Both the position numbers and the translations under genes were made by a program. From positions 293,090,966 to 293,154,965 of the forward strand of contig CM057009.1 of NCBI GenBank assembly GCA_029891345.1: a stretch of 64,000 bases of DNA, given 5' to 3'. The first letter of the stretch is position 1; each line of letters opens with the position of its first letter. This document shows positions 1-64,000 of the stretch, piece by piece. Source of the stretch: Dryococelus australis. Taxonomy: Eukaryota > Arthropoda > Insecta > Phasmatodea > Phasmatidae. Below the pieces are notes generated by a model. It was not told where the DNA came from. It saw nothing but the letters and a program-made list of their open reading frames with translations, and did not search any database.

Positions 1-3000
1 GTTAGTTGTAAAATATCGCTACGTTGTTAGTTCATATGTTATGTCTGTACAGCCGATTAAGGTAAATAGCTAAAGGACTGTCGTTGAGTTTTCAAACCGT
101 TTCTTCTCTTGAACTAGAAATAATCAACCCAGTGTGACCGAACGTCAGTTTAGATTTAAAATTGCACCGCTGTGCGTAGAAACGCTAAATCGAAGGCAGC
201 TCCTGTTGAAAGCTGGCTTCAAAGCACAACTCGGCTCTTTATTTACTCTCACATGTTACTGAGTTCGAACGGTTTGCAGGTACGGCTTCTTCGCTGCACA
301 GAAAGCGACTTCTGGAAGGTCATAAAAACCTGGGAATTATAGGTAAAATCAGAACCAATGTGAGTACATTGCAGAGCCCGTGACGAACATTTTCACTCCG
401 TGGTCGTGTGTGCTGAAGAAGAATGCGCATTCGGGACTGGTTGTACGTTTCTGCGCTATGAAACCATTGTGACGCATAAATTGCAGCGTTGAGAGCTATG
501 CCACAACTGCCCCATACGCTCGAGCTAGTTGCAGCTAGCTGCGGAATTCTCATCCTTTTCTTACCACAGCTTCGTTGCGTCGCATGGTGTTACATTCTTG
601 CGCCTTCGATCGGAGGGAAGACAACCTCTTTTTATACCTCGTATTAAGATAAATGTTCCCAAAGAATACTTCGTCTGTCGGGCAGTTTATAATTGTGTTT
701 CTGTTACGTTCAGAATGTAACAGTTATATCGCAGGAATTTTTATCCTATATGTGGGAAATTCGATTAGACACTAGCTTTCGGCGCAGAAAGTACCAGTGC
801 ACATTTGTGTTTGAACAGGACTTTTGAGTGTGTCGCCTGCATGTGTACTTTTCTTAATTATCTTGCGTTAAAGTCTTAGTGGGTGATAAGTACATAATCC
901 CAGGGATACTTCGGCGATGACTTATCTGTAGTCGACGCCCATCCAAATGCGATATTTTACGTGTCAATTGGATGACACGACATTGCAGCCGGTCTCTTAG
1001 TGAGAGAGAATATTTTGATTTGAAGCGTCTTTTTGCGTGCAACCAGAGATGTGTTTGCGTGGGCACCTACGGTAAATTCGATTGTAGCGTAGGAGACATT
1101 ACATTAGTTGGCAATTCTTGGAGTCATCGTATTTTGTCACGTCCTCCTGTTTACATTAGGAAATATCATTGGAGGGCTGAAATGGACCAATGGGGACTTG
1201 GAACTTTCAATAACTTTTTGATCAAGCTAATTAAAATATGTTCTGATAATGTGTAATCGTGAGATACTGTTTAAATTTTCTACGGGTGTTTTAAGCTTGG
1301 AAAACTTATTTGATAAGATACAGTATGCCACGTACTTCGAATGAAGCACAGAAGAGGTCGTCTTCTGCAAGTATTTCTTGGGAATTGATTTGATGTTATG
1401 TTTTGATGGAAACTTGAGTTCTGGAATCGTGATAGTATCTCTCCGGGAACCCCTCATTCTTCGTAGATTCCCATAATCTCAAAAATGGTGCAAGTTTGGT
1501 GAGATAGGTAAACATCAAAATTCACTTTCAAATACTACGGAGCACAGACCAAACACGATTCTTCCACTGAAGAAATGTCATTTTTAGCATGAGAACTGTT
1601 ACCGTCGTGTTGAAACTATTAAATTGGAGTACCATGTAACGTTCGCAAATCCACTAGCCTTATTTTAAGCTTTAAGAAAGAAACAGCAGTAATGGCTGCA
1701 ATTCATAAATGGATTGAGCGTCCCAACAGAACAGTGTACGTCATAATTACGGTTGATGTTGAAAATCGTCCCTACGTATATGCAGTTTTCCAAATAGAAA
1801 TGTGTTTCATGAAAAACCCATACGGCATTTGTCTTCGTAATTATCCTACAGTGACACTGTATTATATCACGCAAAAGCACCTCTCTGTTCCCATCTTACG
1901 TCTATTGACGTTCCAGTCTTTTGTATGTCATGCAGCAAGGCGGAGCGGCAAATTTACTTTCTTCTTTGGCGTGATCTTTCCAGCTGTTGTGCTAATACTT
2001 TTAATTTTTTGGACCTGCTCTTCACTTCAACTGCGCCTGCATCCCTCATTGTGTCTTTGTAACTTATTAAAAAGGATTGTTAAATCTAAGTAGCTTTTCT
2101 GTATGAACAGGGATGTCACTCAACACCCATCGGCATCAAGAAATACAATATCCAAAATTTGACAACTTTCAAACTTGAATCGATTGACTTTTGTTGAACA
2201 GTTTCCTAGCCGTTTAAATTTTTTACAGCCTCATTTTTCCATGTTTAAAACTTACGTGCGTATTTAAACCAGTTCCGCGTGATTGCAGAGAAGTGATGAT
2301 ATGTTAATCTGTTGGACGATATACAAAAGTCTTGTAAAACGTAGATATCATTGAGAACATTTAAAAATTGCTGTATATACATGTCCTGAAACTGGCGCCA
2401 GGTTAAGAGCTAGTACTGGTAGTTAATGCTTAGCGAGGATGTGGGGGTAGGAGCGTAAGATGTACAAGTTTGGGAACGCACCCACCCCTCGCCCTACGGC
2501 CTTGAGGTTCTTCGTATATTGTCTGTTCACGAAGTCCTCGTGATGGCCTGTAGCAGCAAGCTATTTGTTATTCTGTTGGAAGAGATTCAAATGTGCGTCA
2601 CAATGCGCCTTCGGTTAAGCATGCCAAATAGACTCACGCCTGTAAACACATCGCTCGGAAACACTGTGGGAAGACGTAGCGCGATTGTAATTCATTGCTG
2701 CAGATAATACGTTAATCTGCTTCTGAGGGTGCATTTCGGTCGGTTCGCGTGGTTGTTTCTGGTGGAACCGTATTGCTTATTACGAGCTCTCACTCCAGCA
2801 AATTTAGGGTATTGGGTATCGTACTGCCCGTTTTGGTAATGGGAACAGTTTAATCCGAGGCAATATAACCACAGTTGGCAGCGGTTCGAGAGGGGTTGCT
2901 ACTAACCGGAGGAAATTGTAGAAGCGTAGTTCGCGCCAGTACAGAGGGTTGTCACGGCGTGGCGTAAATATATAGTCGATTCAACAAACTTCCATTGATT

Positions 3001-4560
3001 TTGCAACTAAAATTTACAAATTTCCGTTACTTTGTAAACTGGAATTTATAACAGTAATACTGTAACTTATGTGTTATGGCAAATGAATAATTCGGCAGAA
3101 GTAGTTTGTAGTGTTACTTTGATTACCAAACGGATCTGAGGCAGAGTGCTTCCACCAGATTTCAACCCCTTTACCCCCCCCCCCCCCCAACCACCATCCT
3201 GGTAATAAACGGTCCAGGCAATATTTTGTATGTTATTTATTTTATTTAACATTAATAACATATTTTCACTGTTTAGACGTAATGATCTTAGTCCGACGTT
3301 ATTGTCGATCTAAAGGGCTGAGGTTCTGAAAGTTCTTTTCCAGTCGAAGAAGTCTTTAACTCATTCAAATCCAGTGTGCAGAATTGCGTATATAATGCAT
3401 GGGAAGGTCATTTCGTAAACCTAGGTTCAGTTTCCTTTTGTTATATTTGGCCGTGTGCCAAGACCCATAAACCGAATGAAAAGCTTTGGTATGTTATATG
3501 TTCATTATTTCGTCATGAAGATAAAAGGTCACCACTGAAAGTCTCCTAGATGCTAAGTTGTCGGCAGAAAGACGGAGCCAGTTGAATTCCTTGCGCCTAG
3601 AGGTTATCTATGACTGTGTTATATTTTTACGTTCAAAACTAATGAAACATTATATATTAAAAGATTATTAAATTCCACGTTTCACGATGTGTATTAAAAA
3701 TTCTATTAATTATTTTACAGAAAATCGTACAACATTTTATCCACTACAGATTTGAAAGCGTGTAGAAATTAAATATTATTTGTTCACAATAATTAAGGGT
3801 CTAGGTGCAGTAATGACTTGAACTATGAGACATAATATTGAAATGTATTTGCTGGATTGACTACAAAATAAATTTTATACGATTTTGTCGCACAGATTGG
3901 CTTATTTTAGGCTTGTGACTATAATTACAGTTGGATAAAATAGCTCAACCTGTTGAGTGATGTTTTTACTTTCAGTGGCTTTTGGTTTGGTTATGATGTG
4001 AAATAAAACACGTGCTCTGCAATGGACGTTACGATGGTGTGCGTGAACCTACCTTGTTCCTGCGATTATGTTGTGAATGTACCTGGAGCTGTGTTTCTGT
4101 CCTCCATGTGCGATGTCTTGGCTCTAAGATGCAGTTGTACACTTTAGTGACCATTTCATTTGAATACACACGATTCCGTGCTGTAGGTAATCATTTGTAC
4201 CCCGCGCATATGGCTCAGGTTGTCGTTCAGGACGCAGAGGTTCAGTCGTGAGAACCCTTCGCTACTTTTAAGCGGTGTCTGCGTTCGAATGACATTTAAG
4301 AAAATTTTCATGCCCTAATGCAAAGTTTCCGTTTTCTCTTTCCTTCGGTAATGCGCATTTCTTAAAGTTAATGCTGGCGATCATCACAATCATTTTTATA
4401 CATTTAACTTCCTTTATAATTGGAACACCACAGAAAATTCCGCCCGCGAAGCAAGTCGACAAGAGAGAGACCCCACGTTAGGTTCAGTGCCTTGCGCCTA
4501 AAGGCGACCAGAGTGTAGCAGGGTCGTCCTTAGCACTCCCAAACTTCTAGGCCCCGGCCA
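1..4560. other. Gene-free stretch
   Basis: No gene, RNA gene or clear mobile element is recognised. The longest open frame (133 codons, 1692-2093, plus) has no motif I know and no supporting splice or codon signal. A run of about 15 C lies at 3174-3188. Short GC-rich motifs at about 3588 and 4490 begin with CCTTGCGCCTA and recur at 13328, 58464 and 63553, which suggests fragments of an old dispersed repeat. Confidence 0.6.
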
Positions 4561-4571
4561 CGTGAAATACT

Positions 4572-4805
4572 GTGGCTAAGCGGTTAGACTGCTCGCCTTC
4601 CACCAAGGCGAACCTGGTTCACTCCGGGATTTTCGCATGTGGAAATCGTACCGAACGATGCCGCTAGTCGGCGGGTTTTCTTGTGTATCTCCCGTCCCCC
4701 CCCCCGCCCTTGCATTCCAGCGCTGCTCCATCCCCACCTCACTTCACCCACTTCGGCTCTCAAGACCTCGATGTTAAGAGCCGCCCAATTCTCTTCACTC
4801 ACTCG
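4572..4805 (+). mobile_element. tRNA-derived SINE, copy 1
   Basis: The head carries RNA polymerase III promoter-like boxes: an A box (TGGCTAAGCGGTTAG) and a B-box region (GGTTCACTCC) about 45 bp downstream. The body shares ACGATGCCGCTAGTCGG, GCCCTTGCATTCCAGCGCTG and AAGAGCCG with the copies at 10424, 36156 (reverse) and 49112. The insert is flanked by perfect 11-bp target-site duplications CGTGAAATACT at 4561-4571 and 4806-4816. The 3' tail ends in TTCACTC-type repeats rather than poly(A), so the partner LINE probably recognises that tail. Non-coding. Confidence 0.9.
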
Positions 4806-4816
4806 CGTGAAATACT

Positions 4817-7800
4817 TCCCGCCAGACGGCCGCCATGACGCGATGTCCTTATTGAAGCCATGTGTTTGAAGTGTTGACAGAACGGAAACTCTTCAGAGCG
4901 AAGCGTGGTGTAACCTGATCCTGCTTAGCTTGGAAGAAATAATGACGGCCAGGTTGGCGGGAATGTGTCGCGGGGACCCCTCAGAGCTATGGGAGTCCTG
5001 GGCAGGGAGGAGCTTGCTGTAGGGGCTTCGCTAATGATGTGGCAGCTGGTGGCAATTGTCGTGCGTGGCGCCAGACGTTGTACGCGATGTTGGCTAGCAT
5101 GGCAACACGTCACGAGGGCCGTACTGCCGCCTGCTCTAGGAAGGTCCTTTCCAGCTATTTGTGGCCGTTCCAAAAATGCAATAGTTAACGTCGCGTTGCC
5201 AACTATCCCGCATTGTACGCCATTTCCCGCATCCTGGCCTTGAAACAATGATATTTTAAGGGCAGTAAATCCCTGTAGAATTATGTTTATAAGTATCCTC
5301 CCATAAATTCGGTTTCAGGAGGTGCAGTACAATTTTTGGCACGACGAAGCATGAATAATACCTTTCTTAATGTTCTTGGATTGTTACAGCTTCTCTGCAT
5401 TTGATATTTTCTAACTTGTAACATCTGAGGTAAAATACTTAATTCTTTTGTGGATGACTATACAGAGCTCATAATAGCTACGGCAGTCGAACAGAACAAA
5501 TTCCAGACATCGCATTATGTTATACCTTATGCCATGTTGTCTATCCACATTTGTGGTAACCACTCGAAAAAAAATAACAGAATGGCGGGGCCTGGTTCCT
5601 CTTAAGGTTAATCTCTAGAGGTAGTGATTTTTAGGTTAAAAAATGAGTACACGGTAGACTCCAATTGTATTACCACCCAACAGCAGCTTGTCTATCACCA
5701 TTGGTTGCTGCTGTGCAGACAGTTAACCAGCGTCAAAAAGTAATTCAGCCAGTCAAGATAAGTAAACAATTTCACAGAGTTTTGAAATAGGTATAACTTG
5801 TCTTAAAACAATTTTTCTCGAAATTTCACTACCACTAGTAATCTCACTCCGCCATATTGGATATTGGGATTCTTGGTTTTCTAGCGTGTATATGTTTTTA
5901 AAAATAAAATTTTTAAAGTATCTCTATACACAGCTAGGTATTGACGTTACACTGCAGTTAAGACAAGGGAACTACGAACTTATAATTAGGTCTACGTCAC
6001 ACTATTAACTGCTAAACATGGGCAAAATCAATACTGTAACTTAGATAATACTTAGTAGTTGAGTCGTTTTGTCTAAACTGCTGTGCAAGGTGAGTAGCTA
6101 GTTGGGAATGGCGGGGAAAATTTCCCCTTTTGCTGCAAACTCTCCTATAGCAGCTCTTATGTTCAATATACCAGCTAGTGCGGCATCCGTCGTGGTATTT
6201 GTAGTCTCGTGCGGGCGGATTTCATACCAGGTGTGGTCATAGAAACTGTCCTATTTCCCTGTGGCAAGTTTCGTACCAGCTTTCGTACTCGGCTAAGTCA
6301 CACTGCAATTTCGGAACGTAGGTTGCTCCCCTTGGCTACCACTTACTGGAAACTGGTTGCCGAAGAAACCAAAAAGGAGTACTTCATCTTTATTGTACTA
6401 CCATTAAGTTGTTACTAGTTCAAGTAACTTTAAGGTACGACAGAGACAAATATTATTGACGATGGCAATTTGTAATTACTTTTGAAAACCATACTGACAA
6501 ATTAAAAACTTAGCCACGCGATGAAAATTTTATACGAACATTTTTTCGAATAAAAATTTATATTTTGTATTTTAATACGCTCGTGGAGTTTGATTAGGTA
6601 GCGCAATGGTGGCTTCGCGATCGCAAAATGCTACATTTTTGGGTGTGAGTTCAAATCTCCTTCGATAATTTTATATACATATATATAACGTACGTATTAT
6701 CAAATTACATTTTAAAATAGTTAAATTTTTCCAATATGAAAATAACATCAATAAGCTTTAAACTGTTCTGACAGCCAACGGCAATGCAACAATAGTTTTC
6801 TTTACATATGCTTACAGAAATTACTGGCTAGTTGCAGTTCTATGAATGGGGTTCATATATATTTACTACGAACATTACGTTTATCTACGCACCCGCCGAC
6901 TATGTAAAACGTTGATACGCCAACTTCTGTCGAGTAATAGGAATTTTCCATTCCGACTTGTATAACGGCTGGTTTAGGTCGGCTTTTGTACCAGGCCTCA
7001 TAGAAGTTTGTATGCGAGCAAGTACGACAGCAATTACCGTGTAGTTACGGCTTTATGGACATAGGACGGGACGTCATATAGCTCAAACTTCTTCGAAAAA
7101 CCAACTAAATATTAATAAATACAGTTTCAATAATGTGCCACTTCCGCGATTGCAGGTATGTTTGTTCTGATGCTCTAAACCAATGGCCACATATAGTTAC
7201 AATTGACGCCGTCAGGTGTGTTGGTGTCGTTTCTTTAAAGCCGATTAACACAGAAATTCAAGTCAGACTAAAATATTAGGGCCTACTGTAGTTGCAATTA
7301 AATTTTGTTGGTGTATATGCTCAGAGAAAATGTTGACTGATGTATAATACTGACTTTTGCACATCACATATATTCTCTTGATCATTTCATTGGGGTCACA
7401 TGTCGTGTGACGAGTTGTGTTAAATTACTCGTAGGCCTGTGTTCAAATCCGAAAAAAGTCTGCAACCCTAACTTCCGACACACTGATCCAAAGCTGGAAA
7501 GGAACGAATGCAGTCTTAGACTGTGTGATGGTATTTGAATTTCCACTGTGTTTCAAAAGAAATTGATTTATGTATGCCGTTATTGTGACTTCAAGTAGCA
7601 CTTAAACTGAAAGCAAACATTCAAATAACTTTTGAAATTTGTTTGGCAGAACGTTTAAGGTTAAAATCCTCATCATGCTAAACAAAGAAGTGAAAACTTA
7701 TTTAGTGTTGGTTTTGCATCGAACGATCATATCGCGAAACCCACAAATACTGCCAAAACACTCATAAGGTGGACGAATGTGTGCAATTTGGGCTTGCGAT

Positions 7801-8486
7801 CTCCTTTTTCTTAACTAAATGTTAAGATGTATAAACAGTTGTAGCTTTTTGTTGACATACAGCAATGCTTAATATAATTTGTGAAATAGTTATATATAGA
7901 CTATATTATTCTTCGTGCAGGATAAAAAAAAAAAAAAAAACGAGATGGATTTAAAAATAACAATTACAATATTTGATTTGAATTCGAATGTGTGTCGTTT
8001 TTTAGATGTGTGTTAAGGTGCTAAGTATAGTAGGTGTTTACAGAGTATCTTCCTGGGGCAGAACGAAGACGTTGAAAAACCACTGGAAAACTGGCGTAAT
8101 TGAAAAGAATGGTTAAAAAATATAATGGAGCAAGCAGTTTTATTTCACGCGATTAGCTAAGGACACGTGATTTTCGCGAAAAGACTTCCGAGCGGTTTAA
8201 ACTTCTATGTCCTACGCACGCTTATGTGGTTATTCATTGCGTTTCTTGGTGGAAAACGTTTCCGTTTCCTGACTGAGCCAACCAGAATTAGGTTAATACT
8301 TTACTAAAGCTCTGCGGTTCGCGGGCAGTCGCCAAAACGTGCAGCAAATAGAACTTATTTTATCACAGACGTGGATTTGAGCTGAGGTGGTTTGTTTCAA
8401 AATACTAGTCATGAACTCTTTTCATGAAAATCGGGAGTTATAGGACTAGCATAAAAAGTCTTACAATCAGAAACGAAAAGTGCGTG

Positions 8487-8488
<2 letters not shown>
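4817..8488. other. Gene-free stretch
   Basis: No recognisable gene or mobile element. A GC-richer patch at 4925-5248 stays open on both strands (about 107 and 92 codons) but neither product has a known motif. The rest is AT-rich unique-looking sequence. Confidence 0.55.

Positions 8489-8541
<53 letters not shown>
8489..8541. repeat. (TA)n microsatellite
   Basis: About 26 uninterrupted TA units. A run of about 17 C follows at about 8607-8625. Confidence 0.98.
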
Positions 8542-8545
<4 letters not shown>

Positions 8546-8645
8546 TTCTTATCTAAGTTTATAAGGTGATATTTCACTGTTTTGTAAATGTAAATTTCTG
8601 TCCACCGCCCCCCCCCCCCCCCCAATTTGCAGTATCACAGAGCAG

Positions 8646-8835
8646 GCAAGTGCACTGAGGCGAAATGTGGTGGCGCTTCCTTTGATGTGCGGCTACCTGA
8701 TTGGCTGCACGAGGATCTGGGAACGGGCCTCGGTAATTGTCCACTGCGTGCTGAAAGATTTTCCCTTACTGGTTGAGGTGCCGGTCGGCAATTAATTACC
8801 GGGCGCTGACTGGCATTCCGACATGTTTCTAGCTA
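8646..8835 (+). repeat. CCAAT-rich dispersed repeat E, copy 1
   Basis: This GC-rich block is shared with 12345-12560, 16596-16800, 28850-29045 and, in reverse, 32872-33215. Shared landmarks are a start near GTGCACTGAGGCGAAAT, then GATTGGCTGCACGAGG, a second part CACTGCGTGCTG, and GGGCGCTGACTGGC. Each copy has one or more ATTGG (reverse CCAAT) pentamers. No terminal repeats or coding potential were found, so the class is unknown. Confidence 0.6.
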
Positions 8836-8984
8836 GTGACGCCATTCTGGTGACGCGTGCTGCAGAAGTTCAGTGGAATAAGCGGCTATTTCACCTTTGT
8901 ATTGTTAATTGCTCTAAGGTAGTGTGTTGGCCCTTTCATGCATTTTTGAAGAAAAACGGCGGAGATATAGTATTACCCCGTACG

Positions 8985-9223
8985 TATAGGCTATTCACGG
9001 TAAATTGAGTACTTTTTGATGCCCTCTCATTTGGAATAATAGTCAGTAAGTATATTTTATTGTAGTTTTAGACGTTACCTTTAGAGCCCGGTGAAATATA
9101 TACACCGTTTATTACTTACGTGGCTAAGATTATGTAAAATAGTGGATGAAGGATAGAAAATGGCTGATAGGAAAAAATAACAAGGACCTCAAAAGTGCTC
9201 CCTTTACCATGAATAGTCTATAC
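8985..9223 (+). mobile_element. MITE, TIR superfamily, type A
   Basis: This 239-bp element has inverted ends. The left end TATAGGCTATTCACGGTAAA matches the reverse complement of the right end (ACTATTCATGGTAAAGG). The type-A core contains CTCATTTGGAATAATAGTCA, ACGTTA, TTTATTACTT and AAAATGGCTGA. Apparent TSD is TA or TATA. It has no coding capacity and depends on a transposase not seen in this window. Confidence 0.9.
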
Positions 9224-9391
9224 ATAAGACAATTTAATATTTTAGATCACTTGGATGGACATTAAGTTTTCGCACGAAATGCGACCATTGCGAGAATCAT
9301 TAGTATAAAATGCGCTTCGACTGAGCGCAGTATTGCGAACAGATTGCCGATTCCCTGTTCAAGGACACGGATACAATTGCAGCCATATCGT

Positions 9392-9417
9392 TCTCTCTCT
9401 CTCTCTCTCTCTCTCTC
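9392..9417 (+). repeat. (TC)n microsatellite
   Basis: Thirteen TC units. Confidence 0.95.
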
Positions 9418-9767
9418 GCTTACTCGCGTGCACACAACCTTCACTGACTTGGGTGATGTGTTGTTTCTCACGTGTTGGTGACACGTTCCAGCGCCTGTCG
9501 AGTAAGGTGCGACTGTGCCTTCGTAATAATTGGTTTTCTCACGAGTTTCGGCGAAAAAATTGGCAAAGAAATGACAATAATATTCGTGCTTGTGAGAGGA
9601 TAAGTTAAAAAATATATAGAACAGGAACTTGTAAAAACTATAACTAATTTGTGATGGCGCTGCTTTGTGTTAAGTTATATTTAATGTAGGTATGGCAGGC
9701 GACTCAATTTGTAATATTTACTATAATAGTGCTGGTTTGGTATCATTTCTGCCGTCGTCTCGTCAGC

Positions 9768-10194
9768 TATAGGCTGTTCACGGTAAAATGAGCACATTTG
9801 AAAGCCCTGCTTAAGATCTACTTGTAGCACGTTGTGTATTGTCCCGCCTTATGTAAAATTAACACTGTTATTGGTCTCATCACTTTATTCATGCGTCGGT
9901 CAAATGAAACTGTAGAGATATTAGAAAAAGTTAATAATTAAAAAATCTGCTAATTTTTAAACTTCGATGCATTTAAAGAACAGAAAGCGAATGGACTCAT
10001 TAAAATTATTATCAAATAGTTAATTATAATTTTTTTTATTTGACGTTAAGCTATGGAACTACTTTCCATACATCGTTACCAACTTTACTTAGTGCATATC
10101 ACTCAGTGCACCCGTTAAAATGTATGCAGGTAGGAGCAGTGGCTTTTTTCTGAGGATTATTTCAAAAGTGCTCACTTTACCGTGAACAGCCTAT
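9768..10194 (+). mobile_element. MITE, type B
   Basis: This 427-bp element has the same TIR as type A (TATAGGCTGTTCACGGTAAA; right end TTTACCGTGAACAGCCTAT) but a different core. Landmarks are CCCTGCTTAAGATCTACTTG near the left and GGAACTACTTTCCATACATC and GTTACCAACTTTACT towards the right. It abuts the type-A copy beginning at about 10192, the two sharing the junction TAT. Non-coding. Confidence 0.9.
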
Positions 10195-10688
10195 GCTTTT
10201 CACGGTAAAGTTAGCGCTTTTGAAAGCCCTATCATTTGGAATAATAGTCAATAAGTATATTTTATTTTTGCCTTTGACGTTAACTTCCGAGTGCAATGTA
10301 ATATACGCACTATGTTTATTACTTGAATGGCAATATTTATTTAAAACGGTGGTTAAATGTTTAAATATGGCTGAAACGAAAAATTAACTAGGGTCTCAAA
10401 AGTGCTCACTTCACCGTGAACAGGAACCACGGTGGATGAGCGGTTAGCCTGTTCGCCTCCCACCAAGGCGAACCAGGTTCAATCTCCGGTCAGGTCACCT
10501 GGTTTTTGCAAGTGGGAATCGTGCCGGACGATGTCGCTGGTCGGCGGGTTTTATCGGGGATCTCCTGTTTCCCCCTTCCTTTCATTTCAGCGCTTCATAC
10601 TCACCATAATCACCCTCATCGGATCCCAAGACCACGCTGTTAAAATTTACCCAAATCTCTTCACTCACTTTACCGTGAACAGCCGATA
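10192..10688 (+). mobile_element. MITE type A, split by a SINE
   Basis: The left end GCTTTTCACGGTAAAG and core ATCATTTGGAATAATAGTCA identify type A. Its right TIR is present twice, at 10405-10423 and 10664-10682, because a SINE (10424-10663) has inserted inside the TIR and duplicated it. Removing the SINE and one duplicate gives a normal element of about 238 bp. The MITE is therefore older than this SINE copy. Confidence 0.88.
10424..10663 (+). mobile_element. tRNA-derived SINE, copy 2, nested in a MITE
   Basis: The head has an A-box-like ACGGTGGATGAGCGGTTAG and a B-box-like GGTTCAATCTCC. The body shares GTGCCGGACGATGTCGCTGG and TTTCATTTCAGCGCTTC with the other copies. TSDs are 19 bp with one mismatch (10405-10423 and 10664-10682) and consist of MITE TIR sequence. 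The tail is CTTCAC-like. Confidence 0.93.
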
Positions 10689-12344
<1,656 letters not shown>

Positions 12345-12560
12345 TCAGTGGCAGCACTGCCTTGCATCTGATTGGTTACTGCGTGCCGCGAGCGAGAGAT
12401 AGTCTGCTGGCTGAGCTGCCGCCTAACGAGGGCGCTACCAGGCGCTAATTGGCGAACATGCTGGTCAGCGACGCCATCTTGCTGGAGTTCGCAGTGCAAA
12501 CCGCTGGTTTCACTTCTGTAACATCTGGTACTCTGTGCTTCCGTGCGCTTACCTGCTGTT
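12345..12560 (+). repeat. CCAAT-rich dispersed repeat E, copy 2
   Basis: This block contains TCTGATTGGTTACTGCGTG, CTGGCTGAGCTGCCGCC, ACCAGGCGCTAATTGGCGA and GACGCCATCTTG, all matching the copies at 8646 and 16596. GC-rich sequence with TGACGTAGC and GTGACGTCA continues to about 12740. Confidence 0.6.
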
Positions 12561-12740
12561 GTGACGTAGCGGGTGACGTCAGGGCGAGCTGCGATGTTCG
12601 CGGGCTAATAGCAGCCGGCTTTTAACGCCGCTTGCCGTGTGGCTGCCTATCTTAATGTGTAATTGGACGAGCTACCAGTTAGCGACGCGACAAGGCCCCG
12701 CAATTAACAAGCGGGCTCGCCCCGTCACTTAAGAACACCC

Positions 12741-15700
12741 CTCCACCCCCCTTCTTCATTCCGAGCATCTTGTCCAGGTATGGCGCCGTCAGACCAGTAG
12801 CCTTTGCTTTATCACAGTTACGGCGACTCCCTAGTACAATATTGGGTGCAAAATCAGTGTTTACACCTATCTAAGAAAAGAAGTGTTCTGGGAATGTGAT
12901 TTGTACAAAAAAAAAAAAACGACCGTATACAGCCAACAATTTTTAATGTTATTAAGGATGTACTGAAACGTTTTCTGTGAAATTGTTGTTTGCGCGTAAA
13001 CGCGTGTCTCGGTAAACAAATGCCATAGAAATAAATAAATGTCATAGAAATACGAAGTTTTGCCAGAAATGATTTAACAAAAACTATTGTCTGTGTCGCT
13101 ATCTTTTTACCTTTATCATATAAGTGTATTAATGAAGGAAAAAAAAAATCGTGAATGTGGTCAAATATCGCATTTTTAAAGCTTGCCTATGAAGTTTCTT
13201 TAAGCGGTAAGAGAAAAGTACGATTATACGCAGGTAGTTTGATCCGTGTACTTTCATCGCGTGTAATAAAACCCCACAGTTACTGATCTAGTTTGCACAG
13301 TACAGCGTTAGGACGGAAACACTGCACGCCTTGCGCGTAGGAGCGATGAGGCGCTAGGCGTGCGTGTTAGTGTCGCCCGTATCGCTCCCTCGCATCTTGA
13401 CCTTGGACGCGCCTCAACCCATTCAGACCCGGTGTGTACATTAGGCATGTGTAGGTAGCTTTTGGTTTGTCTTGCACATTGCGAAACTCGGTGACCAATG
13501 GTCATAACTGTGGGTAAATAATTCGCAAACCGTCTTAGTGGTCTTGGTCATAATTAATTCATATAGTCTAACTGTAGCCGAACATTATGGCCTACAGTTA
13601 TTGGCTGTGACAACGTAACAATAGTTGTATCGACTTAAGTACAGCACGCATCATAAAATATTTTGTTTGCTACACCTGAAACCGTGACTTAAACTAAAGT
13701 GGGTCTGTAAGGGTTAAATATATTCAAAAAGAAAAAAAATAGTGAAAATGGTTAAAAAAAATTTCAGTTTTGTGCAGTTCGCTTGCCTTCTGTAGTTTAA
13801 TCCATTCTCCTACATGGAGTGGAATAATACCCTACTCTTACAGATCTAACTTGCCTGAAATTTAACTTCCCGAGAAAGCTTATGGCAGCCGCAATGCTCC
13901 CATACGGCCAGATGTCACCTTAGGCATTAAACATTTTTTTTTTTACTAGGGATTACCCTTAAGCGCTGTGGGAACGTTTTGCAGTGCGCCTATTGAGGAC
14001 ATATAAAATCAATATCAGAATTTGAACTACTCAATATATTTCGATGGTGTTAGATTTATTGGCAATATATTTTAATGCTGATAACTATCGTATTCTTCAG
14101 TAGTTGATACTGTCCATAGTTTTCGCTTTAATAATTGTCAACTCTTTGCGAAAAATTAGGGAATTAACCACAAAGTTAACAAAATATTATTATCGACAAC
14201 TACTATTACATTGGCATTTTTAGTGCAAGTGAATGGAAGAAAAATATTTTTTTTTCTAGAAAATGTATTTACTAACAGGAGCTTTAAAGATGAAGAAATT
14301 TTATTGGAAGGATTATGTTTTCTAAATCTTGTAATTTTACAGTTATACTTGCTAACATTCTATAAATTTCTAAACAATTAATTTTCCATATTAATGGATT
14401 TCATGGTTTCTATTCGTTACTATACGGAAAAACAGTCGATAAGATGTTTATTCAAAAACTATACTTTGTATCAACTATGGTTGTATGTATTTGTTTTGTT
14501 GTTTAATATATCTAGTCAATAAAACTAACTCCGTCCAAGTTCTTATATTGATTTTGTTTTCGGAATCCGCATACTACGTGGCATTTCCATAGTCCTTAAA
14601 TGAAGCATGCCAGTGGAGCAAATAAACCCAGCAGTCTATAGTTGGTTTGATGTTAACAGGGAATCTTTGGAAAAAATAATACTTTTCCGTTCCTTACCGT
14701 GTCATCGTAACATTAAAACTAACTGTACAATTGATGTTATGTTGGCAGAAAATTACGAAATGTAGTTGCTTGTCTTTACAACCTGTTAAGTTGATGTTTA
14801 AATTAGTTTTGACTGAATTACGTTGTTTTATATATATTTAATTAATACTTGGCGTATGCAATTGTAACATATTCATATCTGAAAAAAAATCGCTATGCTG
14901 CTTGCTTGACGCTTGTATGCGCATAGCTAGCTCTGCAGCTGGTTATCAGCGTTTAGGGCCCGTCCTGAGTCGACTTGGCGTTGACGTAATGCGTCGCACT
15001 AGAAAATGGATACCTACGTGTTTCAGACACCAACGTGTACTTACAACGTACTTGTGGCGTGGCTCTAAGGACGAAACTGGGCGTTGCTTGGCGTTACGTT
15101 GCTTATCTTTCATGTTCATACTTAAGATTTCAACGCCCGCCAATGAGAACGCGGAACGACATAGGGACTGCTGTCGTCAAAATGAGGTCTTGTATAGACG
15201 AAAAAAAAAAAAAAAATCGTGGGTCTAACTGTTTCTGCCAACGTAATTTATTATTTTGTCCACGTCTTCCCCCCCCCCACCTATTTCATTTTTTTTATTT
15301 GATTGCATACGAAAATGCACCCAAACGGCAGCGATATTTCCTGTAGATTGTGTTGTATTATCGCAGTGGTGGAAACAGTACCTGTGTTGTTCGACAAGGC
15401 GGACATGAACTATAAAACCGAAGCTGTTAAAAAAAAGTAATGCGTGGCCTAGCATAGCCGACATCTGTCTAGAAGAAGACTTTGATGTGGTTGTTTTGTG
15501 CATGTTTGTTTCGCTCGTCATTTTGCCTCCTGTTCCCGCTAACCTGTCTAAATAAAAAAAAAAAAAAAACTTTGAAAATCAGTATGTCAAAATTTGCATG
15601 CCTACAAAAATTATTTCCTATTTCTGTCCTATACTGTGATTGGCCAGACGAAAAATATCCCGTTTACGGCAGCGTCGATTATGGGCGGCAAACTTAATTT

Positions 15701-16350
15701 TTATGCTGCCAATGTTATGTTGCGTCATGCCACGTCGATTGTGGCTGAGACTTTGTCTTGCTGTGAAAGACTAGGCAGTGGACTTAAAAAGGAAACTCGC
15801 CAGTGCTGTTGAAAGTGCTGGATTGGTGAACCAGGTGTAAACTGGATGTGTAATATTTTGCAGTTCCAGAAGTCCGATTATCGTCTCGTGCGTGCACGCG
15901 CCTTGCAGTACAGGATTGTGATCTGTTGCACCGTGAGGGGAAAAGAAAGTTGAAGAAATTTTTTTCTGCCACGTAATGCATGTTTCGTGAAATATAGGCC
16001 TAGGTCATTACAGGTATATTTTCCTCCAAACGTTTACTACTAAATTGTGTCAAACAATACTTACAACTACGAAAATGGATTTACTGTTGTGATATACTCG
16101 AGGACTTCATTGTCGACGGGCCATAATGCGATTATGGTAAACTTTGGTGTGTGTGTGCATAACTTCTCTGTCAACAATATGATGTCATACCGCTAAATAG
16201 GCAGCACCCTTAGCGTTATCGTTATTAGAGGGACCTGGTTTTCACGGAGAGAGCTCCGCGCAGACTAGGCTTTAATATCTTACGTGCGCTCTTGCAGTCT
16301 TTCTTTCTGATATTGGCCGTGTCTCCTTGTCTCGCGACATTATCACAGAT
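12741..16350. other. Mostly gene-free stretch
   Basis: No gene is supported. At 13328-13450 a GC-rich segment (CCTTGCGCGTAGGAGCGATG, then GTGTCGCCCGTATCGCTCCC) matches 58464-58545 and is part of a dispersed repeat. Overlapping open frames of 98-108 codons at 14902-15521 lie in poly(A)- and poly(C)-interrupted sequence and look like chance. Confidence 0.5.
13322..13450 (+). repeat. Dispersed GC-rich repeat, CCTTGCGC family
   Basis: It shares CCTTGCGC-TAG-AGGCGA and GTGTCGCCC-TAT-GCTCCC with 58464-58545. Shorter related starts occur at 3588, 4490 and 63553. No TSD or TIR could be defined. Confidence 0.5.
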
Positions 16351-16592
16351 TATAGGCTATTCACGGTAAACAAGGCACTTTTTAAAAAGCCGTCTCATTT
16401 GTAATCATAGACAATAAATATATTGTATTGTAGCCTTACACGTAAACTTCCGAGTGCGATGGAATATACTCAGTGTTTATAATAACTTACATGGCAATAT
16501 TTATTTAAAAAGGTGGTTAACGATAAAAACTTGCTCAAAGAAAAAAGTTACTAGAACCTAAAAAGTGCTCACTCTACTGTGAACAGCCTATA
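16351..16592 (+). mobile_element. MITE, type A
   Basis: The left end TATAGGCTATTCACGGTAAA and right end TACTGTGAACAGCCTATA are inverted. The core has CTCATTTGTAATCATAGACA, CATGGCAATATTTATTTAAA and GGTGGTTAACGATAAAAA. A repeat-E copy starts four bases after it. Confidence 0.9.
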
Positions 16593-16595
16593 TAT

Positions 16596-16800
16596 AAGTG
16601 CACAGAGGCGAAATTGCGTGGCGGTTCCTTTGATGCAAGCGTACCCACCATTCTCTGATTGGTTGCGCGAGGCTCTGGGACTAGGTTTTGTGTTTGATTG
16701 GCTACTGCGTGTTGCGGAAAGTTACCTTTTGGCTGCGCTGCCTGCCGATGAGCTAGTTACCAGGCGCTGATTTGTGATCGGCGTACTTGGCGGCTGTTCC
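16596..16800 (+). repeat. CCAAT-rich dispersed repeat E, copy 3
   Basis: This is the best-preserved copy. It reads GTGCACAGAGGCGAAATT, then CTGATTGGTTGCGCGAGG, TGATTGGCTACTGCGTGTTG, TTTTGGCTGCGCTGCC and ACCAGGCGCTGATTTG. Two strong ATTGG (reverse CCAAT) boxes are about 50 bp apart. Confidence 0.65.
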
Positions 16801-16846
16801 ACCTAAGTACTTTGTTACGTTATGGTATTAGGCCAGTCAGATTTAG

Positions 16847-17255
16847 GATTGGACTGCGTCCATTGCCGACCATGATACTGAATTAACATACAGAGACTCA
16901 GTAAGACAAAAACGAAAAAAAAAAACCTTTACAGCACATCAGGAAAAGCTGTTTCCTTGTCAATAGAATATTAAAACGACAGAAAGACGGACGAACAACT
17001 TATTTCTACAAAACAGGACAGACAACAAAAGCAAACAAAAAAACACGATGACATGAAAACAGAACACCGCGAAAGTGGACAAAATAGAGCAATAAAAACA
17101 CAACATGGTCCTCTGAAGAAGGGGATAGATTCTAGGCCCCGAAACGTCGTGAAGACTTGTGTTGTGAAAGGTTTTTTTCGTTTTTGTCTTGTTGAGTCTG
17201 TGTATGTTTATTTAGTCCCATGGTCAGCTATGGACACAGTCCAATCATACCATCA
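16847..17255. mobile_element. Fold-back element with long inverted arms
   Basis: The left arm (about 16847-16945: ATTGGACTGCGTCCATTGCC, GACTCAGTAAGACAAAAACG, AACCTTTACAGCACA) matches the reverse complement of the right arm (about 17165-17255: GTTGTGAAAGGTTTTTTTCG, TTGTCTTGTTGAGTC, GGACACAGTCCAAT). The arms are about 90 bp. The centre holds CTGAAGAAGGGG and CCCCGAAACGTCGTG, which form a small G4/C4 stem. An 85-codon frame (17053-17310) is a by-product. Non-coding, class unknown. Confidence 0.75.
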
Positions 17256-18326
17256 TAACAACACGAACTCGCAATTATCATTAAACTTCAACGGGACTGA
17301 ATACCTTTGAAAACAAAAACGCTTGGCAGTTAACACTTTCCAATCACAAAAGTGGATTTGAAATATAACTAGCAATGGACACTTTTCGCGGAAATCTGTT
17401 AGTCCCCAGTTATATTATCTGCACATAAATTTTTTAGACTAATGTTTATAAAGTGAACTTAAAAAAAATATTATTTATTTACGGTGGCCTGCATAAAAAA
17501 AATAAACGCAATAAGTTACCAATGTTATTGAAATAATCCTTCTTTAACAGTAGTGAGAAATGAGCATTTATAACGGAAATAAGTAATTGTTTCTGGTGCT
17601 GAGATGCAACATCGCCCACAAAATACTACGCATAGGGTTGTCATTTCAGGATGACCAGCAACCTTTCCAACGAAAGATTTCCAGTGACCTGGGAACAATC
17701 AGGAAATCGCATCTCAAGTGAAGGAACTGTTTTTCTTGATATTGCTTGGAGTTAGTTTTTAGACTAAGTGTATTATTCTGGAGAAATAACATTTGTTTCC
17801 ACGGGAGTGTTTCGAAGGCATCCGCTCAGAGATGAACTACCACTGCGTCATGGAGATAAGGAACTGTAATGGTTCCTGGTAACGACCAAGACTGAAAGCT
17901 CATTGTCGCTTCAGTTCGGTCGCACGGCAGTTATCTAATTTGCAAACTTCTGACGTATTGGCCGAATAATACGCTTCGTCATTAGGTTAAACCTGTCGAC
18001 ATCAATCCGCAGCGTTCATTTAACGCGACTTGGCGTAAATGTGTGTTTTTGAAGAAATCTTCAAATCTCGCTTGGTCGGAATGAGTGGCCAGCCCAGGGA
18101 GATATGGTAGCAGTCTAAACAGAAGTTTGCCCAATGTGATGGCATTTTCAAACACAGTTTCACTACGCAAGTACATATTCTACTTGATTCCGAACCGTGC
18201 CAGGAAACGTAGCATATTTTGAACGTTATAGTCTACATACGTGTACAGAGTATCAACGTAGTAAATTTTGACGGTGAGAGAATAATAATTTTTCAGTGTT
18301 CCGATCAGTGCACGGGCTTTAGTGAT
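17256..18326. other. Gene-free stretch
   Basis: Nothing recognised. Confidence 0.5.
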
Positions 18327-19084
18327 TCCAGTGGATCACTGCACCATACTGCATAACGTGTAGGAATCATTAAGTGTACACACACCACCATAATATTCAG
18401 AAAGTACGACTAGGTTGTGTATGAAAAAAAAGCGCGTTTGTTTTGCAACACTTAAAAATATTTTGCGACAGTAAATGTACCTATATAAATTTAAAATAAA
18501 TACATTACTATATCTTATATATATTTTTTTAAGTTGAAGCATATCTCATCTTTTGATGCTTTAGAAAACACGTTTTGAAAGAAAACCTTAAAGTAGGGCA
18601 GTTATAATAATTACTATGGCTGTGTGTGTCAGTATTGGCATGAATGTTATAAAAATTTTGAATAATTGATTTATGTACAGTCATTTAATTTATAAAAATG
18701 ACAACTTTCGTGGTTGAAATGAATGTGCATAAAAGAAATTATTAAACATATTTTTGAACATTATTATAAACTTTTTATTACATACAATTATTATAGTAGT
18801 TATTAATATGGTTTAAGCTTCCAACGCGTTTTTATTTTTTCAAAATGTGTTTTATGGAGCATCCAAAATAAAAATACGCTTAAATTTTTATTAAAAATAT
18901 GCTCTCTTTATTTTATTAGAAAAAAATTTAACGAGTATATTCTAGGAAGATATTTTGTATTACAAAATATATGCACTCTTTCGTATGCAGCATAAATCGT
19001 ATATTTCTGACAATTTTGGTAGTGTGTGTGCGCTTTTTAACATGTTCTGCTTGCTGTGCAGTCGGGTACAGTGCTCCATTGGAA
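18327..19084. mobile_element. AT-rich long-TIR element D, copy 1
   Basis: The left end TTCCAGTGGATCACTGCACC matches the reverse complement of the right end CAGTGCTCCATTGGAA. The inverted arms run for about 85 bp and include the family hallmark TTTTGGTAGTGTGTGTGC near the right end. The interior is very AT-rich and has no coding potential. The same ends delimit copies at 21936, 25238 and 40878. Length about 758 bp. Confidence 0.78.
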
Positions 19085-19159
19085 GCCTTTCTCCTTCCTG
19101 GACTCCAACGTGACGACAGCTACGATTTTATAAAAAAAAAATGTAGACGTAAAGTAAAC

Positions 19160-19560
19160 GCGAGGAGCTCCGTGTCAAACTTCAACTTGACTCGGCTTAA
19201 CGGACTGGCTGGCCAAGTCATTGTTCGCGCGCGCGCAGCCTTCGGCTCGTCTCGGGGAAGGGGCGGGAAGCCTCGGAATCCTGCACGGACTGACTTGACT
19301 CTCCCAAGGTTTCGTTGAGCGAGTGCGTGAACTTGCGTCCACAGACGCGGCGCTCCCCCTGCCCTCCACTTCCTGCCGTAAGTACTCTCATTATTTTGTC
19401 GCCACGCGGCAGGTGAAGTACTTTCATTCGCCCGCCCTACGGTGTCGTACGGTGTGCAATTATAAAAATCCTCCCTTCGTGTGTTTCACTTACCGAGTGG
19501 CGAAGGGCGTCCGCGGGGGTTGGCCCAACAAACTCCGCTTGAGCGCCCGTACAGGAGCGG
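19160..19560. other. GC/CpG-rich island
   Basis: A CpG-dense patch stands out from AT-rich flanks (for example GTTCGCGCGCGCGCAGCC at about 19223). It contains a good splice-donor consensus, CTGCC|GTAAGTACT, at about 19378-19380. Several overlapping open frames exist on both strands with no recognisable domain. It could be a promoter or first exon of a host gene, but nothing in the window confirms this. Confidence 0.4.
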
Positions 19561-19751
19561 GAAAAAAAAAAAAAATGACTCCCGTGCCTCGTCACACTTC
19601 ATCACAGCCCGACAGCGGGAGCCAGTTATGGCGGGATCACTGAAAAAAAAAAAAAAGGTAATGAACACAGTACATAACAGTAAAATGTTCTAACACGACC
19701 AGAAGCCTTCTGCTGGATTAATTCACAGTTCAATACTTGTGTACTATTTTG

Positions 19752-20190
19752 ATAGGCTGTTCACGGTAAAATGAACACTTTTGAAAGCCCTGCTTAAGAT
19801 CTGTTTGTACGCACGTTGTGTGTTGTTCCGCCTTATGTAAAATTATCATTGCCATGGGCCTAATCGCTTTCTTCATGTCAGTCATGTGAAACTGTAAAAT
19901 TATTAGGAAAGGATGTATTTTAAAAATCTACTCATTTTTACACTTCGACGCATTAAAAAAAAAAAAAAAAAAAAAAAAACAGAAAGCGATAGAAATAATT
20001 TCAGCTATCACAAATGGTTACCTAACTGTTTTTATTCGACGTAAAGATATGGAACTACTTTCCCATCCGTCGTTACCAACTTTACTGGGCGCATTTCATT
20101 CAGTGCGCCCATTAAAATATTTGCAGGTAGGAGCAGTGACTTTTTTCTAAGGTTGATTTCAAAAGTGCTCACTTTATCATGAACAGCCTT
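19752..20190 (+). mobile_element. MITE, type B
   Basis: The left end GATAGGCTGTTCACGGTAAA and right end TTTATCATGAACAGCC are inverted. The core has CCCTGCTTAAGATCTG, CGTTACCAACTTTACTGGG and TTTGCAGGTAGGAGCAG, matching 9768 and 23346. A long poly(A) tract interrupts it at about 19955-19979. Confidence 0.9.
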
Positions 20191-20409
20191 TAACCGTTGA
20201 GATTTTGCGATCATTCTGACTTGGTTGGCAGTGTTGGAAAATAACGTTGTGTTTTGGTATTCCTCACACTCATAAAATTTATTTTGGTAACAGATTGTGA
20301 CATTGTGCTGAAAATGGACAGCGGTTTAAAGGAGTTGGCATTTATGCTTTTCTTGAAAATTTTTACTTTTGAGTTTGTAAAGTTGTGGATAACCTTGGGA
20401 AATTTCTGC

Positions 20410-20620
20410 TATAGGCTGTTTACGGTAAAGTGAGCACTTTTGAGGCCCTAGTTACTTTTTTACTATAAGCCATTTTTTATCCTTCCACCACGTAATACAG
20501 TGTATATATTATACCGGACTCGAAATTTAACGTCTTAGGCTACAATAAAATATTTATTGACTAATATTCCGAAATGAGAACGCTTAAAAAAAATGCTCAC
20601 TTTACCATGAATGGCCTATA
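20410..20620 (-). mobile_element. MITE, type A, reverse
   Basis: The left end TATAGGCTGTTTACGGTAAA and right end TTTACCATGAATGGCCTATA are inverted. The core reads as the reverse of type A (TATTGACTAATATTCCGAAA, GCCATTTTTTATCC). Confidence 0.88.
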
Positions 20621-21559
20621 GTACACTGTCGCTTGTCCTTTTCTCTATATTTCTACTTTGCGACATTTCTTCGTATCTGCAGCATAACTGTGTTTCTTCA
20701 TTTTAAATAAACCACTTCGTCGAGAATTTTATACTTTGCTACGATTGGCTGTTACCTCATTAGCCTGCCTAAAACTAAATTTCCTTTCTGAACTATGTCA
20801 GAACCCCTTATGCAGAAGACCTATTATGTGCAGTTGCGAATCAATAGGTTCGAAATCATAGCGCTCTATTCTTGTGCAAACTACGTATGTTCTAGTGTTC
20901 CTGTCATGCTTCCAGTTTTGAACTAAGCTTTGCGTGCTTTCGCCATTGACTCGCGCCCATGATGGAATCTTCCCCTCTTATTTTTCGTGTTGCACATTTT
21001 ATTGGCAAGGTTACTATAGTGTAAACTATTGCTCGCTATATTGATCAAAACTTAATTCGCTGACACAAGGCTGGGCATAGTAAATAGTTGGATTTCAACA
21101 TGTCGACGGGAATGTTTTGTGTGTATTTTTGTGGCGACGCGTGATCCGGTGTTGCGGAACTGTTCCACGCACCTAACGATCTTGTGACGTCGCAGGCCGA
21201 AATATCCTCTGGAACAGTGTCTGGGTAGTGACGGCGGACTTATTATGTTAGCTAGCTTCCACGGATCCATATTTGCTAAACGGCACATCGTCCGTAATCC
21301 TGCCAACGACCATCTCTCACGCATGCACGCGCATTACCGCATTGCGCGCACGCATGCTGGGACGTCATGCCTGTTTTTTTTCACGTCACCTGCCTGCCAT
21401 GGTGTTCACGAAATAACTTACGAATTTGCAAGTAGCATACCTTACCCTACGTACTCATGCTAGTAGGAAATACATTCCACTGTCTCTCGCGTTGTCCTGC
21501 CTCGTCGAAATCCTATTTATTCTGCCCAATCCTGAATAATTAAAATTGATACTCGATAC
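20621..21559. other. Gene-free stretch
   Basis: Nothing recognised. Confidence 0.5.
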
Positions 21560-21935
21560 TTAGTGTGTTGCCGCTCCCCATGCGGTTCGGATTCCTACGT
21601 TTAGCCTTCGCGCCCCGGGCAAGCAATTTTGAAGTTTTGATTATCTCGTCAGCCACCCGTGATAGTGCGCACGGCGCGAAATCGGAGGGGGGGGGGGGGA
21701 AAGTTGAACAAGCGCACTCAATAGTGCCGGCGTCCGTCACGCGTGCGTGCTCGAGGATAAGCGGAATGCGCCTCGAAAAGTTTTTCTTGTCGGGATGGCC
21801 GGCGTCGCGAGTGCGGCGACTTGCGACCTTCAAACTCGCCTGCGCTCCGAAGAAACAGGTTGCGAGCTGCTGCACGCTGCCTGGTCCAGTGCGAGTGCGC
21901 GCACTGTCCCGCCTTCGCGACGGACGCGTGACATG
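21560..21935. other. GC/CpG-rich patch
   Basis: CpG-rich sequence with open frames on both strands (up to 138 codons, 21540-21956, minus), plus a G12 run at about 21684. None of the products shows a known motif. Because both strands stay open and stop codons are rare at this GC content, coding is not supported. A promoter-like CpG island is possible. Confidence 0.4.
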
Positions 21936-22470
21936 ATGGCGCAGCGCTACACTCAAGTGTACGACACGCAGAACTTATCACAAAGTAGCACACACAACTA
22001 CCAAAATTGTCGGGAGCACGTTTTATGTATTAAAAAAAACCCGACCGTAATAATTATTCTAGTTGTAGATACTGAAAAATTAGTGATATAATTTACAAAT
22101 ATTCTTAATATTTGATTTTAACCACATGCATTTAGCAATAAATTTATTAATTTTTTAAATTAAAATAAATGTGCATAAAATCGATTAACAATTATTTTTA
22201 CATACAACCATAATGATTATTACGGTTATCTTACTTGAGAAATGTTTTATTATTAAATGTCCTTTCTAAAGCATCCAAAATGGAAACGCTTAAATTCTGA
22301 TTAAAAAATATATACTTGTGAATTGATTTTGAAATATTTAAATAAGTAAATTGTAACAAATTATTTCGTGTACAACTAAATAGTATTTTTTCGACCATTT
22401 TGGTAGTACATGTAAGACTACTTTTTGATGAGTTCTGGATGTCGTAGACTAGGGTGTGGTGCTGCGTCAG
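21936..22470. mobile_element. AT-rich long-TIR element D, copy 2
   Basis: The left arm (GCGCAGCGCTACACTCAAGT, GTACGACACGCAGAAC, ACTACCAAAATTGTC) matches the reverse complement of the right arm (ATTTTGGTAGTACATGTAAG, GAGTTCTGGATGTCGTAGAC, GTGGTGCTGCG). The arms are about 75 bp around an AT-rich centre. The element is about 530 bp and non-coding. Confidence 0.8.
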
Positions 22471-22639
22471 AAGTGACTTCCCGTCTGCCAACATTTACAT
22501 CGAGCACAGGAATTATCAGTAAAGAGTGCTGGAAGGTAGAAGTTCATCTCGTATGTGCACTCAGCATTTTCATATATGTGATTGATTGCACGTCCATTAA
22601 AAATTGTTGTACGCGGTTCCGATATTCATTACGAGCCAA

Positions 22640-23105
22640 ATTCGCATATTGACTTAAAAAAAAATTTAACAACTATTTTTTTAAAATAGCAACACGATAG
22701 TACTTATTGGGGATATATACCACCAGTTACTTCATAATGTTTATATGACAGCGCGGAAAAGTTTGTGCAATTTAAAAAAAAGACCGATATTGTATAAAAA
22801 GAATTTTTTCCCGTATTTTCTAGTCGTGCGTATAAATTTCTTGAAAGTATATCATAATATTAATTATGACAATAATACCTTTCAGTCTCACACGTCTCAT
22901 TTGTGTAAATTGATTGATTTAAAAAAAAAACGTTCAAATATGTAAGTTGTAGCCAAATATTTTATAGCGATACAGAAAAAAAACGCATTCTTTTTTTATA
23001 TGCAATATCTACAAAATAAACTGCATTTTTATTAAAGTTTTGGTAGTGTGAGAACTACTTTTTTATGAGTTGCGAATGTTGTTAGTATAGTTGGAAACCA
23101 CTCTT
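22640..23105. mobile_element. Element D, right-hand fragment
   Basis: Only the right arm is clear (TTTTGGTAGTGTGAGAACTA, ATGAGTTGCGAATGTTGTTA, ending near 23102). The AT-rich interior resembles that of the other copies. The left arm is not found, so the start is approximate. Confidence 0.5.
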
Positions 23106-23345
23106 TCTGTCTTGGTGTGGAATTTTACCCTAAGCTGGAGCGGCTATGAAATTCAGAGGAGAAAACGGGATAACTCCGAGAAAATCCACCGGTAAACGTC
23201 AACGTCCGCCGAAATTTTCACATGCGCAGTGTAATAACGCTTGTAAACACTTATTTGCATGAAAAGTGTTCTAATCTACAATCTGATCCTCTTTGTTGTG
23301 ATGTCGTTATTGGCAAAAAAAAAAAACAGTTCAGTTTTAGTACGT

Positions 23346-23767
23346 ATATGCTGTTCACGGTAGAACGAGAATTTTTGAAATCCCTGCTTAAGATCTATTT
23401 GTATGCGCGTTGTGTATTCTGCCGCCTTATGAAAAATTAGCATTGCCATGGGAATCATAACTTTATTCATACGTCGTTCAGGCGCAACTGTGAAATTATT
23501 AGGAAAGTAAATATTTTACAATTCTAGTAATTTTTACTCTTCGATGCATAAAAAAATATAAAACGAAAGAAATAATCTAAGTTATTACAAATGGTTACCT
23601 TACTCGTTTTATTCGACGTTAAGATGTGGAACTACTTTCCATCCATCGTTACCAACTGTACTAAGCACATGCCACTCAGTGCGCCCGTTAATATATATGC
23701 AGGAAGGGGCAGTGACTTTTTTCTAGGGTTGATTTCAAAAGTGCTTACTTTATCGTGAACAGCCTTT
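23346..23767 (+). mobile_element. MITE, type B
   Basis: The left end TATGCTGTTCACGGTAGAAC and right end TTATCGTGAACAGCC are inverted. Core landmarks are CCCTGCTTAAGATCTATTTG, GTGGAACTACTTTCCATCC and ATATATGCAGGAAGGGGCAG. Confidence 0.88.
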
Positions 23768-24339
23768 AATCGTCGGTTACTGCGCAAGTGGTACGCGCAC
23801 TTTACCTTATCTTTTACTCTGCTAGATCTTCAAGCCGGTCGCTGAGAACTACGTTTGTAATATTTCAGCGTGTGATTATCGTGACTGTGTTGATTTTCGA
23901 ATGATTTGTCTAATAAATATATTCAAACATTTAAAAGTATCACCTGCAAGCTTAGCGTCTTATACCAATTAGTACATGATGCCTTTTCGAACATATTCAG
24001 GACTTGTGACGTCTGGCTTGATGCAAAATAATAACGCGAATTTTGCAGCTCTTTACATATGGGTTTTCATGTTCTTAACATCTGTTATCCACTTGTTATC
24101 GTCATGATAACGTTTCGGTACGATACACTTCAAACTGGAAATGTCACGCTTTTGATGAAATCAATTAAATTTGTCCTTGATACGGCAAAAACAGTTCCAC
24201 TGTAATCACGGACAGCTCATTCAGTGATAAGTAAAGTGAGTAACGTTTGAACCCGGGTCACCGTATATAGAGGATGCCATATTATGTGTGTTATTTTCAT
24301 GGTGGTAATGTACAGCACAGTGATTAGCGTAGAATCACT
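23768..24339. other. Gene-free stretch
   Basis: Nothing recognised. Confidence 0.5.
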
Positions 24340-24727
24340 ATAGAGGCTATTGACGGTCCAACTTTTGTAAAATGCCAATGTCCGTACCTGCATGTGTTTT
24401 AACGGACACACCGACATGCAAGCGTCCAATAAAGTTGGTAACGATGGAGGGAAAGTAGTTCCATGGCTTAACGTTGAATTGTTAAATATCGGTAAATATT
24501 TGTGAGTACTCGCTCTGTTTTTGTACTGCATATAAGTGTAAGAATGAGCAAATTTGTAAAATATTTACCAGTGGGCCTATAATAATTTCACTGTTTCACT
24601 TGACCGACGTAGAAATAAAGTGATCAGGCACATGCCAGCGTTGAATGCTACATGTGGTGGACGAATACACAAAGGTAGATATGAAGCAGGGCTTTTGAAA
24701 GTGCCCAGTTTACGGTGAACAGCCGTA
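24340..24727 (-). mobile_element. MITE, type B, reverse
   Basis: The type-B core is inverted (AAAGTTGGTAACGATGGAGG, GAAAGTAGTTCCATGG near the left; GAAGCAGGGCTTTTGAAAG near the right). The ends are diverged (GAGGCTATTGACGGTCC on the left, TTTACGGTGAACAGCCGTA on the right). It abuts a type-C element. Confidence 0.82.
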
Positions 24728-25125
24728 GTCCATTCACGGTAACTCCCAACTTTTTTGAAGCCTTTGCTGAAGTACTACTTACAGATTCCTCCGACTCGTG
24801 CAAAGAAAGCTTGCCCGAGTCTGCAAAATTACACCAAAGGGACAAATGCACCGCATTCGCGCGCACTCACTTTAATAATATTATGCATAAGAAATATTTC
24901 TTACTAGGCATTAGGTACAAATACACCTGTATTCTCACTGTCTTATTCATATTATATATATATGTGTTTAATCTAACCAAAAAGAGGTACTTTTATGTTG
25001 ACGGAAGTGCAAAGCGCTTGTGATACATAGCATATTTAGGAAAAACAACACGAACATGTGATATATGATGTGATTTTTCAAATGTTAGATTCAATAAGTG
25101 TGAATAAATCGCGAACAGACTGTAG
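24725..25125 (+). mobile_element. MITE, type C
   Basis: The ends are TAGTCCATTCACGGTAAC and CGCGAACAGACTGTAG, related to the A/B TIR. The interior is distinct: GCACCGCATTCGCGCGCACT, TTATGCATAAGAAATATTTC, GGAAGTGCAAAGCGCTTG. The copy at 32211-32625 matches throughout. Non-coding. Confidence 0.75.
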
Positions 25126-25237
25126 AAGCTAGTTCCGACTGCTGGGAAGGGGCTATGACGTTTGTGAAGGCTGACGCAAGGTCGCTGGGAACGGCATGCC
25201 ACGGCCGGCTCGGCGACCGCAAGGAACGCTGTACTGC

Positions 25238-25915
25238 ATCGGGGTTCTGTACCCGATAGTACTACATGCAGAGTTAATTGAAAAAGTTGTTTGCACATTA
25301 CCAACATTGTCAACAAATTTAAATTTACTATACAAAAAAGAGTTATTGAGTATATTTTGTAACACTGTATACAATTTTGCGTATTTAAATATTTTTTAAA
25401 AATCAAATAGTAAGGGATATTACAAATCAAAATTTAATTGTTTTTCCATTATGGATGCTTTAGATAGCATAATTTGCAACAAAAATTATCAAACAAGGTC
25501 CTCATTATAAACACTTTGAATGTAAATAATAAAATGTTTAAAAATATTTCTAAAATTTAATTTTATGCACATATATTTCACTTTAAATAATGACAATTTT
25601 ATTATATACAATTAAAGTAATTATTGTAATATCACTCCATAAATAATTTTTTTTTTTTTTAGCAAAGTGTGCTTTCTGAAGCAAGCATAATAGTGTAGAT
25701 GTAGAATTACATTTTTGATAAAAATAATACTCTTATTGATTCATTTATTTTAACGTTCAATTAAGTCAATACTAGCAAAATGTTTTTCACTTTTACATAA
25801 GATGTTCTTTCTTGTATAGTATGCATTTAAAATCGTACTTTTGTGAGAATTTGGGTAGCGTGTGTAACACTTTTAAGTGAACTCTGCATGTTGTACAGTC
25901 GGGTGCAGTGATCCA
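25238..25915. mobile_element. AT-rich long-TIR element D, copy 3
   Basis: The left arm (TTCTGTACCCGATAGTACTA, CATGCAGAGTTAATTG, ATTACCAACATTGTC) matches the reverse complement of the right arm (GGGTAGCGTGTGTAACACTT, AACTCTGCATGTTGTACAGT, CGGGTGCAGTGATCCATC). The interior shares AAAGTAATTATTGTAATATC with the copy at 40878. Confidence 0.78.
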
Positions 25916-26459
25916 TCATCAAAGCCAGTCTATTTCTACTTTTGTTATTGGCTTGGTTTATGGATTGGTTACAGCTGGCAAAACAGGAGCTCTGGAATGC
26001 TTGACACTATTGTTAGCCTTTTTTTTTTGCAGTTGGATTCCAAACTCTCCGCATGGCTGGAGGAATTTGCGTGTCGGAGGCCTAAAATCGCGGGACGGCC
26101 ACGGGCGACCCAGGTGTACGCTCGTCTCAAATCAGATGCTGTCGTTTTTACACTTATTTATTTCATTGTGGTGCGATTTTTTAATTAAGTGGTTTTCAAG
26201 TTTCCGTAGTTATGTTTTATATTTCAATATATGTATCGATTCGTTTGCAATATGTACTTATTAGATGTATATATATACACATATGTGTTGAATAGAATTG
26301 ACATTTTAGTTTCATGTATCTCATTTTAAATGCATAAATTTTATCGCTATTAACTATTATATCAATAAACACTGGCATTGCAAGAGTTTGTTGCGATATA
26401 ACACACAACTCTGTGATATGGGTGTACGGGAACAAGGGCACTGTGGCTCGGAGCTGGGG
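25916..26459. other. Gene-free stretch
   Basis: A frame of about 100-118 codons (25877-26264) overlaps the end of element D and has no recognisable domain. Otherwise nothing is seen. Confidence 0.45.
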
Positions 26460-27270
26460 GCCCGCCATGTTGTGACGTCATCCGACAACCATCTTGGATC
26501 CATATGACCTTGACCTCAACCCTGGTGATCTTTGACCCCAAAACCCAACCAAAAAAATTCCAAAAAATTCTTTAAAATTTTCAAAAAGTGTTTTTTTTTT
26601 AGTTAATAAAATTATTTTTACGAAACTCGAGAAATTTTGCCATTTTTCCCGGAGCAGGTGACCGGGATTAGCGACCCAAGCGATCTTGGGTCAGGGCAAG
26701 CAGGACTCAGGACCTTTAATCTCTGACCCCCAAAAAAAAATAAAAGATAATTTACATATTTATTTAAAAAAATTAAAATCATAAGGTTTCCCTCTCGCTT
26801 ACCCTCACCGAACAAATTAGTCGACTTACCTCCATCCCCTCGTCCATACCCAGTCAGCAGTTTTGATTGTCAGCCATCATAGCAACCATATTGGATGCAG
26901 GTGACCATGACCGTATGACCTAGAATAACCTTAAAAACAAAAACTCTAGAAAAATCCATAAAAGGCAATGAACATGTTACAGACTACCACCGTCATATTT
27001 TATTCAGGTGACCTTGATCATGACCCATGACTTTAAATTATATTAAAAACAAACACGAGAAAAAATACATAAAAGTCAGCAAGTATATAATGTCACATGC
27101 TACCACCGCCATATTAGATCCCCATGACCTTGAAAACAAAACTGGAAAACAATGCATAAAAGTCAGCAAACATATTACATTACTGACTACTACCACCATA
27201 TTGAGTGCGGGTAACCTTCACATTGACCCAGTGACTTTGAATGACCTTGAAAACAAAAACTCGAAAAAAT
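26460..27270. repeat. Diverged tandem array with TGACCTTGA-type motifs
   Basis: About five degenerate units of roughly 90-120 bp. A typical unit reads CACCGCCATATTAGATC, CATGACCTTGAAAACAAAAC, then AAATACATAAAAGTCAGCAA. Clear repeats lie at about 26878, 26985, 27100 and 27190, with an earlier diverged block at 26460-26560. The units repeatedly pair a CCATNTTGG-like motif with TGACCTTGA (reverse CAAGGTCA). No coding potential. Confidence 0.6.
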
Positions 27271-27865
27271 ACATAAAAAATTCAAATAATAAAAAAATCC
27301 CATAAATTTGTAAAAATTAATTTATTAAAATTATTAAAATTTATTAATAAAATTTCTTAAAAAAAACTTTCATTTCTGGAGTCCCCAAACGTACATTTCT
27401 GAAGGTCCCCCAGCACCATGCACAGCAGAAAACTGACTCCCTCACCCCCATTCCCCTCACAGATACGCAGTCTATTGTATGCCGCCATCTTTGTTTTTCG
27501 TTGTTCGTGCTTCGCACTTTCGTTTGACTACCGTCTTGGATTTCGTATGTTTTCATCACCTAGGTGGCGCTAGTGTATTAATTCTCCCCTCAGGCAGCAG
27601 TCATATTTGTTCATGTTTTTTAAAGTATAGGTTGCGCTGTTAGCACACTCCATATTCAACACATAGGTGACATCAATTTTTCGGTTATGCCACCTGCTAT
27701 CGGCCTGTACCAAATGGCGATATTGACCATTCCTGCAAAGTATGTAAACAGTCATATTTAATTTGATTGGTTTTGTTCTTAAATGCGAGTGTTTTTTACT
27801 AAACATAATTTTTATTAAAAAATGGCGGTGTTTTTATATAAATAAATAAAATGCAACATAGTTAT
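27271..27865. other. Gene-free stretch
   Basis: Further CCATCTTTG- and GACTACCGTCTTGG-like motifs continue from the preceding array to about 27545. Nothing else is recognised. Confidence 0.45.
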
Positions 27866-27869
27866 TATA

Positions 27870-28732
27870 TATTATTTATTCACAAAATTTTGCATACAAA
27901 CATTTCTTTGCAATAATTTTTTCGAATGCAAGATGAGGACATTACATTATTTCGTAAGAGGTTGTATACACTCGTTTTCAGCTGCAGATGATCAACCGAA
28001 TAGTTTGGCCAGTTCGAAACCTTCATCATCATATCTTCTGCCTCCCAAAATAGCTTTTGTATATTATCATCTACACGCCTTTCGATGCCATACACATTAC
28101 AGAGTGGGGTATCATTCGTCCTGGTTCGGTTCCGGTTTCGTATAGATACATTCCAGTCATATATTATATTTCAGAACCCCTTGTTTTTTTTAAATTTGTT
28201 CTGTATGTTAGTTTATTAAGTTTTGTTTCATACTTGACAGGCACGAGCAAACATCTTTCGATGAAGCTGTCAGATTCGGAGCAACATAATCTTTCCGAAA
28301 GTCCCTGAATGCAAATTGCTTCAGAACATCCATTGGCACTAGGTTTGCCTAGAACATGGACACGTTTTCGAGCACGAGTATACACTGTTGGGCATGGTTG
28401 TTACACGACTCATACAATAGTATTCTCTGAAGGCCATGGTCGTGTATTTCAAGTCGCACATTGTCTGGAACGCCTGTTACTTCACAACACCCGAACGTAC
28501 GGCCACACTTGTGACAGACACGAGTCAAATCAGCCCATATTGTCTTCTTCGTACATTTAACACTCTTCTCGTGCCGACGCGCAAGGCAGCTATTGCTGAA
28601 GATCTTTCCACAATAGCGGCAGGATCGACCTGATATCGACAGAAATTCCTTTCGTGAAAATCTGATGGCCCTGGTAATACTTAGTAAGATGTAGTTCTTA
28701 TGGGAAGTATTATTAAGCGTGCACGAGTGCAA
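27870..28732 (-). pseudogene. Broken zinc-finger reading frame, unknown family
   Basis: On the minus strand, a 127-codon frame (28732-28349) contains C-x2-C-x12-H-x5-C (residues 38, 41, 54, 60; CRYCGKIFSNSCLARRHEK), a C2HC-type zinc finger. A second, incomplete CHKCGRTF knuckle lies at residues 73-80. Further minus-strand frames follow at 28385-28164 and 28095-27880 (containing GIERRVDDNIQKLFWEAEDM) in different phases, so the coding sequence is frameshifted or was spliced. The last frame ends at about 27880, and an AATAAA lies immediately after its stop (plus-strand TTTATT at about 27873). It may be a host or transposon-derived gene remnant. I do not recognise the family. Confidence 0.4.
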
Positions 28733-28849
28733 AGCGCTGTCTCTTCGGTGTAGTTTTTTTTTTAAACTTGATTAAGCTTTGTTTGCATGAGGCGGAGGAA
28801 TATCCTTAAAATGGAAACTAATCATGGCTTCAGAAAAGGTAGAAATAAC

Positions 28850-29045
28850 CGTGAATGGGAAATGGCCTTGGCGGTTATTTTTATGTGGACTTACCGATCC
28901 TCTGATCGCCTGCACGAGACGCTGTAACCGAGTCTCGTGCCTGATTGGCTACACTGCGTGCTGCGAAAGGTATTCAATTGGCTCGGCTGCCAGCTGGCGA
29001 GCAGGTTATCAGACGCTGAATGGCGAATTGCGATCCAGCATCGAC
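28850..29045 (+). repeat. CCAAT-rich dispersed repeat E, copy 4
   Basis: It contains CTGATTGGCTACACTGCGTG, CTGCGAAAGGTATTCAATTG, GGCTCGGCTGCCAGCTGGCG and TTATCAGACGCTGAATGGCG, matching the copy at 16596. Confidence 0.6.
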
Positions 29046-29818
29046 TTTTATTTCTGTCCAGAAAAAAAGATTTACATTGTAATATTTCATAGTTAAAAAT
29101 TAGAATAGTCACAGTTTCTTACAGTGAAACCCATGTGTCGACTAGGATTGTTTTCGCGTATACGCGTATGTCAATAAATAAATGTTCTAGAGATACGATT
29201 TTTTTTCCCCAGGAAAGTTAAAGAAAAATTATTTACATCTGGTTCCTTTTTCTTTTTTTTCTATTAAAAATATTCAAAAGGGGAAATTGTATTTGAAAAG
29301 TTTTGCGTTTTAGGACTCTCCACGCTGTTTTATTAAGGGCACTGCCTACCAGCTGGCAGCTGCGAAATTTAAATAGGAAATCCCATGTTAAAGAAATTTC
29401 CGCTCAGTACGTTAATTTTAAAGATAAGTGTTTCAAACATAATGTGTTCTTCACGAATTTCTTAGTCAGAAGATATCTACAGGGAAGATGTATCCATAAC
29501 ATGCATAGCCTGTTTGTAGGGAATTTTTTAAATTTATGTTTTACAGAAAATTACGAACTGCCTATCTATATTGAATAATATACGCTTCTAGGAATTTCCT
29601 CTCAAAAAAATTTGGTACGCTTTTAATTAAACTTAAAAAGCATACCGAAATTCTGTGACGTCACACTTAAAACCATGTTGTAAAATTTATTTAGTAATGT
29701 AGAAGCAAACGTAAAAACTTATCTAAAATGTTAGATTTAATTTAAAAAAAAAAACCATAAATAACGTGTGTGGCAATGTCGTTAACTATTTATATTTGTG
29801 GTTTATAAACGTGCATCT
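29046..29818. other. Gene-free AT-rich stretch
   Basis: A 91-codon frame at 29303-29578 has no recognisable motif. Nothing else is seen. Confidence 0.45.
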
Positions 29819-29893
29819 GTTGGCGAGTAAAGCAAATACCTGTGCGACGTTTGTTGGCGAGTAAAGCAAATACCTGTGCGACGTTTGTTGGCG
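29819..29893. repeat. 34-bp tandem duplication
   Basis: Two identical 34-bp units (GTTGGCGAGTAAAGCAAATA, then CCTGTGCGACGTTT) plus the first 7 bp of a third. Confidence 0.97.
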
Positions 29894-30039
29894 GCAAAGG
29901 TAAACTCGCACTGACACCGAACATCATCATACCAAGCCTGCTGCAACTATTAAAATATGTGTCTTGCTAATAATTCGAAGTGATTTACATTATATTAGAG
30001 AGTATTATGTTTATTTCTTTGTCAATTAGATTAAAGAAT

Positions 30040-30440
30040 ATTACTTGCAGCGTTTCCTTTCAGCTCTCATCGGCCACACACTCGTGGCGAATAACGTTCG
30101 GCACGGCAGTTGCGATCTTGGCCGCACATAACGCAGCCTCGTAATCACATCCTGCGTTTCCCACCGCCGCGACGTCATCAGGCTCCGACACATCTGCCGT
30201 ACAACGACGAAACACGACACGTTCATACCCAGCTCACTTCGAGGTGCGCTGCACAACCGACAAAATCGCTTCTCAACGAACCGAGTCTAGCGGCACGCGA
30301 GGTTTGCGTGCAGGCCGCGGGACTGCGGACGAGGGATAGGTGTTGGCAGCTGGGCTGGGGGAGGTCCACGTCACTTGACCCCTCTGCCGGCCCGCGGGGG
30401 CTCTGCCATCCGCAGTCCGGCCGCTAACCACTCGCTAAAG
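30040..30440. other. GC/CpG-rich patch
   Basis: CpG-rich sequence with a 105-codon plus-strand frame (30110-30427) and a 71-codon minus-strand frame. No known motif. A promoter-like island is possible but unsupported. Confidence 0.35.
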
Positions 30441-30890
30441 ATGAGGTAGACTGCCGTTCCGTCTTCTGCGCGCGTACCCAACGTTCGCCTACCCCCAATC
30501 ATACACAACTGTCTGTCACATGGTCAGCACTGATGAACGTGTTTGTTTATATCTTAATTTTAAATGACAAGCACTATTGTATGAATTTAAAGAACTTTTA
30601 TACCAATTTGAATTTAACCAAACAGCATTGCAAATTGTTAGAAGAAATATACATACAGCTCAAAGCGTTTGTTTACAAATCAGTTTTCTAACCTAAAATC
30701 CAAACCATGCTGTTTTCGCTAGACGTGTTGGTATAAAAGCAGTTCAATGTTGGGACACGGAGATTAGTTGTGCGGAGCCAGCGAGATCGGTCTACTCGTC
30801 TTTAGTCTATGCCGCTAACTCGATTCTGGACAATAAAAAAAAAAAAAAAAAACGTGAATAACGAACGTGTACGTCTCTTCGAAATGGAAG
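30441..30890. other. Gene-free stretch with TATA-like and AATAAA motifs
   Basis: TTGGTATAAAAGCAG at about 30729 is followed about 100 bp later by GACAATAAA and a poly(A) run (about 30830-30851). This could be a processed or LTR-like remnant, but no paired ends were found. Confidence 0.3.
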
Positions 30891-31131
30891 TATAGGCCGT
30901 TCACGGTAAAGTGAGCACTTTTTAAGGCCCTTTAAAATTTTTCCTTTCCCCCAATTTCTATCTTCCTGCTACTATTTAGTATAAAGATTGCAGTGTGGCC
31001 AATAAACACGGTGGATACATTTCACCACTCTCAAAAGTCAATGCCTGAGGCTGCAATACGGTATAGTTATTAGTGGTTAATTCTTGTTGGGAGGGCCTTA
31101 AAAAGTGCTCACTGTACCGTGAATAGTCTAT
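30891..31131 (-). mobile_element. MITE, type A (subfamily A2), reverse
   Basis: The left end TATAGGCCGTTCACGGTAAA and right end TGTACCGTGAATAGTCTAT are inverted. Read in reverse, the core matches the A2 copies at 42189 and 45042 (GTGGTGAAATGTATCCACCG, TGTTTATTGGC). Confidence 0.85.
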
Positions 31132-32210
31132 GGTGTTCTTTACGGCACGGTTCGTGGTCACCGAGTACGCGAGGGCTGTTTGTGTACACGATGTGGCCGT
31201 CAAGAACACCTACTTTCGTTTCGCTGCGCACACTTCCGTTATGCTCACGGTTTTTCCATCGTCAACTGCAGAGTGGGTATGCGAGATGCGCAGTGCTCAC
31301 TCTCCGTGTCCCAACATTTCTATTCCGTTTCTGCCAATAGCGCTATCAACAGAATGTCCACCCACAGAGAAAACAAGGAAAAAGTCTGGGAATTTTCACG
31401 TGGGTCAGGGAAAATATCAATAATTGCTACTCTGCAAAAGTTGGTAGTTGTGAAGATACAGGGTAATGTAATTGTGAAAAGATGCGTTTTAAATTTAAAA
31501 TTTTTGTGAATTAACAATAATACATATTTGCGAAGTGACAAAGGGTATATACGAATAAAATAAAATATTCGTTTGTCAGTAACGTGTATCGCGAGAAATA
31601 TCGATGGGCTGAACATGAAAAAAATGTTGGTTCCACTTGCAGTGTAATTTAATTCAACCTCACTGATAGCATATTTGTTCTGTCAGCAGTGAAAAAATGT
31701 GGTATTGGGAGTTTTCAGTCCTGAAAATAGGCCAGGTGTAATATAAAATTCTTCATGGAAACAAGGAAAAGTCGGGGAATTCTAAAATGGAATTTCAGTG
31801 GACGGCCTTTATCAGAAACAGCGCGAGTTGTATTCCAGTCTAGAACGCTGCTTGTATAAGCTAATGCATCAAGATACTTTAAGATGTTCGTACACTTTCT
31901 CCAACATACTTTTAATTCAATTAGAATATGCATTGAAATTAGCCATATATTTTTTTCTTGACGACTGGCGACGGATGACTTTATGTTGGAGACATACGCA
32001 ACATAACGAAAATCTGTCTACTTTGTCTTTAGTGTATTGTTCCGACACACTATAGGCTCTGAAGTTGGCATAAAGATATTGATTAATATATGGAATTACT
32101 AGTGTGTGTTTTTTCTATTGTAAGTCTGACATATTTCGGCCAGTATTATTGCTTGCATGGTTGCTTCAAACTTATATCATACCTTAGATTTATTTGGACG
32201 TGGCACAAAC
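31132..32210. other. Gene-free stretch
   Basis: Short AAGTC-GGGAATTTT and CAGGGAAAA motifs at about 31378-31412 and 31763-31790 resemble the repeat at 60749-61143. No gene is supported. Confidence 0.45.
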
Positions 32211-32625
32211 TATAGTCTATTCGCGGTTACGTCCAGCGTTTCTAAAGTCCTGCTGAAGTTCGACTTCCAGGAAACAAAGCTTAACCGAGTGTAGAAAATT
32301 ATATGAAAGGGTAAACGCGCCGCATTCGTGCGCACTCAGTTCAATACTATTCCGCATAAGAATTATTTCTGTCTAGACATTACCAACACACTTAAATTTC
32401 CCCCTTTTTTTGTTGTTATAAGTTTTAGTTGAAATATTATAATGTATAGATAAACTATAAGTAAAAGTTCGATTTAAACTAATGTAAAGTATTTTTATGT
32501 TAATAGAAGTGTAAAACGCTTGCGATAAATGACTTACTTGAGAAACAACTTGGCACTTCATACGTAGGGGGATTTTTCAAACGTATGATTTGAAATGTAT
32601 TAAGATACCGCGAATGAACTGAAAG
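32211..32625 (+). mobile_element. MITE, type C
   Basis: The left end TATAGTCTATTCGCGGT and right end ACCGCGAATGAACTGAAAG are inverted. The interior matches 24725-25125 (CGCCGCATTCGTGCGCACTC, GAAGTGTAAAACGCTTGCGA, GGGGGATTTTTCAAACG). Confidence 0.78.
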
Positions 32626-32871
32626 TTTAATAGCCACGCATACAAAGAAGTCAATGGTAACATCATTATAATTTAAAAAACGTTACCACAGAACTGAACT
32701 ATAGCAATTACGCGGCAGTATGTTGTGTATGCACACGAAAAGTAGGTGTTATTTTGTCTATAATACATTTTTTTAAATGCAGAAGTTGTCAGACCGTAGT
32801 GATATTATTTTCTGATGGGAAATGTTTTCCTTATTATAGTTACTGTTGCCTGTCACGGGATGTAATTAACA

Positions 32872-33215
32872 TCGCGCGGAGATTAACTAAGAGGCGGATA
32901 AGCCCGGCTTCTCTCGTCAGCTGAGGGGAGAAGAACCAGCAACATGGCCAATCAGCGCATGGTAACTTACTTGCTAGCTGTCAATCCAGCCAATGGGTGA
33001 CTTTTAGTAACACGCAGTAGCCAGTCAGACAAAAAGCTCGTTCCAGGGCCTCGCGCTGCCAATCAGCGGGATAGGTACGCCCACTTCACTTCCGTATAAT
33101 TATCTATTCTGTGGGCCAACCAGAATGGGATACGTAATCGGACACGAGCCATGTTTCCAGTGCTTCGCGCAGCCAATAAAGAACGTTTAGGGCTACACCG
33201 AAGTAAACGTCACGC
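32872..33215 (-). repeat. CCAAT-rich dispersed repeat E, copies 5 and partial 6, reverse
   Basis: 32872-33110 carries GGCCAATCAGCGCATGG, CAGCCAATGGGTGAC, AACACGCAGTAGCCAGTCAG and GCTGCCAATCAGCGGGATAG, the reverse complement of copy 3. A second partial copy (TTCGCGCAGCCAATAAAGAA) lies at 33146-33215. Together they present at least four CCAAT boxes on the plus strand. Confidence 0.6.
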
Positions 33216-33597
33216 TGCTCCTCTTCTGTGTATGTATCTGTTCTGGAGCGTTGTGGCCTCACTCACGAGCTCTTGTTTGTCTCACCGCCCTCGCGAGCCA
33301 GTATGGTATTTTATATACGCATGGAATACTAAATTTAGAAGTTATTCATCACTTGCGTATATATATATTTTTTTTTTTCTCGGACATATCGGAAATAGTT
33401 TCGTTTGTAACCCACAGTAAATTTCTTCTGTCCTTTCCCATGCGCAAGTTCAAAGAAATCCGAAATTAATAAAACACTTTTTGGATGTAATCATAAATTC
33501 ATCATTCCGGTAAAATTAAAATTATATATTATTGCATAAAATTAGGCATGCAGATCGTCGTTGGTTCGCATTTTTCCTCGATTTATAGTGTATAGAC
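33216..33597. other. Gene-free stretch
   Basis: Nothing recognised. Confidence 0.45.
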
Positions 33598-33820
33598 TAT
33601 AGGCTGTTCGCGGTAAAGTGAGCACTTTTGAGGGCCTCGTTACATTATCCTTTCAACCATAGTTGATCCTTTAATCAACTTTTTAAATAAATACTGTAAT
33701 CTATGTAATAAACATAGTGTGCACCACACTCGGAAGTAAACGTTTATACTGTTATTGACTATTATTCCAAATGAGAGAGCTTTTAAAAGAGCGCACGCAC
33801 TTGACCGTCAATAGCCTGTA
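33598..33820 (-). mobile_element. MITE, type A, reverse
   Basis: The left end TATAGGCTGTTCGCGGTAAA and right end ACTTGACCGTCAATAGCCTG are inverted. Core landmarks TAATAAACATAGTGTGCACC and TTGACTATTATTCCAAATGA are the reverse of type A. Confidence 0.88.
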
Positions 33821-34827
33821 GTTAAAGATTTGCGCCAGTTGAACAGAAGCTGGGCGCGTTGTTTCCAAGTTGTTCTCTTATACGCGTTTATTGTGTTGCA
33901 TTGTAAGCTCGCCTTGTAGACGTGTATATATATCGACTGCGACAGAAATGGAAAAAGTAGAAACTGTAGCAGCACTCGGGAGAACATTTAAAATCCATAT
34001 TTTTATACCAGCCTAGATTGTTGACTTCGTGTGCGTAGTTAGCGTCATGTCTGTTGTGGCCTCTCTCTACCGCAGCTCACCAGGGCGCTGGAAAACTACG
34101 CGCCTTTACGAGGAGAGAATAAAAGGAAGCGGCGGAGACTCGGGAGTCCATTTTACAGTAGCCTAGACTACACATTTCTCTCTGTACTAGAACCGGTTAT
34201 TTGAACATTGGCTGCTGGCTGCTGTCTTCGTAAGAAATCAGCTTTCCCTTTTATGTCTCGGCGGCTCTTTCCACGAGAGTTTCTTAAACGTTTTACGACA
34301 CGAACGTCTTCTGGCGAATGCTGCGCTTGAACAGAAACTGTGAAGTGTGGCCAATCACGAAACTGAGCAGTTAGGCCGTCTGCATAACGACTGTAAAGCA
34401 TGCGAAATTACTTTTTTTCCGACGAGGAATGTCGACTTGGTTGATGTATTGGTCATATTTTTGCACAAGTGTTACGTAAGTTTTGCGTGTAGTGGTTTAA
34501 AACGCAATGAATAGACAATGTTGCTTACCTAACGTAGTTTTTATTGGAATATTTTTGTCATTACTGTGTTAATAAAAAATTAGATTCGATTTTATTGAAC
34601 AGAATTTTTTTTGTACTGGAAGCAGCAGAATAGGCGGAATATCAAACTGGGGATGAAACAGAAGGATAGCATACTTAGGCCTCGTATACAGTTAAGGATT
34701 AGGTTTCAATCAATTAACTTGAAGTAGTCCAGTCGTGAATTTTGAAAGTTTACCTGCAGAATGAGTACTGCCATCGCAAAGAGATACACGATCAGTATCA
34801 GCCATTACCACCATTTTCTAAAGGCCA
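33821..34827. other. Gene-free stretch
   Basis: A GC-rich part (about 34050-34410) has a 77-codon minus-strand frame and an ATAAAAGG TATA-like motif at about 34120. No family is recognised. Confidence 0.4.
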
Positions 34828-34858
34828 CGTAAGAGCCGTCCAAATCTCTCTTTCGCTC
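34828..34858 (+). mobile_element. SINE 3' fragment
   Basis: AAGAGCCGTCCAAATCTCTC followed by TTTCGCTC matches the 3' end of the SINE copy at 49112. Neither the head nor TSDs are present, so this is an old or truncated copy. Confidence 0.55.
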
Positions 34859-34892
34859 TATCTCTCTCAGTTATCGCCATTATTGTTTCTGG

Positions 34893-35309
34893 TAAAGGCT
34901 GTTCACGATAAAGTGAGCACTTTAGAAATGAACCTTAGAAAGAGTCACTGTCCCTGCATGTATTTTAATATGTGCACTGAGGAACATTCGCCTAGGAAAG
35001 TTGATAACGATGGATGAAAAGTAGTGCCATATCACAAAGTCGAAAAAAAGTATTAGGTAACCATTTATTATAACTTAAAATTATTTCTTTCGCATTGTTT
35101 TTTAATACATCGAAGTGTAAAAATTAGCAGAGTTGTAAAGTATTTACTTTTTTAATAATTTCAGAGTGTCATTTGACCGACGCATGGCTAAAGGGACGAG
35201 GCCCGTGGCAATGTTAATTTTTATATAAGGCGGGGAACACACAACGTGCATACAAGTAGATCTTACGCAGGGTTTTCAGATGTGCTCATTTTTACGCTAA
35301 CAGCCTATA
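34893..35309 (-). mobile_element. MITE, type B, reverse
   Basis: The left end TAAAGGCTGTTCACGATAAA and right end TTTACGCTAACAGCCTATA are inverted. The core is the reverse of type B (AAAGTTGATAACGATGGATG, AAAAGTAGTGCCATATC, CAAGTAGATCTTACGCAGGG). Confidence 0.88.
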
Positions 35310-35942
35310 GTTGAGTTATTTAGCTACTGTTGATATGCATCTTGCATGTTGTCTTCGATACTCAAAAAAAGATATTCGTTTACTCCAGTAGCGTATGTCA
35401 AAAGTAATTGCGGAGTTATGCATTTTGAAACGTCCAGTTGCTGTTAACCTATTCCACTGTATGATGGGCGGAGAACATAACATGTGCTTTGAACGCTTCA
35501 CGCCACATTTTAAAGCTATCCATTCACAGCTACCAGATATTTTATGAACAACCAGTCTGGCATTTCTCCCACAATACACCACTGCAAGAGAACCAGTTGG
35601 ATTGCTGAATCACAAGTACCAGACTCTGAACCTAGATGGTCATGCTTGAATCAAGTGAATGGTAGACTTTATAATTCGTTTCCATTTATGCTCATTTTGT
35701 ATTATTGGTATTGTTTTCAAAATGGACGAGATAATATGTGGAAGTAAATTCTTGCGTAGTGTGCAGCAGTATTTGTCTACCACGACAAGAATAGAGTTGC
35801 ATTTCAGTTTGTGCTCTTTCATACCCTCTTGAAATTATGGTTTCAGGTTTTGAATACAAACGTTTTTAATCTGTGCTTTGCGAAAGCTGACTTCGTACTT
35901 GCTTCGCTGTCACCAGCAGTGAGCTGTGGGCCTTGTTTTCGT

Positions 35943-35946
<4 letters not shown>
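35310..35946. other. Gene-free stretch
   Basis: Nothing recognised. Confidence 0.45.

Positions 35947-36026
<80 letters not shown>
35947..36026. repeat. (TA)n microsatellite
   Basis: About 40 uninterrupted TA units, the longest in the window. Confidence 0.98.
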
Positions 36027-36029
<3 letters not shown>

Positions 36030-36155
36030 CCATTGATACCCTAAAAATGCATTATGGTTTATGCATGACTAACCCACAGGAAAGACAATTGGTATCCAAG
36101 GCTTGGCTGTGTATAGTACCGGCCAAATATTTCCATCCTGTGCAAGTCATAGTGA

Positions 36156-36386
36156 AGAAGGTGAAGATATTTGAACGAGGTCTTGAGAGCCGATGGGGGT
36201 GAGTGAGGTGAGTATGTAGCAGCGCCGGAATGAAAGGGCGGAGGAAATGGGAGATCCCCGAGAAAAAACCGCCGCATCGTCCGGCACGATTCCCACGTGC
36301 GAAAATCCGGGTGAACCGGCCGGGGATTGAGCCCGGTTCGCCTTGTTGGGAGGCGAGCGAGCTGAGCGCTCAGCCACCGCGGCCCC
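36156..36386 (-). mobile_element. tRNA-derived SINE, copy 3, reverse
   Basis: Read in reverse it starts GGGGCCGCGGTGGCTGAGCG (A-box region), then GCCTCCCAACAAGGCGAACC, GGGCTCAATCCCCGGCC (B-box region) and GTGCCGGACGATGCGGCGG. TSDs of 16 bp with one mismatch flank it: GTGCAAGTCATAGTGA (36140-36155) and GTGCAAATCATAGTGA (36387-36402). A 112-codon minus-strand frame across it is an artefact. Confidence 0.93.
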
Positions 36387-36402
36387 GTGCAAATCATAGT
36401 GA

Positions 36403-36779
36403 TTATAAGAATGCTAGGAATGTAAATGTTCCTTCATGTCATTTCTTGGAGTAATTTTCATAAGGTAAAAAATTAACCACTTTCATTCGACGCCCGTTCA
36501 GAACATTTTATTAAAAACAATAAGTTACTGATAACTAATGAGCCTGCTATCATCTACGTGGGTGCAGATAAATTTTAGTGAAGTTCTTGAAAGCTTAGAT
36601 GGTACGCAGTCGTTGACGTCTCGTTCACAGCAATATTATTATAGATGAAACCAGAAACATGTGAAACAGTACAAATACAATTAAAATACACGAGTAACGT
36701 ACCTGGGATTAGAATTCAGAAAAACTCATAAAATTAAGCTAGCTTGCAATCAACTGCACACCATTCAGAAAATAAGAGT
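36403..36779. other. Gene-free stretch
   Basis: Nothing recognised. Confidence 0.5.
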
Positions 36780-37505
36780 ATTACATACTTAAAACATAAA
36801 TTATTTTGGTCTACCACAGCACAATTTCTTTGCCAGATTTGAAAGAAATCGACTGATTTTTTCCCGAGATACGGCATAAAAACTTTATTTATTCGTGTGG
36901 CACTATCTTACAAAATGGGGGATAAGAGTCTACGTGTAGACACATTTGATGTTTGTTTTATATACTCCAGCATACAAAGTTAAGTTGGAGTTGATTAAAT
37001 GTTTTAAAAATATAGCATACTATGCTAAAATAACTAGATGGCCGCCATTTTAAAAATAAGTCTGGCATACTTGAATCCTATTTGTACATATCAACTGTGG
37101 CAGTACTACTTGATTGCCAAATTTGGTAGGAATCCGTCAATTTTTTTTCCTGAGAAATTATACAAACGCTTGACTGATTTATGTAACGCTTTATTAAAAA
37201 ATGGCGGACGAAAGTGGCTTTTTTTGCATTCTTGACGCTTATAATAAATACTGTCTACGTACAAAATTTGGTTGAAATTGGTCAAATGTTATAGTAGTTA
37301 TACCAAATAAACGTAAAATATTTGTATGGCCACCATTTTGAAAATTATTGTGTAATAATATTGAATTACTTATTTTTACGTGGCCTATCATAGTATTACT
37401 TACTTGCCAAATTTGAAGAAAATTGGTGTAGTAATTTTCCAGATATAACATTAAAAACTTTATTTTTTCATGTGGCGCTAACTTCCAAAATGGCGGCCAA
37501 CTGGA
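36780..37505. repeat. Diverged ~288-bp tandem repeat with ATGGCGG motifs
   Basis: The segment starting GCCA-ATTTG-A-GAAAT recurs at about 36832, 37119 and 37408, each followed by TTTTCC-GAGATA-A-CAT, AAAAACTTTATTTATTC, GTGGCRCTA and AAAATGGCGG. The spacing is about 287 and 289 bp. Each full unit also carries an oppositely oriented GGCC-CCATTTT-AAAAT (37035, 37325). About 2.3 units in total, non-coding. Confidence 0.7.
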
Positions 37506-39049
37506 GGGGGGTTGGTGTTTCCGTCGGAAAGAAAAATGTCTTTGCTCTTGAAAACAAGACTCGCGCGGATGTAGTTCCTTTGCTTCGCTGGTGTTTCAGT
37601 CAGTATCTCAGATGACAAAGAGCACATCGAGAATCGTTTCGTAACTAGAAAAAGTTTCGTGTCATTACTCAAATGAACACAATGAATTGTGGACCCCGTG
37701 AGTAATGACACTTTAATTGGGGCAGAGTTAACTAAGGTACTCCTTTGTCCGACAGTGAGTCAGTAATGAAGGCCGTGCAGCAAAGAAAGTGTGTCCGCTG
37801 TAATGTTGCTCAATAGGGCTGCTTTAAGTGGGAATAGAGAAGCCAAAATAAGTGGCGATGTGTAGTAATGCATGCAGACTTCCTTGAATGTTTGTAAATG
37901 TGTACCTAAATCAGAGCATTCATAGACAATGCCTACCCTTTAGCGCCTTTTCGCTTCTGCCGAATTTCGTGCATAGTGTGTTTGCAGTTGATGGAGCGTC
38001 TTCGGAAGCCCTGCTTAGGACACAGATTACTTAAGATAGAAGTGAAACATTCCCTTCAACCACGAACTGTAGCCGCACACGCCTGCGAAATTACGTCACT
38101 TGCCAGACGGCACCCTAACCAGTAGCTATTATTCCGCGGCACGTTATGTCCAATCAGACCAGGTCCTCGTAACTCGGAATAGAGAAAATGATTCCTCACC
38201 GAAGATACCCGAAGTCGAATTCTACGATCTTACAACTTCGGCATTAAAAAAAAGTATTACATATTCTTAAAGTATATATTATATTCACATAGTATAAATA
38301 TACGATAAAGAATCGTGTAGTTTATCTCTTGAGATATTGTATATACTCAAATTTTATTTGGTTATGTTAATTTTGTTGGTGGTAACACAGCCTTATTTGT
38401 ATAAGCGACTTTGAAGTCTGTTTATTCCTGTCACGTGTATTTTCATGGACATACACATATAACTGTTTGTAAAGTAGTGTTTCGCCCTCACTGTTACAGT
38501 TTACATTCGCTCAGATGTACTTGTGATATGAAGTAACTGTGGATAAGAGATGTATAAATAATACTGTCCAGAAAACATAGGCCAATAACAAAAAAAAAAA
38601 AAAAATAACGGATGGTGATATCTCTACAATACCACCAGCATAACAAAGTGACAATGTGTCTCTTAGTCTGTAGCCTAACTTTGGCAGTACCGTAGAATTT
38701 ACTTCGGTTGCTTTGACAATTGAATTGGATATGAATCTCTCGTTATACCCTTGAGGCACAACTCTCTACTTGTATGCTCCCTGGATCAAACAAAGGAACC
38801 GCCACTTCATTTTACGTCTCTGTACGTACCAATTCTGTGCTTAGGATATATTTTTTGCCCAGTTAGTATCCTTGCACCATAGATAAAATTTGCAGTGTCG
38901 TTAATCTATGATTTTTGTCACGAGTCCGCCAAGTTGACACGTGGAATTATTTTGAACTTATGTGTGCTAAAAAAAATGCAGATGTGTGTCCTTGTGTGCA
39001 ATAAATAGAAACTGCAATAAATCACTGTTTACGAATTTCTACATTACGA
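37506..39049. other. Gene-free stretch
   Basis: A GTCCAATCAGACCAGGTCCTC segment at about 38148 weakly resembles repeat E. No gene is supported. Confidence 0.45.
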
Positions 39050-39212
39050 TTTTAATACAGTGGTTAGACATGGAACTATTTTCGTGTATACCGCTGTGAA
39101 CTGTACTGAATGGAAACTCGTCATTTGGTGTGTGCGTTCAAGTATTTTAAAATGCGGGTAGGCATTTCAAAAGTTGAATACAAAACTGGTCAATCAACCG
39201 TGAAATATGCGT
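39050..39212 (+). mobile_element. Degraded MITE type B, right half
   Basis: AGACATGGAACTATTTTCGT, AACTGTACTGAATGG, ATTTTAAAATGCGGGTAGGC and a terminal ACCGTGAA follow the order of the type-B right half. The left half is not recognisable. Confidence 0.4.
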
Positions 39213-39409
39213 AGTTTTAAATTCGTTATTTGATGGAACTTCCACTGCCTAGAGTGGCGACAAAAAAAGAACAAAAAACGACCACAATACATGGACGAGA
39301 AACAAAATTAAAGTAAATTGTAATACACAATAAATAAGCACTTATATTATGGAACAAGAGACAATGATCCTGTTAGAAAATGCCTACAGCTGTTTGTGTT
39401 TCCCCTGTA

Positions 39410-39410
<1 letters not shown>

Positions 39411-39465
<55 letters not shown>
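39411..39465. repeat. Compound (TG)n-(TA)n microsatellite
   Basis: Ten TG units followed by about 17 TA units. Confidence 0.97.
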
Positions 39466-39468
<3 letters not shown>

Positions 39469-39518
39469 GTAGTCTGTACATCCTCATTGCGGCTGTGGCA
39501 AAGGAGGACCGAGAAAAG

Positions 39519-39862
39519 TACAAGCTGTTCACAGTTAAATGGGAAGTTTAGAAATCAACCTTTGAAAAATGTCACAGCCCCCACCTGCATGTATTATAAA
39601 AGGCATGCTGACAGAAAAACGCCCAGTAAAGTTGGTAACGACAGAAGGAAAGTAGTTCCATGTCTTGACATTGTGTTTAATGTGACGTAGGTGGTACACT
39701 GATGCGTCACCAATGAGGGATCGAAATACCTTGTATGCGCATTGCACAGGGCACGGAGCCCGGCCATCATCTTACATGCGGCGGAAGAATACACGCCGCG
39801 CGTACAAGCAGATGTTGAGTAGGGCTGTCGGAAGTGCTCGGTGTTCTGTGAACAGCCTGTAC
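39519..39862 (-). mobile_element. MITE, type B, reverse, diverged
   Basis: The left end TACAAGCTGTTCACAGTTAA and right end TTCTGTGAACAGCCTGTA are inverted. Core landmarks AAAGTTGGTAACGACAGAAG and GAAAGTAGTTCCATGTC are the reverse of type B. It is shorter than other copies and GC-richer near its right end. Confidence 0.8.
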
Positions 39863-40150
39863 ACGAGTGTGAAGTGTGAAGCGTGTCGTGTTGGCGAGAT
39901 AGAGAGAGAGGGAGAGGGCCTAGGGTGGAAGGAAACCACTGCCGAGGTGAGACGTGCGAGTGTGTGTGTATGTGTGCGCGCGCGCGCGCGAGCGAGCGGG
40001 GCCGAACCAGTCTGGCTGCAGCGCCCCGCGTTTCCTGCTGCATCCGTCTCCCGATGGGGGCCCAGTGCTGCCAACCTGGCGGCCCGAGCGCCGTCCGAGG
40101 AGACCCACACACCTCGCACCTCGCTGCGTGTTGAGCCTGTGGTTTCTCCC
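39863..40150. other. GC-rich patch with alternating purine-pyrimidine tract
   Basis: 39958-39992 is an almost unbroken alternation of TG then CG (ending in about eight CG steps), a sequence type prone to Z-DNA. Flanking open frames of up to 172 codons on both strands follow from the GC content and have no known motif. It sits between two MITEs. Confidence 0.5.
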
Positions 40151-40393
40151 ACAGGGCTGTTCACGGGCAAGTGAGCACTTTTGAGGAGGCCGTACCTACA
40201 TTTTCCTTTCAGCCGTTTCTTATCCTTTAACCACCTTTTAAAATAAATATTTTCATTTAAGAAGTAAACACTGTGTGTATATTCCACCGCACTGGGAAGT
40301 TAACGCCTAAAGCTGCACTAAAATATATTTACTGACTATTATTCCAAATTAAGGGGATTTAAAAAATACTCACTTTACCATGAATAGCCTATA
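40151..40393 (-). mobile_element. MITE, type A, reverse
   Basis: The left end GGGCTGTTCACGGGCAAGTG and right end TTTACCATGAATAGCCTATA are inverted. The core AAGTAAACACTGTGTGTATA and TTACTGACTATTATTCCAAA is the reverse of type A. Confidence 0.88.
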
Positions 40394-40455
40394 CCAGCAT
40401 ATCATGCATCTGGTCCGCGTTTTTGACAGCTCGAGGTCGGTGTACGCTTCAAGGT

Positions 40456-40860
40456 ATGGATTGTTTTCAGTTAATTTAACAGTTTTGAAACCAACCTTTG
40501 AAATTCAAACGTGTCTGCCACTACCTGAATAAAGGGCATCCAGTGAAGTTCGTAACGACGGATGGAAAATAGTTCCATGTCGAAACGTCGAATAAAAAAT
40601 GTTAGGTAAAATTATTTGAGGACTGGAACTATTACTTTTGCTGTCTGGTTTCTTAATGGTTAAAGTTGCGAAAGTTAACAAATTTGTACAACATTAATTT
40701 TTCTATTAATTTCACATTTTCATCTGACCGACGCAGGAATGAAGTGATGAGGTCCGTGAAAATGTTAATTTTACATATGGTGAAATAATACACAGTTTGC
40801 ATAAAAGTATATCTTAAGCAGGGCGTTCAAAAGTGCTCACTTTACCGTGATAAGCCTATA
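40456..40860 (-). mobile_element. MITE, type B, reverse
   Basis: The diverged left end TATGGATTGTTTTCAGTTAA faces a well-kept right end TTTACCGTGATAAGCCTATA. The core AAGTTCGTAACGACGGATGG, AAAATAGTTCCATGTCG and AAGTATATCTTAAGCAGGGC is the reverse of type B. Confidence 0.83.
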
Positions 40861-40877
40861 TAAGGAGAGTGGCATCC

Positions 40878-42185
40878 ACTAGAGCACTCCACTTGACTGT
40901 AAAACTTTCAGAGCTCCTTATAAAATAGTACACACACTATCAAAATTGTCATAAAAGTACGGTTTATGTTGTACATGAAAGAAGAGTGTGTATATTATGT
41001 AACCCAGTAAAATATTTTGCTAGAATTTACTTATTTAGGTGCAAAAACAATCAATTAATAATAGTATTTTTAGTTAAAAGTCAAAACACTGTATTCTCCA
41101 TTCTTCAGAAAGCACACATATTGCAATAAAAACTTTCGTCACGTAGGGAAATCATAATAACTGTGGTTGTATATAAGAAAATATTGGTAGTAATCTTAAA
41201 TAATATTTTCAATAAACACATTTATTTTATTTAAAATATTTTCAGTTATAAATTAGAATGACAACTTCCATGTCTGAAATTTATGTATCTAAAATGAACC
41301 ATAAAAATAATTTTAAAAATATTACTAATTTTTTATTACCCACAACCAAAGTAATTATTGTAAGGTTTTTATTTGATGAGGGGGGTGGGGGGATTTTCAA
41401 ATGTGCTTTCTGAAACATCCAGAATGTAAATGCACTTAAACTTTGATTATATAAAAAATCATGTTATATACTTTTTAAAATATATAATACAGTCGGCAAG
41501 TCAGTGTACGTCGAGGTGCGTGGCTGCCTACACTCCCGGCGCCAGTTATTCCAAAAACGTAATACAGTCGGCAAGTCAGTGTACGTCGAGGTGCGTGGCT
41601 GCCTACACTCCCGGCGCCAGTTATTCCAAAAACGTAATACAGTCGGCAAGTCAGTGTACGTCGAGGTGAGTGGCTGCATACACTCCCGGCGCCAGTTATT
41701 CCAAAAACGTAATACAGTCGGCAAGTCAGTGTACGTCGAGGTGCGTGGCTGCCTACACTCCCGGCGCCAGTTATTCCAAAAACGTAATACAGTCGGCAAG
41801 TCAGTGTACGTCGAGGTGCGTGGCTGCCTACACTCCCGGCGCCAGTTATTCCAAAAACGTAATACAGTCGGCAAGTCAGTGTACGTCGAGGTGCGTGGCT
41901 GCCTACACTCCCGGCGCCAGTTATTCCAAAAACGTAATACAGTCGGCAAGTCAGTGTACGTCGAGGTGCGTGGCTGCCTACACTCCCGGCGCCAGTTATT
42001 CCAAAAACGTAATAGTATTAGTAAGTAAAATCTATCAAAACAATTTTACAGTTCTACAAAATACAACCGTTCATCTTTAATAGGCAGTATAAAATGTACT
42101 ATTCTGACAACTTTGGTAGTGTGTCTCCTACTTTGTAAGAGTTCTGCGTGTTATACATCGGGATTGTGCTCCGTTGAAGACACGC
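40878..42185. mobile_element. AT-rich long-TIR element D, copy 4, carrying a minisatellite
   Basis: The left arm (CCACTAGAGCACTCCACTTG, ATAGTACACACACTATCAAA, ATTGTC) matches the reverse complement of the right arm (GACAACTTTGGTAGTGTGTC, AGAGTTCTGCGTGTTATACA, GTGCTCCGTTG). The interior is AT-rich and includes AAAGTAATTATTGTAAGG, as in copy 3. At about 1.3 kb it is roughly twice as long as the other D copies, because 525 bp of tandem repeat (41491-42015) sit in its right half. Confidence 0.78.
41491..42015. repeat. 75-bp minisatellite, seven units
   Basis: Exactly seven tandem 75-bp units (starts 41491, 41566, 41641, 41716, 41791, 41866, 41941). A unit begins AGTCGGCAAGTCAGTGTACG and ends TTATTCCAAAAACGTAATA. 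I see differences only in unit 3 (GTGAGTGGCTGCATA for GTGCGTGGCTGCCTA) and at the final base. Near-identity means recent expansion. The 75-bp period is a multiple of three and the unit lacks stops in several frames, which explains the long repetitive open frames on both strands. They are not genes. Confidence 0.97.
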
Positions 42186-42188
42186 TAC

Positions 42189-42424
42189 TACAGGCCGTTC
42201 ACGATAAATTGAGCACTTTTTTACGCCTTATCAGACATAATAACCAATAAATACATTTCGTTGTGGCCTCGGACTTTTGGGTTTGAGTGTGGTGAAATGT
42301 ATACACTGTGTTTATTCCTCGCATGCCATTGTTTACATTAATGAGCGGCGGAATTATATGAATTGGCTGAAAGAAAAAAATAACCAGGGCTCTAAAAGTG
42401 CTCACTTTACCGTGACATCCTATA
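42189..42424 (+). mobile_element. MITE, type A (subfamily A2)
   Basis: The left end TACAGGCCGTTCACGATAAA and right end CTTTACCGTGACATCCTATA are inverted. The A2 core is TCAGACATAATAACCAATAA, then GTGTGGTGAAATGTATACAC. It starts within four bases of the end of element D copy 4. Confidence 0.88.
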
Positions 42425-42678
42425 CTACCACCTTAAGTCCTGTCTAAAATAGGCCTTTCGTGCCCGTTTCCGAAATTGAACGCCAGTCACGCCACACTGA
42501 CTCATTCGAATGTATCAGATGTCCGAAACTGAGAATTGAACTGTCACATGCCGCTACCAGGGCACACTAAATACAAAGAATCGTTAATTTTATATAAATT
42601 TCGCTTTGAGGCGTTTATTGCGAAGTCGTTTAGAGATTATCATCTTCGAACGCAGGATTTTTCAAAGTACACTTTAAA

Positions 42679-43455
42679 TTCGAATCACTGGGAAACCACT
42701 AGTTCGCAGTAAATTTAACTACTCGGAATCAGTGAAAATGGCCCCACCTGGAATCGGTGTAAAACCACTATTCTTTTCAGTGAAAACATTTAACCGATTG
42801 AATAAGTGACGTGAAACAATTTCACTGATTGAATAAGTGACGGCTAACCGCGTGCGGCGAATTAAATACTGTTTTTTTATTCTAATAATTACCAAAAAAT
42901 AACGTATTTCCAACAGTACCTTGTGTGCGTGGGTGAAAATGTATGCACTAAAGTGTATTATCGAAAAAAGTTGCTTGAAATTGCATTTTTTTTTTTTCGT
43001 TTTTAGTTTAACTAGTAACATTAGTACTGTTAAAACATGTAGTGCGTATGAATGCACTCACTTCGCTGTATTAAATGCAATTTAAACGTTCAAACCGAGC
43101 GCTATGATGATTACGTGAAAACGAAATGAAAGAGAGAATGCCCGTAAAATGGTATTATAAAAGACAAAACTCTCATGTAAAAAAATGTTTTTTATCGGTT
43201 TTATTATTTTTTGCGCTTTTATATCATTTGATACACGTTGTTTAATTTATCAATCAGTCAAAAAACAAATCAGTGAAAGACACCGAATGAAATGGTTGAT
43301 AAATCAGTGGAAAATGCCACAGTGGAAAATGTCAATAAGTGAAGGGAAAATGGCATTTTTTGACTAATTCATTAGTTAAATTGACTGAAGTGACTTAAAT
43401 AAGTTAGGTGCTATTAACTGATTTAAACAGCGAAATTCTCACTGATTCAGATTTA
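42679..43455. repeat. Candidate large inverted-end element
   Basis: GGAATCAGTGAAAATGG at about 42726 and the reverse complement of CTCACTGATTCAGAT at about 43440 share GAATCAGTGA-AAT. The interior repeats CAGTGAAAA-, GATTGAATAAGTGA- and GTGGAAAATG-type motifs on both strands. Ends and class are uncertain. A 112-codon minus-strand frame inside has no known motif. Confidence 0.35.
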
Positions 43456-43750
43456 GAGTGTATGGCCTAAACATACGTAATTGTGGAGTGGCGATAGTTT
43501 TAATTAATGTTACTTACATTTACTCTATCGTTATGATAATATAGTATGCAATTCATTTTTATTTACTTTAGGGTTAAAGTATCTTAGTTTTTGGATTTCC
43601 CGTTTACAATGTTTATGATATTCGGGCATGAATTCATATGAAAATACTCCTCTTTTTTACCCTAGAACACATTTTGAAACAAAAGTTCACGCGGTGAAGG
43701 TTATATTGTAGACAGTCTTTACTGGCATTCGATATGAGTTTTTTTTTGTA

Positions 43751-43976
43751 TAAAGGCTGTTCACGATAAAGTGAGAACTTTTGAAAGCCCTCTCATTTGG
43801 AATAATAGTTAATAGGTATATTTTATTTGTGCCTTAGACGTTAACTTCCGAGTGCAGTGGAATATACACACTGTGTTTATTACTTGCATTTCAATATTTA
43901 TTTAGAAAATGTGGTTTAAAGGATAAAAAATGGCTGAAGGGAAATAGAAACTAGGGCCTCATAGAAACGGCCTATA
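43751..43976 (+). mobile_element. MITE, type A
   Basis: The left end TAAAGGCTGTTCACGATAAA, core CTCATTTGGAATAATAGTTA and AAAAAATGGCTGAAGG are type A. The right TIR has lost about 20 bp internally, keeping GGCCTATA. Confidence 0.87.
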
Positions 43977-43989
43977 AGAATGTTTACAA

Positions 43990-44425
43990 ATATTTTTAAT
44001 TATTTATTTTGTTCATATCCAATTCAAACACGAGATCTATCGCTTTATAACTAAAATAACTGTACACAAAATCAGTTAATAACAATTATATTTTAACATC
44101 GATGATATTCCAATCCACTTAACCATATTAATTATTATGACAGCCCTGCATGACGTTAGTTTTCTTTCAAAATTAGCTTCCTGTAGCATTCAGAATTGAA
44201 AATACGTCTAAATTGCGGGAAAAAATCATTCTTATTGATTCATTTTTAAAAACATAAAAAAAAAAAAAAATGGGTTCTGGAAAAGTGTTTTACAGTGATA
44301 TATATATAGGCATTATTTTTCCATATGCAACTTATATGGCACATTTCTGATCATTTTGGTATTGTTTGCACTAGTTTGTAATGAGTTAGTGCTTGTTTAA
44401 CAGCTGGATTCAGTGGTACATCGAA
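43990..44425. mobile_element. Element D, right-hand fragment
   Basis: The right arm (ATTTTGGTATTGTTTGCACT, GTAATGAGTTAGTGCTTG, GGATTCAGTGGTACATCG) and AT-rich interior are present. The left arm is missing and a type-A MITE lies where it would be expected. Confidence 0.5.
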
Positions 44426-44616
44426 AGGTCTAGCAATGGGTGGACCAGGCGAGCTGGGAAACTGTTGGGAATGTAGATATGTCACTGTAGTCTGATTTGT
44501 TTAAAACAAAATAAAATACACAATCTGCGTCTTATTTTAAACTTGGCTCTTTTAGCAAATAAAGCGTTAAGACATGCCGTACTTCGCTATCAACATTACT
44601 GTAAGAAATAAGTCGA

Positions 44617-44848
44617 TATAGGCTATTCACAGTAAAGTGACCACTTTCGAAGCTCTCTCATTTGGAATAATAGTCATTAAATATTTGTAATTGTAGCTTC
44701 GGACGTTAACTTTACAGTTCGGTGAAATACATACTGAGTTTATTGCATACATGGCAATATTTATTTTAAAAAGTTTCGTAAGGATAAAAAATGGATGATA
44801 GGAAAAATGTAAATAGAGCTTCAAAAGTGCTCAGTTTATCGTGAACGG
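44617..44848 (+). mobile_element. MITE, type A
   Basis: The left end TATAGGCTATTCACAGTAAA and right end GTTTATCGTGAACGGTGAT are inverted (last bases diverged). The core CTCATTTGGAATAATAGTCA and ACATGGCAATATTTATTTTA is type A. Confidence 0.88.
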
Positions 44849-45041
44849 TGATCCAGCTGTAGCACATACGTATCAAAGTTTCAGTTTCTTGGTTCCTCCG
44901 GAGTGAAGATAGCAGAGAAATGTGCTCCACGGTCGGTTATAGACATGTCAATTCAGGTGTAAACTATTTGATGTTTTATGTGGATGTGCAGCACATCTTT
45001 ATTACGCCATAAAAGTACAGGATCACAGCGGAAATCCAACG

Positions 45042-45280
45042 TATAGGCCGTTCACGATAAAGTGAGCACTTATTGAAACTGTTTCATCAGACATAATAAC
45101 CAATAATACATTTCATTGTGGCCTCAGGCATTTGGTTTTGTGTATGGTGAATTTATACACTGTGTTTATTTACTTACGTGGCAGGGTTTACATTAGCAAG
45201 TGGTGGAAGGATACAAATTGGTCGAAAGAAAAAAGGAACCAGTGCTTGAAAAGTGCTCACTTTACCGTGAACGGCCTATA
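45042..45280 (+). mobile_element. MITE, type A (subfamily A2)
   Basis: The ends are near-perfect inverses: TATAGGCCGTTCACGATAAA and TTTACCGTGAACGGCCTATA. The core TCAGACATAATAACCAATAA is shared with 42189. It lies 50 bp left of the Kolobok element, whose TIR is unrelated. Confidence 0.92.
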
Positions 45281-45333
45281 GCTCCGTTACCGACGAAAAG
45301 ACTTGCGCGCTAGTTTAGGGCCCTCCACGTTAA

Positions 45334-45353
45334 AGGAGACAACAGCACAAAAA
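45334..45353 (+). repeat. Kolobok left TIR
   Basis: AGGAGACAACAGCAC followed by AAAAA, preceded by TTAA. It pairs with 48791-48810 with one mismatch. Confidence 0.92.
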
Positions 45354-45461
45354 TCATGTTCGATTAATACTAAAGAAGATATTTGGACGATTTCAAGGGT
45401 ATATTTACATTTTCTGCGCGCCACTTTGAACAGCCGCTACTCGAGGAAACGCGAGGAGCTG

Positions 45462-45469
45462 TGACGTCA
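45462..45469. promoter_or_regulatory. CRE-like palindrome, left subterminal
   Basis: TGACGTCA lies about 130 bp upstream of the transposase ATG (45593) in a GC-rich context (GCTGTGACGTCACTACGCCA). The same motif, mirrored, lies upstream of the second gene at 48662-48669. A shared CREB/ATF-type promoter element for both transposon genes is an inference. Confidence 0.55.
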
Positions 45470-45515
45470 CTACGCCATCCGACTCCGCGGGTTGCCGGTC
45501 TGCTGCGCCTGCCGC

Positions 45516-45516
<1 letters not shown>

Positions 45517-45549
<33 letters not shown>
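45517..45549. repeat. (ATT)n microsatellite
   Basis: About eleven ATT units in the 5' leader of the Kolobok transposase gene. Confidence 0.97.
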
Positions 45550-45592
45550 CATCAGTTTGCCGGTTGTTTCGCGATTCGCGAAGGTTGTGAAA

Positions 45593-47682
45593 ATGCCTGC
45601 GTGTATTGCCTACGGTTGTAGTAATACGACTAATAAGAGTGACATCTGTAAGCAGCAAGGGATACATTTCCACAGACTTCCAAACCGCAGCAAATCACCG
45701 AGAAGGTTCGCCAGATGGGTTTCATTGTGTTAGCGGAAGAATTCTTCTCCGGGTAAGAGTGCTACATTGCATTTCAAACTTACAGACTATAACGAAACCC
45801 AAAAGTTAAAAATGAAGTTGCTGCCCGAAGAAAAACTCCAAGGACGTAAACTTAAACCTGGAACCGTTCCTACAGTTACAACAATTGAAAAGTCACTTGG
45901 AGAATGTAGTTCAATAGCGGGGACGAAGAAACGTAAAGAGGTCATGGGTGCATTAATCGATAATAATGATCGAGCATTGAATCACTATGATAACTGTAAT
46001 GTACGTAGTGGAAATGAAACTGCTGTTACGAACACGCAACTACATTGCATCGAAACAGTGCGAACTAGGCTGTGGAGTTGCTAGAAAATATTTAGTCTTA
46101 GAATCTACAGCACGTGAATCAACCTGTGGAAGCGGTGATTTGAATGACAGTTTTTATGAACCAGATAACATGTTTGGTACAGATCGTAACATTAGTGATA
46201 CAGGTAGTGAAAATGTAGAGGGCAACGAAGAAAGTGAAGTTGGCGAAACAGAAAGTGAGTATCTATTTGTTTCATGGACATGTTTACTAGCTCATTTTCA
46301 GATTTGTTACATTTGTAAAGCCGAAGTGATAAACATTTCACGTTATTTTAGAGGGACTATGTTGTGTGTAAAATTTATTTGCGAGTGTGGTAATGAATCG
46401 GCTCGGTATTCGCAGCCAGTGAATGGAAAACAACTACAAGGAAATGCTCTAATAGCGTCAGAATTGTTGTTGTCTGGCATTCTGTTTGAGCCATTCCTGT
46501 CTTTCTGAAAATCAATTAAATTACATATGTTTTCACGTACAGTATTAGACAAGATTAGTACAGTAACTAGGTCAGTCGTCAAGAGGTTTTGGAAAGAAGA
46601 AAAGCAAAAAATATATATATATTTGTACTGAGAATTAGAAATAAACCCGTGTGGTTAGCTGGAGATGGCCAATACGACTCTCCCGGGTTTTCTGCCAAAT
46701 ATTTTGTGTATTCACTTATGGATTTGGATACAGGCCTTGTTGTTGATTTCGAACTTGTTCAAAAAGGAATGATAAAGGATGAATTAGAAAGAGCTACCTG
46801 CGAAAACATAATGGAAAAGTTTGTAAATAAAGAAAACTGTAATGTAAAGCTATTCTTTTCAGACAGACACAAAGGAATAATATATTTATTCAAAACGCGG
46901 TTTCCGAATATTGAATATTGAAAACGAATTTGATGTGTGGCGTGTTTCTAAGAGCCTTATGAAGAAAATCAAGGCTCTAGATAAAAAAACACTCCGAAAT
47001 TCAGGCCTGGAAAGCCAGCATAAATAATCATTTATTGTGGTCAGCACAAATATGTAATGGTGACAGCTCTGTTTTAGTTTATAAATATATATCAATACTA
47101 CATCACATGAAAAATGAACATAAGTGGCTAGAAAATGGGGAATAAAAGTCCTGCGAACATAACGAACTATCAGAAGACGAGGAAAAAATAAATTGTGGTT
47201 GAATGGACATTCAAGTGCATATCAAGCCCTAAAGAAAATCATTTTAGACAAAAGTTTTTAAAAGACGTAGAACATATAAAACATTATGCACATACGGGAA
47301 GCCTAGGGAGTTACCACAATCTTCGCCTGAAATACGCTCCAAAAAGGAGTGCATTTTTCATACAGTGGTTTAGAACTTAGGTCAATTATTGCTGTACTGG
47401 ACCATAACTGGAACATAAATAAAGACAAAGTTGGTGTGAAAACCGTTCTCGAAGTTATCGCGTAGTTGGGTGATTAAAAATAAATATCATGTTTCAAATG
47501 ATGGGTGGGAGAAAGAAATAATGAGGATCATCAGGAACCGCCTGGAATCAGGCAGTAGAAGAATATCTGCAGAACCGTAAGTTCTTGATCTGTCGCTGCC
47601 TAAGAACATTTCTCCGACGCCCTGCCCTTCCATTGATGTTTTGAAAACGAAGCGCTTCTCCCGATTTAATCTGCCAAATTAA
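45593..47682 (+). pseudogene. THAP-domain DDE transposase (Kolobok type), decayed
   Basis: In its family this nuclear enzyme binds the element's ends and moves it by cut-and-paste. The start ATG at 45593 opens a THAP-type C2CH zinc finger: MPACIAYGCSN with C4 and C9, GIHFHRLPN, W, then LKPGTVPT about 80 residues in. Further on come LIASELLLSGILFEPFL, the catalytic core with GDGQYDSPGFSAKY (D at 46664), LFFSDRHKG (D at 46862), NEFDVWRVSKSLMKKIKA and HTGSLGSYHN at about 47290-47315. The last in-frame stop (TAA 47680-47682) follows RFSRFNLPN. The span equals about 697 codons. The frame is broken by an early TAG within the THAP domain (45732), by several frame changes (about 46080, 46510, 46920, 47160-47240) and by further stops. 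Related proteins usually read HTG-LE--HN here, so G at 47306 may replace the third acidic residue. Poly(A) signal AATAAA at 47783. Confidence 0.85.
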
Positions 47683-47782
47683 AAAGGTAGGCAAAATTTT
47701 TACATATAACATTCAGTGTGTGTTTGTTATATGCATGCCTATACATTGCTATAAAAAGGCATTTCCTCATTTGTTTTAAAAT

Positions 47783-47788
47783 AATAAA
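47783..47788 (+). terminator. Poly(A) signal of the transposase gene
   Basis: AATAAA about 100 bp after the transposase stop, before the convergent gene begins. Confidence 0.6.
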
Positions 47789-47924
47789 TTTTTAATTTAC
47801 TATTAGTAACTGTCCTCACGTTATGACTACCTTGCAGATATAACAAAACTTTAAATTTGTAGATAGCGGCCATCCATAGCGTAATTATAACAGCGATATG
47901 ATTAACTGTTCGTTCGAAAAATGA

Positions 47925-47930
47925 TTTATT
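47925..47930 (-). terminator. Poly(A) signal of the P2X7C-like gene
   Basis: Minus-strand AATAAA (plus TTTATT) 78 bp downstream of the stop of the minus-strand gene. The two signals keep the convergent transcripts almost non-overlapping. Confidence 0.6.
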
Positions 47931-48007
47931 ATTTTAATTACATCTCTACCAACAGATTTTAAATGTCACATATTACAAAAATACAAAGCTGTTGTTCAAT
48001 TTTCTAG

Positions 48008-48567
48008 CTACAGTTTGAAACCTGCGTAGCTGCCATCGGCCTCCGGAAATGTCTTCCTTATGACATTAACGGCACAAGATGGTAAAACAACTCTATTCCT
48101 GCAGCCGATTGCAGTCCATGAATTTACCCACGACGTAAACTGTTTATAACTGGTGTAACGCCAAGTTTTATTCTCTGGATTGGCAGCAGTTAACAAACGT
48201 TTCTTATATTTAATCTTGGTTTTCAAACTCAAATTTGTGCCTCGCCATTGTTAGTACTTCCGGGTCCGAAATCAACGTTGAAAAAGAAGGATTTTTAGTT
48301 ACACACACGAATAATTCAGATTTCATAGTTTTTACATTTTCTGACTCTCGGCAGCAGACACTTTCTTCATCAGTGTTCATTCACATACACACACACACAC
48401 ACACACACACTCTCTCTCTCTCTCACGCACACACGCGCGCGCCAAAATAACGTTCCCGTTCGCCCTGAAGTGTTTAGCGTATTCCTGTCGTTAGCACTGC
48501 CCAACTCGAGATCAGCACATGTTTTCTCTGGCTCGAACTGGTAAGGACGAATGTTTGTTGAATACAT
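48008..48567 (-). pseudogene. P2X7 receptor C-terminal (ballast) domain-like protein, transposon cargo
   Basis: This minus-strand gene lies inside the Kolobok element. From ATG at 48567 it reads MYSTNIRPYQFEPE, an opening I recall from stand-alone invertebrate 'P2X7-like' proteins. After a CA/CT/CG repeat (48386-48443) it continues with NTDEESVCCRESE (CC pair), ELFVCVTKNPSFSTLISDPE, then TWRYTSYKQFTSWVNSW, VVLPSCAVNVIRKTFPEADG and SYAGFKL, stop at 48008. Human P2X7 ends with ELCCRKKPGACITTSELF, HCAYRCYATW, LPSCCRWRIRKEFPKSEG and QYSGFK in the same order, so homology is convincing. In P2X7 this cytoplasmic region binds zinc and guanine nucleotide. In a transposon its role is unknown. There is no transmembrane segment. 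Damage: the microsatellite has replaced the first cysteine motif region (WC-CG-C in relatives) and one frame change lies near 48225. Confidence 0.85.
48386..48443. repeat. Compound (CA)n-(CT)n-(CG)n microsatellite inside a coding sequence
   Basis: About 13 CA units, seven CT units, then CACACGCGCGCG. It lies within the P2X7C-like gene at the position where relatives have a cysteine motif. Confidence 0.95.
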
Positions 48568-48661
48568 TTGAACGCGGCGACAAACCGCACAGTTAGTTAC
48601 CTGCAACCACAGCTGTGCGCGTGGCGTGGCGGCAGTCGGCCGGCTGACGACATGGCGGCAG

Positions 48662-48669
48662 TGACGTCA
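48662..48669. promoter_or_regulatory. CRE-like palindrome, right subterminal
   Basis: TGACGTCA about 95 bp upstream of the minus-strand ATG (48567), with GGCGGCAGTGACGTCACGCG around it. It mirrors the left copy at 45462. Confidence 0.55.
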
Positions 48670-48790
48670 CGCGCTACTCAGCTTTTCGCTTGTATTTCGG
48701 GAACCACTGAAGAAGACAACGTTCAATAAACGGCGTTGTGTTTCTAATTTTTTTTCTGTTAATTATCTAAAACTTTTAACTGCTAATGTG

Positions 48791-48810
48791 TTTTTGTGCT
48801 GTGGTCTCCT
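48791..48810 (-). repeat. Kolobok right TIR
   Basis: TTTTT followed by GTGCTGTGGTCTCCT, then TTAA. It is the inverse of the left TIR with one mismatch. Confidence 0.92.
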
Positions 48811-49111
48811 TTAAGGCGATAATGAATGTGATGATGCGCATAGCTGTGTCGCCCTTTGTGATTCTAGGTACCGAACATCCAAAAACACTTTAAAACAGGC
48901 GGTGTCCTTCAAACGTTGAGTTTATCTGACCGGAAAGGGGGGGGGGGGGGGGGTTAGAAATGAAGACTCATTTTTCACAGCTGCATGTGTATACAGTCTA
49001 CATGGAATTTGATCGTTGCCACGCTTCTTAAATTGGTGTACAGCCCTAAAGGAACATTGATGTTAAATTGTTCGGTTATAGAATGAAGTAAACATTATCC
49101 TCCATTTTGTG

Positions 49112-49367
49112 GGGACCGTGGTGACTGAGCGGTTAGACTGCTCGCCTCCCACCTTGAAGAATCAGTTTCAATCCTCGGCCGGGTCTCTAACGGGTTTTCG
49201 CAAGTGGGTGTCATGTCGGATGATGCCGCTGGCGGGATGGGTTTTCTCGGGGATCTCGCGTTTCTCCCGCCCTTGCATTCCGGCGCTGTTCATTTTCACC
49301 CCATTTCACCGTCATCGGCTCTCAAAGACCTCGTTTTTAAGAGCCGTCCAAATCTTTTCACTCTTCA
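49112..49367 (+). mobile_element. tRNA-derived SINE, copy 4
   Basis: The head is GGGACCGTGGTGACTGAGCG (A-box region), then GTTTCAATCCTCGGCCGGGT (B-box region). The body is GTCGGATGATGCCGCTGGC, GCCCTTGCATTCCGGCGCTG, TTAAGAGCCGTCCAAATC. TSDs are perfect 12-mers CTCCATTTTGTG at 49100-49111 and 49368-49379. The tail is TTTTCACTCTTCA-like. Confidence 0.94.
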
Positions 49368-49379
49368 CTCCATTTTGTG

Positions 49380-50329
49380 CACTTAATCTCCGGACTACAA
49401 TCATTTAGTTTTAGCATGCCGGAATTGTGATCGGTGAATTATCAAGCATCAAAAACAAAATCAACTGGTTTGTATAAATAGACATATTTAAGAAATTTAG
49501 TTAAGGTTTTTAATGTACTAGTTCACAAAAATATTTTAACGACAAGTTGTAAGCTGGCTCATAGTTTCCTAAAGAATTACGATGAATATTTTCAATTTAT
49601 TCCTTAAGACATAATTGTAGGAAATAGTCGATCAGGGAACGACGTTAAATGCTGGCGAAAATGGCCATTAACAGCAAAGTTGTCATTAAAATTAAATTGC
49701 ATATGTATGAGCACAAATGAGTTCCTGTTTGTGAATTTAATTTGCAACAACAAGACTATCAGTAAGAATATATTCTTGAAGAACGCTGTGAAAAATTGCA
49801 GGGTAGGTAATGTGACGTTAAATTTGGCCTAGTTATGAACAGACTGGAACGAGGGCGAATTTGTTGCCAGTTTTCATTGGGTAGGATCAATAAATGTCCT
49901 GTGAATAATAAATGCGAAAAACTTCGTTCCGTGTGCGTGATCGGTGATTACTACTTAACTCGTCCGACCTTTACAATTTGGAACGCGCACATACTGCTGG
50001 CATGTACCGCAATTTTGTAAGTGTCTCACGTTGGCACAGCAATCCATCCAGCAAAGTTACAGTCTTCATGTTAGTTCGAATTTGTATTCTAGAAGTCGGT
50101 GATTCTTAAGTAACTCTCACAACTAATGATCTTTGCTACACTTGAAATGAGGTACTAACATATTAATTAAGAGGCTGGATTTCGATGTAGAGGCCCTTTC
50201 CTGGACACAGGTTTCTTGTAAAAAAAATCCCGTAACATCAATTTCCATGCTTTTCTCTCAATCGGTTTTTTGGGACAAAGTTAGAAAACTAAATATAGTT
50301 GAAAAAAAAGACATTTCTAATTTGTGTCG
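49380..50329. other. Gene-free stretch
   Basis: Nothing recognised. Confidence 0.5.
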
Positions 50330-50560
50330 ATGCAAAAATACTTTATGGCGGCCAGAAAATATTTTGTTGGGTTTCCCGTTGTTAAATTATTAAATTATTT
50401 AGCGGTAAACACAATATTCTTTGTAGCCACCACAAAACAAATATTTAGTAGCCACAACATTTAGTGGTAACAATTAAAATATTTTGTGTTCACCACAAAA
50501 TTGTTTGGCACGGCGAACACCAACAGAACATTTTGTAGAGGCCACAAATATTTTCTCTCT
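50330..50560. repeat. Degenerate short-motif cluster
   Basis: AATATTTTGTTGG, AATATTCTTTGTAGCCACCA, CAAATATTTAGTAGCCACAA, AATATTTTGTGTTCACCACA and ACATTTTGTAGAGGCCACAA recur every 25-60 bp in both orientations. This looks like a decayed, partly palindromic short-unit repeat. Confidence 0.5.
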
Positions 50561-51038
50561 GTGTTGCGTATTGCAAAACACCTTTGATTTTCTCTTAAGT
50601 TATATTTAGAACATTTTGAAGCCAATCAAAATAAATAATAAAAAAAGTAATCTATACATACAGTGTTTTCATCGCAGTTTTTCGCAGTTAAAAAGCCGGG
50701 ATGAGAAATACCTCGAAAAATTTTCGCAGAAAAACATGAAGGAAAAAAAAATTTATGGACTCAAATTCTGTGGCACGAAATTAAAGTACTGTAATTTTAA
50801 CATTATTTGTCAAAATCGTTAAGTATGCAGGCTATTTCAGGGGGGAATGGCTTATTAGTAGAACTCTATTACTTATTAAATAAGGTAGGGAATTTCATTT
50901 CATAGTAACGGACGTTGTAAGAAGGATTTTTTCGTTAGTAATAATAATTTGCTTAGGCCGCCGTAATACAGACGTTTAAAAACGAAGCATTTTTAAAATC
51001 TTCTTCTGTCGTTGTTATTGTTTGCGTGTGTGTGTATA

Positions 51039-52157
51039 CACAGTCGAATCACATGATTATAACCACCTGCAAGTATCCAGAGTAACCGCCCATTGCAGAA
51101 CGGACAGCAGTTAGACGAGCTGGCAGTGACTCAGCCAGGTGCTGATAGGTGCTGATAGGTCTGCACTAGTATCTGAGCCAGGCTGTCTGCTGTGAGTCCC
51201 ACAACTGTTGAAGGGTATATGGTGGGGGAGACAGACGGCAAACATGATGATAGAGGTGATCCCACAGATGTTCAATTGAATTGAGATCGCAGCTATTTGA
51301 GTGCCAGCGAAGAACTTTGGAGTCTTGATCGTGCTCTTTCAGCCACATCACGTGCAGACACTTCTAGCAGTGTGGCAAGGCGCATTATCGTGCTGAAAAA
51401 TCCCATCCTCCCGAGGAAAGACAATCATCATACACGGATGGACGTGATCGCCGAGGATGAATTCATAACCAAATCGATCAAGAGTGCCTTCCTCGCGGAT
51501 GATGGGACCTAGAGAATACCAGACAACATTCCCCAGACCATATAACACCGTCTTGCGTTCGACCAGCAATGAATGCAGGGTGTTGGTTCTCGCCGGACAC
51601 TGACGTCCATCCGTTCTATGGAGCTGAAAACGTGACTTGTTGGAGAAGATTACCCGTCGCCAATTAGCAGCGGTCCAGTCGCCATACTGTCGAACGAATT
51701 CCAGTCGTTTTCGTCGATGCACCTGTTTTAGATTGGGTGCAGTTAGCCTCCGTCTACTCTGGAGCCGCATTCGCAGGAGGGTGACACGTGTCTGGATGCC
51801 CTCTGGTTCATTTGGACAGTGAGCTCTTCCACTGTAGTAAGTCCTTGGTCTTCACGCACAGTCTAGTCGACGTTCACCTCGGACATCAATGGCGCTTGGA
51901 GCTCCGCAGTTCCCACGACGGCTATTCCCAACAGCGCCATTCGTCCACCCACGATACACCTTGCCCCGAAAGCAGATGATCAACCCTTTTTGCAACTTGG
52001 TTGACTCACTTCCTTTACCCATGACAGCAGAAAGTGCACTGTGTACGGTCGCATTGTATACCCGCTTCATCAGCCCACATCACGGGCTATACGTCATGAG
52101 CTACGCGCTGCAGATGACACTTCTAGCAGGTGTTCATAATAATGTGATTCGATTGTC
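51039..52157 (-). mobile_element. Tc1-like DNA transposon, decayed
   Basis: Inverted ends: the left CACAGTCGAATCACATGATT matches the reverse complement of the right end, GACAATCGAATCACATTATT. TA dinucleotides flank both sides (51037-51038 and 52158-52159), the Tc1/mariner target duplication. The 1,119-bp element carries one minus-strand transposase gene, now broken. A 10-bp unit, GGTGCTGATA, is tandemly doubled at about 51139-51158. Confidence 0.88.
51061..52023 (-). pseudogene. Tc1-family (DD34E-type) transposase, decayed
   Basis: Cut-and-paste transposase of the nucleus, read on the minus strand. The ATG at 52023 gives MGKGSESTKLQKGLI, the usual start of the N-terminal helix-turn-helix in this family. 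The following part is poorly preserved and shorter than usual. The catalytic half (51770-51348) reads RRKRLEFVRQYGDW, NWRRVIFSNKSRFQLHRTDG, GGIFQHDNAPCHTAR-like, then in another frame VLRWHSNSCDLNSIEHLWDH. The first catalytic Asp (normally SDES) is Asn here (SNKS), while the second Asp (HDNAPCH) and the Glu (IEHLWD) remain. There is one frame change at about 51350 and an in-frame stop at about 51165, after which ESLPARLTAVRNG continues. The region spans about 320 codons against roughly 340 usual. Inactive. Confidence 0.88.
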
Positions 52158-52159
52158 TA

Positions 52160-54529
52160 TGTTTATAATTATATGTATGGTTATGTATTTTCAGTATTAG
52201 CAATACTTTATGCTAGAGAAGTCAACTAATGTCAACACACCAAAATCACCCATGTCACTTAGTAGAGATGAGACCCTGACCATTAGTTGGAGCCATTTCA
52301 ACAATACTACCACTAACTGGACTAGTTAAATTTTTCCGACAAAGATCCATACTAGTATTAACACTAGTACCAAAATAGCACTGTTGACTATAATCAATAA
52401 TGAAGAGACGTAGTTCGTGAATGAATATATCAAGAAATACATACAATAGTATATCAGTAAAGGTAGTTGTATTGCCTGCTATTTTATTTCACAGATACTG
52501 CCGATTATTATATACGAACAGGTTTTACTTCACATAGGCGACGAGTTGTTCCACAAAGATTCACAATATCAATAGAGAAAGACATACGTTTGTGATATCT
52601 AACTCGTTTCAACTAGTCTCTTCATTCTGCTACCCCCTTAGCGCCTTCCTCTTCCCCCCCCCACCCCCCGATATAATATTTTACCCGTCTTGCGCGAATT
52701 GTGTGAGATACTGCTAAATCATGTGTAGAGCATAGCTATTGAGACGCGCCTCGTATCGAGTTTATCTGTGGAAGCACTAAATTAATCTTTTGGTTACACA
52801 ATATTTCAATCGGCTATTCGCTGTCGCGAGCGCGCTTATGTGTGAAGCCATTTTTACATTTTTCCGGATCAACGACAATTCTGCATGTCTAATAGCTATT
52901 GCAAGTTCGTGAATCTTGTGAAGACAGCGTAGCAATAAAAGAAAAACTTATCCATTACTAAAAATTTCAAGGCGAACAGCGTTTAGAAAAATATGCTGGG
53001 ACAAAGTATTTCCATCATCCATCGCTATGAAACTATTGAGGTCAAAAATGTGCGTTGCGTTGTGCCAAATTATTTACAGAAAAGTATGCTTGCCGTCTGG
53101 AAGCGGAGACGCGAATCAGTGTACTTGAACATATTGCAGATATTTTTTTCTCCTATGAATATCTAGATTTTTTGCGAGACCACACATGGTGTATTTTATT
53201 TTTAGAAATAGTACATCGTGGAAATAATGGTTGGGCTAGTATATTTGATAGCATGCTCGGATAAATTTATATACTGAGACAATTTTCGGGTTTCTTCCCG
53301 TATTCTATTACCGAGATAATAAAAACTAGTTTCACGGGAACTGCGTCGTAAAACCAGATTCAAGAAGAATGTGTGAAATACGATCGATTAATTTTCCTGA
53401 ATATTGTACTCTTAAAGTGTAGTCATAACCTGGTAGGTCACTTCTGAGTCTCCCATGCGTTCTGTTTATTAGGTTAGCAGTTGTTTTGACAAGTATCTAA
53501 CCGTTGTTATCTCCATACACAATTTTAAAAAAATATACCGACCCATAAGCTTCCAGAATATGAGGAAAAAACTTAGAAACGAAAATGTTAACGCCTTGAA
53601 AACGGTATGAAAAAACTTCCTGTTGGAATACCCCACTCCTGTAACGAATTTCTTAGTACAGGATGTTCGTCTAACCGGCTGTCAACGTTTGTTGAATAGA
53701 TCTAATATTTACTTTCTGAATGCATATTTTAAATTTGTTGTATTTGTATGTGTATTTCATATATCTTGCATTTGTCAATTGTATTTATAACCGGTCTGTA
53801 TCCATACCCGTTCGACAAATTCCATATTCTTGTTCCAACCCGGCCTGCATAGAATCAATAAGGTACGCTGTTAGAAAGAAATTTGTCACGAATTATAACT
53901 AACTTATTTTGGTGTCATATTATTTTTTTTCCCCGAAAAACCTGTTTACGAGAAATGACCTTACAAAACTGAAGTTCTGTAGTTGGAAGAGTACATCGTC
54001 CGTCGCGTTTCTAAAATTTTTGAGCTATATATATATACACGCATACACAAATTTAGCTAACTTAGTAATTTAGAGATGAGCGCTCATACCAAAGGAAAAT
54101 TATATTGAATGTATTACATTTGATGAAGCTATTTGAAAAATAACTAAGGCATAGGCTTTAGTGTGGCTTAGGATATACTCTTGTAATTTACTCTTGAAAA
54201 CATATCACACGCGAATATATTTTCATGTTTATCGAGTGTTGCATAGGATCTTTTAAGAACATTGTTACTAACAAGCAATAAACTTCATAGCTAAAAAAAA
54301 AGTTTTGCAAAATTCTTTAATGTTCACAGTAGCTGCTTGTAAACCCGTTGCATGTCAATTGTTTATAAATTTCTGTTTCGTTATTTTTGCGGCTTAGTTG
54401 TTGACGACTAGGCAGTAAGGAACGGAATGTAAATTACGCAAGCATGTCATGTGTATAATTTGGACAAACTTGACGGCTGTGGAAGTACAGCCCCACTCTA
54501 TACTGAAGTTCGTTTAGTAAGGACTATAC
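52160..54529. other. Gene-free stretch
   Basis: No gene or mobile element recognised. The sequence is AT-rich with a C-rich run at about 52650-52668. Confidence 0.5.
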
Positions 54530-55250
54530 AAGGAGAGAGTTGCAACTCAATAGTGTAAAAATAGAACTTATTTATCGTCTTAGAAGTAAGTTCTACTGTA
54601 CTGCCGACGATATAACACAAGAATAAACTACAAAATGTTCACTTTTTTATGTTGGCAGACAACGCGTATGAAATCACCAGCTTGTATTTTATTATTATTA
54701 TAAGAACAACCCACTCTCACTGAACAAAATAATTGTTGATTGCGTGGTTCATTCGTAGTTATTTCACATCACAAATTCATTCGGGAGAATAGAAATCATA
54801 GTCCCTGAGATTTGACAGTACTTCGTGAACAGTTGCATGCGAATATTCATGACAATAGAAGTTGTATAAAATAATAGACGTGTGAAAGCCACATAGACAA
54901 ACAATAATGTGCTACCATCATGAAAATGAAAACATGTAATCTAAAGAGGAAAACTGCATAGTAGTTTACTGTTTATTTACGCGATACGATGGTAGTAAAT
55001 ATTTTGTTTAAATAAGCAACAATTTTTTTTAATGCTGAAGTTGTAAGCCGGTAGAACCTGGACTTTGGGTATCTTCGGTGAGGATTCGCTGTAAGAACGC
55101 TTTCTTTGCTGCAAAAATAATTTGTAGCGCAAAGAAAGATTTGTTTGAGTATGAACCACTGCAAAGTAGCCTTGCCACAAACATCGTATTTGTTTGATCT
55201 ATATAGTAATGACTATGATAACCTTGCATTGTCGTTACAGAAAATAAGAG
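54530..55250 (+). repeat. Dispersed repeat F, copy 1
   Basis: It aligns with 56470-57140 in the same orientation: GAGAGTTGCAACTCAA, TATGTTGGCAGACAACGCG, AAAGAGGAAAACTGCATAG, TTTACGCGATACGATGGTAG, AATAAGCAACAATTTTTTTT. The overlapping minus-strand frames (60-67 codons) are repeat-derived. Class unknown. Confidence 0.6.
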
Positions 55251-56469
55251 AGAGAGGGAACTAATATTTCAAACTAATACTCGCAAAAAAAAAAACAATG
55301 GTCGCTGAGATTGGAAACCACACCCCTTATGTTATATTTCTAACGCCCTGGACCACACGACCACTTTGTCTTCTTGCGTGCCGATTACTTTTGACAGGCA
55401 TCTTGTTTGAGGTAGTAACATGGATCAGAATAAAATGTCACGTCTTGGTAAGAATTGAGATTAGTGGTGTGGAGAATCACCGAACTTCGGAATGACATAA
55501 AACGTCTGCAGGAGGACTATAAATCTTGCTCAGCTGCAGAATATTCTTCTTGGTTTATGAACGTCTGCGTTGGGTCAACAGTTACGTACTGAAAAATGCA
55601 TCGTACGACAGAAAAACCTTTACACCGTTAACTTTGGTACAAAGTAATATTTCTTAACTGTGAACAAAAGCAGCTCAAATAATGTTTATTTCTTTGCTAT
55701 AAAGAAAGGTAATATTTCCATAAAACAAAAACGTATAAAGAGAACATTTATTAGCAGCGAACGTACGTTTATGTAACCTTCTCTTTGAATTAAAGCTGCA
55801 TAGTGTTGCTGTAAACAAAACAGCAACAAAGAAATGGTTTTCTTTCTCGTACCGAAAATTATGTATGTTTGAATTTTTTTTTTTTTAGAGTGCTCGTCTT
55901 CCCCGTCCGAGTAGCTTGGAGCCCGCTGCAGTTGCGCATGTAGGTGACTTGCCTCCAGCTTATCTTGGAACGCCAACGAACACGTATCAATTCGCGCTTT
56001 GTTCCCCCTCCCCCCGGTCCCCGAGCAGGTTCAACAACATGCCGGCGCTAACTGGAGTCTGCTGCTGTAGCCGAGGGGCAAACTTGTCTCTCCGGCCGGG
56101 GAAGGGACAATCAGAGGAGGCTGGAGAAACTGCGATGGATTGTCGGCAGGGGAGGAAACGCGCTATCACAGGGAAAAGACCCTAACGCTACGGCATTGTC
56201 CGCTTCGTAATCCACACAAATTACGCCGGAAGAGTTGATTTGAGTTAAGAGATTTGGAGATTGGTTACTGCGCACACGTGAAACGTTTGTCTTCTACGGG
56301 TCGAACCTGAAATGAAAGACGTCATGAGAGTGCCTTGGTGGGAAGGGGGGGGGGGGGGGTGATTTCTTTCTCAAGCAGTCGTGGGTTCTAATGTTTGCTG
56401 TCGACTGAGGGATGACTGAGGATGGTGTGGAATAATTGGAAATTCATAACGGTTTAAGCAGTGGCTGAG
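55251..56469. other. Gene-free stretch
   Basis: A GC-rich part at 55890-56180 has an 89-codon plus-strand frame with no known motif. A G15 run lies at about 56346. Confidence 0.45.
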
Positions 56470-57465
56470 TTGGAGAAAACAGTAGCAACTCAAAATTATA
56501 ACTGGAGAACCTTATCGTATGCATTTGTTTGCCTAACTAGTTTCTACAGTACTGGCACCCACAGAACAGTGAGTAAACTGCAGATGATCACTTTGGTTGT
56601 GTTGGCAGACAATGCGCATAATTCACCAGCCAGTATGTAATTGTTCGGTTAGCCCACACGTTCTGGGCAATATTACTGTCGGTGTCGTTTATCTACAGTT
56701 ATTTAATTCATCAAATGGATTGCAGAGTATAAGATCATATGACGACGAAACACTATTTTATAGACTGTTTAATGCGGTAATGAAAATTCACTTGTCTTAA
56801 AATAACATGCGCTAAAGCTACAGACAAAGGATACTGTGCTGCCGCTATAAAAATGAAAATAAGCAAACAAAGCATATGTTTCTAGAATATAAAGAGGAAA
56901 ACTGCACGATCGTTTATTATGTATGTACGCGACACGCATGTATTAAATATCTTGTTTACATAGGCGACAATTTTTTTTAAATGCCGAAATTTTACGGCCG
57001 TGGAAGTTCGACGTGGGTAAGGCTTCTTCCACTCAGGTTGTGGAGCTAAATGCTTGTAAGTTTGGCAACTAAAGTTTCTCGCTACTAAGAAAGCGCTAGT
57101 GTCGCATGTGTACCGGATTTTCTCTATTTTCAACTTTGAAAAACCAAATAATTGCAATAATCATAAATCTATACTAATTATTCTCAGATAGTCCCGGGTG
57201 GTCGCAGGTAGTCACGGGTGGTCGCATATATAGGTATGTATTTCAATAACATCGTGAAACCTGAGCGAAGCGATGGCGGGCTGCTAGTCAAATATAAAAT
57301 AATTATGTAACTAAGTAAAACATTTCTTTTGTATAATTCGTGCAGATTAACATTCTAATTAAGAGGCGACTTTGGAAGACTGCTCACCTAGCGGTGGAAA
57401 CTTTCCGTATACCAAACTCTCCCATAAGAAAATTCATTTTGTTCCCAACCTGAGTAGAATTAACC
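56470..57465 (+). repeat. Dispersed repeat F, copy 2, hosting a Helitron
   Basis: The left half matches 54530-55250 (GTGTTGGCAGACAATGCGCA, AAAGAGGAAAACTGCACGAT, TTTACATAGGCGACAATTTT). The part 57005-57465 matches the fold-back copy at 61696-62055 in reverse. Its arms are GGCTTCTTCCACTCAGGTTG (57020) and TTCCCAACCTGAGTAGAATT (57442). A 120-bp Helitron sits at 57168-57287 and a TTAA-flanked MITE follows at 57470. Confidence 0.6.
57168..57287 (+). mobile_element. Very short non-autonomous Helitron
   Basis: It begins TCTATACTAATTATTCTC after an A and ends GGCGGGCTGCTAG before a T, matching the Helitron rule of 5'-TC, 3'-CTRR and insertion between A and T. Upstream of the end is CCTGAGCGAAGCGATGGCGG. 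The interior doubles CGGGTGGTCGCA. The homologous repeat F at 61696-62055 lacks it, showing an uninterrupted AATCATAAAT-CGAA site. Confidence 0.72.
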
Positions 57466-57469
57466 TTAA

Positions 57470-57645
57470 AGGTCTGTTTACGATGAAAAACATGTACATA
57501 ACGAAAGAGGAGGCCCTACGTATCAGAATGGAAATAGGTATTCGTTATGGCAGTGTTCATTATTATCGTATACGTCAGGACTGTTTACGTACACGATGAG
57601 CATAAGCCATGTCATCATGCACACGTTTTTCACCGTGAACTGGGC
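57470..57645. mobile_element. Small TTAA-flanked MITE
   Basis: TTAA flanks both sides (57466-57469, 57646-57649). The left TIR AGGTCTGTTTACGATGAAAA matches the reverse of the right one (GCCCAGTTCACGGTGAAAAA). 176 bp, non-coding. The TIR resembles that of the A/B/C MITEs (AGGCTGTTCACGGTAAA). Confidence 0.65.
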
Positions 57646-57651
57646 TTAATT

Positions 57652-58050
57652 GGGGTTTCTTCAGCGAGGAGAGGATTCGTTTCCGTCCATCGGTGTTGCC
57701 GGGGCCCGGCGCAGTTTGGTATCGCATTCACTCGCTAAAGAGTCGGCGGCGCAGCGCAGCGCAGCGAGCGCTGGCAACGCCGCGCGGACGCACTCACGCT
57801 GTTCCGCCAGGCGCAGAGGTTGCTTGCCTGCCTGCCTGCCGTCTTGGCGGTCATCGGCGGGCTGCTTCGCGCGTCAAGGCCATCCCACCACATTCTGCCT
57901 CTTCCACACTCCTCCTCAGTATCTTCCCACCCCCCCCCCCCTCCGATGCAGCCTTCCACCCACAACCCTGTGGCGGGACCTCGTCTCTCCAACTGGATCC
58001 TCTGGAGCAGTGGTTCTCGAACTCTGGTCCGCGGTCCACTGATCATCCCG
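57652..58050. other. GC/CpG-rich patch
   Basis: CpG-dense sequence with GCAGCGCAGCGCAGCG at about 57750, a (GCCT)n run at about 57823 and a C12 run at about 57932. Open frames of up to 154 codons occur on both strands with no recognisable motif. A possible promoter island. Confidence 0.4.
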
Positions 58051-60239
58051 CTACCAGATGCGTGACACTCAATAAGAGATGTTTAAGACTCCCAGCCACG
58101 TGGTGGCGTTTCGACTGTGTTGTAGAGTGTTTGGAATACTCATTCCCCACCCCCTAAGAAACTATTAAACGTGCGTACAACGTTCCTATCTACGGAAATA
58201 AGACACACTTGATACGATGGCTGTTGAGTAGGTACTTTCAAGATGTCACGCACATTAGAAACGTCATTTTATAGCTCTCGAAAAAGGCTTAAAAATTGCC
58301 GTTTCAAAGCGTCTTGTCTAAGAATACACGCATCATATACAGTACATATATAACTACCGAGGACCCAGCATTGAACCTTCCTGCAGACTTTCCTATAATA
58401 AATAATAGTGTCAGTCCCATAGGAACACGCAGTGCGACGTGGACGCTGCATGGCAGCGCAGAGCCTTGCGCTTAGAGGCGAGGGGGCTCTTGACGTGCGT
58501 GGGAGTGTCGCCCTTATGGCTCCCGCGCTTCTCGGCTTCGAACGCGGAAAAAAAAGGTTTAGTAAAGGCGGGAGGCTTAAGTGACTGGCATTAAAAAGTG
58601 GACACTTACGAAAAAACGATGCGAAGAAAACGGACACACAATTTTACAATGGAAATATACAAAATCAGTATATCATGTCACCACATAATGTTCACTCTGA
58701 ACGTGAAAGATAGTTCCATTACATTTGTAGGCACTTCAGAATATTCTGAAAGCAAATAATATGGAAGTATTCGCGCAAAACACAGCTGTACGTAAGCATT
58801 GGACACAAAAATATTTTTTATTTACATTAAGTTTACATTTCGTTAACGACTTTATTTGTTCTAACAGGTTTCTTTTCCCTAGCAAACAATTATGAATAGA
58901 GTAGGTAGGCACTTCTCAAGACATGTAAAAAACCATAAGGGAAAGATACGCGAGTGTTGATAGACAACATATATATGTAATGTTCTCCAAAAGGTTTGCA
59001 CTTTTGCAGGATGTTCATTTACATGCTTACTAAATGTTTAATAACATATTAAAAACCCACTAAAATGTAAATCCTCGCTGTTTTTCACTTTTATTGGAAA
59101 AGAGGACATACTATTTTATTTTTTGTAAAACCCGGCCGGGTTACAGTTTATAGAACTTCAAAAAGTGGACGATTCCGGGTAAAGGAGGACATCTGGTAAC
59201 CCTGCCCTGATTACATCCCAGGTAGTCCACAAGTGGTTTCGTAATGCAATGGCGCCTGTTCTGTTTATTGTTGAGTTCGATTATTCGCCACGTGGGAATG
59301 GGAGTGTAGAGATTTGGGCGGCTAGGTGGGTGTGGAGTAACACCGGAATGCAAATACGGAGGATATCATTACTTTCTACAGATCAGAATGTTGCGATTAT
59401 AAACGAATAGGGTTGTAACTACAGTCCAATATTGTGTTCCCTACAATGCTGCTCTGACGCCGCTACAGAGCTGATTGTGCACCCAGCAGTAACATATGGT
59501 TGTGCTAACAATCTGTTCTGCTGTCTTAACTGAACAATATGGCGGCCCCAGCGAAAGTGTATGGTAATCCTATCTGCTCTGTTGCTTTTCTGAGCGGTAG
59601 CCGTAACTATATTGTATTTCCCACGTCGGCGCCTAGGAAGCGTTGCTGTCTGTACTTATTGAAAATTTTCCTCGTGGAAGCAGGAAGTTTCGAACTGCCG
59701 GACCTTGTGATAATAGACGGACGTCTTGGACAGCTCGGCTATTTTATCAGTTATGAAAGCGAGGTTTTTAAATGTATTTGTTTTTATTGTTTATTTTTTT
59801 AAAGCATGTCGTGTAACGTGTCTGCAGACGAATATCGACACGCCGAATTCGCATATGAGTTAACTTATTTATCCAATAAAATAATCTTTACTTCATGTTT
59901 ATATATATATATATATATATAAAAACATTGGGTGTCATCTGATATAAAAAGATTTTTACGTGTAACGTTTGTGTAATCAGGTTTTCCTTTCACATCAGAT
60001 AATTTGTAGTACCAAAAAACATGTGGCGTTTGTTATTGCGTTGTTATGTCCTGCTTGTGCAAGTGATTTACGTCTTTTAAGAACAAATAGGAAGGACATT
60101 CCTGCACTTATTAAATTTAACGCCTAACCTGGCGGTGTCTGTGAACACTTTAAAGGGTGCACAGTACCCTCACAGATTGTCAACTGCCTCCACTAAATAA
60201 ATATTACTTCACAAAGCAACATTTTTCCTATTTATCTTC
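58051..60239. other. Gene-free stretch
   Basis: It holds a CCTTGCGC repeat at 58464, a GTGGAC-rich motif near 59160 and a (TA)n run at 59900-59920. An 87-codon frame at 59539-59802 has no known motif. Confidence 0.45.
58445..58545 (+). repeat. Dispersed GC-rich repeat, CCTTGCGC family
   Basis: CCTTGCGCTTAGAGGCGAGG then GTGGGAGTGTCGCCCTTATG aligns with 13322-13450. Boundaries are not defined. Confidence 0.5.
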
Positions 60240-60510
60240 TGTATTGTCAATGATGCAAGTTCTATAATATTTAAAAGAATTAGAGAATGCCTTTAACAGT
60301 CCGCGACACTGCTGTAATAACCATACTTGTTTGTGTACGCTACAATAAATTCTAGTTCTGTAATATTTTAACAAAATCAGAGGGTACCAGTAACAATCGG
60401 CGACGCTGTTATACTTACCATACTTGTTCGTTAACTCTACAATACTAGCTGTATTCTTAACAGCAGTTTACGACACTGTCGTAGCTACCATACATTTTCT
60501 GTAAACTTTC
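60240..60510. repeat. Diverged ~96-bp tandem repeat
   Basis: About 2.7 units. The landmarks AGTTCTRTAATATTT (60258, 60354), CAGT-CGCGACACTG (60297, and variants at 60395 and 60465) and ACCATACTTGTT (60320, 60418) recur about 90-98 bp apart. Confidence 0.65.
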
Positions 60511-60748
60511 GAAGGAAAAAAAACGAGGTGATTTCTGCAGAACATTCTGTTGCTTTTACCAAACAGCTATGTTGGGTTTACAATACCGTTTTCTGTTATC
60601 GTAACATCACTGTAATATTGTGTCCACAACTATGTGTGTAATTCCTACTACATAAAAAAAAAAAACTCTTCTTGCTTCAGAAAAAATGGTGCTCATAACA
60701 ATATTTAGATGGTTCTGCTAACAATTTGGAATGTATACAGGATTGCCA

Positions 60749-61143
60749 CAGTTCTAGAATACCTAAAAAACAGGGCAATGTCTGGAATTTGAAAACTCTC
60801 AGGAAAAATCAGGGAATTTCAAACAAGTTAGCTAAATGCCAGGGAATTCTGTGATATCAATGATATATTTGGCAGTTATGTCATCAATTGTACACCGCTG
60901 CCAGACTCATATAAGATTGTTTTAATAATTGTGGACTAAGTGCTCAGGCATTTTTCTTTACAATCTATGTGGTGAGCAATTTTGTAAGATCAGAGAAGTA
61001 TTTTGGTGTTAACGTGTGTTACAATGCAAAGGCGCCAACCCTAAATTTTTTTTAGGAAAAGGTCAGGGAAAAAAGATTCTCTTTGTCTGGAAATCAGGGA
61101 AATGTCACGGAATTTTCCAATGGAAAAAAAGGTGACAACCGTG
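60749..61143. repeat. CAGGGAAAT-rich repeat with inverted ends
   Basis: The left part GATTGCCACAGTTCTAGAAT, CAGGGCAATGTCTGGAATTT faces the right part TCACGGAATTTTCCAATGG, AAAAAGGTGACAACCG. Both contain AGGGAA-TTTC motifs. It is likely a MITE with poorly conserved termini. Similar motifs occur at 31378-31412 and 31763-31790. Confidence 0.45.
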
Positions 61144-61695
61144 GTAAAGTATTACAGAACATTCTGTTGCTGGTACTAAAGTTTAGTTGTCTTTGCCATA
61201 AAAAAAAACATTACAGAATTGTTCTGTTAAATTATCTCTGCTGATTTCTTTCAGTGTATGTTTTTTTGTAGATGTTACAAGAAAACTTGTAGTTGTACAA
61301 AATAATTTTTGCAACTGATTTCCAAGAATTTCTCTTGTAAAAGAAAACAATTTTACAGTGTATAAGTATAGTTGAATTAAAACTATGCCAGAGGGAAAAT
61401 TAAAAACGTTTCACAACACTTACTTAGTCTTTGATGCGCAGTTTTCTAACCGAAAGTTCAATTCACGTTGTTTTTGACAGTGCTATTTAAAAAAAAAAGC
61501 AATCTAGTATTAGAAAACGGATACAGATTACTGCGCAACTGACTCAACCTCATGTTCCCTCTGCGGTCGTGAGGCAGTTTGTGAATTCACGTGCGCCTAA
61601 ACGCGTGAACTGTGTTTTAGGGCCGAAGTTTCATGGGGGCAAACTTACTGTGCTTTGGAAGTATTTTGTGTCATAGATGTTTTGCTAGTAAATGT

Positions 61696-62055
61696 CACAG
61701 TGAACGTGGCAGCAGTTACAATAAAGTTGCTTCTACTTTGGTTAGGAACAACGCGAGTTTTCTTATTTGAAAGTTTGGCAGAAAGAAAATTTCCTCCGCT
61801 AGGTGCGCAGTGTTCCAAAGAGGGCATTTTTTAAATACATTTTTACGCTACGTGAATAATACAAGTGTTTGTTTATGTTCGATTTATGATTATTGCAATT
61901 ATTTAGTTTTTTAACGTAGAAAATAGAGAAAATGCGGCACACACACAGGGCACTAGCACTCTCTTAGGGGCTAAAAATTGTAGTTGCCAAACTAAAATAA
62001 TCGCGTTCCCCAACCTGATTAGAATAAACATTAGTTACAGTCAACGTGGCTGTGA
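61696..62055 (-). mobile_element. Fold-back element, repeat F copy 3
   Basis: The left arm (CACAGTGAACGTGGCAGCAG, TTACAATAAAGTTGCTTCTA, TTTGGTTAGGAACAACGCG) matches the reverse complement of the right arm (CGCGTTCCCCAACCTGATTA, AACATTAGTTACAGTCAACG, TGGCTGTG). The interior (61885-62000) is the reverse complement of 57060-57167. About 360 bp. A 60-codon minus-strand frame is repeat-derived. Confidence 0.65.
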
Positions 62056-64000
62056 AGCAAAAAAAAAAAAAATTCATTAGAGAAAGGCTCCATAAACGAC
62101 AAAAGAGAACGACGAAAGACTAGAAAGGAACAGATACGAAACAATAAACCGTGTAACAAAGTGGCAAAAAATGGGTTATAGTCACAACTGAGAAAAGCCT
62201 TTATGAAAGCTAATCAAAGAAATTCATTGTCGTGGTCGATTAAGTGAATAGAATTTCCAAGGCAAGATTATAACTGTTAAACAAAGGTATTTGTGAAACT
62301 ATTTCTGCAGCATATAAAAACAGGAACTACGTCGTAGTCGTCCATAGAAATCCTGAAGGTTTAGGCTGTTCCCGTTTTTATTATGGAACTCTTTGTTTTC
62401 ATACAGCAGTTGAAAGTCTTGGTTTATTCAGTAAGGAATTCGCTTTCCCTGTCCTGGTCTTCAGCCAAGGTGAGTATAAGGGGGAAAAAAAAAAAAAAAA
62501 AAACTTGAGAATGTTATATCTGAAAACGCTTAAAAAGTAACCGTCGCAGTTTTTATTGAGTGTCATTGTTGCATGTTTGCACGACATTAACACCTTGCTT
62601 GTAGATGTGTTGAGAAAGTTGCCTAACGTGCCAGTGTGGCCCTTAGCGTGGGTACACAATACTGAAGAACACAAGAAGTGAAAGAGCCCCTTGTACCGCG
62701 TAGAGAACATATTTATATATTATCAATAAGTTACTGCCTTTTTGCAAGCAGGATGTAATACACAGTGAAAATTAAATACAGAAGTACACCGTTGAAATTT
62801 TTTTTTTTCATTTTACCGAAAAGTGTTGGAAAAATTTATCGAGAAATGTCCATAAACTCTCCGCAAAATTAAGGACACATTGATTTTCAAAAACGCACTT
62901 TCCATAAATTTCACGGAACCTCTCTGTTAACTTCCTAGTTAGTTTTCTGTGCGTACAATTTAAAATAAAAAGACACAATAAAAAGGTTTTTAATTTTCGT
63001 TATTTGGGTGTTCTCATGTGTATAAAAAATATATTTAAAAAAATTGAAATAGCTTATACTTGAGAAAGATTTGAACTAGAGTCAAAAAGTTAAGAATTTA
63101 CGACTGTAACCTCTCACCTAAAACTCACATATGATACTTATGGTATAACTTTAGGAAAATTCTAGGAAGTTGTCATCATATAAAATGCGTACAATGTTTG
63201 GTACAATTATAAGATAATTAATTTTTTGGTGTCCGACACGAACGTCTACTGCCAAACGGAGAGCAGAGCTTCAGTTAAATAAGTTTTATTAAAAAAGTTT
63301 TCAACGTCCCTGATGTAGGCTTTTCTTACAAATAACATTTAATGAACATCTGGCATCCGACGACTAGTTTCTCTTTTCCACTGAGGTACCTTAACGTATA
63401 TTTTATTTTGAAAAATGGCTAGGAATTGTTATAAACATTCTGGTTCCAATATTGTAAAAGTATTATAGACGCGTGCAGCACTACTTTATCTGTTACACCG
63501 TCAACTGACAGAGGCGAGTTGCTAACAGCAAAAATACACACTCGTTCATTGTCTTGCGCGTAAAGGCCATGATGCATAACTTGTGCGTGCCTGGGTCGCC
63601 TTTGGGCGGCACTGTGAAGGGGCTTGTTTTTGCTTAACATTTTCAGAAGTAGCTTCATAGTCCTTTGGATATTTGTGCACTCTATTTCAAAAAATTTATG
63701 TGTATCTAGGAATATTCAGTATTTAGTTCATTTATGCATTTCATGAGAAAACTATACAGCTTTTGTGAAGAGGATTGTGATAGGCATGGCAGCGCTGATA
63801 TAAGCCACGTTTTATCTTTCCAATTTTAAATAATTGTCTTCCGCAGTCTAATTTGTGTGGGCCTATACGCATGTATGTCCAATACATATACTATTTATTT
63901 ATGTTTTCACTGCTAAACTTTATTGACGTTGAACTGATTTGCCACATATATGAACCAAGCACATTTTCGCAATCGCTTGTTTACACAGTTTATTTGTCTA
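62056..64000. other. Gene-free stretch
   Basis: Nothing recognised except CTTGCGCGTAAAGGCCATGA at about 63555, a possible fragment of the CCTTGCGC repeat. Confidence 0.5.

Follow-up and report, generated by a model that had tools for sequence, protein, structure and literature searches.

A probable decayed Kolobok transposon with a P2X7 ballast-like gene in the genome of Dryococelus australis

How does a gene resembling the C-terminal ballast domain of the vertebrate P2X7 receptor come to lie within a transposable element of an insect, and is it a stray passenger or a regular part of that element? The question is raised by a window of 64,000 nucleotides (the whole stretch of DNA analysed here) from Dryococelus australis, in which a broken P2RX7_C gene occupies the minus strand at 48008-48567, inside a TTAA-flanked element (Table 1). 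It appears very probable that the window copy is a decayed autonomous-type Kolobok DNA transposon of the Kol0 lineage, with a transposase gene and a convergent gene for KolX, a protein with the ballast domain, in a large insect genome. Because both genes are broken, this copy is immobile by itself.

The inverted ends of the element are 24 bp long, match at 23 of 24 positions and both begin with TTAA, and they enclose a putative THAP-DDE transposase. The target-site duplication occupies positions 45330-45333 and 48811-48814, and inside it the element starts with AGGAGAC and ends with GTCTCCT, which gives 5'-RR/YY-3' ends. For comparison, 20 loci of 10 kb each were fetched, namely the 20 best P2RX7_C places besides the window's own. 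Over the 16 positions that follow TTAA, the window element matches at 15, compared to the best scores of 10-13 in the 20 reversed loci. A de novo search for terminal inverted repeats (TIRs) in the 20 loci themselves yielded best scores of 10-13 of 16, the same as the range of this reversed-sequence null, so that TIRs can be claimed generally only for the window's own family. By eye, the ends in L032 and L045 resemble those of Kolobok.

The N-terminal domain of the transposase is recognised by the Pfam THAP profile with an E-value of 1.9e-9 when the stop is replaced by X, and of 4.7e-5 for the first piece alone. The DDE pieces match no transposase model in Pfam. They contain the motif GDGQYDSPG, of the GDGxxDSPG type that we take to be a Kolobok hallmark, and the relatives show GDGQ[FY]DSPG, D-x-W-H and LES[YF]H-type motifs. 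The third catalytic position, in the 15 loci with a match to this region, is Glu in 13, Asp in L046 and unclear in L042 (Ser, in a gapped match). The marks of Kolobok, i.e. the ends, the THAP domain and the transposase motifs, are thus partly read from relatives. According to Kojima and Bao (2022, PMC9587614), Kolobok traits include TTAA, RR/YY ends, the C/DxxH signature and a zinc finger after C/DxxH; the transposases of Xenopus Koloboks have DDE, THAP and H2CH motifs, and ten full-length copies are AG-ended (PMC6004289). The predicted assignment to Kolobok is by motif, and that to Kol0 is by the presence of KolX rather than by a tree against Repbase families. A piggyBac transposon, which would likewise account for the TTAA flanks and a few families of which encode a KolX-like protein (PMC9587614), has next to no probability as an alternative: the window ends are AG...CT, as in Kolobok, a THAP domain is present, the relatives show the transposase motifs listed above, there is no piggyBac match in Pfam (a weak point, given that zero transposase models matched), and the piggyBac versions of KolX are without most of the seven cysteines (PMC9587614), whereas the pattern CxCxxC...CC is kept in 10 of the 20 fetched loci.

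Table 1. Coordinates of the element and of its recognisable parts in the window
Feature	Coordinates	Strand	Basis
Whole element, read as Kolobok, TTAA copies included, 3485 bp	45330-48814		inverted ends 96% complementary
Left TTAA and terminal inverted repeat, element start AG	45330-45353	+	
THAP DNA-binding domain of transposase, stop-broken, with GTVPTV (AVPTIF-like box, 45860-45877)	45593-46084	+	Pfam THAP
Transposase piece, first catalytic Asp region GDGQYDSPG and second FFSDRH	46571-46921	+	motifs
C/DxxH signature site, here DVWR	46926-46946	+	D-x-W-H pattern in 8/20 relatives
H..C..H..H zinc-finger-like stretch, between second Asp and last acidic residue	47020-47127	+	similar stretch in relatives
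Third catalytic region, non-acidic in window copy	47249-47380	+	relatives
KolX C-terminal piece, 80-aa open frame (contains NKTWRYTSYKQF...LPSCAVNVIRKTFPEADGSYAGFKL)	48008-48250	-	Pfam P2RX7_C and P2X7 chains
KolX middle piece (MNTDEESVCCRE...FVCVTKNPSF...FENQD), CC and C of the ballast zinc set	48213-48380	-	no Pfam P2RX7_C match alone
(CA)n microsatellite at first zinc-cysteine codons of KolX	48382-48410		relatives read CxCxxC there
KolX N-terminal piece (MYSTNIRPYQFEPE...; MYSTNIRPYQFEPE at 48526-48567, third frame)	48481-48567	-	P[YFHS]xFEP pattern in 8/20 relatives
Right terminal inverted repeat and TTAA, element end CT	48791-48814	-	

The KolX gene is convergent with the transposase gene, the former being encoded on the minus and the latter on the plus strand. 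The peptides that the earlier note had taken for a P2X7-like series do occur at 48008-48567 in the order given, spread over two frames, and a further N-terminal piece lies in a third; the order of the pieces is the same in the relatives. A comparison with the Pfam P2RX7_C profile, which had been proposed as a check of that assignment, bears it out: the 80-residue C-terminal frame alone matches with an E-value of 5.3e-11 and a score of 43.2 bits, against a cut-off of 23.5. The same frame identifies the solved P2X7 chains 8tr5 and 6u9v (E-value 2e-4), and all four relatives found by the C-terminal profile among solved structures (E up to 1) are P2X7. The middle piece alone has no P2RX7_C match in Pfam even at E 10, and joining it to the C-terminal piece raises the score to only 48.1 bits; the N-terminal frame has no match in a Pfam search. 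A regular expression for the C-terminal core, written post hoc with this core already known, occurs once in the window and in none of 60 random Markov-1 windows. An AlphaFold model of the 80-residue piece, made with no alignment, had a mean pLDDT of 53 and was set aside.

Four of the seven zinc cysteines are left in the window KolX (CC, C, SC) and three are gone, the motif CxCxxC being absent from the minus strand at 48300-48700. In the place where the relatives have this motif, the window contains a (CA)n repeat, which probably arose from the codons for the zinc-motif cysteines of KolX, because L046 (about 4773-4850) reads VCVCV where the motif is expected.

The genome of D. australis (3.415 Gb in 646 contigs) was searched for further copies; the counts of genome-wide matches are lower bounds and include weak matches. 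The genome also contains at least 61 matches, at E-values up to 1e-5, to the odorant receptor family 7tm_6, a mark of insects. The P2RX7_C profile has at least 85 matches at E-values up to 1, of which 79 are above the Pfam cut-off alone or together with their neighbours, and at E-values up to 0.01 there are at least 124 matches to the C-terminal piece of KolX and at least 147 to a transposase piece. When matches are merged, at least 133 KolX places and at least 127 transposase places are obtained. At 89 of these 133 KolX places a Kolobok transposase match is found within 5 kb in the tail-to-tail arrangement, with about 0.01 such places expected by chance; around the 44 KolX places left unpaired, no transposase match in any other arrangement occurs over the same distance. 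One of the paired places (contig C10, near 54046154) has an additional, oppositely placed transposase fragment. A first pairing, by the Pfam search alone, joined 62 of 79 KolX places with 62 of 127 transposase places, at a median gap of 1.09 kb. The suggestion that genes of this kind are routine transposon cargo finds support in this one genome, in the 89 of 133 KolX places that are paired. A search of viral contigs for relatives of KolX and of the transposase piece, and a search of bacterial and archaeal contigs for relatives of KolX, confirmed none.

Viewed from the transposase side, KolX lies beside 89 of the 127 places and 38 are without it; at the 38 transposase places with an identity of 69% or more across the match, a KolX match is present in 29 and absent in 9. 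Copies lacking the gene had been named in the earlier note as a sign of a one-off chance insertion, and in some copies no KolX can be detected, but an insertion of this kind does not fit the 29 of 38 closest and 89 of 127 overall that carry KolX. The partnerless places, 44 of KolX and 38 of transposase, could reflect decay, splits, deletion derivatives, chance matches or KolX-free Kolobok lineages.

The ends of the element point in the same direction. The end pattern of the window's family occurs 33 times genome-wide, compared to zero occurrences of a backward control pattern, and within 8 kb of these 33 ends there is a P2RX7_C match at 27, a transposase match at 28 and either of the two at 29, the places near the ends being hand-picked from the match lists. 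Of the 20 fetched loci, 17 have KolX tail-to-tail with one or more transposase pieces encoded on the other strand, and L037, L041 and L049 show no transposase piece. The window element can be aligned over practically its whole length with L042, L043 and L046, at an identity of about 85%; the KolX in these three is no test of linkage, because the loci were fetched through KolX.

The two genes also diverge together. The distances between KolX proteins correlate with those between transposase proteins, at a Mantel r of 0.71 for 16 of 21 rows (the window and 15 fetched loci; L035, L037, L041, L047 and L049 were left out) and of 0.68 when the closest copies are removed (n=13); for both values, none of 9999 permutations reached as high an r. 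Given also the tail-to-tail pairing at the median gap and the P2RX7_C matches near most family ends, a one-time event in which a transposon picked up a stray P2X7C-like host gene, an alternative that the single copy in the window and the transposase places with no KolX match beside them might suggest, retains virtually no probability and can be considered already refuted.

Comparison of substitutions suggests that KolX is constrained. Between families, pN/pS is 0.40 for the C-terminal piece of KolX (pN<pS in 174 of 184 pairs) and 0.48 for the middle piece (122 of 130), and the corresponding values for the two transposase pieces are 0.54 (53 of 60) and 0.47 (83 of 85). These figures, which were calculated for the loci covering at least 60% of the respective piece (20, 17, 12 and 14 of 21 rows, the window included) with stop codons skipped, are rough because pS is near saturation between families. 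For the within-family pairs (n=6), the ratio exceeds the between-family one in 5 of 6 for the C-terminal piece of KolX (range 0.27-1.12), in 3 of 6 for the middle piece (range 0.36-0.92) and in 6 of 6 for each transposase piece; this pattern appears to fit the expectation for dead copies in the case of the transposase and, less clearly, in that of KolX. Between families, at least, KolX looks constrained, and the simplest reading of these sequence comparisons is that it has been co-inherited with the transposon, and under selection there, for a long time. Thus, pairing, co-divergence and between-family constraint together argue for KolX as a long-standing part of the element rather than a one-off insertion.

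The KolX places that stand alone bear on another possibility, namely that KolX is a host (domesticated) gene, similar to Nanor, with a transposase nearby by chance. Invertebrate ballast genes have been taken as host genes, with some synteny (PMC7016195), and the 44 of 133 KolX places with no transposase match within 5 kb are compatible with such an origin. Nevertheless, it is highly unlikely for the window gene, which lies between inverted ends, is broken and has relatives at no fewer than 133 dispersed places. Moreover, some of the solitary places are themselves element remains: in C17, an exact family end is found 357 bp from the solitary KolX place at 132243049, and in L049 (4348-5874) family-like inverted ends, in which 5 and 6 of 20 letters differ, are located about 1.5 kb apart around KolX. 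The latter may be a short derivative in which KolX was retained and the transposase lost. The solitary places L037 and L041, and others with no transposase, may be element remains or host genes.

If KolX is a regular part of the element, as preferred here, the question of its role arises. The THAP domain of the transposase would bind the ends of the element, the DDE domain would cut the element out and paste it into TTAA, and KolX, a predicted small zinc-binding protein, would assist or regulate the reaction. By analogy, a putative role as a zinc-binding protein that helps the transposition complex is favoured, because the second proteins of other Kolobok lineages are nucleases or helicases (PMC9587614). 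It is somewhat unlikely that KolX is instead a regulator, e.g., one that represses the transposase or acts on the host cell: co-inheritance and constraint are predicted by helper and regulator alike, and the nucleases and helicases of the other lineages better fit, again by analogy only, a role in DNA transactions (PMC9587614).

A further proposal on the role of KolX, quite improbable at present, is that it senses guanine nucleotides as a partner of the Kolobok transposase, such that the GDP pocket of P2X7 would be a relic of the pairing of transposon ends. The P-element transposase, from a related superfamily, needs GTP, held in its own insertion domain, for end pairing and placement of the terminal base (PMC7776569), and the P2X7 ballast has a guanosine pocket (PMC7016195); in Kolobok, a nucleotide-dependent step of transposition would be supplied by KolX as a separate protein. 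At the position of rat R546, all 9 stop-free KolX pieces that were aligned (window plus 8 loci) have Arg; L043, which a stop kept out of this alignment, as with most of the other omitted loci, has His there.

The remainder of the window contains a few other features. At 41447-42045, there is a tandem array whose repeated peptide, about 25 residues long, is open in several reading frames of either strand. To the left of the element, at 45042-45280, lie two inverted arms of 30 bp with 97% complementarity, possibly another small element; a partial third arm is located at 44825. The minus-strand frame at 51348-51851 has no Pfam match at E 0.01; by eye, it resembles a Tc1/mariner transposase in its motif. 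None of six other open reading frames of the window is above the Pfam cut-off, and Rfam and tRNA scans of the window gave nothing.

The earlier note had also proposed a mobile element as the route by which the ballast domain reached P2X7. This is a good idea that has already been argued: in PMC9587614, the KolX of the Kol0 lineage is described as clearly similar to residues 476-595 of P2X7 and as having the P2X7 ballast fold, P2X7 is held to have arisen by fusion of a P2X4-like gene with KolX, and Nanor is considered another likely domesticated KolX. The thought that the link is a new finding was accordingly dropped; a literature search by title and abstract found no further paper on the connection of KolX, Kolobok and P2X7. 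Rump et al. (2020, PMC7016195) had reported ballast proteins in Ixodes and Myzus and took them as host proteins, and these ballast proteins are referred to in PMC9587614 as previously unrecognised parts of Kolobok. No arthropod is named among the Kol0 hosts stated in that paper, a list that opens with "including". The genome of an insect with KolX at many places therefore extends a known kind rather than adding a new one, and Repbase entries or supplements may already hold arthropod Kol0 elements. The present observations fit and extend the published proposal that the P2X7 tail derives from a transposon protein, in that KolX and transposase are adjacent and co-diverge at many places in an insect. 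They suggest that stand-alone "P2X7-like" genes of invertebrates should be checked for transposon ends before they are read as host genes, and the natural set of KolX variants in D. australis provides material on the role of KolX.

Among known systems, the window element is closest in kind to Kol0 with KolX (PMC9587614), with which it shares TTAA duplications, 5'-RR/YY-3' ends, a transposase of putative DDD/E type and a ballast-like second protein; compared to the published Kol0, it resides in an insect, and convergent gene order is documented here for many copies. It resembles KolobokP (PMC9587614) in that the second gene is on the complementary strand, downstream of the transposase, but the second gene of KolobokP is a His-Me nuclease and its termini are long direct repeats, whereas the window element shows only short inverted ends. 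With the ballast of vertebrate P2X7 (Pfam P2RX7_C; 6u9v, 8tr5), the window KolX aligns over the C-terminal half; rat R546, C572 and R578 (residue names as in PMC7016195) correspond to R, C and R, and H547, R574 and K583 are unmatched, partly as reported for invertebrates in PMC7016195. Unlike P2X7, the window KolX is not joined to a channel, and its copy has lost the first three zinc cysteines. Zebrafish Nanor and the invertebrate ZCD proteins (PMC7016195) are likewise stand-alone ballast domains with an N-terminal part; the gene in the window differs from them in being transposon-borne and broken.
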